Shown here piece by piece: positions 1 to 42,728 of a stretch of 42,728 nt of DNA (position 1 is the stretch's first letter; every line of letters starts with the position of its first letter). Origin of the DNA: Sphingomonadaceae bacterium (GTDB lineage Bacteria > Pseudomonadota > Alphaproteobacteria > Sphingomonadales > Sphingomonadaceae); the NCBI GenBank assembly GCA_903642255.1, contig CAHJWP010000004.1, positions 1 to 42,728 of the forward strand, read 5' to 3'. A program made the translations under genes and the position numbers. The notes beneath the pieces are model-generated. The model was not told the DNA's origin and ran no database searches. It worked only from the letters and a program-made list of their open reading frames with translations.

Positions 1-735
1 GCGGTCCGCCCGCTGCTGCCGAAGATGTCGAACCTCGGGCTGAAGGCCGACATCATGGTCAAGCAGGTGCCGGTCGACATCCAGGATGGGGCGGCGCTCG
101 GCTACATGAACCCCGCCGCCCTCGACGGGTCGCGCCCGGCGATCTACTACATCAACCTTAAGTCGACCGCACTGTGGCCGAAGTATCAGCTGGCGACGCT
201 AACCGCGCACGAGGGCGTTCCCGGCCATAGCTTTCAGTTCGCCTATCTGACCGAGGCCAAGGTCAAGCCGCCGCTGATCACGTCGCTGACCGGGTTCAAC
301 GCCTTCGTCGAAGGCTGGGCCCTCTACGCCGAGCAGCTGGTCGACGAGCTCGGGGCGTACGCCGACGACCCGTTCAGCCAGCTCGGCTATCTCCAGGCAC
401 AGCAGTTCCGCGCCTGCCGCCTCGTCGTCGACACCGGCATCCACGCGATGGGCTGGACGCGCGAGGCGGCGGTCGACTTCCTGACCAGCCAGACCGGCAA
501 GGGTAAGGCGGCGATGACTAGCGAGGTCGACCGCTACTGCGTCGCCCCCGGTCAGGCGTGCGGCTACAAGATCGGTCACAATGAAATCATCCGGTTGCGG
601 GCGAAAGCTCAGGCGGCGCTGGGGCCGAAGTTCACGCTCGCCGGTTTCGACGACGCGGTGGTGACGACCGGCGGCGTGCCGCTGACCGTGCTGGCCGGCG
701 CGATCGACGACTATATCGCCGGCGCGCGCGGATGA
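1..735 (+). CDS. DUF885 family protein, C-terminal part (5' end outside the window)
   Basis: The reading frame is open from base 1, so the gene begins upstream; about 244 C-terminal residues are visible. The hallmark is HEGVPGH (codons around 208-228), the putative metal-binding motif of the DUF885 family, preceded by a YYINL-type strand segment and followed by the family's FVEGWALYAEQL segment. Family members are often secreted or periplasmic and peptidase-like; the substrate is unknown. The N-terminus and any signal peptide cannot be judged here. The stop (TGA) overlaps the start of the following broken gene as ATGA, suggesting the two were once co-transcribed. Confidence 0.85.
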   Translation, partial: AVRPLLPKMSNLGLKADIMVKQVPVDIQDGAALGYMNPAALDGSRPAIYYINLKSTALWPKYQLATLTAHEGVPGHSFQFAYLTEAKVKPPLITSLTGFNAFVEGWALYAEQLVDELGAYADDPFSQLGYLQAQQFRACRLVVDTGIHAMGWTREAAVDFLTSQTGKGKAAMTSEVDRYCVAPGQACGYKIGHNEIIRLRAKAQAALGPKFTLAGFDDAVVTTGGVPLTVLAGAIDDYIAGARG

Positions 736-1088
736 CCGGCGCGCTGATTTTACTCGCCGCCGCGGTGACCGCCGCCGCGCCGCCGGCCGTCGACGGGGCG
801 GTCGAGCGGCCACTGACGACCGTCGCCTTCGCCGCCCTGCCCCGCCGCCTCGGTCGCATGGACAGTCCGCGGCGCGAAACTGACGTGTACCGGTCCGTGG
901 CTGATCGACGTGCTCGGGACTGTCGGCGTGCCGGCCGGCGACGCCGTGCGTGGCGAGGCCCTGTCGCTCGTCGTCACCGCGATGGGGCGGCCGACGACGG
1001 TGGCTATCGGCTCGTCCCGGCGAACGACCATCGCGGCGCGCGCGGCGTGCGCAACCTAGTCCGCCTGACGGTCGGCCGCGTGGCCTAG
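732..1088 (+). pseudogene. Decayed molybdopterin-dependent oxidoreductase-like gene (frameshifted)
   Basis: A protein of the YedY/sulfite-oxidase-like (oxidoreductase molybdopterin-binding) type can be pieced together only by changing frame. Frame 3 from the ATG at 732 gives a signal-peptide-like start (MTGALILLAAAVTAAAP). From about 853 to 950 the family resemblance moves to frame 1, with WTVRGAKLTCTGPWL then LIDVLGTVGVPAG and a following RGEALSLVV, a typical core of these small proteins. From about 981 it returns to frame 3, with DDGGYRLV and RGVRNLVRLTVGRVA, the typical C-terminus. The segment that normally lies between (the DGY...ELDP stretch, about 40 residues) appears deleted. The stop overlaps the end of the convergent priming transferase by 3 bases. 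The family call is from memory of its motifs; that the gene is broken is clear from the frames. Confidence 0.6.
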
Positions 1089-2539
1089 AAGGCGTTGGTC
1101 GGGATGACGAGCGCCGTCACGGTCCGGGCAAGGACGTAGAAGTCGAACCAGATCGACCAGTTCTCGATGTAGTACAGGTCGTGCTCGAAGCGCTTGATGA
1201 GCTTGTCCTCGGTGTCGGTCTCGCCGCGCCAGCCGCAGACCTGCGCCCAGCCGGTGATCCCCGGCTTGACCTTGTGCCGCGCGGCATAGCTCGACAGCAC
1301 GTCGGAAAACAGCCGACCGCCGGCGCGCGTCGACGGCGCGTGCGGCCGCGGCCCGACCAGCGACATCTCGCCCTGGAACACGTTGAGCAGCTGAGGCAGC
1401 TCGTCGAGGCTGGTCCGGCGGAGGATCGCACCGACCCGGGTGACGCGCGGATCGCGACGGCTCGCCTGCGTGATTTCCGTATGTTGCGCGTGATTGTGGA
1501 ACATCGTCCTGAACTTGAAGACGCGGAACGGGCGGTTGTTGAAGCCCTCGCGCGGCTGACGGAAGAAGATCGGCCCGGGCGAATCGAGCCGGATCGCGAG
1601 GGCGATCAGTGCCATGGGGATGGCGAAGACCAGCAGCGCAAGCGACGACAGGATGCGGTCCTCGGCCATCTTGGCCCATGCGTCGATGCCGGAGATCGGC
1701 CGCTCGAACAGTGTCATCACCGGCACCTCGCCGAGCAGAACGACCGGCCGGCGGGCGAAGACGAAACTGGCGAGGTCGGGCGCGAGGCGGATGCGGACCG
1801 GGGTCAAAGCGAGGCGGCTGACGACCTCCTGCAGGCGGATCTCGGCCGACCACGGCAAAGCGACGATGACCTGGTCGATCCGGCCGTCGCGGATCGCCTC
1901 GACCAGCGCCGACAGGTTGCCGAGGACCGGAATGCCATGGTGCGACGTCGGCACGCGGCCATCCTGCCGATCGTCGAAGAAGCCGACGATGGTGATCGTC
2001 AGCTTGTCAGTGGTCAGGATATAGTTGGCGAGCTTGGCACCCTGCGAGCCGGCGCCGAAGATGGCGACGCGCTGGTTGAAGCTGCCGCGCCGCTTGAGGC
2101 GACGTACCCAGATCGTCATCGCCAACCGCGTCGACAGGAGCATGATGCCGCCGGTGAAGAACCAGCCGAGCGCCCATTCGCGCGACACGGTATCCGACGT
2201 CTTGAGCAGGAACCCGAGCGTCAGCAGGAACAGCGCGGTCGTCACCCACGCGGTCGCCACCCGCTGCCACGCCTTGCGCAGCGAGAACTGTGCCTCGATG
2301 TCGTAACTGCCGACGGTTTCGGCAAGGACGGCGAAGGCCACCGCGGCGACGAACACGATCCGCGAATAGACGACGTCGTAGCGTCCCGCCGACGGGATCA
2401 GCAGGTCGATCGCCACCATGCCCGACAGGATGACGACGACGAACTCGATCGCCCGGACGATCAGCACGACCGCGTCGAGCGGGATACCGGCGCGGTCGAC
2501 CGCGGCGGGCATCGGTGTCGGATCGCCAGTCTTGTTCAA
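1085..2539 (-). CDS. Undecaprenyl-phosphate sugar-1-phosphate transferase (WcaJ/GumD type)
   Basis: Polyisoprenyl-phosphate hexose-1-phosphate transferase that starts polysaccharide repeat-unit synthesis by moving a sugar phosphate, probably glucose-1-P, onto undecaprenyl phosphate at the inner membrane. The 484 residues show the full-length family layout: four N-terminal membrane segments (about 23-48, 60-77, 97-113, 124-145), a Rossmann-like CoA-binding domain with FGAGSQGAK (161-169), another hydrophobic segment (297-316), and the C-terminal catalytic domain (from about 285) with LDSPGPIFFRQPREG, FKFRTM, TSLDELPQLLNV, GEMSLVGPRP and KPGITGWAQV. The longest frame opens with TTG at 2539, with AGGG about 10 nt upstream; an ATG at 2512 is an alternative start without a visible ribosome site. 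It is convergent with the DUF885 unit and divergent from the XrtV accessory gene. Confidence 0.93.
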   Translation of the reverse strand: MNKTGDPTPMPAAVDRAGIPLDAVVLIVRAIEFVVVILSGMVAIDLLIPSAGRYDVVYSRIVFVAAVAFAVLAETVGSYDIEAQFSLRKAWQRVATAWVTTALFLLTLGFLLKTSDTVSREWALGWFFTGGIMLLSTRLAMTIWVRRLKRRGSFNQRVAIFGAGSQGAKLANYILTTDKLTITIVGFFDDRQDGRVPTSHHGIPVLGNLSALVEAIRDGRIDQVIVALPWSAEIRLQEVVSRLALTPVRIRLAPDLASFVFARRPVVLLGEVPVMTLFERPISGIDAWAKMAEDRILSSLALLVFAIPMALIALAIRLDSPGPIFFRQPREGFNNRPFRVFKFRTMFHNHAQHTEITQASRRDPRVTRVGAILRRTSLDELPQLLNVFQGEMSLVGPRPHAPSTRAGGRLFSDVLSSYAARHKVKPGITGWAQVCGWRGETDTEDKLIKRFEHDLYYIENWSIWFDFYVLARTVTALVIPTNAF

Positions 2540-2679
2540 CCCAATGCCCTACCCGCCGGAATCATACGCGAAATTGGTGGCTTAACCCCCGGCCGACGCT
2601 ACTGACCGATGACGGTAGCCACAACACCGTGATCTGCTATATGTCGCGTTAACGAAAAACGGGTGGGAGCGCGCCGGTA

Positions 2680-2922
2680 ATGACGACAGTCTACGACTGG
2701 ACGACGATGATCGTCTTCGCCGGGCTGGTCGTGCTGTTCCTGCAACGGTCGCAGGGCGAGGCGCGGGATCATCTGTGGCACTACCTCGTTGCGGCGGTCG
2801 GCTGTGCCGGAACCAACTACCTCGGCAACGAAGGCTATCATCTCGTCGCGATCGCCGCCGGCATCGCGACGCTGGCGTTCATCTTCATCGTCCTGCGCCC
2901 CCTCGACGGCTTTCACGGTTGA
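2680..2922 (+). CDS. XrtV sorting-system accessory protein (small membrane protein)
   Basis: An 80-residue hydrophobic protein starting with MTTVYDWTTMIVFAGLVVLF. Hydrophobic segments lie at about 8-21, 35-48 and 54-72, separated by the charged stretch RSQGEARD (23-30) and the NYLGNEGYH motif (46-54). I recognise it as the small protein that accompanies exosortase V in sphingomonads; its function is unknown. GGGAG lies 10 nt before the ATG. It is transcribed toward EpsI and exosortase V, which face it from 3637 and 4586, and away from the priming transferase. It carries no PEP-CTERM-like tripartite tail, so it is unlikely to be an exosortase substrate. The assignment rests on sequence recall and neighbourhood. 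Confidence 0.72.
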   Translation: MTTVYDWTTMIVFAGLVVLFLQRSQGEARDHLWHYLVAAVGCAGTNYLGNEGYHLVAIAAGIATLAFIFIVLRPLDGFHG

Positions 2923-2935
2923 ACGGCTCTCACGG

Positions 2936-3637
2936 CTAGACGCCGAGCCGCTGCAGTCCGGCCGCCAGCGTCGGTCCGACGAGGATGCTGCGATCGACCG
3001 GCTTGACCGCGAGGATGAAGGCGCGGCCGAACGCGGCCAGCGCGGCGAACGTCGCCGGGGTCGGCTCGGCGACGGTCGACAGGCGGACGAGGATGCCATC
3101 GGGCACGATCCCGGCGAGCTGCTCGCGCAGCCGCATCGTCCGCTGCTCGCGCCGCGTCGTCGGCAGGAAATCGCCGATGCGCGTCCAGTAGGTGATTGGC
3201 TCGATCCGGTTGTCGGTGGACGCCGTCAGCTCGCGCGCGGGGATCGCGATATGCGGGGCGACCGGCAGGTCGAGTTTCGTCGAATTGGAAATCTGGAAGC
3301 CGACGGCGGCGTAGCACACCTCCGGCCGGTGGAGCTGGAGCAGGTCGCTCTGCAGGTTGCCATAGGCCAGTACCATCATCACCGGCAGCGCGTCCGGCGC
3401 GACGTACAGGCGGCTGACGGTATCGCTGTACAGGCGGTCGGCGAGGCTGCCCGGAGTCTTGGGCAGGATGAACGCCTGGCTCGGCGTCATCGTCCATGCA
3501 CCGATCTTCGGCGGGACGATTGCATCGAGCTTACGCCCGTGCAGCAGCTCGACATGGTGCCGCGGCGTCAGCGCCGCCGCTCCCGCCGCGGCCAGCAGCA
3601 TGCCGCCGCCGAGGAGAACGTCGCGCCGGTCGATCAT
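2936..3637 (-). CDS. epsI: EpsI family protein, exosortase V-associated
   Basis: A 233-residue protein with an N-terminal signal or anchor (MIDRRDVLLGGGMLLAAAGAAALTP). Its core carries the EpsI hallmark LHRPEVCYAAVGF (102-114, including H103 and C108). In many exosortase loci EpsI is a separate protein or is fused to the exosortase C-terminus; here it is separate and encoded directly after the exosortase. EpsI is thought to act in the periplasm in EPS production or sorting; its biochemical role is unknown. The ATG at 3637 is chosen because the longer frame back to 3721 runs antisense-like through the tandem repeat and exosortase tail and is Arg/Gly-rich. Thirteen bases separate it from the exosortase stop, so the two are probably co-transcribed. 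Confidence 0.85.
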   Translation of the reverse strand: MIDRRDVLLGGGMLLAAAGAAALTPRHHVELLHGRKLDAIVPPKIGAWTMTPSQAFILPKTPGSLADRLYSDTVSRLYVAPDALPVMMVLAYGNLQSDLLQLHRPEVCYAAVGFQISNSTKLDLPVAPHIAIPARELTASTDNRIEPITYWTRIGDFLPTTRREQRTMRLREQLAGIVPDGILVRLSTVAEPTPATFAALAAFGRAFILAVKPVDRSILVGPTLAAGLQRLGV

Positions 3638-3650
3638 CGCGGCCGGCCCG

Positions 3651-4586
3651 TCATCGCCGGCTCTCGAGCCCCGTCCGCGGCGGCGGACCTTCGAGCCCCG
3701 TCCGCGGCGGCGGACCCTCAAGCCACGACCGCACGGGGGTCAGCAGCGCGTCGATCAGGAAGATCAGCAGCAATGCCGACGTAAACGTCACCATTCCGGC
3801 GAATTTGTGGAGGAAACCCTGCGCCACGGCATCGCCGAAATAATAGGTCAGCAGCACGAGCGCCGCGACGCGCACGCAGTTGGCGAGGATCGCGATCGGC
3901 ACGACCAGCGCGAGCAGCAGCACCGAATAGCGCCAGTTGCTGTTGCGCATGACGTAGACGTAGAACAGCCCGATCGCCGTCAGGCTGATCAGCGAGTTGA
4001 GCCCGGCACAGGCGTCCTCGACGAGCAGCTGATACTGGGCGACGTAGATCGTCACCCCGACCCGCGCGACCGGATAGCCGACCGCCCCGAGGACATCGGT
4101 CACCCCTTCCGAGACGAGCGCCTTCAATGGCTGCGTCGCGGTATCGAGCATCGAACCGGGAATGGGAATCATGAACATCAGATAGACGATCGGAAACCAC
4201 ATCAGCCGCAGCACGGCCCCGCCGACGAAGCTGTAGGCAACGGCACCGAAGGCGAGCAGCATCGACGCGACCTCGATACTGATGAAGTCGAAGGCCCGGC
4301 CGAAAGCATAGCCGACGATCGCGACAAGGATCGCGGCGGTCGCCGGGCCGAGTGCACCCGGTCGCGCGAGGCGGCGGATCTCGTCGCCGCGGCGGAAGAT
4401 CAGCCAGATGCCGGTGGCGAGGACCAGCGGACCGTGGACGCCCGCCTCGGTCGACCACGGTCCGACGCCGAGGCTGGCGATCGTCGGCATAAAGATCGCG
4501 ACCGCGCCGATGACGAGCAGCGCGTGGCGCGTCAGCAGCCGGCCCCAGTCGATCGCCGGGCCACGCGGGGCAGCGAGGGTCGCCAT
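3651..4586 (-). CDS. xrtV: Exosortase V (XrtV), membrane cysteine transpeptidase/protease
   Basis: An integral membrane protein of 311 residues with about eight hydrophobic segments. The exosortase catalytic triad is intact: Cys193 in EDACAGLNSLISL, Arg239 in ANCVRVAAL and His260 in GFLHKFAG. Exosortases cleave proteins with a C-terminal PEP-CTERM-like tail and hand them on to the surface or to EPS. The V-type call rests on the neighbours (small accessory gene, separate EpsI, EpsD/E/F/G set), not on a computed match. The start ATG shares one base with the stop of the upstream EpsG-like gene (TGATG). The C-terminus has a short cytoplasmic tail with LEGPPPRTG repeated twice (289-306), made by a 27-bp tandem duplication. 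Confidence 0.88.
   Translation of the reverse strand: MATLAAPRGPAIDWGRLLTRHALLVIGAVAIFMPTIASLGVGPWSTEAGVHGPLVLATGIWLIFRRGDEIRRLARPGALGPATAAILVAIVGYAFGRAFDFISIEVASMLLAFGAVAYSFVGGAVLRLMWFPIVYLMFMIPIPGSMLDTATQPLKALVSEGVTDVLGAVGYPVARVGVTIYVAQYQLLVEDACAGLNSLISLTAIGLFYVYVMRNSNWRYSVLLLALVVPIAILANCVRVAALVLLTYYFGDAVAQGFLHKFAGMVTFTSALLLIFLIDALLTPVRSWLEGPPPRTGLEGPPPRTGLESRR
3664..3716. repeat. 27-bp tandem duplication in the exosortase tail
   Basis: Two near-perfect head-to-tail copies of a unit beginning TCGAGCCCCGTCCGCGG lie at 3664-3690 and 3691-3716. The period of 27 bp keeps frame, so on the minus strand each copy adds LEGPPPRTG to the exosortase C-terminus. The repeat lies beyond the last membrane segment and does not touch the catalytic residues. 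Confidence 0.9.
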
Positions 4587-5464
4587 CAGAACTCGCTCAG
4601 GACCGAACCGAGCACAGAACTCCGCGCCGCGGCGAGCTGCTGCGCCAGCGTCGCGACATCGGCGACGAACGTGCGGTTGCGCCGCGCAATAATCACTGCA
4701 TAGCCGATCACCCCCGAGATGGTCAGCGCATCGGCACAGCTGTTCGCCGCCGGCGTGTCGAACAGCGCGATGTCGTACTCGCGCAGCAACGTGTTCATCC
4801 CGTCGCGGAAGCGCGTGCTCGACAGCAGTTCCTGCGGCCGCGCGACCGGCGGTCCGGCGGTGATCACCGACAGGTTGGGCAGGACGTTGGCATGGACGAC
4901 GCGCTCGGGCCGTGCGGCCTTGAGCGTCAGGTAACTCGACAGGCCGGGGCCGTTGGCGGCAAGGCCGAAGATCTGGTCGATCCGCGGTGAGCGGAGATTG
5001 CCGTCGACCAGCAGCGTCTTCGTGCCGATCTGCGACAGGGCGGCGGCGACGTTGGCGACGAGGTAGCTGCAGCCGACGGCGTCCATCGGTGCGACGAAGG
5101 CGATGGCGCGGCGACCGGGCTTGATGTGCTGGGCGATGATCTGGGTCCGCAGCAGGCGGATCGATTCGGCCTTGGCGCTGACCGGGTCGCTGAGGACGAC
5201 GAGTTCGTCCGATACCGCCCGCCGCTGCGTCTGCTGCAGCGCAAGGCTGTTGATCAGCTGATCGCGCGCGCGGTCGAGCTCGTCGACACCGATGAACCCG
5301 AGCTCGACCGCCGCCTGATCGAAATCGAGACCGCGCTCGGCCTGATGTTCGGCAACCCGTGCCGACTCCTCGTCGGTCAGCAGGCCGAGCCGGAGCAGCG
5401 CATCGCGGATCGGTGCGTCGGGCGCGACGCGACCGTCGCTGACCGTGCCGTCGGTCACGCTCAT
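4586..5464 (-). CDS. EpsG-like chain-length ATPase (BY-kinase relative) with GspE-N-like domain
   Basis: A 292-residue cytoplasmic partner of the Wzz-type protein encoded just upstream. Residues 15-72 form a helical GspE/MshE N-terminal-like domain (DALLRLGLLTDEES, then ELGFIGVDELDRARDQL). Residues 100-292 form the ParA/CpsD-like domain: Walker A' LLVDGNLRSP (151-160, Asp154) and Walker B DIALFDTP (231-238). The Walker A region reads APMDAVGCSY (125-134) and lacks the GKS/T lysine; some EpsG-family proteins also have a non-canonical sequence here. No tyrosine-rich C-terminal tail is present, so classical autokinase activity is doubtful. It overlaps the Wzz gene by ATGA and the exosortase start by one base, implying translational coupling. 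Confidence 0.85.
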   Translation of the reverse strand: MSVTDGTVSDGRVAPDAPIRDALLRLGLLTDEESARVAEHQAERGLDFDQAAVELGFIGVDELDRARDQLINSLALQQTQRRAVSDELVVLSDPVSAKAESIRLLRTQIIAQHIKPGRRAIAFVAPMDAVGCSYLVANVAAALSQIGTKTLLVDGNLRSPRIDQIFGLAANGPGLSSYLTLKAARPERVVHANVLPNLSVITAGPPVARPQELLSSTRFRDGMNTLLREYDIALFDTPAANSCADALTISGVIGYAVIIARRNRTFVADVATLAQQLAAARSSVLGSVLSEF

Positions 5465-6855
5465 CGGGCCGCCTGCAGGCCGCCGAGGCGGTCGTCGCGT
5501 CGCAGCACACGGCGCAGGCGGCGCGCGAGGCTGACCGGCGCGGTGTCGGCGATCACCGCCAGCACCGCCGAGTTCGCCGCATGGGCGAGGTCCTCGGGAC
5601 CACGGACCCGGCGCGAGACCAGTTCGGTCGCGACGGCGATGACGATCCCCAGGCCGAGCCCGAGGATGACGCCGAGCGCAAGGAACAGCGGCTTGTTGGG
5701 GAACGACGGCGTGCCGCTGACGAACGCATCGCCGAGGGGAACGAGCCCGGTCTCCGACACGTCGGCCTCGAGCTTGAGATCGGCGGCGCGGCTGGCGGCC
5801 TTTTCATACTGCGACTTGCGCAGGTCGACGTCGCGCTGCAGCTGTGCCAGCTCGTCGAGCTTCGACTTCAGGCCGAGAACCTTTTCCTTCTGCGCGGCGA
5901 GCTCGCTCTCGAGCCGGCTGGCATTCGCCTGCGTCGCTGCCGACATGTCGACACCACCGCCCGTCGCGGCCGCCGTCGCCGTCGCCCGGGCGAGCTGCTG
6001 CTGCAGGACCTTACGCCGCTCGATGAGGGCGATATAAGCCGGATGCGCCGTGCCGAGCTTCTGGCTCGCCTGGACCATCGCGTCATCGACCGCATTGAGC
6101 TGCGACTTGGCCGCTTCGACCTCGGGCGACGTCGCGCCCCGGCCGCCGCCGCCGACCAGCCCGGCCGAGCTGCGCGCCGACAACAAGGCGCTCTGCATTG
6201 ATTCAAGCTTCATCGTTTCCGAGTCGGCTCCGCCAGGTGCCATGACGATCCCGTTCGCGCGCTCGAACTCCGACTTCTTGGCTTCCGCCGCGGCCAGTGC
6301 CGCCTGCGCCTTGTTCGCCTGGTCGACGTACCAGTCAGCCGAACGTCCGGCAGCATCGGTGCGGAAGCGCAGGCTGGCGTCGATGAAGGCAGCGCGGAGC
6401 GCGGTGACGACGTTCTTCGCGAGGATCGGATTGCCGCCCTTGTAGGTGATCTCGAGGATGTTGCTCGCCTCGACCAGATCGGCTTCGGTGTTGTCGATGA
6501 TATTCTGCGCCTCGTAGCGGCGGAAGTCCGACGTGCCGTCGCTGTTCTTCTGATAGTCGGCAACCAGCACCGGATTCTTGTCCCAGCCGAGCCGGTCGAC
6601 GACATCGCCGGCGACGCGGTAGTCGGTGATCAGTTCGGTCTGGGTCTTGGTGTAGCCGCGCACGAAGCTCGACGAGATCACCTGTCCCGACACCGGATCG
6701 GGCTTGATCACGTCCATCAGGACGCGCGCCGTCGCCGGATATTTCGGCGGCAGGACCAGACAGAGCACGGCCGCGATGATCACGCCGGCGAGCAGCGTGA
6801 ACAGAATGATCAGCCGCCGGGCGAGCAGGATCCGAAAGAACTGGGCAATACTCAT
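5461..6855 (-). CDS. Wzz/GNVR chain-length determinant, EpsF-like
   Basis: A polysaccharide co-polymerase of 464 residues, the usual size for the family. It has an inner-membrane helix at about 14-36, a Wzz domain starting with LPPKYPATARVLMD (35-48), a long periplasmic coiled coil (about 175-205 and 275-365, Ala/Gln/Lys/Glu rich), and a second membrane helix at about 388-411 preceded by the proline-containing PSFPNKPLFLALG. A short basic C-terminal cytoplasmic tail follows. Such proteins set polymer length and bridge the flippase/polymerase to the Wza-type outer-membrane pore; the EpsG-like ATPase encoded next (ATGA overlap) is the expected cytoplasmic partner. The gene starts 39 bases after the export-protein gene in the same operon. 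Confidence 0.9.
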   Translation of the reverse strand: MSIAQFFRILLARRLIILFTLLAGVIIAAVLCLVLPPKYPATARVLMDVIKPDPVSGQVISSSFVRGYTKTQTELITDYRVAGDVVDRLGWDKNPVLVADYQKNSDGTSDFRRYEAQNIIDNTEADLVEASNILEITYKGGNPILAKNVVTALRAAFIDASLRFRTDAAGRSADWYVDQANKAQAALAAAEAKKSEFERANGIVMAPGGADSETMKLESMQSALLSARSSAGLVGGGGRGATSPEVEAAKSQLNAVDDAMVQASQKLGTAHPAYIALIERRKVLQQQLARATATAAATGGGVDMSAATQANASRLESELAAQKEKVLGLKSKLDELAQLQRDVDLRKSQYEKAASRAADLKLEADVSETGLVPLGDAFVSGTPSFPNKPLFLALGVILGLGLGIVIAVATELVSRRVRGPEDLAHAANSAVLAVIADTAPVSLARRLRRVLRRDDRLGGLQAAR

Positions 6856-6894
6856 GGTAACGATACTCCGACGGCTGCCAGCTTCAGCGGCGTC

Positions 6895-7668
6895 CTAGAA
6901 CAGCCGCTCCTTGACGATGTAAACATCGCCTTTCTGGACCGGATCGTCGATTTTCGCCGGGACTTCCTTACCACCGGCGCGGATCAATGCAACTTTACGT
7001 TCCGACCCCGATGCCGTGACGCCGCCGGCGATCGCCAGGGCCTGCCGCACGGTCATGTCCTTCATAATGGGAAACGTTCCCGGTCTGGCGACCTGGCCAT
7101 AGACATAGAAGGTGTCGGCGTCGGGCACGAACAGCGTGTCGCCCGGGGCCAGCAGGAGATTCTTGTCCGGCGCACCACGGACGAGCGCCTCGGCGTCGAG
7201 CCTGATTTCCTGGGCGCCCTGCGCCCGCCGTAGATAGACGTAGCCGGCCCCCTGCTGAGCGATCCAGCCCGATTTGAGCAGCATCTCGAGGACCGTATAG
7301 TTCTTGTCGAGCGGGTACACCCCCGGGGTGCTGACCTTGCCGGCGACGTTGACCGTCTTGCTGACATATGCCCCGATCTCGACGTTGACGAACGGGTCCT
7401 TGAAATAGCCGCCCTTGACCAGCTTGGTCTTGATGAGCTCGGCGAGCTGCAGCTGGGTCTCGCCCTCGGCCTTGACCGTGCCGATCAGGGGCATGACGAT
7501 CGTGCCATCGGCCTTGATCCGCGTCGTCACGCCGGCATCGGGCTGACCGTAGACCTGCACCGTGATCGTGTCGTTCGCGCCGAGCACATAGCCCAGATCG
7601 GCCAGCGCCGGCACGGCCGAGCCGACCATGGCGAGCAGGGCAACCATCAACGACACGAAGCGGCGCAT
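6895..7668 (-). CDS. Polysaccharide export protein, Wza/EpsE type (SLBB)
   Basis: A 257-residue periplasmic/outer-membrane export protein. It starts with a Sec signal peptide (MRRFVSLMVALLAMVGSAVPALA), with no lipobox cysteine at the cleavage site. The polysaccharide-export (Poly_export) domain spans about 25-105 (YVLGANDTITVQVYGQPD, then IKADGTIVMPLIG), and two SLBB-like beta-grasp units follow (VNVAGKVSTPGVYPL and FYVYGQVARPGTFPI). It is shorter than E. coli Wza and lacks the lipoprotein anchor and long C-terminal helix, as in EpsE-type proteins of exosortase loci. It is the second gene of the minus-strand operon, 19 bases after the beta-barrel protein gene, which may supply the outer-membrane channel. 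Confidence 0.9.
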   Translation of the reverse strand: MRRFVSLMVALLAMVGSAVPALADLGYVLGANDTITVQVYGQPDAGVTTRIKADGTIVMPLIGTVKAEGETQLQLAELIKTKLVKGGYFKDPFVNVEIGAYVSKTVNVAGKVSTPGVYPLDKNYTVLEMLLKSGWIAQQGAGYVYLRRAQGAQEIRLDAEALVRGAPDKNLLLAPGDTLFVPDADTFYVYGQVARPGTFPIMKDMTVRQALAIAGGVTASGSERKVALIRAGGKEVPAKIDDPVQKGDVYIVKERLF

Positions 7669-7687
7669 GCGCGTGACTCCTTCTGGT

Positions 7688-8992
7688 CTAGATGTGTACG
7701 GCGAAGGTGATGCTCGCCTTCGTACTATTATAGTTAAGGACGCTCGGATCGGCCGTCCGCATCGTCTGGCTGACGGCCAGCGTCACGTCGTAGAGCGGTC
7801 GCGGGGCATAGGTCACGCTGATCCCTCCCGTCTTGCTCATTTCGTTGCGCCGTGGCGGCTCCCCGGGAATCGCGAACGACTGCTTATAGTCGTTCGCGAT
7901 TAACCCGACATTGGCGTCGAACGAGATCGCCTCGCCGAGCGTATAATTTCCCGTGAGCAGCACCTGGTCGACGACGCGATACAGGGCACCCGCCGTGGTG
8001 CTGGCGATGATGTCGCGCGAGCCGTTCAACGCGAACGACAGTCGCGGGCTGGCGGTATAGGTCAGCCCCAGGTTGTACGCCGGCGAACTATAGGGGGACT
8101 GACCGCCGCCGGTCGGCTGGGCGTGAAGATACGATACGCCGATCGTGCCGCTGAGCCGCGTGCCGATCGGCCGCGACAGCGACACCCCGATCCGGTACGT
8201 CCTGACGCCCGTGCTCAGCAATTGCGGCGGGAGGATCACCCCCGGCGTCGCCAGCCGGTCGGGATAGGAGATCATCGAATAGCTGCCGTTGAGCGCTACC
8301 TGTCCCGGCCGAAGGATGCCGATACCGACCGTCCCAGAAAAGGTGTCGCCGTCGCTGTCGGCGAACTTGCGCGACGCGGAGCCGTTGCGCAGCGACGAGT
8401 GGTTGTACCCGCCGCCGAACGACAGTCGACCGCCGGGCGAGCCGCAGTTCGCGTTGAGCCCGTAGAGCAGCGACGTCTGGAGATTGTTGATCACCTGCCC
8501 GGTATCGTCCGGCGGTGCCGTCGGGTCGATCACGGCATCGTTGGCCCCAAGAATGCCGCCAAGGCGACTGGCGTAGCTGCCGTTCGCCACCGCTTGGCAG
8601 CTCGATCCGCTATGGTACGTCAGCGTACCGTCGGCGACGTAATGGTTCTTGTCGAGATAGGTGTTGTTTTGAAAGAAATCGCGCCCGGCCACTCCCTCCG
8701 CCGTCAGCGACAGCAGGCCGGAGCTGCGCCCGTACGTCACCTTCGCGGTCGGCGAATAGCGGAAGTCGTCCTTGTGGAGGCCGTCCAGCGCGGTGGTCGA
8801 ATTTACGCGCCGCAGATTGCTGTCGTAGAGGATCTCGCCCGTCGCAGTCAGGAGCAGCCCGTCCTGAATCGGCGCAGGGGTGCCGAGTGGTGCCGTGCCG
8901 GTCACCACCGCTGCCGCCGGTGTCGCCGCCGCGATCAGCAGTCCGCCAACGATCCGGCACCACCGCGTGCGGCTATAATGTATCCCACCCAT
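7688..8992 (-). CDS. Outer-membrane beta-barrel protein of the EPS locus
   Basis: A 434-residue protein with a signal peptide (CRIVGGLLIAAATPAAA) and then repeated amphipathic strands rich in Gly, Ser, Thr, Tyr and Asn, typical of a porin-like barrel such as EpsL or the outer-membrane beta-barrel proteins of exosortase loci. The C-terminus is SITFAVHI and does not end in the Phe/Trp common to BAM substrates. It is the first gene of the operon running to epsI, and a promoter-like element ends 8 bp before its ATG. The likely role is an outer-membrane passage for the polymer with the EpsE protein; this is inferred from position and composition, since the primary sequence is poorly conserved. Confidence 0.75.
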   Translation of the reverse strand: MGGIHYSRTRWCRIVGGLLIAAATPAAAVVTGTAPLGTPAPIQDGLLLTATGEILYDSNLRRVNSTTALDGLHKDDFRYSPTAKVTYGRSSGLLSLTAEGVAGRDFFQNNTYLDKNHYVADGTLTYHSGSSCQAVANGSYASRLGGILGANDAVIDPTAPPDDTGQVINNLQTSLLYGLNANCGSPGGRLSFGGGYNHSSLRNGSASRKFADSDGDTFSGTVGIGILRPGQVALNGSYSMISYPDRLATPGVILPPQLLSTGVRTYRIGVSLSRPIGTRLSGTIGVSYLHAQPTGGGQSPYSSPAYNLGLTYTASPRLSFALNGSRDIIASTTAGALYRVVDQVLLTGNYTLGEAISFDANVGLIANDYKQSFAIPGEPPRRNEMSKTGGISVTYAPRPLYDVTLAVSQTMRTADPSVLNYNSTKASITFAVHI

Positions 8993-9000
8993 GGCGCAGC

Positions 9001-9028
9001 GCTAGCATGCCGCCGGGCCGCGCGGCAA
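9001..9028 (-). promoter_or_regulatory. Candidate promoter of the EPS/exosortase operon
   Basis: On the minus strand TTGCCG (9028-9023), a 16-bp spacer and GCTAGC (9006-9001) lie 8 bp before the ATG at 8992. The arrangement matches that in front of dnaE. Transcription would begin at or very near the start codon. Not experimentally shown. Confidence 0.4.
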
Positions 9029-9063
9029 CCACGTGCGGTGCACGACACTGGTAGTACTCCCGA

Positions 9064-9092
9064 CTTGCGCGGATACAGCGACTTCGCGCAAG
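9064..9092. promoter_or_regulatory. Inverted repeat in the divergent EPS intergenic region
   Basis: A perfect 8-bp inverted repeat CTTGCGCG-N13-CGCGCAAG lies between the two divergent EPS units. The half-sites are also part of an imperfect direct repeat (CGACTTGCGCGG and CGACTTCGCGCA). It could be an operator controlling one or both directions, or a hairpin in the AAA-ATPase leader. Confidence 0.4.
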
Positions 9093-9124
9093 AGAGCCGG
9101 GATATCCCTGGAGTGCATCTCATA

Positions 9125-10495
9125 ATGGCGACGCTGTTCAAACGCTGGGGGCGCGCCAGCCCGTCGCCGGAGCCGGAGATGTTCGCCGCTCCGACGACGA
9201 TCGGCAGCGAGCAGCAGCGCCCGGCCTTCCTTGATACCTTGTGGCTCGACGACGAAGCACCGGTCCGCGAGTCCGATCTGCCGCGTTTCACCGCGATGGC
9301 GTCGGACGACATCGACGGCGCGACCGAGGATGCCGGGCAGGCGCGCGCGCGTCTCGCGTTGCGCGATGCGCTCGGCGCGTCGCAGCCGGTGACGACGCGC
9401 GACCGGTTCGCCGGCCGCCACGACGCGCTTGCGCAGTTGATCGCCGCGGTCGAGCAGCAGCGCGTCCATGTCGTTATCTACGGCGAGCGCGGTATCGGCA
9501 AGACCAGCCTCGTCCACGTTTTCGCCGATACCGCGCGCGAGGCGCGCTATATCGTGCTCTACGGCAGCTGCGGTACCGATGGGCGCTTCGACGAGATCTT
9601 CCGCGCCTTTGCCGCCAAGATCCCGATGCTGTTCCACCGCAGCGTCCTGCCGACGACGGCCGCAGTCGAGCAGGCGCTAAACTTCGACAGCATGCTGCCC
9701 CCCGGTCCGTTCGGCCCGCGCGAGGTCAGCGACCTGTTCGCCGACGTCGTCGGCACGCGCGTCATCATGATCCTCGACGAATACGACCGGATCGCCGATG
9801 CCAACTTCCGCCGCGACGTCGCCGAGCTAATCAAGAACCTGTCGGACCGGGCCGCCCGCGTCCAGCTCGTGCTGACCGGCGTCGCCTCGAACCTCGACGA
9901 GCTGATCGGCTTCGCGCCGTCGATCCGGCGCAACATCGTCGGCCTGCCGATGCGGCCGCTCAAGCTCGACGAGGTCGGCGAAATCCTGCGCCTCGGCGAA
10001 GCGGCCGCCGGGCTCCACTTCGGCGATGCGGCGGTGGCGATGATCGCGACGATGGCAAACGGGTCACCCTACCTCGTCCGCCTGCTCGGTCACCGCGCGG
10101 CGATGACGGCGCTCGATCTCCGCCGCGCCGAGGTCGACGCCGGCCACGTCAAGACCGCCGTCGAACGCGTTCTGACCGAATGGAATGCGACATTGCCGCG
10201 GCGCGTCCAAGCGATGCTCGCGCGTGACGAGTCCCGGGCGCAGTGGCCGCTGCTGGTCGCCGCGGCCGAAGCGGGCACCTACAGCGACGGCTGGTTCATC
10301 GCGACCGATGTCGCCGCCGAGCTGACCGGAACCGCGACGCCCGCCGCGATCGAGGCCGACCTCCGCCGCCTGTCGACCCCGCACAACCTGCTCGAGACCG
10401 ACGACCGGCCCGGCGAGCCGCGCTTCCGCTACCGTTATCCGGGCGTCGCGTCGCTGCTGCTGATGTCGGCCTCCATGGCGCGGCTCGAACGCTAG
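9125..10495 (+). CDS. AAA ATPase of the exosortase/EPS locus
   Basis: A 456-residue cytoplasmic protein. After a variable N-terminus (1-90), DRFAGRHDALAQL (93-105) leads into a P-loop domain with Walker A GERGIGKTS (120-128) and Walker B VIMILDEYDR (213-222), a sensor-like VQLVLTGVASN, and a C-terminal helical/winged region. This is the AAA_16/STAND-like layout. It differs from the GspA/ExeA-like ATPase usual in XrtA loci. The ATG at 9125 is chosen because the longer open frame upstream is antisense to the beta-barrel gene. No partner domain is visible, so its role (regulation, assembly energy) is unknown; it stands divergent to the export operon and 186 bases before the glycosyltransferase operon. 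Confidence 0.8.
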   Translation: MATLFKRWGRASPSPEPEMFAAPTTIGSEQQRPAFLDTLWLDDEAPVRESDLPRFTAMASDDIDGATEDAGQARARLALRDALGASQPVTTRDRFAGRHDALAQLIAAVEQQRVHVVIYGERGIGKTSLVHVFADTAREARYIVLYGSCGTDGRFDEIFRAFAAKIPMLFHRSVLPTTAAVEQALNFDSMLPPGPFGPREVSDLFADVVGTRVIMILDEYDRIADANFRRDVAELIKNLSDRAARVQLVLTGVASNLDELIGFAPSIRRNIVGLPMRPLKLDEVGEILRLGEAAAGLHFGDAAVAMIATMANGSPYLVRLLGHRAAMTALDLRRAEVDAGHVKTAVERVLTEWNATLPRRVQAMLARDESRAQWPLLVAAAEAGTYSDGWFIATDVAAELTGTATPAAIEADLRRLSTPHNLLETDDRPGEPRFRYRYPGVASLLLMSASMARLER

Positions 10496-10681
10496 GCGTT
10501 TGCCGTTCGCAGGTGCAGCATGCGCTTGCAGGCCGCGGCGTCCCCGCCTACAGCAGCGCAGTCTTCCGGCGGTGGCCAGATCGTTCGTGTCGCGCCGCTA
10601 ACGGTAGAGGTGACGTCGTCATTGTTCGGTCGTGCCCCTTATGAGCCTTACATCGTTTGACGGTTCGCAGCCGGTCACGGG

Positions 10682-11728
10682 ATGCGCCGGATGGCGGTAG
10701 AGCCGCGGCTCGGCGTCGTCCTCGTCAACTGGCGGCGCGCGGCCGACACCATCGAGTGTCTCGAAAGCCTGTTGCGGTCCGACATTTCATTGCAGGTCGT
10801 CGTCGTTGACAACGATTCGGGCGACGGCTCGGTCGATCGCATCGCCGCCTGGGCGGCGGGTGACGAGCGTGCGGCGGCCGTCGCGCCGGGCATGGCCCGC
10901 TTCTCGACGCCGCCGCTGGGGAAGCCGCTGCGCCTCCGCCGCCTGTCGGCCGCCGACGCGGCGACCGCCGTGCCCAACGATGCCGCCGTCACCCTGATCG
11001 ACGCCGGCGGCAACCTTGGCTTCGCCGGTGGCAACAATCTGGGCCTCGCCTTCCTGCTGCGCGCGAGCGGGATCGACGCAGTCTGGCTGCTCAACAACGA
11101 TACCGTCGTCGAACCCGACGCGGCGCAGGCGCTGCTCGCCCGCATGGACGCGACGCACAACGTCGGCATGTGCGGCACGGTTGTCCGCTATTATCACCGG
11201 CCGGCGACAATCCAGGCGCTGAACGGCCACCGCTTCAGCCTGTGGCGCGGCACGTCGCGCGGCATCGGCAGCGGCCAGCCGGCGGCGACGCCGTTCGACC
11301 CGGCGCGGGTCGCGCGCGAGACCGATTTCGTCCTCGGCGCGTCGCTTGCCGTGTCGCGGCGCTTCTTCGAGACGATCGGCCCGATGACCGAGGCCTACTT
11401 CCTCTATTTCGAGGAGATCGACTGGGCCTATCGCAACGCCGGGCGCTTCGCGATCGCCTTCGCCCATGGCGCGATCGTCTATCACAAGGAAGGTGGTTCG
11501 ATCGGGTCGAACGCCGTCCGCGGCCAGCGCAGCGCGACGTCCGACTATTATCTCGTGCGGTCGCGGCTGGGCTTCATCCGCCGCCGCGCGCCGCTGCTGC
11601 TGCCGTGGCACTGGCTGCTGACATTGGTCGTGATCGCGCGTCGGCTCTTGCGGGGGCAGCCGAAAAAGGCCTTGGTGCTGACGCGCGCGCTGTTAGGACT
11701 GCGCCTGAATTCGGGTTCAAGGGGATGA
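10682..11728 (+). CDS. GT2 family glycosyltransferase (rhamnosyltransferase-like)
   Basis: A 348-residue GT-A fold enzyme of family 2, expected to add a sugar from a nucleotide donor to the lipid-linked acceptor at the inner membrane. Visible motifs: VVLVNWRRAADTIECLESLL (12-31), VVVDNDSGDGS (40-50), NLGFAGGNNLGLAF (111-124), the metal-binding WLLNNDT (135-141), and FLYFEEIDWAYR in the acceptor region. This resembles WbbL-type rhamnosyltransferases, which fits the dTDP-rhamnose genes in the same operon. About 45 extra residues separate the VDND and NLGFAGGN motifs. Alternative start: ATG at 10691. Its stop overlaps the EpsD start (ATGA). Confidence 0.88.
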   Translation: MRRMAVEPRLGVVLVNWRRAADTIECLESLLRSDISLQVVVVDNDSGDGSVDRIAAWAAGDERAAAVAPGMARFSTPPLGKPLRLRRLSAADAATAVPNDAAVTLIDAGGNLGFAGGNNLGLAFLLRASGIDAVWLLNNDTVVEPDAAQALLARMDATHNVGMCGTVVRYYHRPATIQALNGHRFSLWRGTSRGIGSGQPAATPFDPARVARETDFVLGASLAVSRRFFETIGPMTEAYFLYFEEIDWAYRNAGRFAIAFAHGAIVYHKEGGSIGSNAVRGQRSATSDYYLVRSRLGFIRRRAPLLLPWHWLLTLVVIARRLLRGQPKKALVLTRALLGLRLNSGSRG

Positions 11729-12699
11729 TGATGATGATGCGCCGGAACGCGAGAATCGCGGCGGGCCTGATCGTGGCGGCGCTGCTCGCCGGCTGCGACC
11801 GGGGTGCCACGCCAAAGGGCCAGGTCGTCGCGACGGTCAACGGCGACGACATCACGATTCACGAGCTCAACTCGGAACTCGCGCTGGCACGCCCGCCCGC
11901 CGATGTCCCGCGCAAGACCGTCGAGCAGGTCGTCCTCGCCCGCGTCATCGAGCGCAAGATGCTCGCCGACGTCGCGCGCAAGCGCAACCTCGACAAGAAC
12001 CCCGACTTCATCCTCGCCGAACGGCGCGGCGAGGATGGTCTGCTGGTCCAGTCGCTGCAGACCGACATCGCGCGGAAGGTGCCGCTGCCGACCCGCGAGG
12101 CGGCCGAGAAGTACATCGAGGCGCACCCCGACCAGTTCGGCCAGCGCAAGATCTATTCGATCGATCAGATCCAGTTCCTCCGGCCGGCCAACATCGCGAC
12201 GCTGGGCCTCGAGAAGGCGCAGACGATGACCGACGTCGCGGCGGTTCTCGCCACGAACAAGATCGAGTCGCGGCGCAACTCCGCCACCGTCGATGCCCTG
12301 ACCGTCAATCCGGCGCTCGTCACGGAGATCGGCAGGATCCTCGCGCGTAACCCGCAGGAAGTGTTCATGTTCGCCGACCAGCCGCAAGGCGCGCCCGTCC
12401 CGGTGATGTACGTCAACAAGGTCACCGACACCAAGATCGTGCCGTATACCGGCGAGCCGGCGATTACCCTCGCTCAGCAAATCCTCCAGCGCGAGGCGGT
12501 GCAGAAGGCGCTCGTCGCCGCGCTCAACAGCTTCCGTGCCGAAGCCAAGGACAAGATCAAGTACGCCGCCGGCTACGGCCCGCCGCCGGCTCCGGCCGCC
12601 GCCAAGCCGGCCGTGCCGGCGGCCGGCGCGACGCCGCCCTCCGCTCCCGGTGGCGCATCGACGGCGACGCCGGCTCCTGCCGCAACCCCCGCGACGTAA
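11725..12699 (+). CDS. EpsD family peptidyl-prolyl cis-trans isomerase, lipoprotein
   Basis: Up to 324 residues. A lipoprotein signal (IAAGLIVAALLAGC) gives a lipidated Cys followed by Asp-Arg. A SurA/PrsA-like chaperone segment follows (VVATVNGDDITIHELNSEL), then the parvulin-like region, which is weak, and an Ala/Pro-rich low-complexity tail of about 45 residues. This matches EpsD-type proteins in EPS loci, probably folding factors for export components. The start is ambiguous: five consecutive in-frame ATG codons lie at 11725-11739. AAGGGG ends directly before the first, so ribosome spacing favours the third or fourth ATG (11731 or 11734). The first ATG overlaps the glycosyltransferase stop. 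Confidence 0.85.
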   Translation: MMMMMRRNARIAAGLIVAALLAGCDRGATPKGQVVATVNGDDITIHELNSELALARPPADVPRKTVEQVVLARVIERKMLADVARKRNLDKNPDFILAERRGEDGLLVQSLQTDIARKVPLPTREAAEKYIEAHPDQFGQRKIYSIDQIQFLRPANIATLGLEKAQTMTDVAAVLATNKIESRRNSATVDALTVNPALVTEIGRILARNPQEVFMFADQPQGAPVPVMYVNKVTDTKIVPYTGEPAITLAQQILQREAVQKALVAALNSFRAEAKDKIKYAAGYGPPPAPAAAKPAVPAAGATPPSAPGGASTATPAPAATPAT

Positions 12700-12725
12700 G
12701 TCAGTCTGCCCGCCGGGCGCGCGCG

Positions 12726-14051
12726 GTGGATGTTGCCCAACCTTTCCGGCGGCTACTGCCCCATTTCGCCGCGAACCGGCTTGGCGGGCAGTCGGTCATC
12801 GCGTTCGGCCTCAAGTCGTGGGGCGCGATTGCCAGTTTCGCCCTCAACTGGCTGATCGCCCGGCAGTTCGGGCCGGCCGGCAGCGGTCAGTTCGGCATCG
12901 CGTTGTCGACGCTGACGATCGCCTCCTACTGCGTCCTCGCCGGGCTCGACACGATCGTCGTCCGGTCGGTCGCCGGCGACCTCGTCGAGCGTAAGACGGC
13001 GGCGGCGCACGGCGTGATCGTCGCGGTCCGGCGCACGGTACTGACCGCCGCGCCGATCGTCGCGCTCGCCATGTTCATGCTGCGTGAGCCCTTCGCGACC
13101 CACGTCCTCCATTCTCCGACGGTCGCGCCGGTCATCGGCGTCATGTTGTGGGCGATCGTCCCGCTGACGCTGCAGCGGATCGCGTCGGCGGCGCTGCGCG
13201 GGTCGGGCAGCATGCTGGTGTCGCAGCTGATCGACGGCCCGGTCGGCACGACCTTCGCCGCTCTCGCCTTCGCCGTCGCGATCGTCGCGGGCGTCGCGCA
13301 CAGTGTCGTCCTGCCCGCCGGCTTGTATCTCGTTGGGGTCGGCGGCGGGGCGCTCGCCGGCTGGTGGTCGTTCCGCGCCGTGTCGCGCGGCTGGCCGGCG
13401 GCGGTGCCGGCGGCCATCGCCCCTCTGGTTATCGCCGGGCTGCCGATCCTCGCGTCGAACCTCAGCCAGCTGTTCACCGAATGGTACACGACCGTGTCGC
13501 TCGGCAGCCACTGGCCGCTGGCGGTCGTCGGCCAGTATCGCGCGGCGTGGCAGTTCGTCATGCTCGCCGGCCTCGTCCAGCTGACGATGGAGATGATGAT
13601 CGGCCCACGTATCGCCGCCGCCGCGCGCGTCGGCGACACCGCGGCGATCGCCAGGACGGCGCGGCGGATGGTCGGCCTTGTCCTCGTTCTCGCCGCACCG
13701 CTGTTCCTCGCGATCTTCCTCGCGCCGAAGTTCCTGCTCGGCATTTTCGGACCGCGGTTCGTGCCCGGCGCGCTGGCCCTGCAAATCCTCGGGCTCGGGC
13801 AGCTGATCCGGCTGGCATCGGGGCCGCTCGGCGTGATTCTCATTATGACGGGCAATCAGCGCTGGGTCCTGATCCAGGCGGTCGTCGCCGTTGCGCTGTG
13901 CGTCGGCTTCGCGCTGTGGCTGATCCCGATGTACGGTGCGGCCGGAGCCGCCGCGGCGACGACGGCGGCGATCATCGGCCGAAACCTCATGGCGATGGCG
14001 CTCGTCCAGTTCGTCTGCCGCATCAACCTGTTCCGCAGCGGCGGCCGGTGA
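12726..14051 (+). CDS. Wzx-type oligosaccharide flippase (MATE/MOP superfamily)
   Basis: A 441-residue membrane protein with about 12 hydrophobic segments and few long loops, typical of polysaccharide flippases. It begins near SVIAFGLKSWGAIASFALNW and contains the family-like ARQFGPAGSGQFGIAL and PRFVPGALALQILGLGQL segments. It would move the undecaprenyl-linked repeat unit across the inner membrane. A GTG start at 12726 is used, giving MDVAQPF; the ATG at 12730 is out of frame. It lies 26 bases after the EpsD gene and its stop overlaps the next start (GTGA). No Wzy-like polymerase gene is seen beside it. Confidence 0.88.
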   Translation: MDVAQPFRRLLPHFAANRLGGQSVIAFGLKSWGAIASFALNWLIARQFGPAGSGQFGIALSTLTIASYCVLAGLDTIVVRSVAGDLVERKTAAAHGVIVAVRRTVLTAAPIVALAMFMLREPFATHVLHSPTVAPVIGVMLWAIVPLTLQRIASAALRGSGSMLVSQLIDGPVGTTFAALAFAVAIVAGVAHSVVLPAGLYLVGVGGGALAGWWSFRAVSRGWPAAVPAAIAPLVIAGLPILASNLSQLFTEWYTTVSLGSHWPLAVVGQYRAAWQFVMLAGLVQLTMEMMIGPRIAAAARVGDTAAIARTARRMVGLVLVLAAPLFLAIFLAPKFLLGIFGPRFVPGALALQILGLGQLIRLASGPLGVILIMTGNQRWVLIQAVVAVALCVGFALWLIPMYGAAGAAAATTAAIIGRNLMAMALVQFVCRINLFRSGGR

Positions 14052-15262
14052 CGCCCTCCCCGGCCCTGACTCGCGTCGCGCGCGGTGACACCTGCTCGGG
14101 ATGCGGCCTGTGCGCGTCGCTCGGGGGCGACGCGGTCGAGCTGGCCACCGTTGCGCCGGGTTATATCCGTCCGCGGCAGGTGGCGACGCTGGCACCCGAC
14201 ACCGAAGCGGCGATTGCCGTGACCTGCCCCGGACTGATCGTCGACAACTGCGGCGACGCCCCGCACGACGACCCGCTGTGGGGCCGCTGGCGGATCACCG
14301 CGACCGGCCACGCGACCGACGCCGGCCTGCGCCATCATGCTTCGTCGGGCGGTGTGCTGTCGGCGATTCTCGATCATGCCTTGGCCAGCGGCCTGGTCGA
14401 TCGTGTCGTCCAGACCGGCAGCGACCCCACCCGACCGCTCGCCAACGCCACGGTCGTGTCGCGCTCCGCGGCCGAGGTGTTCGCCGCCGCCGGCTCGCGC
14501 TACGCCGGCTCGTCGCCCCTTGCGGATATTGTCGCGCAGCTCGACGCCCCCGGCTGCCTCGCCTTTGTCGGCAAGCCGTGCGACGTCAACGCCCTGCGCG
14601 CGCTCGCCCGGATCGACCCGCGCGTCGACGCCAAGGTCCCGCTGATGCTCGCCTTCTTCTGCGCCGGGGTGCCGAGTGGCGATGGTGCGCGGCGCATCCT
14701 CGCGGCGATCGACGCGCCCGAGGATCAGGTCACCGCCTTCCGCTACCGCGGCGACGGCTGGCCGGGACAGGCGACGGCGACGCTCGCCGACGGCTCGACG
14801 CGCGGCATGAGCTATCACGACAGCTGGGGCCAGATACTGGCGAAGGAAATCCAGTTCCGCTGCAAGATCTGCCCCGACGCAATCGGCGGCGCAGCCGACA
14901 TTGCTTGCGCCGACGCGTGGTACGGCGACGCGAAGGGTTATCCCGACTTCACCGAGCAGGCCGGCCGAAGCCTCGTCATGGTTCGCACCGCGCGCGGCGA
15001 GGACATCTACCGCGCCGCGCTCGCCGCCGGCACGATCGCCGTCGAACCGCTCGACCCCGCGGCAATCGTGCGGATGCAGCCGTCTCAGGTCCGTCGCAAG
15101 CGCGAACTGATCGCGCGCCTTGCCGCGGTCGCCGCGACCGGCCGCCCCGTGCCGCGCTATAGCGGCGTCCGGCTCGCTGCGGCGGCGCGGCAGGCCCCGC
15201 TGCGTCAACATTTGCGTAGCTTTGCCGGTCTAGTCCGGCGCATCGTGCAGCGGCGGGCATAG
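14048..15262 (+). CDS. Coenzyme F420 hydrogenase/dehydrogenase beta-subunit (FrhB) family protein
   Basis: A 404-residue cytosolic redox protein. The N-terminus has the ferredoxin-like cluster DTCSGCGLC (Cys16, 19, 22), plus Cys60 and Cys68. The FrhB core contains [12 protein letters not shown] (96-107), [12 protein letters not shown] (175-186) and FFCAGVPSG, and near the C-terminus [21 protein letters not shown] (Cys272, 275, 287), giving enough cysteines for one or two Fe-S clusters. Relatives bind flavin and often sit beside polysaccharide pyruvyltransferases in capsule loci; none is visible here. GTG start at 14048, overlapping the flippase stop; 8 bases before rfbA. It might modify a sugar or lipid intermediate by reduction or oxidation; the reaction is unknown. 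Confidence 0.85.
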
Positions 15263-15270
15263 GGGGCGGC

Positions 15271-16149
15271 GTGGCGAGGCGGGGGATAATCCTGGCGGGT
15301 GGATCGGGCACGCGGCTGTATCCGCTGACCAGGCCGGTCAGCAAGCAGCTGATGCCGGTCTACGACAAGCCGATGATCTACTACCCGCTGTCGGTGCTGA
15401 TGCTCTCCGGCGTCCGCGAGGTGCTGGTCATCACGACCCCTGCCGACGCGCCGGCCTTCGCGAACCTGCTCGGCGACGGCAGCCAGTGGGGCATGGCGAT
15501 CACCTACGCCGTTCAGCCCGAGCCGAAGGGGCTGGCGCAGGCCTATCACATCGGCGCGGACTTCGTGGGCCACGACCCGTCGGTGCTTATCCTCGGCGAT
15601 AATATCTTCTACGGCCATGGCCTGCCCGAACTGCTCCACGCCGCCGACGAGCGGACCGACGGCGCGACGGTGTTCGGCTATTACGTCAAGGACCCGGCGG
15701 CGTACGGTGTCGTGTCGTTCGATGCGAATGGCCGCGCCGCGACGATCGAGGAGAAACCCGCCGCGCCGAAATCGAACTACGCCGTCACCGGCCTGTATTT
15801 CTACGACGGCACGGCAGTCGAGCGGGCGCGGGCGATCGTCCCCTCCCCGCGCGGCGAGCTCGAGATCACCGACCTCAACCGCGCGTATCTCGACGACGGC
15901 AAGCTCGACGTTGCCTTGATGGGACGGGGTTTCGCATGGCTCGACACGGGGACGCACGGGTCTCTGCTCGACGCGGCGCTCTACGTCCGCATCGTCGAGG
16001 AACGGCAGGGGCTGAAGATCTGCTGCCCCGAGGAGATCGCGTGGCGGCAGGGGTTCATCGATGCGGCGCAGCTCGAGCGTATCGCCGAGCCGCTCCGCAA
16101 GAGCGGCTACGGCGAGTATCTGCTGGCGCAATTGAGGATGGGGGCGTGA
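15271..16149 (+). CDS. rfbA: Glucose-1-phosphate thymidylyltransferase
   Basis: RfbA/RmlA makes dTDP-glucose from glucose-1-P and dTTP, the first step toward dTDP-L-rhamnose. At 292 residues it is full length. Motifs: the nucleotide-binding [14 protein letters not shown] (6-19), [16 protein letters not shown] (24-39), [14 protein letters not shown] (89-102) and [10 protein letters not shown] (109-118). The start is GTG, preceded by AGGGGG a few bases upstream. The gene lies 8 bases after the FrhB-like gene and 22 bases before rfbC, so it belongs to the same operon. Confidence 0.96.
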
Positions 16150-16171
16150 GCCGCCCGATGGGGACTCGGGG

Positions 16172-16717
16172 ATGAACGTGGTCGACACCGCCCTGCCCGG
16201 CGTCAAGCTGATCGAGCCGCGCGTCTTCGGCGACGACCGCGGCTTCTTCCTCGAGACGTGGAACGCACGCGCCTTCGCCGACGCCGGGCTCGACCTGCAC
16301 TTCGTCCAGGACAACCACAGCCGCTCGGCCAGGGGCGTACTGCGCGGTCTCCACTTCCAGATCGTCAACCCGCAGGGCAAGCTGGTCCGCGTCACCGCCG
16401 GCGCGGTGTTCGACGTCGCGGTCGACGTTCGCCGGTCGAGCCCGCATTTCGGTCGCTGGGTCGGCTATGAGCTGTCCGAGGCGAACAAGCGGATGCTGTG
16501 GGTGCCACCCGGCTTCGCCCACGGCTTCGTCGTGCTGAGCGATTCCGCCGATTTCCTCTACAAGTGCACCGCGCTCTACGACCCGCCGGCCGAGCGCGCC
16601 GTCCGTTGGGACGATCCTGCGCTGGCGATCGACTGGCGGCTCGACGGCGCGACGCCGACCCTGTCGGGCAAGGACGCCGCCGCACCGCTGCTGGCCGATG
16701 CCGAGGTGTTCGCGTGA
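16172..16717 (+). CDS. rfbC: dTDP-4-dehydrorhamnose 3,5-epimerase
   Basis: RfbC/RmlC catalyses the third step of dTDP-L-rhamnose synthesis, inverting C3 and C5 of dTDP-4-keto-6-deoxyglucose. The 181-residue cupin shows FFLETWN (25-31), QDNHSRSARGVLRGLHFQ (46-63, catalytic His61), VDVRRSSPHFGRW, PPGFAHGF (112-119) and FLYKCTALYDP (128-138, Tyr130 being the expected second catalytic residue). It is full length. Its stop overlaps the GTG start of rfbD (GTGA), so translation is probably coupled. Confidence 0.96.
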   Translation: MNVVDTALPGVKLIEPRVFGDDRGFFLETWNARAFADAGLDLHFVQDNHSRSARGVLRGLHFQIVNPQGKLVRVTAGAVFDVAVDVRRSSPHFGRWVGYELSEANKRMLWVPPGFAHGFVVLSDSADFLYKCTALYDPPAERAVRWDDPALAIDWRLDGATPTLSGKDAAAPLLADAEVFA

Positions 16718-17577
16718 GGATCCTGATCGCGGGCAGCGGCGGCCAGCTCGGCCGCGCATTGCAGGCGATCGCCCCCACCGGCGTCACCGTCATCGCCCCG
16801 CCGGAAGCCGGGTTCGACATCACCGACGCCGACGTGGTCGCGCGTGTCGTCGCCGAGGCCCGGCCCGATGCCATCATCAACGCCGCCGCATACACTGCCG
16901 TCGACCGCGCCGAGGGCGACGAAGCGGCGGCGCGGCGGATCAACGTCGATGCCGTGGCGACGCTCGCCGGCGCGGCGCGGGTGGCGGGCGCAGCGTTCGC
17001 CCACGTCTCGACAGATTTCGTATTCGACGGCACGGCCCACGTCCCTTACCCGCCCGACGCCGCGCCCAACCCGCTCGGTGCCTATGGCCGGACCAAGCTC
17101 GACGGCGAAATTGCGACAGCGGAATTTCACCCCGCGCCGCTGCTGGTCCGCACCGCGTGGGTCTATGCCGCGCAAGGCAACAACTTTGTCGCGACGATGC
17201 TCCGCCTGATGCGCGAGCGGCCCGAGGTGCGCGTGGTCGCCGACCAGTTCGGATCTCCGACGCATGCGGCGACGCTCGCGCGGACGCTGTGGACGCTGGT
17301 CGGTGGCGGTCACACCGGCACCTTCCATGCGACCGATGCCGGCACCGCGACCTGGTACGACTTCGCGGCGGCAATTCACGACGAGGCGCTGGCGATCGGC
17401 CTGCTCGACCATGCCGTCACGGTGACGCCGATCCGCACGATCGACTATCCGACCGCGGCGAAGCGCCCGGCGTTCGGCGTCCTCGACAAGACGGCGACTT
17501 GGGCGATCACCGGTACCGCGCGCCACTGGCGCGCGGAACTGCGCCACTGCCTGACCACGATAAAGGCGCTGCCATGA
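16714..17577 (+). CDS. rfbD: dTDP-4-dehydrorhamnose reductase
   Basis: RfbD/RmlD performs the last step of dTDP-L-rhamnose synthesis using NAD(P)H. The 287-residue extended SDR has the dinucleotide motif GSGGQLGRAL (7-16), the NAAAYTAVDRAE segment (56-67), STDFVFDG (99-106) and the catalytic YGRTK pair Tyr124/Lys128. GTG start overlapping the rfbC stop; its own stop overlaps the rfbB ATG (ATGA). A longer upstream open frame is only an extension through rfbC. Confidence 0.96.
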   Translation: MRILIAGSGGQLGRALQAIAPTGVTVIAPPEAGFDITDADVVARVVAEARPDAIINAAAYTAVDRAEGDEAAARRINVDAVATLAGAARVAGAAFAHVSTDFVFDGTAHVPYPPDAAPNPLGAYGRTKLDGEIATAEFHPAPLLVRTAWVYAAQGNNFVATMLRLMRERPEVRVVADQFGSPTHAATLARTLWTLVGGGHTGTFHATDAGTATWYDFAAAIHDEALAIGLLDHAVTVTPIRTIDYPTAAKRPAFGVLDKTATWAITGTARHWRAELRHCLTTIKALP

Positions 17578-18659
17578 ACCTGCTCGTCACCGGCGGGGCC
17601 GGGTTCATCGGCGTGAACTTCGTGCGCTTCTGGCGCGCGGCGCATCCCGACGACGCGATCACCGTGCTCGACGCACTGACCTATGCCGGCAACCGCGCGA
17701 GCCTCGACGGCGTGACGGTCGACTTCATCCATGGCGACATCGGCGACAGCGTGCTGGTCGAGACGCTGCTCGCCGGCCGCGGCATCGACACGCTCGTCCA
17801 CTTCGCCGCCGAGAGCCATGTCGACCGTTCGATCCACGGCCCCGACGCGTTCATCGAGACCAACATCCTCGGCACCCACAGCCTGCTGAAAGCCGCGCGC
17901 AAGGTATGGCTGGCGGGCAGCGGCGTCGCCCACCGCTTCCACCACGTCTCAACCGACGAGGTCTACGGCAGCCTCGGTCCCGACGATCCCGCGTTCAGCG
18001 AAACCACGCCTTACGCGCCGAACTCGCCCTATTCGGCGTCAAAGGCGGCGTCGGACCATCTCGTCCGCGCCTATCACCACACCTATGGGCTGAGCGTCAC
18101 GACGTCGAACTGCTCGAACAACTATGGACCCTATCAATTTCCCGAGAAGCTGATCCCGCTTTTCCTGATCAACGCGCTCCACGGCCGGCCGCTGCCGATC
18201 TATGGCGACGGGATGCAGATCCGCGACTGGCTCCACGTCGAGGACCACTGCCGCGGCATCGCCGCGGTGCTGGCGCACGGCCAGGTCGGCGAGACGTACA
18301 ACATCGGCGGCGGAGCCGAGCTGCCCAACCTGACGGTCATCGAAACGCTGTGCGCCGCCGTCGACGGGGCGTTCGCCGCCGATCCCGCCCTCGCGGGACG
18401 CTTCCCCGAAGCGCCCGCCGCGCGGGGCGCGCCGACGGCAGGCCTCAAGACGACCGTCACCGACCGCCCGGGCCACGACCGCCGCTACGCGATCGACGAG
18501 CGGCGCGCCCGCGACGAGCTCGGCTACGCCCCGCAGCGCAGTTTCGCGCAGGGGTTCGCCGCAACGCTCGACTGGTATCTGGCGAACGAGTCGTGGTGGC
18601 GCAGCGTCCTCGACGGCAGCTACCGCGACTGGGTCGCGGCGAATTACGCGACGCGATAG
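17574..18659 (+). CDS. rfbB: dTDP-glucose 4,6-dehydratase
   Basis: RfbB/RmlB converts dTDP-glucose to dTDP-4-keto-6-deoxyglucose, the second step of the rhamnose pathway. At 361 residues it is full length: TGGAGFIG (6-13), HFAAESHVDRSI (76-87), the catalytic Thr127-Asp128-Glu129 in HVSTDEVYG, Tyr153/Lys157 in YSASKAASDH, then NCSNNYGPYQFPEKLIPL and DWLHVEDHCRGI. It is the last gene of the operon that begins with the glycosyltransferase at 10682; no strong terminator is evident in the 50 bases before nhaA. Confidence 0.97.
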   Translation: MNLLVTGGAGFIGVNFVRFWRAAHPDDAITVLDALTYAGNRASLDGVTVDFIHGDIGDSVLVETLLAGRGIDTLVHFAAESHVDRSIHGPDAFIETNILGTHSLLKAARKVWLAGSGVAHRFHHVSTDEVYGSLGPDDPAFSETTPYAPNSPYSASKAASDHLVRAYHHTYGLSVTTSNCSNNYGPYQFPEKLIPLFLINALHGRPLPIYGDGMQIRDWLHVEDHCRGIAAVLAHGQVGETYNIGGGAELPNLTVIETLCAAVDGAFAADPALAGRFPEAPAARGAPTAGLKTTVTDRPGHDRRYAIDERRARDELGYAPQRSFAQGFAATLDWYLANESWWRSVLDGSYRDWVAANYATR

Positions 18660-18676
18660 GCACGGATCGGTTCGCG

Positions 18677-18702
18677 TTGCGCGCCGCGCCGGGTGGGCTA
18701 TG
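18677..18702 (+). promoter_or_regulatory. Candidate nhaA promoter, near-leaderless
   Basis: TTGCGC (18677-18682), a 14-bp spacer and GCTATG (18697-18702), ending 7 bp before the ATG at 18710. It resembles the elements before dnaE and the EPS operon, but the spacer is short. Inferred from pattern only. Confidence 0.3.
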
Positions 18703-18709
18703 ACGGCGC

Positions 18710-19861
18710 ATGGCCCCCGGTTCGTCCGTCGACTATGAACCGCCGCAGTCGCCGACGGCGCTCGCCGGGCTGGTCCTCGTCGGGGCGACGGTCGCTGCGC
18801 TCGGCGTCGCCAACTCGCCGCTCGCGCCGCTTTATCACGACGTGCTCCATCGCGACGTGGTCGGCCTGTCCGTTATCCACTGGGTCAACGACGGGCTGAT
18901 GGCGCTGTTCTTCCTGCTCGTCGGGCTTGAGATCAAGCGCGAGCTGGTCGTCGGGGCGCTCGCCACCGCCGCCAGCCGGCTCCTGCCCGGGGCGGCGGCG
19001 CTCGCCGGGATGATCGTCCCCGCTGCCCTCTATGTCGCGTTGACGATCGGCCACCCGACGGCGCAGCGTGGCTGGGCTATACCGGCAGCGACCGACATCG
19101 CCTTCGCGCTCGCCGTCGTCGCCGCGCTTGGTCCGCGCGTGCCGCCGCAGCTGCGGGTGTTCCTGACCGCGGTGGCGATCATCGACGACCTCGGCGCGAT
19201 CGTCGTGATCGGCCTGTTCTACACCGCGCAGCTCCACCTCGCCCTGCTCGTTGCCGCAGCCGGCGGGATCGCGTTGCTGGCAGCGCTGAACCGGCTCGGC
19301 GTCCATCGCCTGTGGCCATATCTCGCGATCGGCGTTCCCATCTGGCTGGCGGTGCAGCAGTCGGGGCTCCACGCCACACTGGCCGGCGTGGCGGTCGCGC
19401 TGACCATTCCCTTGCGCGACGGCGTGGGCAGCGACGCCGCGACCGGTCCCCTCGTCCGCCTCGAGCACCTTCTCGCGCCGCTGGTCGCGTTCGGCGTCGT
19501 CCCCGTGTTCGGCTTCGCCAACGCCGGCATCCATCTCGGGCGCGACGCCGTCGCATTGCTCTTCACGCCGATCCCGCTGGCGATCGTCGCCGCCCTCGTC
19601 GTCGGCAAGCAGGCCGGCGTGTTCGCCATTGTCCGGCTGGCGGGGGCGAGCGGCGTCGCCCCGCGGCCGGCGGGCACGTCGTGGCGACAAATGCACGGCG
19701 TCGCCTTGCTTTGTGGCATCGGTTTCACCATGAGCCTCTTCATCGCCGGGCTCGCCTTCGGTGAAGGGAGCGCGAACGACACCATGGCCAAGCTCGGCAT
19801 CCTGATCGGCTCACTGGTGTCGGCAGTGGCCGGCTATGTCGCGCTGCGGCGGGCCAGCTGA
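18710..19861 (+). CDS. nhaA: Na+/H+ antiporter NhaA
   Basis: A pH-regulated antiporter exchanging about 2 H+ for 1 Na+ or Li+ at the inner membrane. The 383 residues are the full family length with about 12 helices. Signature parts: ANSPLAPLYHDVL (34-46), HWVNDGLMALFFLLVGLEIKRE split over 57-78, the discontinuous helix PAATDIAFAL (125-134, Thr128/Asp129), the paired aspartates Asp159/Asp160 in AIIDDLGAIVVIGLFY, and GFANAG followed by VVGKQAGVF with the helix-10 lysine. It shares one base with the following DUF1345 gene, so the two form an operon. No ribosome site is obvious before the ATG. Confidence 0.96.
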   Translation: MAPGSSVDYEPPQSPTALAGLVLVGATVAALGVANSPLAPLYHDVLHRDVVGLSVIHWVNDGLMALFFLLVGLEIKRELVVGALATAASRLLPGAAALAGMIVPAALYVALTIGHPTAQRGWAIPAATDIAFALAVVAALGPRVPPQLRVFLTAVAIIDDLGAIVVIGLFYTAQLHLALLVAAAGGIALLAALNRLGVHRLWPYLAIGVPIWLAVQQSGLHATLAGVAVALTIPLRDGVGSDAATGPLVRLEHLLAPLVAFGVVPVFGFANAGIHLGRDAVALLFTPIPLAIVAALVVGKQAGVFAIVRLAGASGVAPRPAGTSWRQMHGVALLCGIGFTMSLFIAGLAFGEGSANDTMAKLGILIGSLVSAVAGYVALRRAS

Positions 19862-20529
19862 TGCACGTCCGCTACTTTAATTTTTGGCTGTTCGTCGCGA
19901 CGATGCTGGTCGTCACTGCCGGTGCCGCCGCGCTGTGGCACATCACGGCAGAGCGCGCCGTCCTGCTCGGCTTCGATGCCGGCGCACTGGTCTTCATCGG
20001 CGCCACACTGCGCCTGATGCATGGCAGCGAGACGGATGACATGCGGCAGCGGGCGGCGGCAAACGATCCCGATGCGCATGTCCTGATCGCAGTGTCGATG
20101 CTGATCGTCGCGGTCGTCCTCGTCGCGGTCGTCGTCGAGCTGACCGGCGTCGGCGGTGGCCACGGAACCGGCCTTGCGATCTCCGGCGCGACGATCCTGC
20201 TCGCATGGCTGTTCACCAACCTGCTGTTCGCCCTGCATTATGCCCACCGCTTCTACGCGCCGGGCGACGAGAGCGACGAGCCCGGCCGCGGCGACGGGGC
20301 CAAGCAGGACACCGGTGGATTGCAGTTTCCCGGCGACGGGATGCCGGTCTACAGCGACTTCGTCTATTTCTCGTTCGTTCTCGGGATGACCTTCCAGGTG
20401 TCGGACGTCGTCATCACCAGCCGGGCGATGCGGCGCTTCGCGCTGGTTCACGCGCTGGCGGCGTTCCTGTACGACATCATCGTTGTCGCGCTGACCGTCA
20501 GCGTGGTCGGTGGGCTGCTGCAGAAATGA
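19861..20529 (+). CDS. DUF1345 domain membrane protein
   Basis: A 222-residue protein with six hydrophobic segments (about 4-28, 34-54, 75-98, 103-130, 158-178, 190-218). It matches the DUF1345 layout, including the characteristic YAHRFY after segment four and the YSDFVYFSFVLGMTFQVSDV segment ahead of the last helix. The function is unknown. The start codon overlaps the nhaA stop by one base, so it is probably co-translated with the antiporter. Confidence 0.85.
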   Translation: MHVRYFNFWLFVATMLVVTAGAAALWHITAERAVLLGFDAGALVFIGATLRLMHGSETDDMRQRAAANDPDAHVLIAVSMLIVAVVLVAVVVELTGVGGGHGTGLAISGATILLAWLFTNLLFALHYAHRFYAPGDESDEPGRGDGAKQDTGGLQFPGDGMPVYSDFVYFSFVLGMTFQVSDVVITSRAMRRFALVHALAAFLYDIIVVALTVSVVGGLLQK

Positions 20530-20551
20530 CGCGCCACGTCCGGCCGGGGCA

Positions 20552-20626
20552 TGGTGGGCGCGACAGGGTTTGAACCTGTGACCCCACCCGTGTGAAGGGT
20601 GTGCTCTACCGCTGAGCTACGCGCCC
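20552..20626 (-). tRNA. tRNA-Val (anticodon CAC)
   Basis: A complete cloverleaf on the minus strand. The 7-bp acceptor stem pairs GGGCGCG (20626-20620) with CGCGCCC; the D arm reads GCTCAGCGGTAGAGC; the anticodon stem CACCC/GGGTG encloses loop TTCACAC, giving anticodon CAC (valine, codon GTG). The T arm carries GGTTCGAACCC. CCA is encoded at 20554-20552, after an A discriminator at 20555. Confidence 0.96.
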
Positions 20627-20657
20627 GTGCCGCCCGTGGTCCTAGAAGCTGCGCCAC

Positions 20658-20705
20658 CGGCTGTAAAGCCGGAGCCCGTTGCGGCTGTAAAGCCCGAGCC
20701 CATTG
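20658..20705. repeat. 24-bp tandem repeat with hairpin between hupB and tRNA-Val
   Basis: Two copies of a unit starting CGGCTGTAAAGCC, at 20658-20681 and 20682-20705, with a few differences. The first copy with its flank forms a perfect hairpin CCGGCT-GTAA-AGCCGG (20657-20672), and a second small one, GTTGC-GGC-GCAAC, lies at 20707-20719 next to the hupB stop. Downstream of hupB on the minus strand these could act as a terminator (no T-run). The minus-strand TTTACA in the outer copy is 17 bp from TAGGAC, a possible promoter for the tRNA. Confidence 0.6.
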
Positions 20706-20720
20706 CGTTGCGGCGCAACC

Positions 20721-20993
20721 TCAATTGACCGCGTCGCGCAGGCTCTTGCCGGCGGTGAACTTCGGCTGATTGCGGGCGTCGAGCTGCATCGGCTCGCCAG
20801 TCCGCGGGTTGCGCCCCGACGACGCGGCGCGATGCGTGACATGAAACGTGCCGAAGCCGACCAGCTTGACATTGCTGCCGGCTTTCAGTGCGCCGATCAC
20901 CTCGTCCAACACCGCATCGACAGCGCGAGCGGCATCACCCCGAGCTAGTCCCGCCGACTCGGCTACGGCGATGACCAGCTCCTGCTTGTTCAC
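20721..20993 (-). CDS. hupB: DNA-binding protein HU
   Basis: A 90-residue nucleoid protein of the HU/IHF family. The start is a GTG at 20993 (MNKQELVIAVAESAGL), preceded by GGAGA. The longer open frame upstream has no HU homology. Conserved features: VKLVGFGTF (about 42-50), the DNA-binding beta-arm GRNPRTGEPM with the tip Arg-Asn-Pro, and the C-terminal PKFTAGKSLRDAVN. HU-beta encoded next to lon is a conserved arrangement; here hupB follows lon in the same direction with 120 bases between, where it probably has its own promoter. Confidence 0.95.
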   Translation of the reverse strand: MNKQELVIAVAESAGLARGDAARAVDAVLDEVIGALKAGSNVKLVGFGTFHVTHRAASSGRNPRTGEPMQLDARNQPKFTAGKSLRDAVN

Positions 20994-21034
20994 GTCGCCC
21001 GTCTCCGCCTCGCCGCCCCTCGCGAGCCGAGCAC

Positions 21035-21060
21035 TGTAGCGCGGGCGGACCCGATGGCAA
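21035..21060 (-). promoter_or_regulatory. Candidate hupB promoter
   Basis: On the minus strand TTGCCA (21060-21055), a 14-bp spacer and GCTACA (21040-21035), about 41 bp before the GTG. It is of the same TTGSC/GCTANN kind as other promoter candidates in the window; the spacer is shorter than ideal. Confidence 0.3.
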
Positions 21061-21113
21061 CAGCGTCGGATCGATCGTGCGCCAGACAGCGACAAGCGCT
21101 GCCCGGCGTGCAC

Positions 21114-23507
<2,394 letters not shown>

Positions 23508-23553
23508 GCGATACTCTCCACTGCGGCCACCCAATCCCGGCCGCGTGGACCGG

Positions 23554-23581
23554 ATATGGGAAGTCTGCCGCGTCGCATCAA
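23554..23581 (-). promoter_or_regulatory. Candidate sigma-32 (heat-shock) promoter of lon
   Basis: On the minus strand TTGATG (23581-23576), a 15-bp spacer and CCCATAT (23560-23554), 46 bp before the lon ATG. CCCATnT is the typical -10 of RpoH promoters and lon is a classic RpoH target. The -35 matches the consensus CTTGAA only in part. Confidence 0.45.
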
Positions 23582-23643
23582 TCCGCTGAAACTACGGCCC
23601 GGCGGACGACAGACTAACAGCCGCAGCCCCGCTGAAAAGCCCA

Positions 23644-25281
23644 TCAGCAGATGTCGCGGTCCTTCGTCTCGGGCAACGCCAGCAAGGTGACGACGAACGC
23701 CACCGCGACCACCGCGAACGTGTACCACAGGCCGCCGAACGGGTTGCCGGTGCGGGCGATGATGAACTGCGAGATCAGCGGCAGGAACCCGCCGAAATAG
23801 CCGGTACCGATGTGATACGGGATCGACAGCGACGTGTAGCGGATGCGCGCCGGAAACAGTTCGACGAGGACGGCGGCGACCGGGCCATAGGTCATCGCCG
23901 ACAGGATGCCCATGGCGAGGCCCGCGAGCACGATCAGCAGGTCGTTGCGCGGCCCTGGAGCGGCGGCGGTCGGATAGCCGGCATGGGCGAGCGCTGCCTC
24001 GACCTTCACCTTGTCGAAGCTGCCGGCGATGTCGTCGAGGTCGACGGCGACGACCGGACCGACGGTTATCCGCAGCGGCAGGCCGGCGGACTCGAGCCGC
24101 CGGAAGCCGATGCCGCGGCCGGAGAAGAAGGCCATCGCGTTGCCACATGCCGTGTCCTGCTTATGGGCGAACGGGTCGTAGTGGCACCCGACGCCGCTGA
24201 CCGTGACGGGAGCCGCCGTCATCGCCCGCGTCAGCACCGGGTTCGCCGCGTGCGCCAGCAGATGGAACAGCGGGAACAGCAGCAGCAGGGTCAGGCCATA
24301 GCCGGTAACGATCATCCGCCGCCGTCCCCAGCGGTCACTCAGGTGACCGGCGAGGACGAAGAACGGGGCCGACAGGAGGGCGGTAATGCCGCACAGCAGC
24401 TTGGCATGCGTCTCGTCGACCAGCGCGGTCTGCTGAAGGAAATACAGTGTCGAGAACTGCGCGGTGTACCAGATCACCGTCAGGCCGGCCGAGATGCCGA
24501 ACAGCGCGACCAGCAGTAGGCGAACGTTGGTCCCGCTGCCGAAGGTTTCACGCAGCGGGTTGGCGCAGGTCGTGCCCTTCGCCTTCATGGCCATGAACAC
24601 CGGGCTCTCGCGCAGCTTGAGGCGGATGTAGAGCGATACCGCGAGCAGCAGCAGCGAAACGATGAAGGGCACGCGCCAGCCCCAGACGTCGAAGCCTGCC
24701 TTGCCGACGATCGCCGTCGTTCCCAGTGTGACGATCAGTGACAGGAGAAACCCGCCGACGACCGACGCCTGGATGAAGCTGGTGAAGAACCCTCGACGCC
24801 CCTTCGGCGCGTGTTCGGCGACATAGATCGCCGCGCCGCCATATTCCCCGCCGAGCGCAAGGCCCTGAAGAAGGCGCAGGCCGACAAGCAGTGTCGGGGC
24901 CCAGATCCCGGCGGTAGCGAAGGTCGGCAGGAAACCGACCAACGCGGTAGCCAGCCCCATCAGGGTGATCGTCGCGAGGAAGGTGTATTTGCGGCCGATG
25001 CGGTCGCCAAGCACGCCGAACACCAGCGCGCCGATCGGCCGGACGCCGAACCCCGCGCCGAACGTCGCGAGGCTGAGCAGCAGGCCGGCGGTCGGATTGT
25101 CGCTCGGGAAGAACAGTCGCCCCAGCAACGCGGCGAGCGTGCCGTAGACGAAGAAGTCATACCACTCGAACACCGTGCCGAGCGACGACGCGACGATGAT
25201 CAGCCGGTCGCGCTGCGGGTCGAGGACCACCGGTCCCGCTTCGCTGCCGATCTCGGCCACCGCCGCACTCGTCGCCATCAC
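23644..25281 (-). CDS. MFS transporter, MHS family (ProP/ShiA-like)
   Basis: A 545-residue inner-membrane proton symporter of the metabolite:H+ symporter family. It starts in family style with SSLGTVFEWYDFFVYGTLA (32-50), then LATFGAGFGVRPIGALVFG, GDRIGRKYT (92-100), LRLLQGLALGGEYGGAAIY and later LSDRWGRRRM, the two MFS loop motifs. It is about 100 residues longer than typical MHS members because of an insertion at about 354-444, between two late helices. The insertion has Cys366 and Cys379 and would lie outside the membrane. The substrate cannot be told; family members move osmolytes, dicarboxylates or shikimate. No linked catabolic genes or regulator are nearby. Confidence 0.88.
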   Translation of the reverse strand: MMATSAAVAEIGSEAGPVVLDPQRDRLIIVASSLGTVFEWYDFFVYGTLAALLGRLFFPSDNPTAGLLLSLATFGAGFGVRPIGALVFGVLGDRIGRKYTFLATITLMGLATALVGFLPTFATAGIWAPTLLVGLRLLQGLALGGEYGGAAIYVAEHAPKGRRGFFTSFIQASVVGGFLLSLIVTLGTTAIVGKAGFDVWGWRVPFIVSLLLLAVSLYIRLKLRESPVFMAMKAKGTTCANPLRETFGSGTNVRLLLVALFGISAGLTVIWYTAQFSTLYFLQQTALVDETHAKLLCGITALLSAPFFVLAGHLSDRWGRRRMIVTGYGLTLLLLFPLFHLLAHAANPVLTRAMTAAPVTVSGVGCHYDPFAHKQDTACGNAMAFFSGRGIGFRRLESAGLPLRITVGPVVAVDLDDIAGSFDKVKVEAALAHAGYPTAAAPGPRNDLLIVLAGLAMGILSAMTYGPVAAVLVELFPARIRYTSLSIPYHIGTGYFGGFLPLISQFIIARTGNPFGGLWYTFAVVAVAFVVTLLALPETKDRDIC

Positions 25282-25335
25282 CGTCTCCCCAGCATCGTCA
25301 TACGAAGCACGGCGCGCCGCGACAAGCGCAGCGGA

Positions 25336-25812
25336 TCACGCCGGGGGATCGGCGATCATCGCGGTGAAGCGCGCCTCGGCGGCGACCTTGCCGTCGACCG
25401 TCGCGCGGCCGGCGAACTTGCACACCGTCGCCCGCCGTTGGACGAACTCGACCTCGAGGTGGAGCAGGCAACCGGGCTCGACCGGCGCACGGAACTTCGC
25501 CTCCTCGATGGCCATGAAATAGACCAGCTTGCCGCTGTCCTTGAGGTCCATCGACAGGATGGCGAGGACGCCGGCGGTCTGCGCCAGCGCCTCGACGATC
25601 AGGACGCCGGGCATGATCGGTCGCCCGGGGAAATGCCCGGCGAAGAACGGCTCGTTGCCGCTCACCGCCTTGATGCCGCGCGCCGACACCCCGAGGACGA
25701 TGTCCTCGACACGGTCGACGAGCAGCATCGGAAAGCGGTGCGGGATCAGCGCCGCGATCGCGCGCGCGTCGACCGGGGGATGCCCGGCCGACGACGGCGC
25801 GACGTCGGTCAC
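25336..25812 (-). CDS. fabZ: 3-hydroxyacyl-ACP dehydratase
   Basis: FabZ dehydrates beta-hydroxyacyl-ACP in fatty-acid elongation (cytoplasmic hot-dog fold hexamer). The 158 residues contain [13 protein letters not shown] (23-35), the active-site His60 in [15 protein letters not shown] and Glu74 in LIVEALAQ, and [15 protein letters not shown] (107-121). It lies 4 bases after skp. In E. coli lpxD stands between skp and fabZ and lpxA follows; neither is present here, in keeping with a sphingomonad lacking lipid A. Confidence 0.96.
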
Positions 25813-25816
25813 CGGC

Positions 25817-26398
25817 CTACTTGCCGGCCGTCGCGGCGGGAGCCGTCGTCGACACGCGCGGCAGCGCCTTGTCGAGGCGGGCGATGACGTCGGTCGTCAC
25901 GTCGATCGCCGACGCGTGCTGCAGCGTCGCGCCCTCGGCGAGGACGATCGTCGCGCCGCGCTCGCGCATCACCGCGGTGATGATCGGCTGCGCGGCGTCG
26001 TTGAGCTGCTTGATGACGTACTGGCGCGACAGCTGGAAATCGCGATCACGCTTCTGCAGGTCCTGCTCGGCGGTCTGCTGACGACGCTGGAAGTCCTGCA
26101 CCTTCGCCTGGAACGCGGTGACGACGGCGGGGGCCGCGCCCTGCGCCGGGGCAGTCTTCTGCAGCGTCTCGCCCTCCGACCCGAACTGGGTGCGGAGCGA
26201 CGCGAGCCGCGCCTGATTGGCGTCGTTGCGCGACTTGAGGTCGCCCGCCGCCTGCTTGCCGGCGACGGAGTCGCCGATCACGCGGTCCATGTCGACGATG
26301 ATGACGACCGGCGGCGGCAGGGTCTGGGCGAGCGCCGGGGCCACGAAGGCAAACGGCGCGGCAATGGCAAAGGTAAGCGTCTTGAGCATGGTCTTCAT
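25817..26398 (-). CDS. skp: Periplasmic chaperone Skp/OmpH family
   Basis: A 193-residue secreted protein with signal peptide [24 protein letters not shown]. The mature part has the OmpH start [20 protein letters not shown], then long charged helices with heptad character (about 65-140, containing [20 protein letters not shown]), which form Skp tentacles. The C-terminus is Ala/Thr-rich. It holds unfolded outer-membrane proteins for BamA, whose gene is directly upstream: the skp ATG shares one base with the bamA stop (TGATG). Homology is modest, as usual in this family, but the context is decisive. Confidence 0.88.
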
Positions 26399-29070
26399 CA
26401 GAACTGTGTCCCTACGTTGAATTGGAAGATCTTGGGGTTGTCGCCCGGCTGCTTGAGCAGGGCCTTGGCGAGGTCGAAGCGGAACGGCCCGAACGGCGAA
26501 TTCCACGACAGCCCGACGCCGACCGCGACGCGCGGGCTGGCCGAATTGCCGAGGAACGCCTCGTCGAAGCCGGCCGTTCCGTTGTTGGCCGAACACGCGC
26601 CGGCCCCGAACGACGAGGTAACGTGCAGGTTCGGCTGACCGGCGGCGTTGGTCGTCCCCGCCGGAGCCTGGACGCAGCTCGTCGCCGGCGTCGGCAGCTT
26701 GAACACCGCCCCGACGTCGGTGAAGATCGACGGCCGCAGCCCGAGCTCGGCCCCGGCGGCACCGAGCGGGATCTGCACCTCGACGCGCCCGCGGTAGTAC
26801 GTCTCGCCGCCGAGCGCGTCGTCGGTGTAGTTGTTGCGGTTGGGATCGACCGTCCCGTCGGCCAGCAACGGCTCGCGCAGCACGCGCGGCCCGACGCCGC
26901 GGATCGCGAAGCCGCGGATCTGCCCTTCGCCGAGGAAGAAACGGTCGGTCAGCCGGACCGACTGGCCACCATAGCCGAAGATATAGCCTGCCTCGCCACC
27001 GATGTTGAGAATGAACCCGCTGCTGCCGAACAGCGGCCGGTAATAGTCGTAGTTCGCCTTGGTCCGCAGATACTTGACCCCGGTCAGGACGCCGGCGAGG
27101 TCCTGGCTGAAGACGAAGCGCTGGCCGCGGCTCGGCCGGTTGGGGTTGTTGACGCTGTTGTAGATCAGGCTGTAGCCGACCGACGACGTCGTGTAGCTGC
27201 CGACCGCGTCGCACAGATAGCGGCCGGCCTTGATGGGATCGCAGATCAGGTTGCTGGGATTGTTCGGATCGGGCGAGTAATAGGTGTTGGGGTCGAGCGT
27301 GACGTTCTCGCGGCTGAGGCCATAGCGCAGCGATGCCGCCCAGAACTCCGTGATCGCGAAGCCGGTGCGGATCTGGAAGCCGGTCGTCGTGTCGGAATAG
27401 GTCGTGTTGCGCTGGTCGCCGGTCACCGTGTTGAACGCGTTGTAATCGCGACGGAACACGTCGAAGCCGAGCGCGAGGTTGCGGCCGAACAGATACGGCT
27501 CGGTGAAGCCCGCCTGGATCGACTTCGAATAGCTCGAGATGTTCGCCGACAGGCGCAGCTCCTGCGCCCGCCCGCGGAAGTTGCGCTGGGTGATCGAGCC
27601 GCTGAGGATGAGGTTCTCGAGGCTCGAATAGCCGGCCGAAACCTCGAGGCTGCCGGTCGACTTCTCCTGGACGTTGGCCTCGAGGATCACCTTGTCGGGG
27701 GCCGAGCCGGGCTTCTGCTCGATCTCGAGCTTGTCCTGGAAGAAGCCGAGGCCCTGCAGCCGGTCGCGCGACCGCTTGACCTTGAGCGTGTTGAACGCGT
27801 CGCCCTCGGCGAGGCGAAACTCGCGGCGGATCACCGAATCCTTGGTGCGGACGTTGCCGTTGATGTTGATCTTCTCGACATAGACGCGCGGCGCTTCCGC
27901 GATCTGGAAGTCGATGTTCATCTCGCGCTTTTCTTTGTCGCGATTGAAGTTCGGCCGGATTTCGGCGAACGCGTAGCCGAGCAGGCCGGCGGTCTCCTGC
28001 AGCGTATCGACCGTGTTCTCGATCTTCTGGGCGTTGTACCAGTCGCCCTTCTTTTCGGTCAGCAGCTTCTTGAACGTGTCCGCCTTGATGTCGCGGATGT
28101 CGGATTCGATCGTTAGGTCGCCGAAGTGATAGCGCTCGCCCTCGTCGACGACATAGGTGACGATGAAGTCCTTGCGGTCCGGCGTCAGCTCGGCGACGGC
28201 CGAGACGACGCGGAAGTCGGCATAGCCATTAGTCAGATAGAACTGTCGCAGCTTCTGCTGGTCGTACGCCAGTCGGTCGGGGTCGTAGGTGTCGTTCGAC
28301 GTGAAGATGCGATAGGCGCGCGCCTGACGCGTCGCCATCACCGCGCGCAGCTGCGAATCCTTGAAGCGGTGATTGCCGAGGATGTTGATCTGGCGGACCT
28401 TCGACTTGCTGCCCTCGCTGATCTCGAAGACGACGTCGACGCGGTTCTGGTCGAGCTGGACCATCTTCGGCTCGACCGCCGCCGAGAAACGCCCCGAGCG
28501 GCGATAGACCTCGAGGATGCGGCTGACATCGGCGCGCGCCTTCGAGCGGGTGAAGATCTGGCGCGGGGCCATGCGGATCTCCTCGCGGACCTTCTCTTCC
28601 TTGACCCGCTTGGCCCCCTCGACGAGAATCCGGTTGATGACCGGGTTCTCCTTGACCGAAATGGTCAGCGTGCCGTTGTCATCGAGGATCGTCGCGTCGG
28701 CGAACAGCTCGCTCGCGTAGATTTCCTTGAGCGCCTTGTCGAGCCGGTCACGGTCGTAGGCGTCGCCGACATCGAGGTTGATGTACGACCGTACCGTCTC
28801 CGGCTCAAGCCGCTCGGTGCCCTTGATGATGATCGCGCGGACCGTGCCGCTGGTGTTCGGCACCGGCGTCGGGAAGGTGTTGGTCGTGTCGGGTGCGAGC
28901 AGCGAGGGCGTCGCCGGGGCCTGCGCCAGCGCCGGGTGACCGAGCGTTGTCGTGGCGAGCAGCACCAGCGTCAGCGCGCGGGCGCGCCGCGCATGAATCC
29001 GCGCAGGCGTCGCGCCCCGGCGCGGTCCCATGGGCCGCGACGCCGGATTCGACGCTATAAGATCAGTCAC
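26398..29070 (-). CDS. bamA: Outer-membrane protein assembly factor BamA
   Basis: An 890-residue Omp85 protein that inserts beta-barrel proteins into the outer membrane. A long N-region precedes the signal peptide (LTLVLLATTTLGHPALAQ, about 33-50). Five POTRA domains follow (about 70-460; IIIKGTERLEPETVRSYI, then ILVEGAKRVKEEKV, INILGNHRFKDSQL and ININGNVRTKDSVI). The 16-strand barrel ends with a terminal Phe in FQFNVGTQF. Motifs include VRGF-like IRGFAIRGVGPR in barrel loop 6. The start is uncertain: ATG at 29070 or ATG at 29031 (MGPRRGA), which would give a more ordinary signal peptide. It lies 73 bases after rseP. Confidence 0.96.
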   Translation of the reverse strand: MTDLIASNPASRPMGPRRGATPARIHARRARALTLVLLATTTLGHPALAQAPATPSLLAPDTTNTFPTPVPNTSGTVRAIIIKGTERLEPETVRSYINLDVGDAYDRDRLDKALKEIYASELFADATILDDNGTLTISVKENPVINRILVEGAKRVKEEKVREEIRMAPRQIFTRSKARADVSRILEVYRRSGRFSAAVEPKMVQLDQNRVDVVFEISEGSKSKVRQINILGNHRFKDSQLRAVMATRQARAYRIFTSNDTYDPDRLAYDQQKLRQFYLTNGYADFRVVSAVAELTPDRKDFIVTYVVDEGERYHFGDLTIESDIRDIKADTFKKLLTEKKGDWYNAQKIENTVDTLQETAGLLGYAFAEIRPNFNRDKEKREMNIDFQIAEAPRVYVEKININGNVRTKDSVIRREFRLAEGDAFNTLKVKRSRDRLQGLGFFQDKLEIEQKPGSAPDKVILEANVQEKSTGSLEVSAGYSSLENLILSGSITQRNFRGRAQELRLSANISSYSKSIQAGFTEPYLFGRNLALGFDVFRRDYNAFNTVTGDQRNTTYSDTTTGFQIRTGFAITEFWAASLRYGLSRENVTLDPNTYYSPDPNNPSNLICDPIKAGRYLCDAVGSYTTSSVGYSLIYNSVNNPNRPSRGQRFVFSQDLAGVLTGVKYLRTKANYDYYRPLFGSSGFILNIGGEAGYIFGYGGQSVRLTDRFFLGEGQIRGFAIRGVGPRVLREPLLADGTVDPNRNNYTDDALGGETYYRGRVEVQIPLGAAGAELGLRPSIFTDVGAVFKLPTPATSCVQAPAGTTNAAGQPNLHVTSSFGAGACSANNGTAGFDEAFLGNSASPRVAVGVGLSWNSPFGPFRFDLAKALLKQPGDNPKIFQFNVGTQF

Positions 29071-29143
29071 GCAGTAACCCGCCCTTCAACCTGCCGCCCA
29101 GCCTTCAGCAACCGTGCCGCGCCCGCCCCCGCGAACCACCCCC

Positions 29144-30280
29144 TCAACCGAACAGCCCCGACAGACGCTGCCATGCCCCGATGCCCGCCAGATCGTTCCA
29201 CGTCAGGAAGACCATCAGCGACATCAACGCGGCGAACCCCGACAGGAAGGCCCATTCATGGACCTGCGGTGCCAAAGGTCGCCGCCGAACGGCCTCGACC
29301 GCGTAAAGGAACAGATGTCCCCCGTCCAGCATCGGAACTGGCAGGAGGTTGATGAATCCCAGATTAATCGAGACGAACGCGATGAACTGGATGAGATTCG
29401 GTAGTCCCAGCGCCGCCGCCTGCCCCGAAATCTGCGCGATCTTGATCGGGCCGCCGAGCTCGCTCGCCGCCCGGTGCCCGGTGATCACTTCGCCGAGACC
29501 GCTGGCGATCAGCCGGATCAGCGCCGCTACCTCGCGCACCGCTTCGACCAGCGCCGTGCCCGGACCGCAGCGTTCGCGCACCGCGCCGCCGCTCAGCACG
29601 CCGAGCCCGAGGTGGCGCGACGGGTGGCCCGCCGCGTCGGGGGTCACGATCATCGCTCGCGTCAGGGTGACGCGAAACGTGCCGCCGTCGCGCCAGACGG
29701 TCGCCGTGACCGGGCCGCCGCCGTCGTGCGCGACGCCCGCAACGATGTCGTCGAACGTCCGGACCGGCGCGCCGTCAAGCGCGACGATGCGGTCGCCGGG
29801 CGCGAGGCCGGCGCGCGCCGCCGGGCTGCCGGCGACGACCTTCGCCACGACGGCCGGCGTCATCCACCGCCCATCGACCATGAAGAAACCGGCGAAGATC
29901 AGAATCGCGAACAGGAAATTGGTCAGCGGCCCGGCGAGGATGACGAGCGCGCGCTGCCATAGCGGGCGGAACTGGAACATGACGGCGCGCTCGGCCGGAG
30001 TGGCGTCCGCGGCATCGGCCGGCCGGCTCGCGGCGTCGGCATCGCCGGCGAACTTGACGTAGCCGCCGAGCGGCAGCAGCCCGACCTTCCACCGCGTCCC
30101 GCGGGCGTCGGTCCAGCCGGCGATCTCGCGGCCGAAGCCGATCGCGAAGGCGTCGGCCTTGATCCCGAACAGCCGGCCCATGAGGTAATGGCCCATCTCG
30201 TGGACGAAGACGAGGACGCCGATGACGACCGCGAAGGTCGCCAGCGTCAGGCCGATTCCCGGTTGCGGCAGTGTCGTCAC
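29144..30280 (-). CDS. rseP: Site-2 intramembrane zinc metalloprotease RseP/MmpA
   Basis: A 378-residue regulated intramembrane protease that cuts anti-sigma factors or other single-pass substrates. The zinc site HEMGH (His27, Glu28, His31) is in the first membrane helix, and the third ligand is in LLPVPMLDGGHL near the C-terminus. One periplasmic PDZ domain lies between (AGSPAARAGLAPGDRI and onward), unlike the two of E. coli RseP but like Caulobacter MmpA. Its ATG overlaps the dxr stop (ATGA), and bamA follows. Confidence 0.96.
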   Translation of the reverse strand: MTTLPQPGIGLTLATFAVVIGVLVFVHEMGHYLMGRLFGIKADAFAIGFGREIAGWTDARGTRWKVGLLPLGGYVKFAGDADAASRPADAADATPAERAVMFQFRPLWQRALVILAGPLTNFLFAILIFAGFFMVDGRWMTPAVVAKVVAGSPAARAGLAPGDRIVALDGAPVRTFDDIVAGVAHDGGGPVTATVWRDGGTFRVTLTRAMIVTPDAAGHPSRHLGLGVLSGGAVRERCGPGTALVEAVREVAALIRLIASGLGEVITGHRAASELGGPIKIAQISGQAAALGLPNLIQFIAFVSINLGFINLLPVPMLDGGHLFLYAVEAVRRRPLAPQVHEWAFLSGFAALMSLMVFLTWNDLAGIGAWQRLSGLFG

Positions 30281-31488
30281 GCCTGTCTCCTCGCCGCGGC
30301 CGCCGCCTGCCGCGGTTTCGCCGCAGACACGCCGCGCCGCGAAACCGCGGCCAGCGCCGCACGCCTAGCCGCGCTATCGATCGCGACGACTTCGTCGAGC
30401 GACGCGACGCCGCCGGCTCCGACGCGGCTCAGCGTATCGGCGACGATTGCGGCAATATCGAGGAAGCCGATCTCGCCGGCAAGGAAGGCGGCGACGGCGA
30501 CCTCGTTCGCCGCGTTGAGGATGCACGGAGCCGAGCCCCCCGCCCGCAGCGCATCGGTCGCGAGGCCGAGCGCCGGGAAGCGGTCGTAATCGGGAGCCTC
30601 GAACTCGAGGCGCGCGACCGCCGCGAGGTCGAGCCGCGCCGACGGCGTCGCCATGCGCTCCGGATACGCCAGGCAATAGGCGATCGGCGTCCGCATGTCG
30701 GGCGAGCCGAGCTGGGCGAGCATCGATCCGTCGATATATTCGACGAAGCTGTGGACCACCGACTGTGGGTGAACGATCACCTCAAGCTGGTCGGGGGTGA
30801 CGGGGAACAGGTGGGCCGCCTCGATCAGCTCGAGCCCCTTGTTCATCAGCGTCGCCGAATCGACCGAGATCTTCGCCCCCATCGACCACACGGGATGGGT
30901 GCACGCCTGCGCCGGGGTGACGTGACGCATCTCGTCGGCCGTCGACCGGCGAAACGGTCCGCCGCTCGCGGTGACGATGATCCGCGTCACGCGCTCGGGG
31001 TGGGCGTGATCGAAGACCTGGAAGATCGCGTTATGCTCGCTGTCGACCGGCAGCAGCACCGCCCCGGACCTGACCGCCGCGGCGCGGACAAGGTCACCGG
31101 CGCAGACCAAAGTCTCCTTGTTGGCGATGGCGAGCGTCGCGCCGCGTTCGACCGCGGCCAGCGTCGGTTGCAGGCCCGCCGCCCCGACGATCGCCGCGAC
31201 GACGATCTCGGCCGGCCGCTTGGCGGCGTCGCACAGCGCTGCCTTGCCCGCCGCGGCCTCGATGCCGGTGCCGGCGAGCGCATCCTTGAGCGCGGCGTAG
31301 CACCCCTCGTCGGCGACGACGGCGAGCTTCGCGTTCACCGCGCGCGCCGACTGCGCGAGCGCGGCGACGTCGCAGTTGGCCGTCAGTGCCTCGACCGCCC
31401 ACGCGTCAGGCGCGCGCATCAGCAGGTCGAGCGTCGACGCCCCGACCGACCCGGTCGCGCCAAGGACGGTGATGGTGCGCCGGCTCAT
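30277..31488 (-). CDS. dxr: 1-deoxy-D-xylulose 5-phosphate reductoisomerase
   Basis: Dxr (IspC) turns DXP into MEP with NADPH and a divalent metal, the committed step of the non-mevalonate isoprenoid route that feeds UppS. The 403 residues show the NADPH motif LGATGSVGAST (9-19), IANKETLV (121-128) and the metal-binding Asp149/Glu151 in LPVDSEHNAIFQ. The remaining family motifs (TASGGPF, MGAKISVDSATLMNKGLE) are intact. A basic, Ala-rich tail of about 15 residues ends the protein. Both neighbours overlap it by 4 bases (cdsA stop and rseP start). Confidence 0.97.
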   Translation of the reverse strand: MSRRTITVLGATGSVGASTLDLLMRAPDAWAVEALTANCDVAALAQSARAVNAKLAVVADEGCYAALKDALAGTGIEAAAGKAALCDAAKRPAEIVVAAIVGAAGLQPTLAAVERGATLAIANKETLVCAGDLVRAAAVRSGAVLLPVDSEHNAIFQVFDHAHPERVTRIIVTASGGPFRRSTADEMRHVTPAQACTHPVWSMGAKISVDSATLMNKGLELIEAAHLFPVTPDQLEVIVHPQSVVHSFVEYIDGSMLAQLGSPDMRTPIAYCLAYPERMATPSARLDLAAVARLEFEAPDYDRFPALGLATDALRAGGSAPCILNAANEVAVAAFLAGEIGFLDIAAIVADTLSRVGAGGVASLDEVVAIDSAARRAALAAVSRRGVSAAKPRQAAAAARRQA

Positions 31489-32348
31489 GCCGTCACCGCC
31501 GCAATCACTGCAGCAACGACAGCGACTGGAACGAGACCGTCGATCCGGTCCATCACACCCCCGTGCCCCGGCAGCAGAGTGCCCGAGTCCTTAACGCCGG
31601 CCCGGCGCTTCAACCAACTTTCGAACAAGTCACCGCCGACGGCGATCCAAGCGAGGACCACACCAAGCGATGCGTAGCGCAGACCGATGCGGGCGATGGA
31701 AGCTGTTCCACCGAGCAGCACCGGCCACACCGCCGCGTTCGCTATGAAGACGCCGGCCGCGCCAGCGATCACGGTCGCCGCAGCGATCCCGCCCGCCACG
31801 CCCGCCCAAGTCTTGTTGGGGCTGATCGCCGGTGCGAATCTCGCTCCCCCGACGGCACGGCCAACGAAGAAGGCGCCGATGTCGGTCGCCCATACGATTG
31901 CGAAGAGCAATGCCACGGAAATGATTCCGTCCGGCCTCGCCCGCAGCCACAGCAGCGCCACCATCGGCAGCCCACAGTACAGCAGCCCCGCCGCGACCCA
32001 GAAAGCGCGGCTACGGTCGAACCCGCGCATGAACAGACCGATCCCCCCGGCGCTCGCCGCGAGCACGATCAGCGCGTCGGCGGCTGAGACGTAAACCGTC
32101 ACCCCCGCGACGAACGCCAGCGCGGCGAGGCTCGCCAGCCGGAAGCCCCGCGGCACGCCGTGCATCACGCTCCATTCCGCGCTCATCAGCAGGACGGCGG
32201 CCATGACCAGCGCGGTGAAGGCAACGCCCCCCGCCCACACCGCCGCGATCGCCACCGCCGCCAGCGCGACGCCGACGACGACGCGCGTGAGCAGCCCGCC
32301 CGACGTTCGCGGGGCGGTCCCCGGCGTGGCCATGCTAACGCCCGCCAT
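31485..32348 (-). CDS. cdsA: Phosphatidate cytidylyltransferase
   Basis: CdsA makes CDP-diacylglycerol from phosphatidic acid and CTP at the inner membrane. The 287 residues have about eight hydrophobic segments, the SPNKTWAGVAGG motif (about 180-191) and the full family signature near the C-terminus (SWLKRRAGVKDSG, then PGHGGVMDRIDGL). The start is either ATG 32348, overlapping the uppS end by 14 bases, or ATG 32333, just past the uppS stop; the second gives a shorter N-terminus and is equally plausible. Confidence 0.95.
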   Translation of the reverse strand: MAGVSMATPGTAPRTSGGLLTRVVVGVALAAVAIAAVWAGGVAFTALVMAAVLLMSAEWSVMHGVPRGFRLASLAALAFVAGVTVYVSAADALIVLAASAGGIGLFMRGFDRSRAFWVAAGLLYCGLPMVALLWLRARPDGIISVALLFAIVWATDIGAFFVGRAVGGARFAPAISPNKTWAGVAGGIAAATVIAGAAGVFIANAAVWPVLLGGTASIARIGLRYASLGVVLAWIAVGGDLFESWLKRRAGVKDSGTLLPGHGGVMDRIDGLVPVAVVAAVIAAVTA

Positions 32349-33096
32349 AACGACGGTCGCGCTGGCTGAACGTGGCGACGGCGGCGGCCAGCGACGCCGC
32401 GCCGAAGTCGGGCCACAGCTCGTCGGTGAAGACCAGCTCGGCGTACGCCGCCTGCCACATCAGGAAGTTCGACAGGCGCTGCTCGCCGCTCGTCCGGATG
32501 ACGAGGTCGGGCGGCGGCAGGCCGGCGGTGTCGAGCCGCGCCTCGACCGCGGCGGCGTCGATCGCGGCGGGCGCGATCCGCCCCGCCGCGACGTCGGCCG
32601 CCAGCGCGCGCGTCACGCGGAGCAGTTCGTCGTGCGACCCGTAGTTGAGCGCCAGCACCAGCGTCATCTTCGTGTTGGCCGCCGTCAGCGTCCGCGCCTG
32701 ATCAAGCATCAGCGTGACGTCGTCGCTGAGCGCCGCGGTGTCGCCGATGAAGCGCAGGCGGATGCCGTTGGCGTGGAGCTCGGCGATCTCGGTTCGCAGG
32801 TAATGGCGCAGCAGCCCCATCAGGTCGCTGACCTCGTCAGCCGGCCGCCGCCAGTTCTCGCTCGAGAAGGCGTAGAGTGTCAGCACCTCGATTCCGAGCC
32901 CCGGCGCGGCCTCGACCACTTTGCGCACCGCCTCGACGCCCTTCCGGTGACCCATGACGCGCGGCAGGTGGCGCGCCTTGGCCCAGCGGCCGTTGCCGTC
33001 CATGATGATCGCCACGTGACGCGGCGGCGCGCCCGGCCCGTCGCCGGCGGCGAGCGCGTCGCGAAGCTGGTCGCGATTGGCCGGACGCAGGCTCAC
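32335..33096 (-). CDS. uppS: Isoprenyl transferase (undecaprenyl diphosphate synthase)
   Basis: UppS builds the C55 cis-polyprenyl diphosphate carrier used for peptidoglycan and for the EPS locus in this window. The 253 residues contain the catalytic [14 protein letters not shown] (27-40, Asp33, with Asn35 and Arg37), [25 protein letters not shown] and the C-terminal [20 protein letters not shown] with FTDELWPDF. An N-terminal extension of about 25 residues is present. Its ATG overlaps the frr stop by 4 bases (ATGA). Confidence 0.97.
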
Positions 33097-33662
33097 TTGC
33101 CGAGGATTTCCTTTTCCTTGGCGGCCGACGTGGCGTCCATCTCGGCGGTGATCCGGTCGGTGATCTTCTGGACCTCGGTCTCGAGCTTCTTCTGCTCGTC
33201 CTGGCTGATGTCGCCCTTCTTCTCGGCCGCCTTCAATCCCTCCATGCCGTCGCGGCGGACGTTCCTCACCGCGATCTTCGCCTTCTCCGAATATTGCGAG
33301 GCGAGCTTGGCGAGTTCCTTGCGCCGCTCCTCGGTCAGGTCGGGAATCGGCAGGCGCAGCGTCTGGCCGTCGGTGATCGGGTTGAGGCCGAGGCCCGCAG
33401 AGCGGATCGCCTTCTCGACCATCTGGACGTTCGACTTGTCCCAGATCTGGACCGACAGCATCCGCGATTCGGGCGCGGTGACGGTGGCGACCTGCGACAG
33501 TGCCATGTTCGAGCCATAGACCTCAACCGTCACCCGGTCGAGCAGCGACGTCGACGCGCGCCCGGTACGCAATCCGGCCAGGTCGCTCTTCAGCGCGTCG
33601 ACCGCTGAGTTCATCCGCCGCTCGAGGTCGGCCTTGTGCGCGACCGGATCAAAGACTGCCAT
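33093..33662 (-). CDS. frr: Ribosome recycling factor
   Basis: Frr with EF-G splits post-termination ribosomes. At 189 residues it is the usual size. Motifs: [23 protein letters not shown] (split around 29-51), [35 protein letters not shown]-type segment in domain II, and [11 protein letters not shown]. The start overlaps the end of pyrH by 14 bases, which suggests translational coupling; the ATG at 33662 gives the standard N-terminus ([17 protein letters not shown]). Confidence 0.97.
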
Positions 33663-34386
33663 TGTTGTCCTCCCCGCCGACCGTCGTCGACACGCCCTCG
33701 CCGGCGAGGACCGCCGTCAGGCTGCCCTCGGCGCGGATGTTGAAAACGACGATCGGAATGTCGTTGTCGCGGCACAGCGCCACCGCACTCGCGTCCATCA
33801 CCTTGAGGTCGTCGGCCAATACCTTGCCGAAGCTCAGCGTCTCATACCGCGTCGCGCCCGCCACTCGTTTCGGATCGGCGTCGTAGACCCCGTCGACGCT
33901 GGTGCCCTTGAACAGCGCGTCGCAGCCCATCTCGGCGGCGCGCAGCGCGGCGGCGGTGTCGGTGGTGAAGAACGGGTTGCCGGTGCCGCCGGCAAAGATC
34001 ACCACCCGGCCCTTCGCGATGTGACGTTCGGCGCGCCGCCGGATGTATGGCTCGCAGACGCTCGCCATTGGGATCGCCGACTGGACGCGGGTGTCGACGC
34101 CGGCCTGTTCGAGCGCGTTCTGGACGGCGAGCGCGTTCATCACCGTCGCCAGCATCCCCATGTAATCGGCGCTGGCGCGGTCGAAGCCCTTCGCCGCCGC
34201 CGCCAGCCCGCGGAAGATGTTGCCGCCGCCGACGACGAGGCACAGTTCATAGCCCGCGTCGCGCGCCGCCTTAATCTCGACCGCGATGCGCGCCGTTTCG
34301 GCCGGGTCGATGCCGTACTGGCCCGACCCCATCAACGCTTCGCCCGACAGCTTCAGCAGGATGCGCTTGTACGCTGGGCGAGCCAT
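33649..34386 (-). CDS. pyrH: UMP kinase
   Basis: PyrH phosphorylates UMP to UDP in pyrimidine synthesis (hexameric amino-acid-kinase fold). The ATG at 34386 gives 245 residues with the expected start [18 protein letters not shown]; the longer frame to 34440 adds 18 residues without homology. Further motifs: [44 protein letters not shown] and [14 protein letters not shown]. Downstream it overlaps frr. Upstream lies a 167-base gap with a palindromic repeat, so it may carry its own promoter. Confidence 0.96.
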
Positions 34387-34468
34387 GGGGGCGGGACAAC
34401 TCCGGGGAAGCGGTGCGACATTAGGTGCGCCGGGCGGCAATGGGAAGCCCGGCAGGTTCCAACTTCTA

Positions 34469-34544
34469 CCGTCATCCCCGCTGAAGCGAGGATCGATCTC
34501 CTGACGCTTCGGGAGATGGGTCGCCGCTTTCGCGGGGATGACGG
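34469..34544. repeat. Dispersed palindromic repeat, copy 1 (tsf-pyrH gap)
   Basis: Inverted arms CCGTCATCCCCGCTGAAGCG (34469-34488) and CGCTTTCGCGGGGATGACGG (34525-34544), with an inner hairpin ATCTCC...GGAGAT between them. It is of the GTCATNCC-type intergenic repeat and lies 9 bases past the tsf stop, where it can fold in mRNA and act as an attenuator or 3'-end stabiliser. Confidence 0.7.
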
Positions 34545-34553
34545 AGAAAAGCG

Positions 34554-35522
34554 CTAAGCCGTCGGTTCCTTTTCCGGCTCGGTAACCGGTGCCTTTACCC
34601 CCGACGCCGCGGCGACTTCCGCCGCGAAATCCGTCGCCGCCTTCTCGATGCCCTCGCCGAGCTGGAAGCGGACGAACTCGGTCACCGTGATCGGCGTGCC
34701 GGCGGCCTTGGCCGCGGCGGCAACGACGTCGCCGACCTTCGACTTGCCGTCGATGACGAAGACCTGCGTCAGCAGCGCGTTCTCCTGGCGGTACTTCTTG
34801 ACGCCGCCCTCGATCATCTTCTCGACGATCTCGACCGGCTTGCCCGATCCGGCCGCCTTTTCACGCGCAATGGCGCGCTCGCGCTCGACGACCGCCGGGT
34901 CAAGGCCGTTCTCGTCGAGGGCCAGCGGGTTCGCCGCGGCGATGTGCATCGCGATCTGCCGGCCGAGCGGCTCGAGGACATCGGCCGGGGCCGCCGACTG
35001 CAGCCCGACGAGCACGCCGATCTTGCCGAGGCCGCTGACCACCGCATTGTGGACGTACGACACGACGACGCCCTCGCTGACCTCGACGATCTTGGCGCGG
35101 CGCAGCGACTGGTTCTCGCCGATCGTCGCGATATTGTGGGTCAGAACATCCTTTACAGTCATGCCGTCGCGCTCGGGATACAGCGCCTCGGCCAGCAGCG
35201 CGACGTCGTCGCCATGCGTATGCGCCATGCCGGTCACGGTGCGGACGAAGCTCTGGAACTGATCGTTCTTGGCGACGAAGTCGGTCTCCGAATTGACCTC
35301 AACGACGGCACCCTTTGTGCCGCCGACGGTGACACCGACCAGCCCCTCGGCCGCGGTCCGCCCGGCCTTCTTGGCCGCGCTGGCGAGACCCTTGGTCCGC
35401 AGCCAGTCGACCGCAGTCTCCATGTCGCCGCCCGTCTCGGCGAGCGCCTTCTTGCAGTCCATCATGCCCGCGCCGGTGCGGTCGCGCAGGTCCTTGACCA
35501 TGCTCGCGGTGATGTCGGCCAT
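34554..35522 (-). CDS. tsf: Translation elongation factor Ts
   Basis: EF-Ts recharges EF-Tu with GTP. The ATG at 35522 gives 322 residues, slightly longer than usual because of an acidic C-terminal tail ([10 protein letters not shown]). The UBA-like N-terminus has [20 protein letters not shown] and the TDFVAKN motif that contacts EF-Tu is present, as is [16 protein letters not shown] strong ribosome site (AAGGAG) lies 9 bases upstream. It follows rpsB after a gap of 118 bases. Confidence 0.97.
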
Positions 35523-35555
35523 GGGGGATGCTCCTTCATTCAATCAGCAGGACAC

Positions 35556-35630
35556 GTCATGCCCACGCCGACAGCGACCCATACTCGGCAAATGGCGGGA
35601 AGCAGGGGTCCCCGCCGGCGCGGGAATGGC
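35556..35630. repeat. Dispersed palindromic repeat, copy 2 (rpsB-tsf gap, degenerate)
   Basis: The arm from 35556 (GTCATGCCCACGCCGACAGC onward) pairs with the arm 35605-35630 (reverse complement GCCATTCCCGCGCCGGCGGG onward) at about 19 of 26 positions. Same family as the copies at 34469 and 36675. Confidence 0.55.
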
Positions 35631-35640
35631 GAAATGTGGG

Positions 35641-36507
35641 TTAAGCGCTCGCGCCCTCGGGCTCGGCGACGTGGACGCCGACCTCGGCCAGTGCCGCGAT
35701 ATGCTCCTCAGCAACCGCATCGGCCATCGAGGTCAGCGCACTCTCCTGCACCTCGGGCTCGGCGGCGAACTCCATCGGCGGCTCGTCGAGCGCGCCGAGG
35801 TCGATGCCCTGGTTCGCCTGGCGGCCCTGCCGCGCCTCGAGGATCGTGTCGGCGATGGCGTTGCAATACAGCAGGATCGCGCGGCTCGCGTCGTCGTTGC
35901 CCGGCACCGGGAAGGCGATGCCGCTCGGGTCGGTGTTGGTGTCGAGGATGGCGATGACCGGGATGCCGAGCGTCGCGGCTTCCTTGATCGCCAGCTCTTC
36001 CTTGTTGACGTCGATGACGAAGATGATGTCGGGCAGCCCGCCCATGTCGCGGATGCCGCCGAGCGACAGCTCGAACTTGTCACGCTCGCGGGTCAGCTTG
36101 AGGACTTCCTTCTTGGTCAGGCCGGCGGTGTCGCTCGACAGCTGCTCCTCGAGCGTCTTGAAGCGCTTGATCGACCCCGAGATCGTCTTCCAGTTGGTCA
36201 GCATCCCGCCGAGCCAGCGGTGGTTGACGTAATACTGCCCCGACCGGCGCGCGGCCTCGGCGAGCGGGTCCTGCGCCTGACGCTTGGTACCGACGAACAG
36301 CACCTTGCCGCCGGACGCGACGGTGGCGCGGACGAAGTCGAGCGCGCGCGCGAACAGCGGCACGGTCTGCGACAGGTCGATGATGTGGACGCCGTTGCGG
36401 TCGCCGAAGATGTAGGGCTTCATCTTCGGGTCCCAGCGGTGGGTCTGGTGGCCGAAGTGGGCGCCGGCCTCAAGCAGCTGCGCCATCGAGACGACGGGAG
36501 TCGCCAT
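35641..36507 (-). CDS. rpsB: 30S ribosomal protein S2
   Basis: The 288-residue S2 protein. The ATG at 36507 is chosen because it gives [20 protein letters not shown], the family start, and is preceded by GAGGAG; the 162-base upstream extension of the frame has no homology. Motifs: [28 protein letters not shown] and [15 protein letters not shown]. The C-terminus is extended by about 50 acidic residues beyond the core, as in other alphaproteobacteria. First gene of the unit running to fabZ. Confidence 0.97.
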
Positions 36508-36610
36508 ATTTTCTCTCCTCTTTCCGGTTGTTCCGCCGCAAGGGGTGTAACGGGCGAGCCCGGCACCGGAAGGGTTGCCCCTGCGTGAGTGGTTGACGTG
36601 AGACGGCGCG

Positions 36611-36638
36611 CTTAGCGGAAGGTGGGGCGGAAGGCAAG
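36611..36638 (-). promoter_or_regulatory. Candidate rpsB promoter and leader
   Basis: On the minus strand CTTGCC (36638-36633), 16 bp, then GCTAAG (36616-36611). Transcription would start near 36604, leaving a leader of roughly 97 nt before rpsB; such leaders are often targets for S2 autoregulation. The 370-base gap 36508-36877 otherwise holds only a palindromic repeat and the phosphatase upstream region. Confidence 0.4.
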
Positions 36639-36674
36639 GGACGGAGAGTTGCGTCGGCTCGCGACCCAAAGGCC

Positions 36675-36766
36675 GTCATGCTGGCGAATGCCAGCATCCA
36701 CGGTCGTGCCATGCACCGGGCTGGCCGTATTGCCCGAACATGGATGCTGGCGTGCGCCGGCATGAC
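36675..36766. repeat. Dispersed palindromic repeat, copy 3 (rpsB-phosphatase gap)
   Basis: Arms at 36675-36700 (GTCATGCTGGCGAATGCCAG onward) and 36741-36766 are reverse complements at 23 of 26 positions, separated by 40 bases. Each arm is itself a small hairpin (CTGGC-GAAT-GCCAG). It is the best-kept copy in the window. Confidence 0.8.
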
Positions 36767-36877
36767 ATCATGGGATGAGATGTACTCTTTCCACCGCTCT
36801 CGGCTGCCGTCGCGAAGGACTACCCACCACCGCCAAACCGTAATATCGCCGTGCCACCATGGGCGGGGCGGACGGAG

Positions 36878-38563
36878 ATGGCGATGGCGCGGACACTGAC
36901 ATGGCTGCTCGGGATCGCCGCCGCGCTGCTCGCCGCACCCCTCGCCGCCGCGACCGCCCCGCCCACCCCCAAGCTCATCGTCGCCATCTCAGTCGACCAG
37001 TTCTCCGCCGGGCTGTTCGACCAGTATCGGGTGCGCTTCACCGGCGGGCTGAAGATGCTGCAGGCCGGCGTCGTCTTTCCCAACGGCTACCAGAGCCACG
37101 CAGCGACCGAGACCTGCCCCGGCCACTCGACGATCCTCACCGGGCGGCACCCGGCGGCAACCGGCATCGTCGCCAACGGCTGGTACGACCGGAACGCAAA
37201 GGCCGCGGTCTATTGTATGCTCGACCCCGCTGGGCCGGTGCCGAACCGCCCCGATGCGCCGCGCGGGCCGGGCAATCTCAAGGTGCCGACCCTCGGCGAG
37301 TGGCTCAAGGCGGCGAACCCGGCGTCGCGCACCTTCGCGGTATCGGGCAAGGACCGTGGCGCGATCACCATGGCCGGCCACGGGGCCGACGGCACCTTCT
37401 GGTGGGACGACACGCTCGGCGGCTTCACGACGTACGTCCCGGCCGGCATGTCGGCCGAGGCACGGCTCGCCCCCGTCGCGGCGTACAACGCCGGCGTGTT
37501 CGCCGCTTGGCGGAAGAAGGCGCCGGTGTGGACCCCGCTCGACCCGCGCTGCCGGTTCGGCGAGGGGCCGCACCGCTATGCTGTGATGACCGTCGACCAC
37601 GAGGTGCCGCCGGCGGGGTGGATCGCCCCGCCGCCCGGCGAGGACTTCCACCTCGATCCCTTCTTCCAGTCGTGGCTCCGCGCCTCGCCGATGTACGACA
37701 AGCTCGCCCTCGACCTCGCGGCGCAGCTGATCGACAGCCAGCATCTCGGCCGCGGGCCCGCCCCCGACCTGCTCGCCGTCAGCCTATCGGCGACCGACTA
37801 TGTCGGCCATCGCTACGGCAGCGGCGGCCCCGAGCAGTGCGACAACCTCGCCCATCTCGACGCGATGCTGGGCGCGTTCCTCGCCAAGCTGACCGCGCTG
37901 CACGTGCCCGTCCTCGTCGTGCTGACCGCCGACCACGGCTCGATCGACGCCGCCGAGCGCCTCGCCGAGCACGGCTTCCCGGCGGTGCGCGTCGACGGCC
38001 GCAAGCTCGTCGCCGACGTCGGCGCGGCGGTTCAGGCGGAGCTGAAGCTCGACGCCAGCCCGCTGACCGGCGATCCGTACGAGATCACCATTGTCCCGCC
38101 GGCCGGGGCGAGCGCGAAGCTGATCGACCGCATCAGTGCCGCGACGGTCGCCGAGCTGCGCCGGCGGCCCGAGGTCTATGCCGTGTTCACCCGGGCCGAG
38201 GCGCTCGCCGCGATGCCGCCGAAGGGCAAGCCGGTCGACGAGCTGACGCTGCTCGAGCGCATCGCCGAATCGACCGACGCGGAGCGCAGCGGCGACGTCA
38301 TGGCGGTGCTGCAGCCGTTCACCACGGTCGGCGTGCCGTTCGGGCTCGGGGACACGATCGGCGGCCACGGCTCGGTTTGGAACTACGACCGGCGGGTGCC
38401 GATCCTGTTCTGGTGGCCAGGTGCCGAAGGGTACGAGCAGCCGCTGCCGGTCGAGACGGTCGACATCGCGCCGACGCTGGCCGCGGTCGCCGGGATCGCG
38501 GCGCCGACCGTCGACGGCCGCTGCCTCGACCTCGACCGCACGGCGGCGACGACCTGCCGCTGA
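36878..38563 (+). CDS. Alkaline phosphatase, PafA/PhoK type
   Basis: A secreted calcium/zinc-type phosphomonoesterase of 561 residues releasing phosphate in the periplasm or outside. Signal peptide: LTWLLGIAAALLAAPLAAA. The active site is complete by comparison with PafA: metal ligands Asp40, Asp307, His311, Asp352, His353 and His497; nucleophile Thr79 in ATETCPGH; Asn100 in IVANGW; Lys158 and Arg160 in SGKDRGA. The Thr/Asn/Lys/Arg set marks monoesterases rather than diesterases. GGAG ends directly before ATG 36878; ATG 36884 would fit ribosome spacing better. It stands alone, and no pho box could be recognised. The Sphingomonas enzyme PhoK belongs to this group. Confidence 0.92.
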   Translation: MAMARTLTWLLGIAAALLAAPLAAATAPPTPKLIVAISVDQFSAGLFDQYRVRFTGGLKMLQAGVVFPNGYQSHAATETCPGHSTILTGRHPAATGIVANGWYDRNAKAAVYCMLDPAGPVPNRPDAPRGPGNLKVPTLGEWLKAANPASRTFAVSGKDRGAITMAGHGADGTFWWDDTLGGFTTYVPAGMSAEARLAPVAAYNAGVFAAWRKKAPVWTPLDPRCRFGEGPHRYAVMTVDHEVPPAGWIAPPPGEDFHLDPFFQSWLRASPMYDKLALDLAAQLIDSQHLGRGPAPDLLAVSLSATDYVGHRYGSGGPEQCDNLAHLDAMLGAFLAKLTALHVPVLVVLTADHGSIDAAERLAEHGFPAVRVDGRKLVADVGAAVQAELKLDASPLTGDPYEITIVPPAGASAKLIDRISAATVAELRRRPEVYAVFTRAEALAAMPPKGKPVDELTLLERIAESTDAERSGDVMAVLQPFTTVGVPFGLGDTIGGHGSVWNYDRRVPILFWWPGAEGYEQPLPVETVDIAPTLAAVAGIAAPTVDGRCLDLDRTAATTCR

Positions 38564-38860
38564 GCGGAGCGCAGCGCGCGGCAGTGGCGCCGCTCGCCGC
38601 GTCATCCTGGCGGAAGCGAACCCCTTCGCCGCTCGAGATGGGGACTACGTGCGCGCGGGCACAGTGCCGGACGACGCCGACGCGGGCTCGCCGCCCCGCT
38701 CGGGGTGTACGGCACGGAAGCGCAGGCGGACCTGCGCGCGACCGGGGGTGTCCGCGCGCTGATGCGGGCGCTGATGGGCGGGATGTCCGCGGCGGTAGCG
38801 GGTGTAGCCTTGGCGAAAGCCTTCGCTTGCCGAACCGCTGTGGTTGCTATTAACCCGGCG
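38564..38860. other. Non-coding gap between phosphatase and dnaE (convergent)
   Basis: This 297-base stretch lies between convergent genes. Open frames crossing it (for example minus strand 38602-38991) have skewed Ser/Arg composition and no recognisable family. No clear terminator hairpin with a T-run was found. Confidence 0.5.
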
Positions 38861-42307
<3,447 letters not shown>

Positions 42308-42315
42308 CGCGGCAC

Positions 42316-42343
42316 GCTAGCCGACCCGCGCCGAGTCGGCCAA
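42316..42343 (-). promoter_or_regulatory. Candidate dnaE promoter, near-leaderless
   Basis: On the minus strand TTGGCC (42343-42338), 16 bp, GCTAGC (42321-42316), then 8 bp to the ATG. The spacer contains a 6-bp inverted repeat (GCCGAC...GTCGGC). The geometry is identical to that before the EPS operon. Confidence 0.4.
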
Positions 42344-42728
42344 GCGCGCCGGCGAAGATGAACAAGTATACGAAGTAAGCGCCCACGCAGGTGTTTTTCA
42401 TGGGTTGGAGGGGGCGGCGGCACCGTGGACCGCGCGGACCACCCGCGGTCCGCCCGCGGACCATTGTCCGCGGCGCGGTACCCGGCGACCCTCAGCAGGA
42501 ACGGAATGCCGCGCCGGGTGTCGGGCGTCGCAAACCCGAAGTGCAAAACAGATTCACGCGGCGACGGTGGTCTGACCTGCCGTCGGAAGCTCACATACCT
42601 CACACGACGACGCCGACATCGAAGGCCTTGGCTCGCCGTGTTCATGATCGACGATATTCGCACAGCGATGAGAAAGAGCCGCGCCGCTCCCGTTGGTCCG
42701 ACGTGGAGCGAAGATAGCACGGCGACGG
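42344..42728. other. Non-coding region upstream of dnaE with small palindromes
   Basis: About 385 bases with no supported gene; the open frames across it are Arg/Pro/Ser-rich and match nothing I know. Between about 42425 and 42475 the heptamer GCGGACC or its complement GGTCCGC occurs four times in alternating orientation, making nested hairpins. The last 190 bases are less GC-rich than the surrounding genes. Confidence 0.5.

Follow-up and report, generated by a model that had tools for sequence, protein, structure and literature searches.

The window, meaning the whole 42,728-nucleotide stretch of DNA analysed here, comes from a Sphingosinicellaceae-like genome and contains an exosortase-V operon, which is the setting of an epsG-like gene with a predicted kinase-like product. 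The genes and the one EpsF segment discussed below are:

1085..2512, minus: WcaJ-type phosphoglycosyl transferase (TIGR03023 478.1 bits, cut-off 410.75; ORF 1085-2539)
2936..3637, minus: epsI, V-type (NF045608 268.1 bits, cut-off 228; ORF 2936-3721; ATG start)
3651..4586, minus: xrtV exosortase (NF035943 368.2 bits, cut-off 313)
4586..5464, minus: epsG-like gene P0001 for a putative BY-pseudokinase (ORF, 292 aa; TIGR03029 199.8 bits)
5461..6855, minus: epsF, Wzz/PCP co-polymerase (Wzz and GNVR, Pfam; TIGR03017 251.8 bits, below cut-off)
5545..5613, minus: EpsF cytoplasmic tail, RRVRGPEDLAHAANSAVLAVIAD, past the second TM and conserved in the EpsF alignment
6895..7668, minus: epsE/Wza-like export protein (Poly_export and SLBB; TIGR03028 178.6 bits, below cut-off)
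7688..8992, minus: epsL-like outer-membrane protein (TIGR03014 64.6 bits, below cut-off)
9125..10495, plus: divergent AAA_16/STAND-like ATPase (PF13191, E 8.8e-11)
11728..12699 (start position provisional), plus: EpsD-like peptidyl-prolyl isomerase (TIGR02925 83.3 bits, below cut-off)

An earlier note on this DNA gave the coordinates of the epsG-like ORF exactly and left its strand unstated; it is the minus strand. The order epsE-epsF-epsG-exosortase, part of the definition of the EpsG family (TIGR03029), is present. The epsG-like gene overlaps epsF by 4 nt (ATGA), and its stop is overlapped by xrtV by 1 nt (TGATG). The operon is conserved across many genera, and the epsG-like gene evolves under purifying selection (dN 0.05-0.09 vs dS 0.43-0.85 against four same-genus orthologs). 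Wzz and GNVR are the sole matches of EpsF above the Pfam cut-off, and no BY-kinase domain is among them; its tail is probably a docking element, by analogy with the alphaA-betaA region of CapA (PMC3795738). A gene for an AAA_16/STAND-like ATPase often adjoins operons of this type.

The kinase-like domain and its missing lysine

Features within the epsG-like gene, all on the minus strand, are:

4589..5212, minus: BY-kinase fold domain, residues 85-292 (AF2 model, mean pLDDT 89.3)
4751..4771, minus: Walker B region, residues 232-238, with D236
4985..5014, minus: Walker A' LLVDGNLRSP, residues 151-160, second Asp replaced by Asn
5063..5092, minus: degenerate P-loop APMDAVGCSY, residues 125-134, Lys replaced by Cys132
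5147..5167, minus: ExxRxxR motif (E100, R103, R106), the BY-kinase interface, aligned to the CapB motif
5234..5416, minus: MshEN/GspE-N-type helical domain, residues 17-77 (AF2 models), c-di-GMP signature lost

The EpsG-like identity proposed earlier is borne out by TIGR03029 (E 4.5e-59, residues 16-290 against model positions 2-273/274), with homology spanning both the N-terminal and the kinase-like domain, though the score is below the curated cut-off of 313.8. The predicted kinase-like domain superimposes on CapA1B1 (4JLV; Z 31.7, rmsd 1.4, 203 residues) and on Wzc (3LA6; Z 30.1), consistent with a stand-alone BY-kinase fold.

The P-loop does lack its lysine, as had been claimed: Cys132 aligns with K55 of CapB (Met in the K55M chain 2VED). 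Nor is there a C-terminal Tyr cluster of the kind found in active BY-kinases, the protein ending ...VLGSVLSEF. The further claim that Walker A' and B are retained stands for the first A' Asp (D154) and for D236, which is kept in 34/34 window-type proteins, but not for the second A' Asp: an active BY-kinase has DxD here, and the window protein has DGN. This DxN form is found in 33/34 window-type proteins and 30/62 EpsG proteins above cut-off, and its Asn also in the lysine-bearing L068, L070 and L072. The catalytic lysine and the Tyr tail are lost, as expected of the EcpK/HfsB type; Walker A' is retained in part, and so is Walker B. A lysine relocated inside the P-loop was looked for and none is present; K149 lies in a GxKTLLVD segment that CapB shares in the alignment, so it is not indicated as a replacement. 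The P-loop Ser/Thr (S/T133) is conserved along with D154 and D236; among 134 sequences R106 and E212 are invariant and D154 nearly so, and the lysine column ranks 157th of 208 in conservation. ExxRxxR is retained in all 34 window-type proteins and all 62 EpsG proteins above cut-off.

The earlier note treated the lysine loss as a local oddity, and this did not survive a survey of TIGR03029 proteins above cut-off from 349 genomes of one beta-proteobacterial order. The lysine is missing in 61 of these 62 and present in one, and none of the 62 has more than one Tyr in its last 30 residues. The column holds R, A, V, T, S, C, L, I or a gap, Arg being commonest (26/62). All 34 aligned window-type proteins lack the lysine, and in the relatives L012, L013 and L126 the whole P-loop is gone. 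Lysine-bearing EpsG occupy 12 of 87 beta places, one of the 12 being above cut-off. On these alignments the loss is a family trait, common to the orthologs and nearly all sampled EpsG above cut-off. The absent Tyr tail and the N-terminal domain, offered earlier as distinguishing, are both common to lysine-bearing EpsG.

Is the loss tied to the exosortase? We sampled 56 regions: 53 of 120 XrtV matches, about one per genus and non-random, and 3 chosen through matches to the window protein. The gene lies directly upstream of the exosortase in 24, and the lysine is missing in 24/24; 8 have a non-adjacent gene only (7 with lysine, L127 without); one, L136, is lysine-less and has no exosortase; and in 23 the stretch holds nothing resembling a BY-kinase gene. 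Many exosortase-V loci therefore do without an epsG-like gene. Exceptions to the adjacency rule are L127 and L205, the latter adjacent and lysine-bearing. Exosortase adjacency was found for 59/73 assessable lysine-less vs 1/12 lysine-bearing places in the beta set (Fisher p 2e-6; 2 places not assessable), and for 49/56 vs 0/31 in the other set, which takes in fused kinases of the Wzc type and was assembled in part through the exosortase (1 place not assessable). Strong as these counts are, the lysine changes only five times on the tree and an independent-pairs test is uninformative (median p 1); we treat adjacency as a correlate of the loss, not as its cause. The trees themselves differ: with P-loop columns in, an 86-row tree has one 46-row window-type clade, all lysine-less (bootstrap/SH-aLRT 95/94), and with those columns out, a quick search on 154 rows spreads the window-type rows, still lysine-less, over four basal branches. 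A single window-type clade was given up.

An MshEN-like N-terminal domain

The GspE-N/MshE-like domain suggested earlier is recovered at family level. A profile of 78 N-domains matches MshE (5HTL, E 3.2e-11) and PilF (6F8L, E 1.4e-24); the window sequence alone is weak, at E 0.11 against 9G1W (its sequence file says PilB, the title of its structure PilF) and 11.3 bits against a cut-off of 38 for NF053729 (NCBIfam, MshE-related c-di-GMP). The predicted fold, whose absence would have spoken against the suggestion, has 5HTL as its best structural match (Z 9.2, rmsd 5.9, 69 residues), with fumarase rows not far under it at Z 7.3. Profile and predicted fold together point to homology with MshEN. 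The Pfam family FumaraseC_C matches 34/78 members, the window protein being under cut-off; we rejected it as the domain's identity. Chains of the MshE type give better scores, though by Z only modestly, and we put the match down to helices arranged in a similar way.

It does not follow that the domain is a ground for c-di-GMP or assembly regulation, as the earlier note had it: the EpsG profile itself includes this domain. Its profile matches 44/57 lysine-less rows and four lysine-bearing EpsG (L068, L069, L070, L072), twelve further lysine-bearing EpsG align across it, and it is absent by profile from 13/57 lysine-less rows, including Phenylobacterium L056, L058, L060 and L062 and the fragment L063. 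The same distribution led us to reject it as the cause of lysine loss. Of the two RLG-bearing 24-residue motifs of the MshEN c-di-GMP receptor, the window protein has P18-I-R20 and D47-F-D49 in place of the signatures, and none of 30 close relatives keeps the Gly in both halves. Beta EpsG above cut-off keep both Gly in 62/62 and the second Arg in 59/62, and may for this reason bind c-di-GMP. In MshEN, changing conserved hydrophobic residues cost more than tenfold in affinity, and changing charged ones such as Arg9 and Gln32 no more than about fivefold (PMC5013675); on these figures the window protein has probably lost binding, though this falls short of proof.

Scaffold or enzyme

In our judgement the window protein is likely to be a stand-alone BY-pseudokinase that partners EpsF and scaffolds the co-polymerase ring without a phosphorylation cycle. 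Lysine and Tyr tail are lost, the contact residues are kept and most sampled EpsG are lysine-less, so a scaffold is probable rather than an enzyme; the earlier proposal of an adaptor instead of a kinase is well supported by the same features and by purifying selection. The protein would dock on the cytoplasmic tail of EpsF and form or stabilise an octameric base for the co-polymerase, supporting polymerisation and export of polysaccharide through binding and release; the N-terminal domain would probably be a contact module. A ring does not need the lysine, since the inactive mutants CapA1B2 K55M and Wzc K540M were observed as octameric rings (PMC3795738). Counting against the scaffold, the octamer is reported to be difficult to observe in solution, even with the inactive mutants of CapB and Wzc (PMC3795738), lysine-bearing EpsG exist, and the larger tree, built without P-loop columns, does not unite the window-type rows in a single clade. 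Nucleotide may stay bound as a structural ligand: CapAB K55M contained ADP-Mg although none had been added (PMC3795738). Unlike EcpK, from which all three Walker motifs are gone, the aligned proteins conserve D154, S/T133 and D236; this fits retained binding, perhaps hydrolysis, and also counts against the scaffold.

Those three residues, the frequency of Arg among the replacements and the ADP-Mg held by K55M would also suit a non-canonical ATPase or kinase working without the P-loop lysine, perhaps on other targets. We think this unlikely, given the varied lysine column, the reported inactivity of CapB and Wzc lysine mutants (PMC3795738), the absent Tyr-rich tail and the relatives in which the whole P-loop is gone. 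An adaptor that gates the co-polymerase on binding c-di-GMP through its MshEN-like domain gains from the family's homology and from the signatures kept by beta EpsG; for the window protein, with neither half retaining its R and G, no close relative keeping both Gly and the domain absent from part of the lysine-less rows, it is quite improbable, even allowing for the affinity data.

Could the protein instead modulate a separate, active BY-kinase in trans, as in the kinase/pseudokinase interplay proposed for CapB2/CapB1 (PMC3795738)? Further TIGR01007 matches occur in 15/21 genomes with this operon type, some of them Lys- and Tyr-rich (L245, L246, L249). Four genomes at least 99% complete (G008, G067, G129 and G190, at 99, 99, 100 and 99%) have no other match at E 1e-12, which leaves this idea with very little credence; the window's own genome, at 71% complete, does not decide the matter. 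That the gene is a decaying, functionless kinase relic would agree with the low constraint at the catalytic position and is scarcely credible for a gene with dN well under dS, overlaps at both ends, an operon kept over many genera, and R106, E212 and D154 held nearly without exception.

More broadly, and at a little short of even chances, the scaffold reading may extend to EpsG and its exosortase-V-linked cousins as a whole: almost entirely BY-pseudokinases, they would let the exosortase-linked systems of these lineages run the co-polymerase ring on a conserved interface without tyrosine phosphorylation. Lysine-bearing EpsG would be the exception, mostly not exosortase-adjacent, and the beta ring may be c-di-GMP-gated through MshEN, an input lost in the window lineage. 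What would be new is the scale of BY-pseudokinases in exosortase systems: a curated family named for tyrosine kinases has the same pseudokinase state in nearly every sampled member, with the ring-interface motif conserved. This is a case for renaming the EpsG annotation and for not assuming that these exosortase systems use tyrosine phosphorylation. Interface and old P-loop can be altered separately, a direct test of which one the polysaccharide needs.

Comparison with known systems

In 2025 a study of EcpK and HfsB put forward a subfamily of BY-pseudokinases that partner co-polymerases, and cited an earlier survey for its wide spread (PMC12004946). Among the matches listed in our search, subscription papers lying outside it, no title or abstract start calls EpsG or TIGR03029 a pseudokinase, and a search for XrtV or exosortase V returned a computed-tomography paper as its sole match.

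The window protein shares its fold with CapB (S. aureus) and Wzc (E. coli), and its ExxRxxR aligns with that of CapB, but it lacks their catalytic lysine and Tyr cluster. With the N-terminal domain of MshE it shares the profile match and the predicted fold of residues 17-77, not the RLG signatures. PrmG of Sphingomonas sp. LM7 (promonan) is comparable by description: it is annotated as CpsD/CapB-type, with an EpsF-like PCP partner, its cluster includes an AAA+ ATPase gene, and its deletion is EPS-negative; unlike the window protein it is described as a genuine BY-kinase (PMC11340318). L136, with AAA-EpsF-BYK order and a destroyed P-loop, was considered as a PrmG ortholog, but its downstream gene is PhyH-like, not WecG, and we do not claim orthology. 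EpsG itself is close in its full-length homology, epsF-epsG order, frequently neighbouring exosortase and lysine loss; the window protein differs in scoring below cut-off and in belonging to relatives that lost the c-di-GMP signature largely kept by EpsG above cut-off.

The nearest parallels in partnership are the two pseudokinase systems, since EpsF too is a partner PCP lacking a kinase domain. HfsB/HfsA of the Caulobacter holdfast, likened here by description, pairs a stand-alone BY-pseudokinase with a kinase-less PCP, both required for the polysaccharide (PMC12004946); the word exosortase does not occur in the available text of that paper. EcpK/EpsV of Myxococcus xanthus pairs a BY-pseudokinase with a PCP-2 in a proposed scaffold model; an octamer of EcpK with the EpsV tail was predicted there, the confidence being good in part (PMC12004946). 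Both EcpK and the window protein have a stand-alone BY-kinase fold, lack key catalytic residues and Tyr tail, and have a kinase-less PCP partner. In EcpK all three Walker motifs are missing and a basic helix stands at the C-terminus, whereas the window protein keeps the first Asp of Walker A', Walker B and ExxRxxR, and has an MshEN-like N-domain and linkage to an exosortase.

The epsG-like gene and its operon

The open reading frame that the earlier note placed at 4586-5464 holds up: it encodes 292 aa and lies in an eps operon whose genes are all on the minus strand, in this order:

epsL-like gene (-)
epsE (-)
epsF (-)
4586-5464 (-), epsG-like gene
xrtV (-)
epsI (-)
WcaJ-type transferase gene (-)

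epsF overlaps the epsG-like gene by 4 nt (ATGA), and this in turn overlaps xrtV by 1 nt (TGATG). The exosortase scores above the XrtV cut-off (368.2 vs 313) and EpsI above the V-type cut-off (268.1 vs 228). XrtV is expected to sort PEPxxWA proteins; in the source genome (71% complete), 22 PEPxxWA-CTERM matches over cut-off are spread across many contigs. This genome appears Sphingosinicellaceae-like, since its titled neighbors include Polymorphobacter, Sandarakinorhabdus, and Glacieibacterium. An AAA_16/STAND-like ATPase gene, at 9125-10495 (+), diverges from the operon and adjoins it in most close relatives with a long enough contig; one idea is that it might supply the ATPase activity that a pseudokinase lacks.

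The protein's top NCBIfam match is EpsG (TIGR03029), spanning almost its full length, N-terminal domain included, at 199.8 bits; by the curated cut-off of 313.8 it is not an EpsG equivalog. Its top PDB sequence matches are CapB chimeras, and an AlphaFold2 model (47 sequences, mean pLDDT 89.3) superimposes on CapA1B1 with Z 31.7 and rmsd 1.4 over 203 residues. Judged by sequence, it lacks the features by which an active BY-kinase is defined.

Distribution of the lysine loss

A P-loop without the catalytic lysine had been proposed, and alignment to CapB bears this out: Cys132 occupies the lysine position. Orthologs occur in four of five same-genus genomes, all four with GCS; none was found in the fifth (76% complete). 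Against these four, NG86 dN is 0.05-0.09 and dS 0.43-0.85, a purifying signal suggesting that function has been retained. In 27 of 34 aligned proteins of this type the replacement is Cys; Ser or Thr comes next, and after that usually an aromatic residue.

Sampling was extended with 52 titled loci, picked by patterns that exclude the P-loop, and with 56 regions, of which 53 surround XrtV matches (out of 120) and three surround matches to this protein. In all 24 regions with a BY-kinase-like gene immediately upstream of the exosortase, either another residue (Cys, Ala, Val, Arg) stands in place of the lysine or the loop is destroyed; where the only such gene is non-adjacent, the lysine is kept in seven of eight regions and gone in one (L127). 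No BY-kinase-like gene was found within the stretch in 23 of the 56. Exosortase adjacency and lysine loss coincide in raw counts. In an 86-row tree, the clade of this protein type (46 rows, support 95/94) has no lysine; in a quick 154-row tree with P-loop columns removed, the type falls on four basal branches, with five changes between lysine and no lysine. A further EpsG-like group (L012/L120, L013/L136, L126) has AAA-EpsF-BYK gene order and a wholly destroyed P-loop.

EpsG over cut-off occurred in four genomes of a phylum-wide sample of 398, all from one beta-proteobacterial order; 349 genomes of that order yielded 62 over-cut-off places. At the lysine position, R stands in 26 of these, A in 13, V and T in 6 each, S in 4, C in 3, and L, I, a gap, and K in 1 each. 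At E 1e-60 or better there are 87 places, 12 with lysine, 11 of these below cut-off. GK[ST] is kept, with no adjoining exosortase, in EpsG L219, L223, L224, L226-L229, L232, L234, L235, L237, L068-L070, and L072; in the tree such proteins form several nested groups, and the lysine has therefore been kept or regained.

N-terminal domain, nucleotide site and C-terminus

The suggested GspE/MshE-like N-terminal domain is confirmed mainly by sequence profile: 78 family domains match MshE at E 3.2e-11 and PilF at 1.4e-24. Predicted alone (pLDDT 85.8), its top structural match is MshE 5HTL (Z 9.2, rmsd 5.9 over 69 residues; Foldseek E 0.13), a modest match by itself because fumarase helices follow at Z 7.3. 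The suggested c-di-GMP role fared worse. MshEN, as described in PMC5013675, comprises two 24-residue motifs beginning RLG; here these positions read P18-I-R20 and D47-F-D49, and none of 30 close relatives keeps Gly in both halves. Among over-cut-off beta EpsG, both Gly are present in 62/62 and the second Arg in 59/62, but RxG is complete in the two halves of only 6/62. The domain is missing by profile from 13 of 57 lysine-less rows, one of them a fragment. Given the RLG loss and these missing domains, c-di-GMP input to this protein seems unlikely; for the beta family it may exist.

Walker A' and B, noted as retained, are so in part: the first Walker A' Asp is present in 62/62 over-cut-off EpsG and 33/34 proteins of this type, and the Walker B Asp in 57/62 and 34/34, but only parts of the nucleotide site are kept. 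The absence of a tyrosine tail is likewise real but not tied to lysine loss. The last 30 residues hold zero or one Tyr in all 62 over-cut-off EpsG and likewise in lysine-bearing EpsG, so that the absence is an EpsG trait; 57 lysine-less proteins outside the beta set have zero to two. Of another 28 BY-kinases with the lysine, 27 have two to 11 Tyr within the final 40 residues and one, L114, has none.

Probable partner and ring, and known pseudokinase systems

Conserved CapB interface residues include the EX2RX2R motif of helix alpha2 (PMC3795738, in part), at what we read as the octamer interface. It aligns with E100-R103-R106 and is intact in 34/34 proteins of this type, 62/62 over-cut-off EpsG, and 86/87 places in the full beta set; by conservation, the lysine column comes 157th among 208. 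According to that paper, inactive CapA1B2 K55M and Wzc K540M were seen as octameric rings, CapA1B2 K55M held ADP-Mg that had not been added, and the octamer was difficult to observe in solution. Wzc and CapB rings form unphosphorylated and come apart upon Tyr phosphorylation (PMC12004946, in part). By analogy with these rings, a protein unable to phosphorylate could still build one.

The C-terminal cytoplasmic tail of EpsF has a conserved helix-strand element, RRVRGxEDL...VLAVIA, resembling the alphaA-betaA piece of CapA in the CapAB structures (PMC3795738, in part), on which the epsG-like protein would dock. The EpsF C-terminus lies at 5461-5545; in many relatives of EpsF it closes with a QPAQ/QPAE-like sequence that follows a basic stretch. 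Across 21 genomes with this operon type, searched with TIGR01007 at E 1e-12, no second match was found in G000 (71% complete), G001 (95%), G008 (99%), G067 (99%), G129 (100%), or G190 (99%), the sole match in each being the lysine-less protein; each of the remaining 15 gave two to four matches. By this search, a BY-kinase in trans is absent from some genomes of this type.

EcpK/EpsV and HfsB/HfsA represent a co-polymerase type made of two proteins, with a pseudokinase as the scaffold; the subfamily is widespread according to a survey cited there (PMC12004946, in part); EpsG and exosortases have no occurrences in that paper. By its anatomy, the epsG-like protein probably works in the same way, and the earlier reading of an adaptor rather than a kinase is in line with this: the lysine is gone, EX2RX2R is kept, and the anatomy is of EcpK/HfsB-like type. 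Unlike EcpK/EpsV and HfsB/HfsA, the protein has the N-terminal domain, retains parts of the nucleotide site, and is encoded within an exosortase operon.
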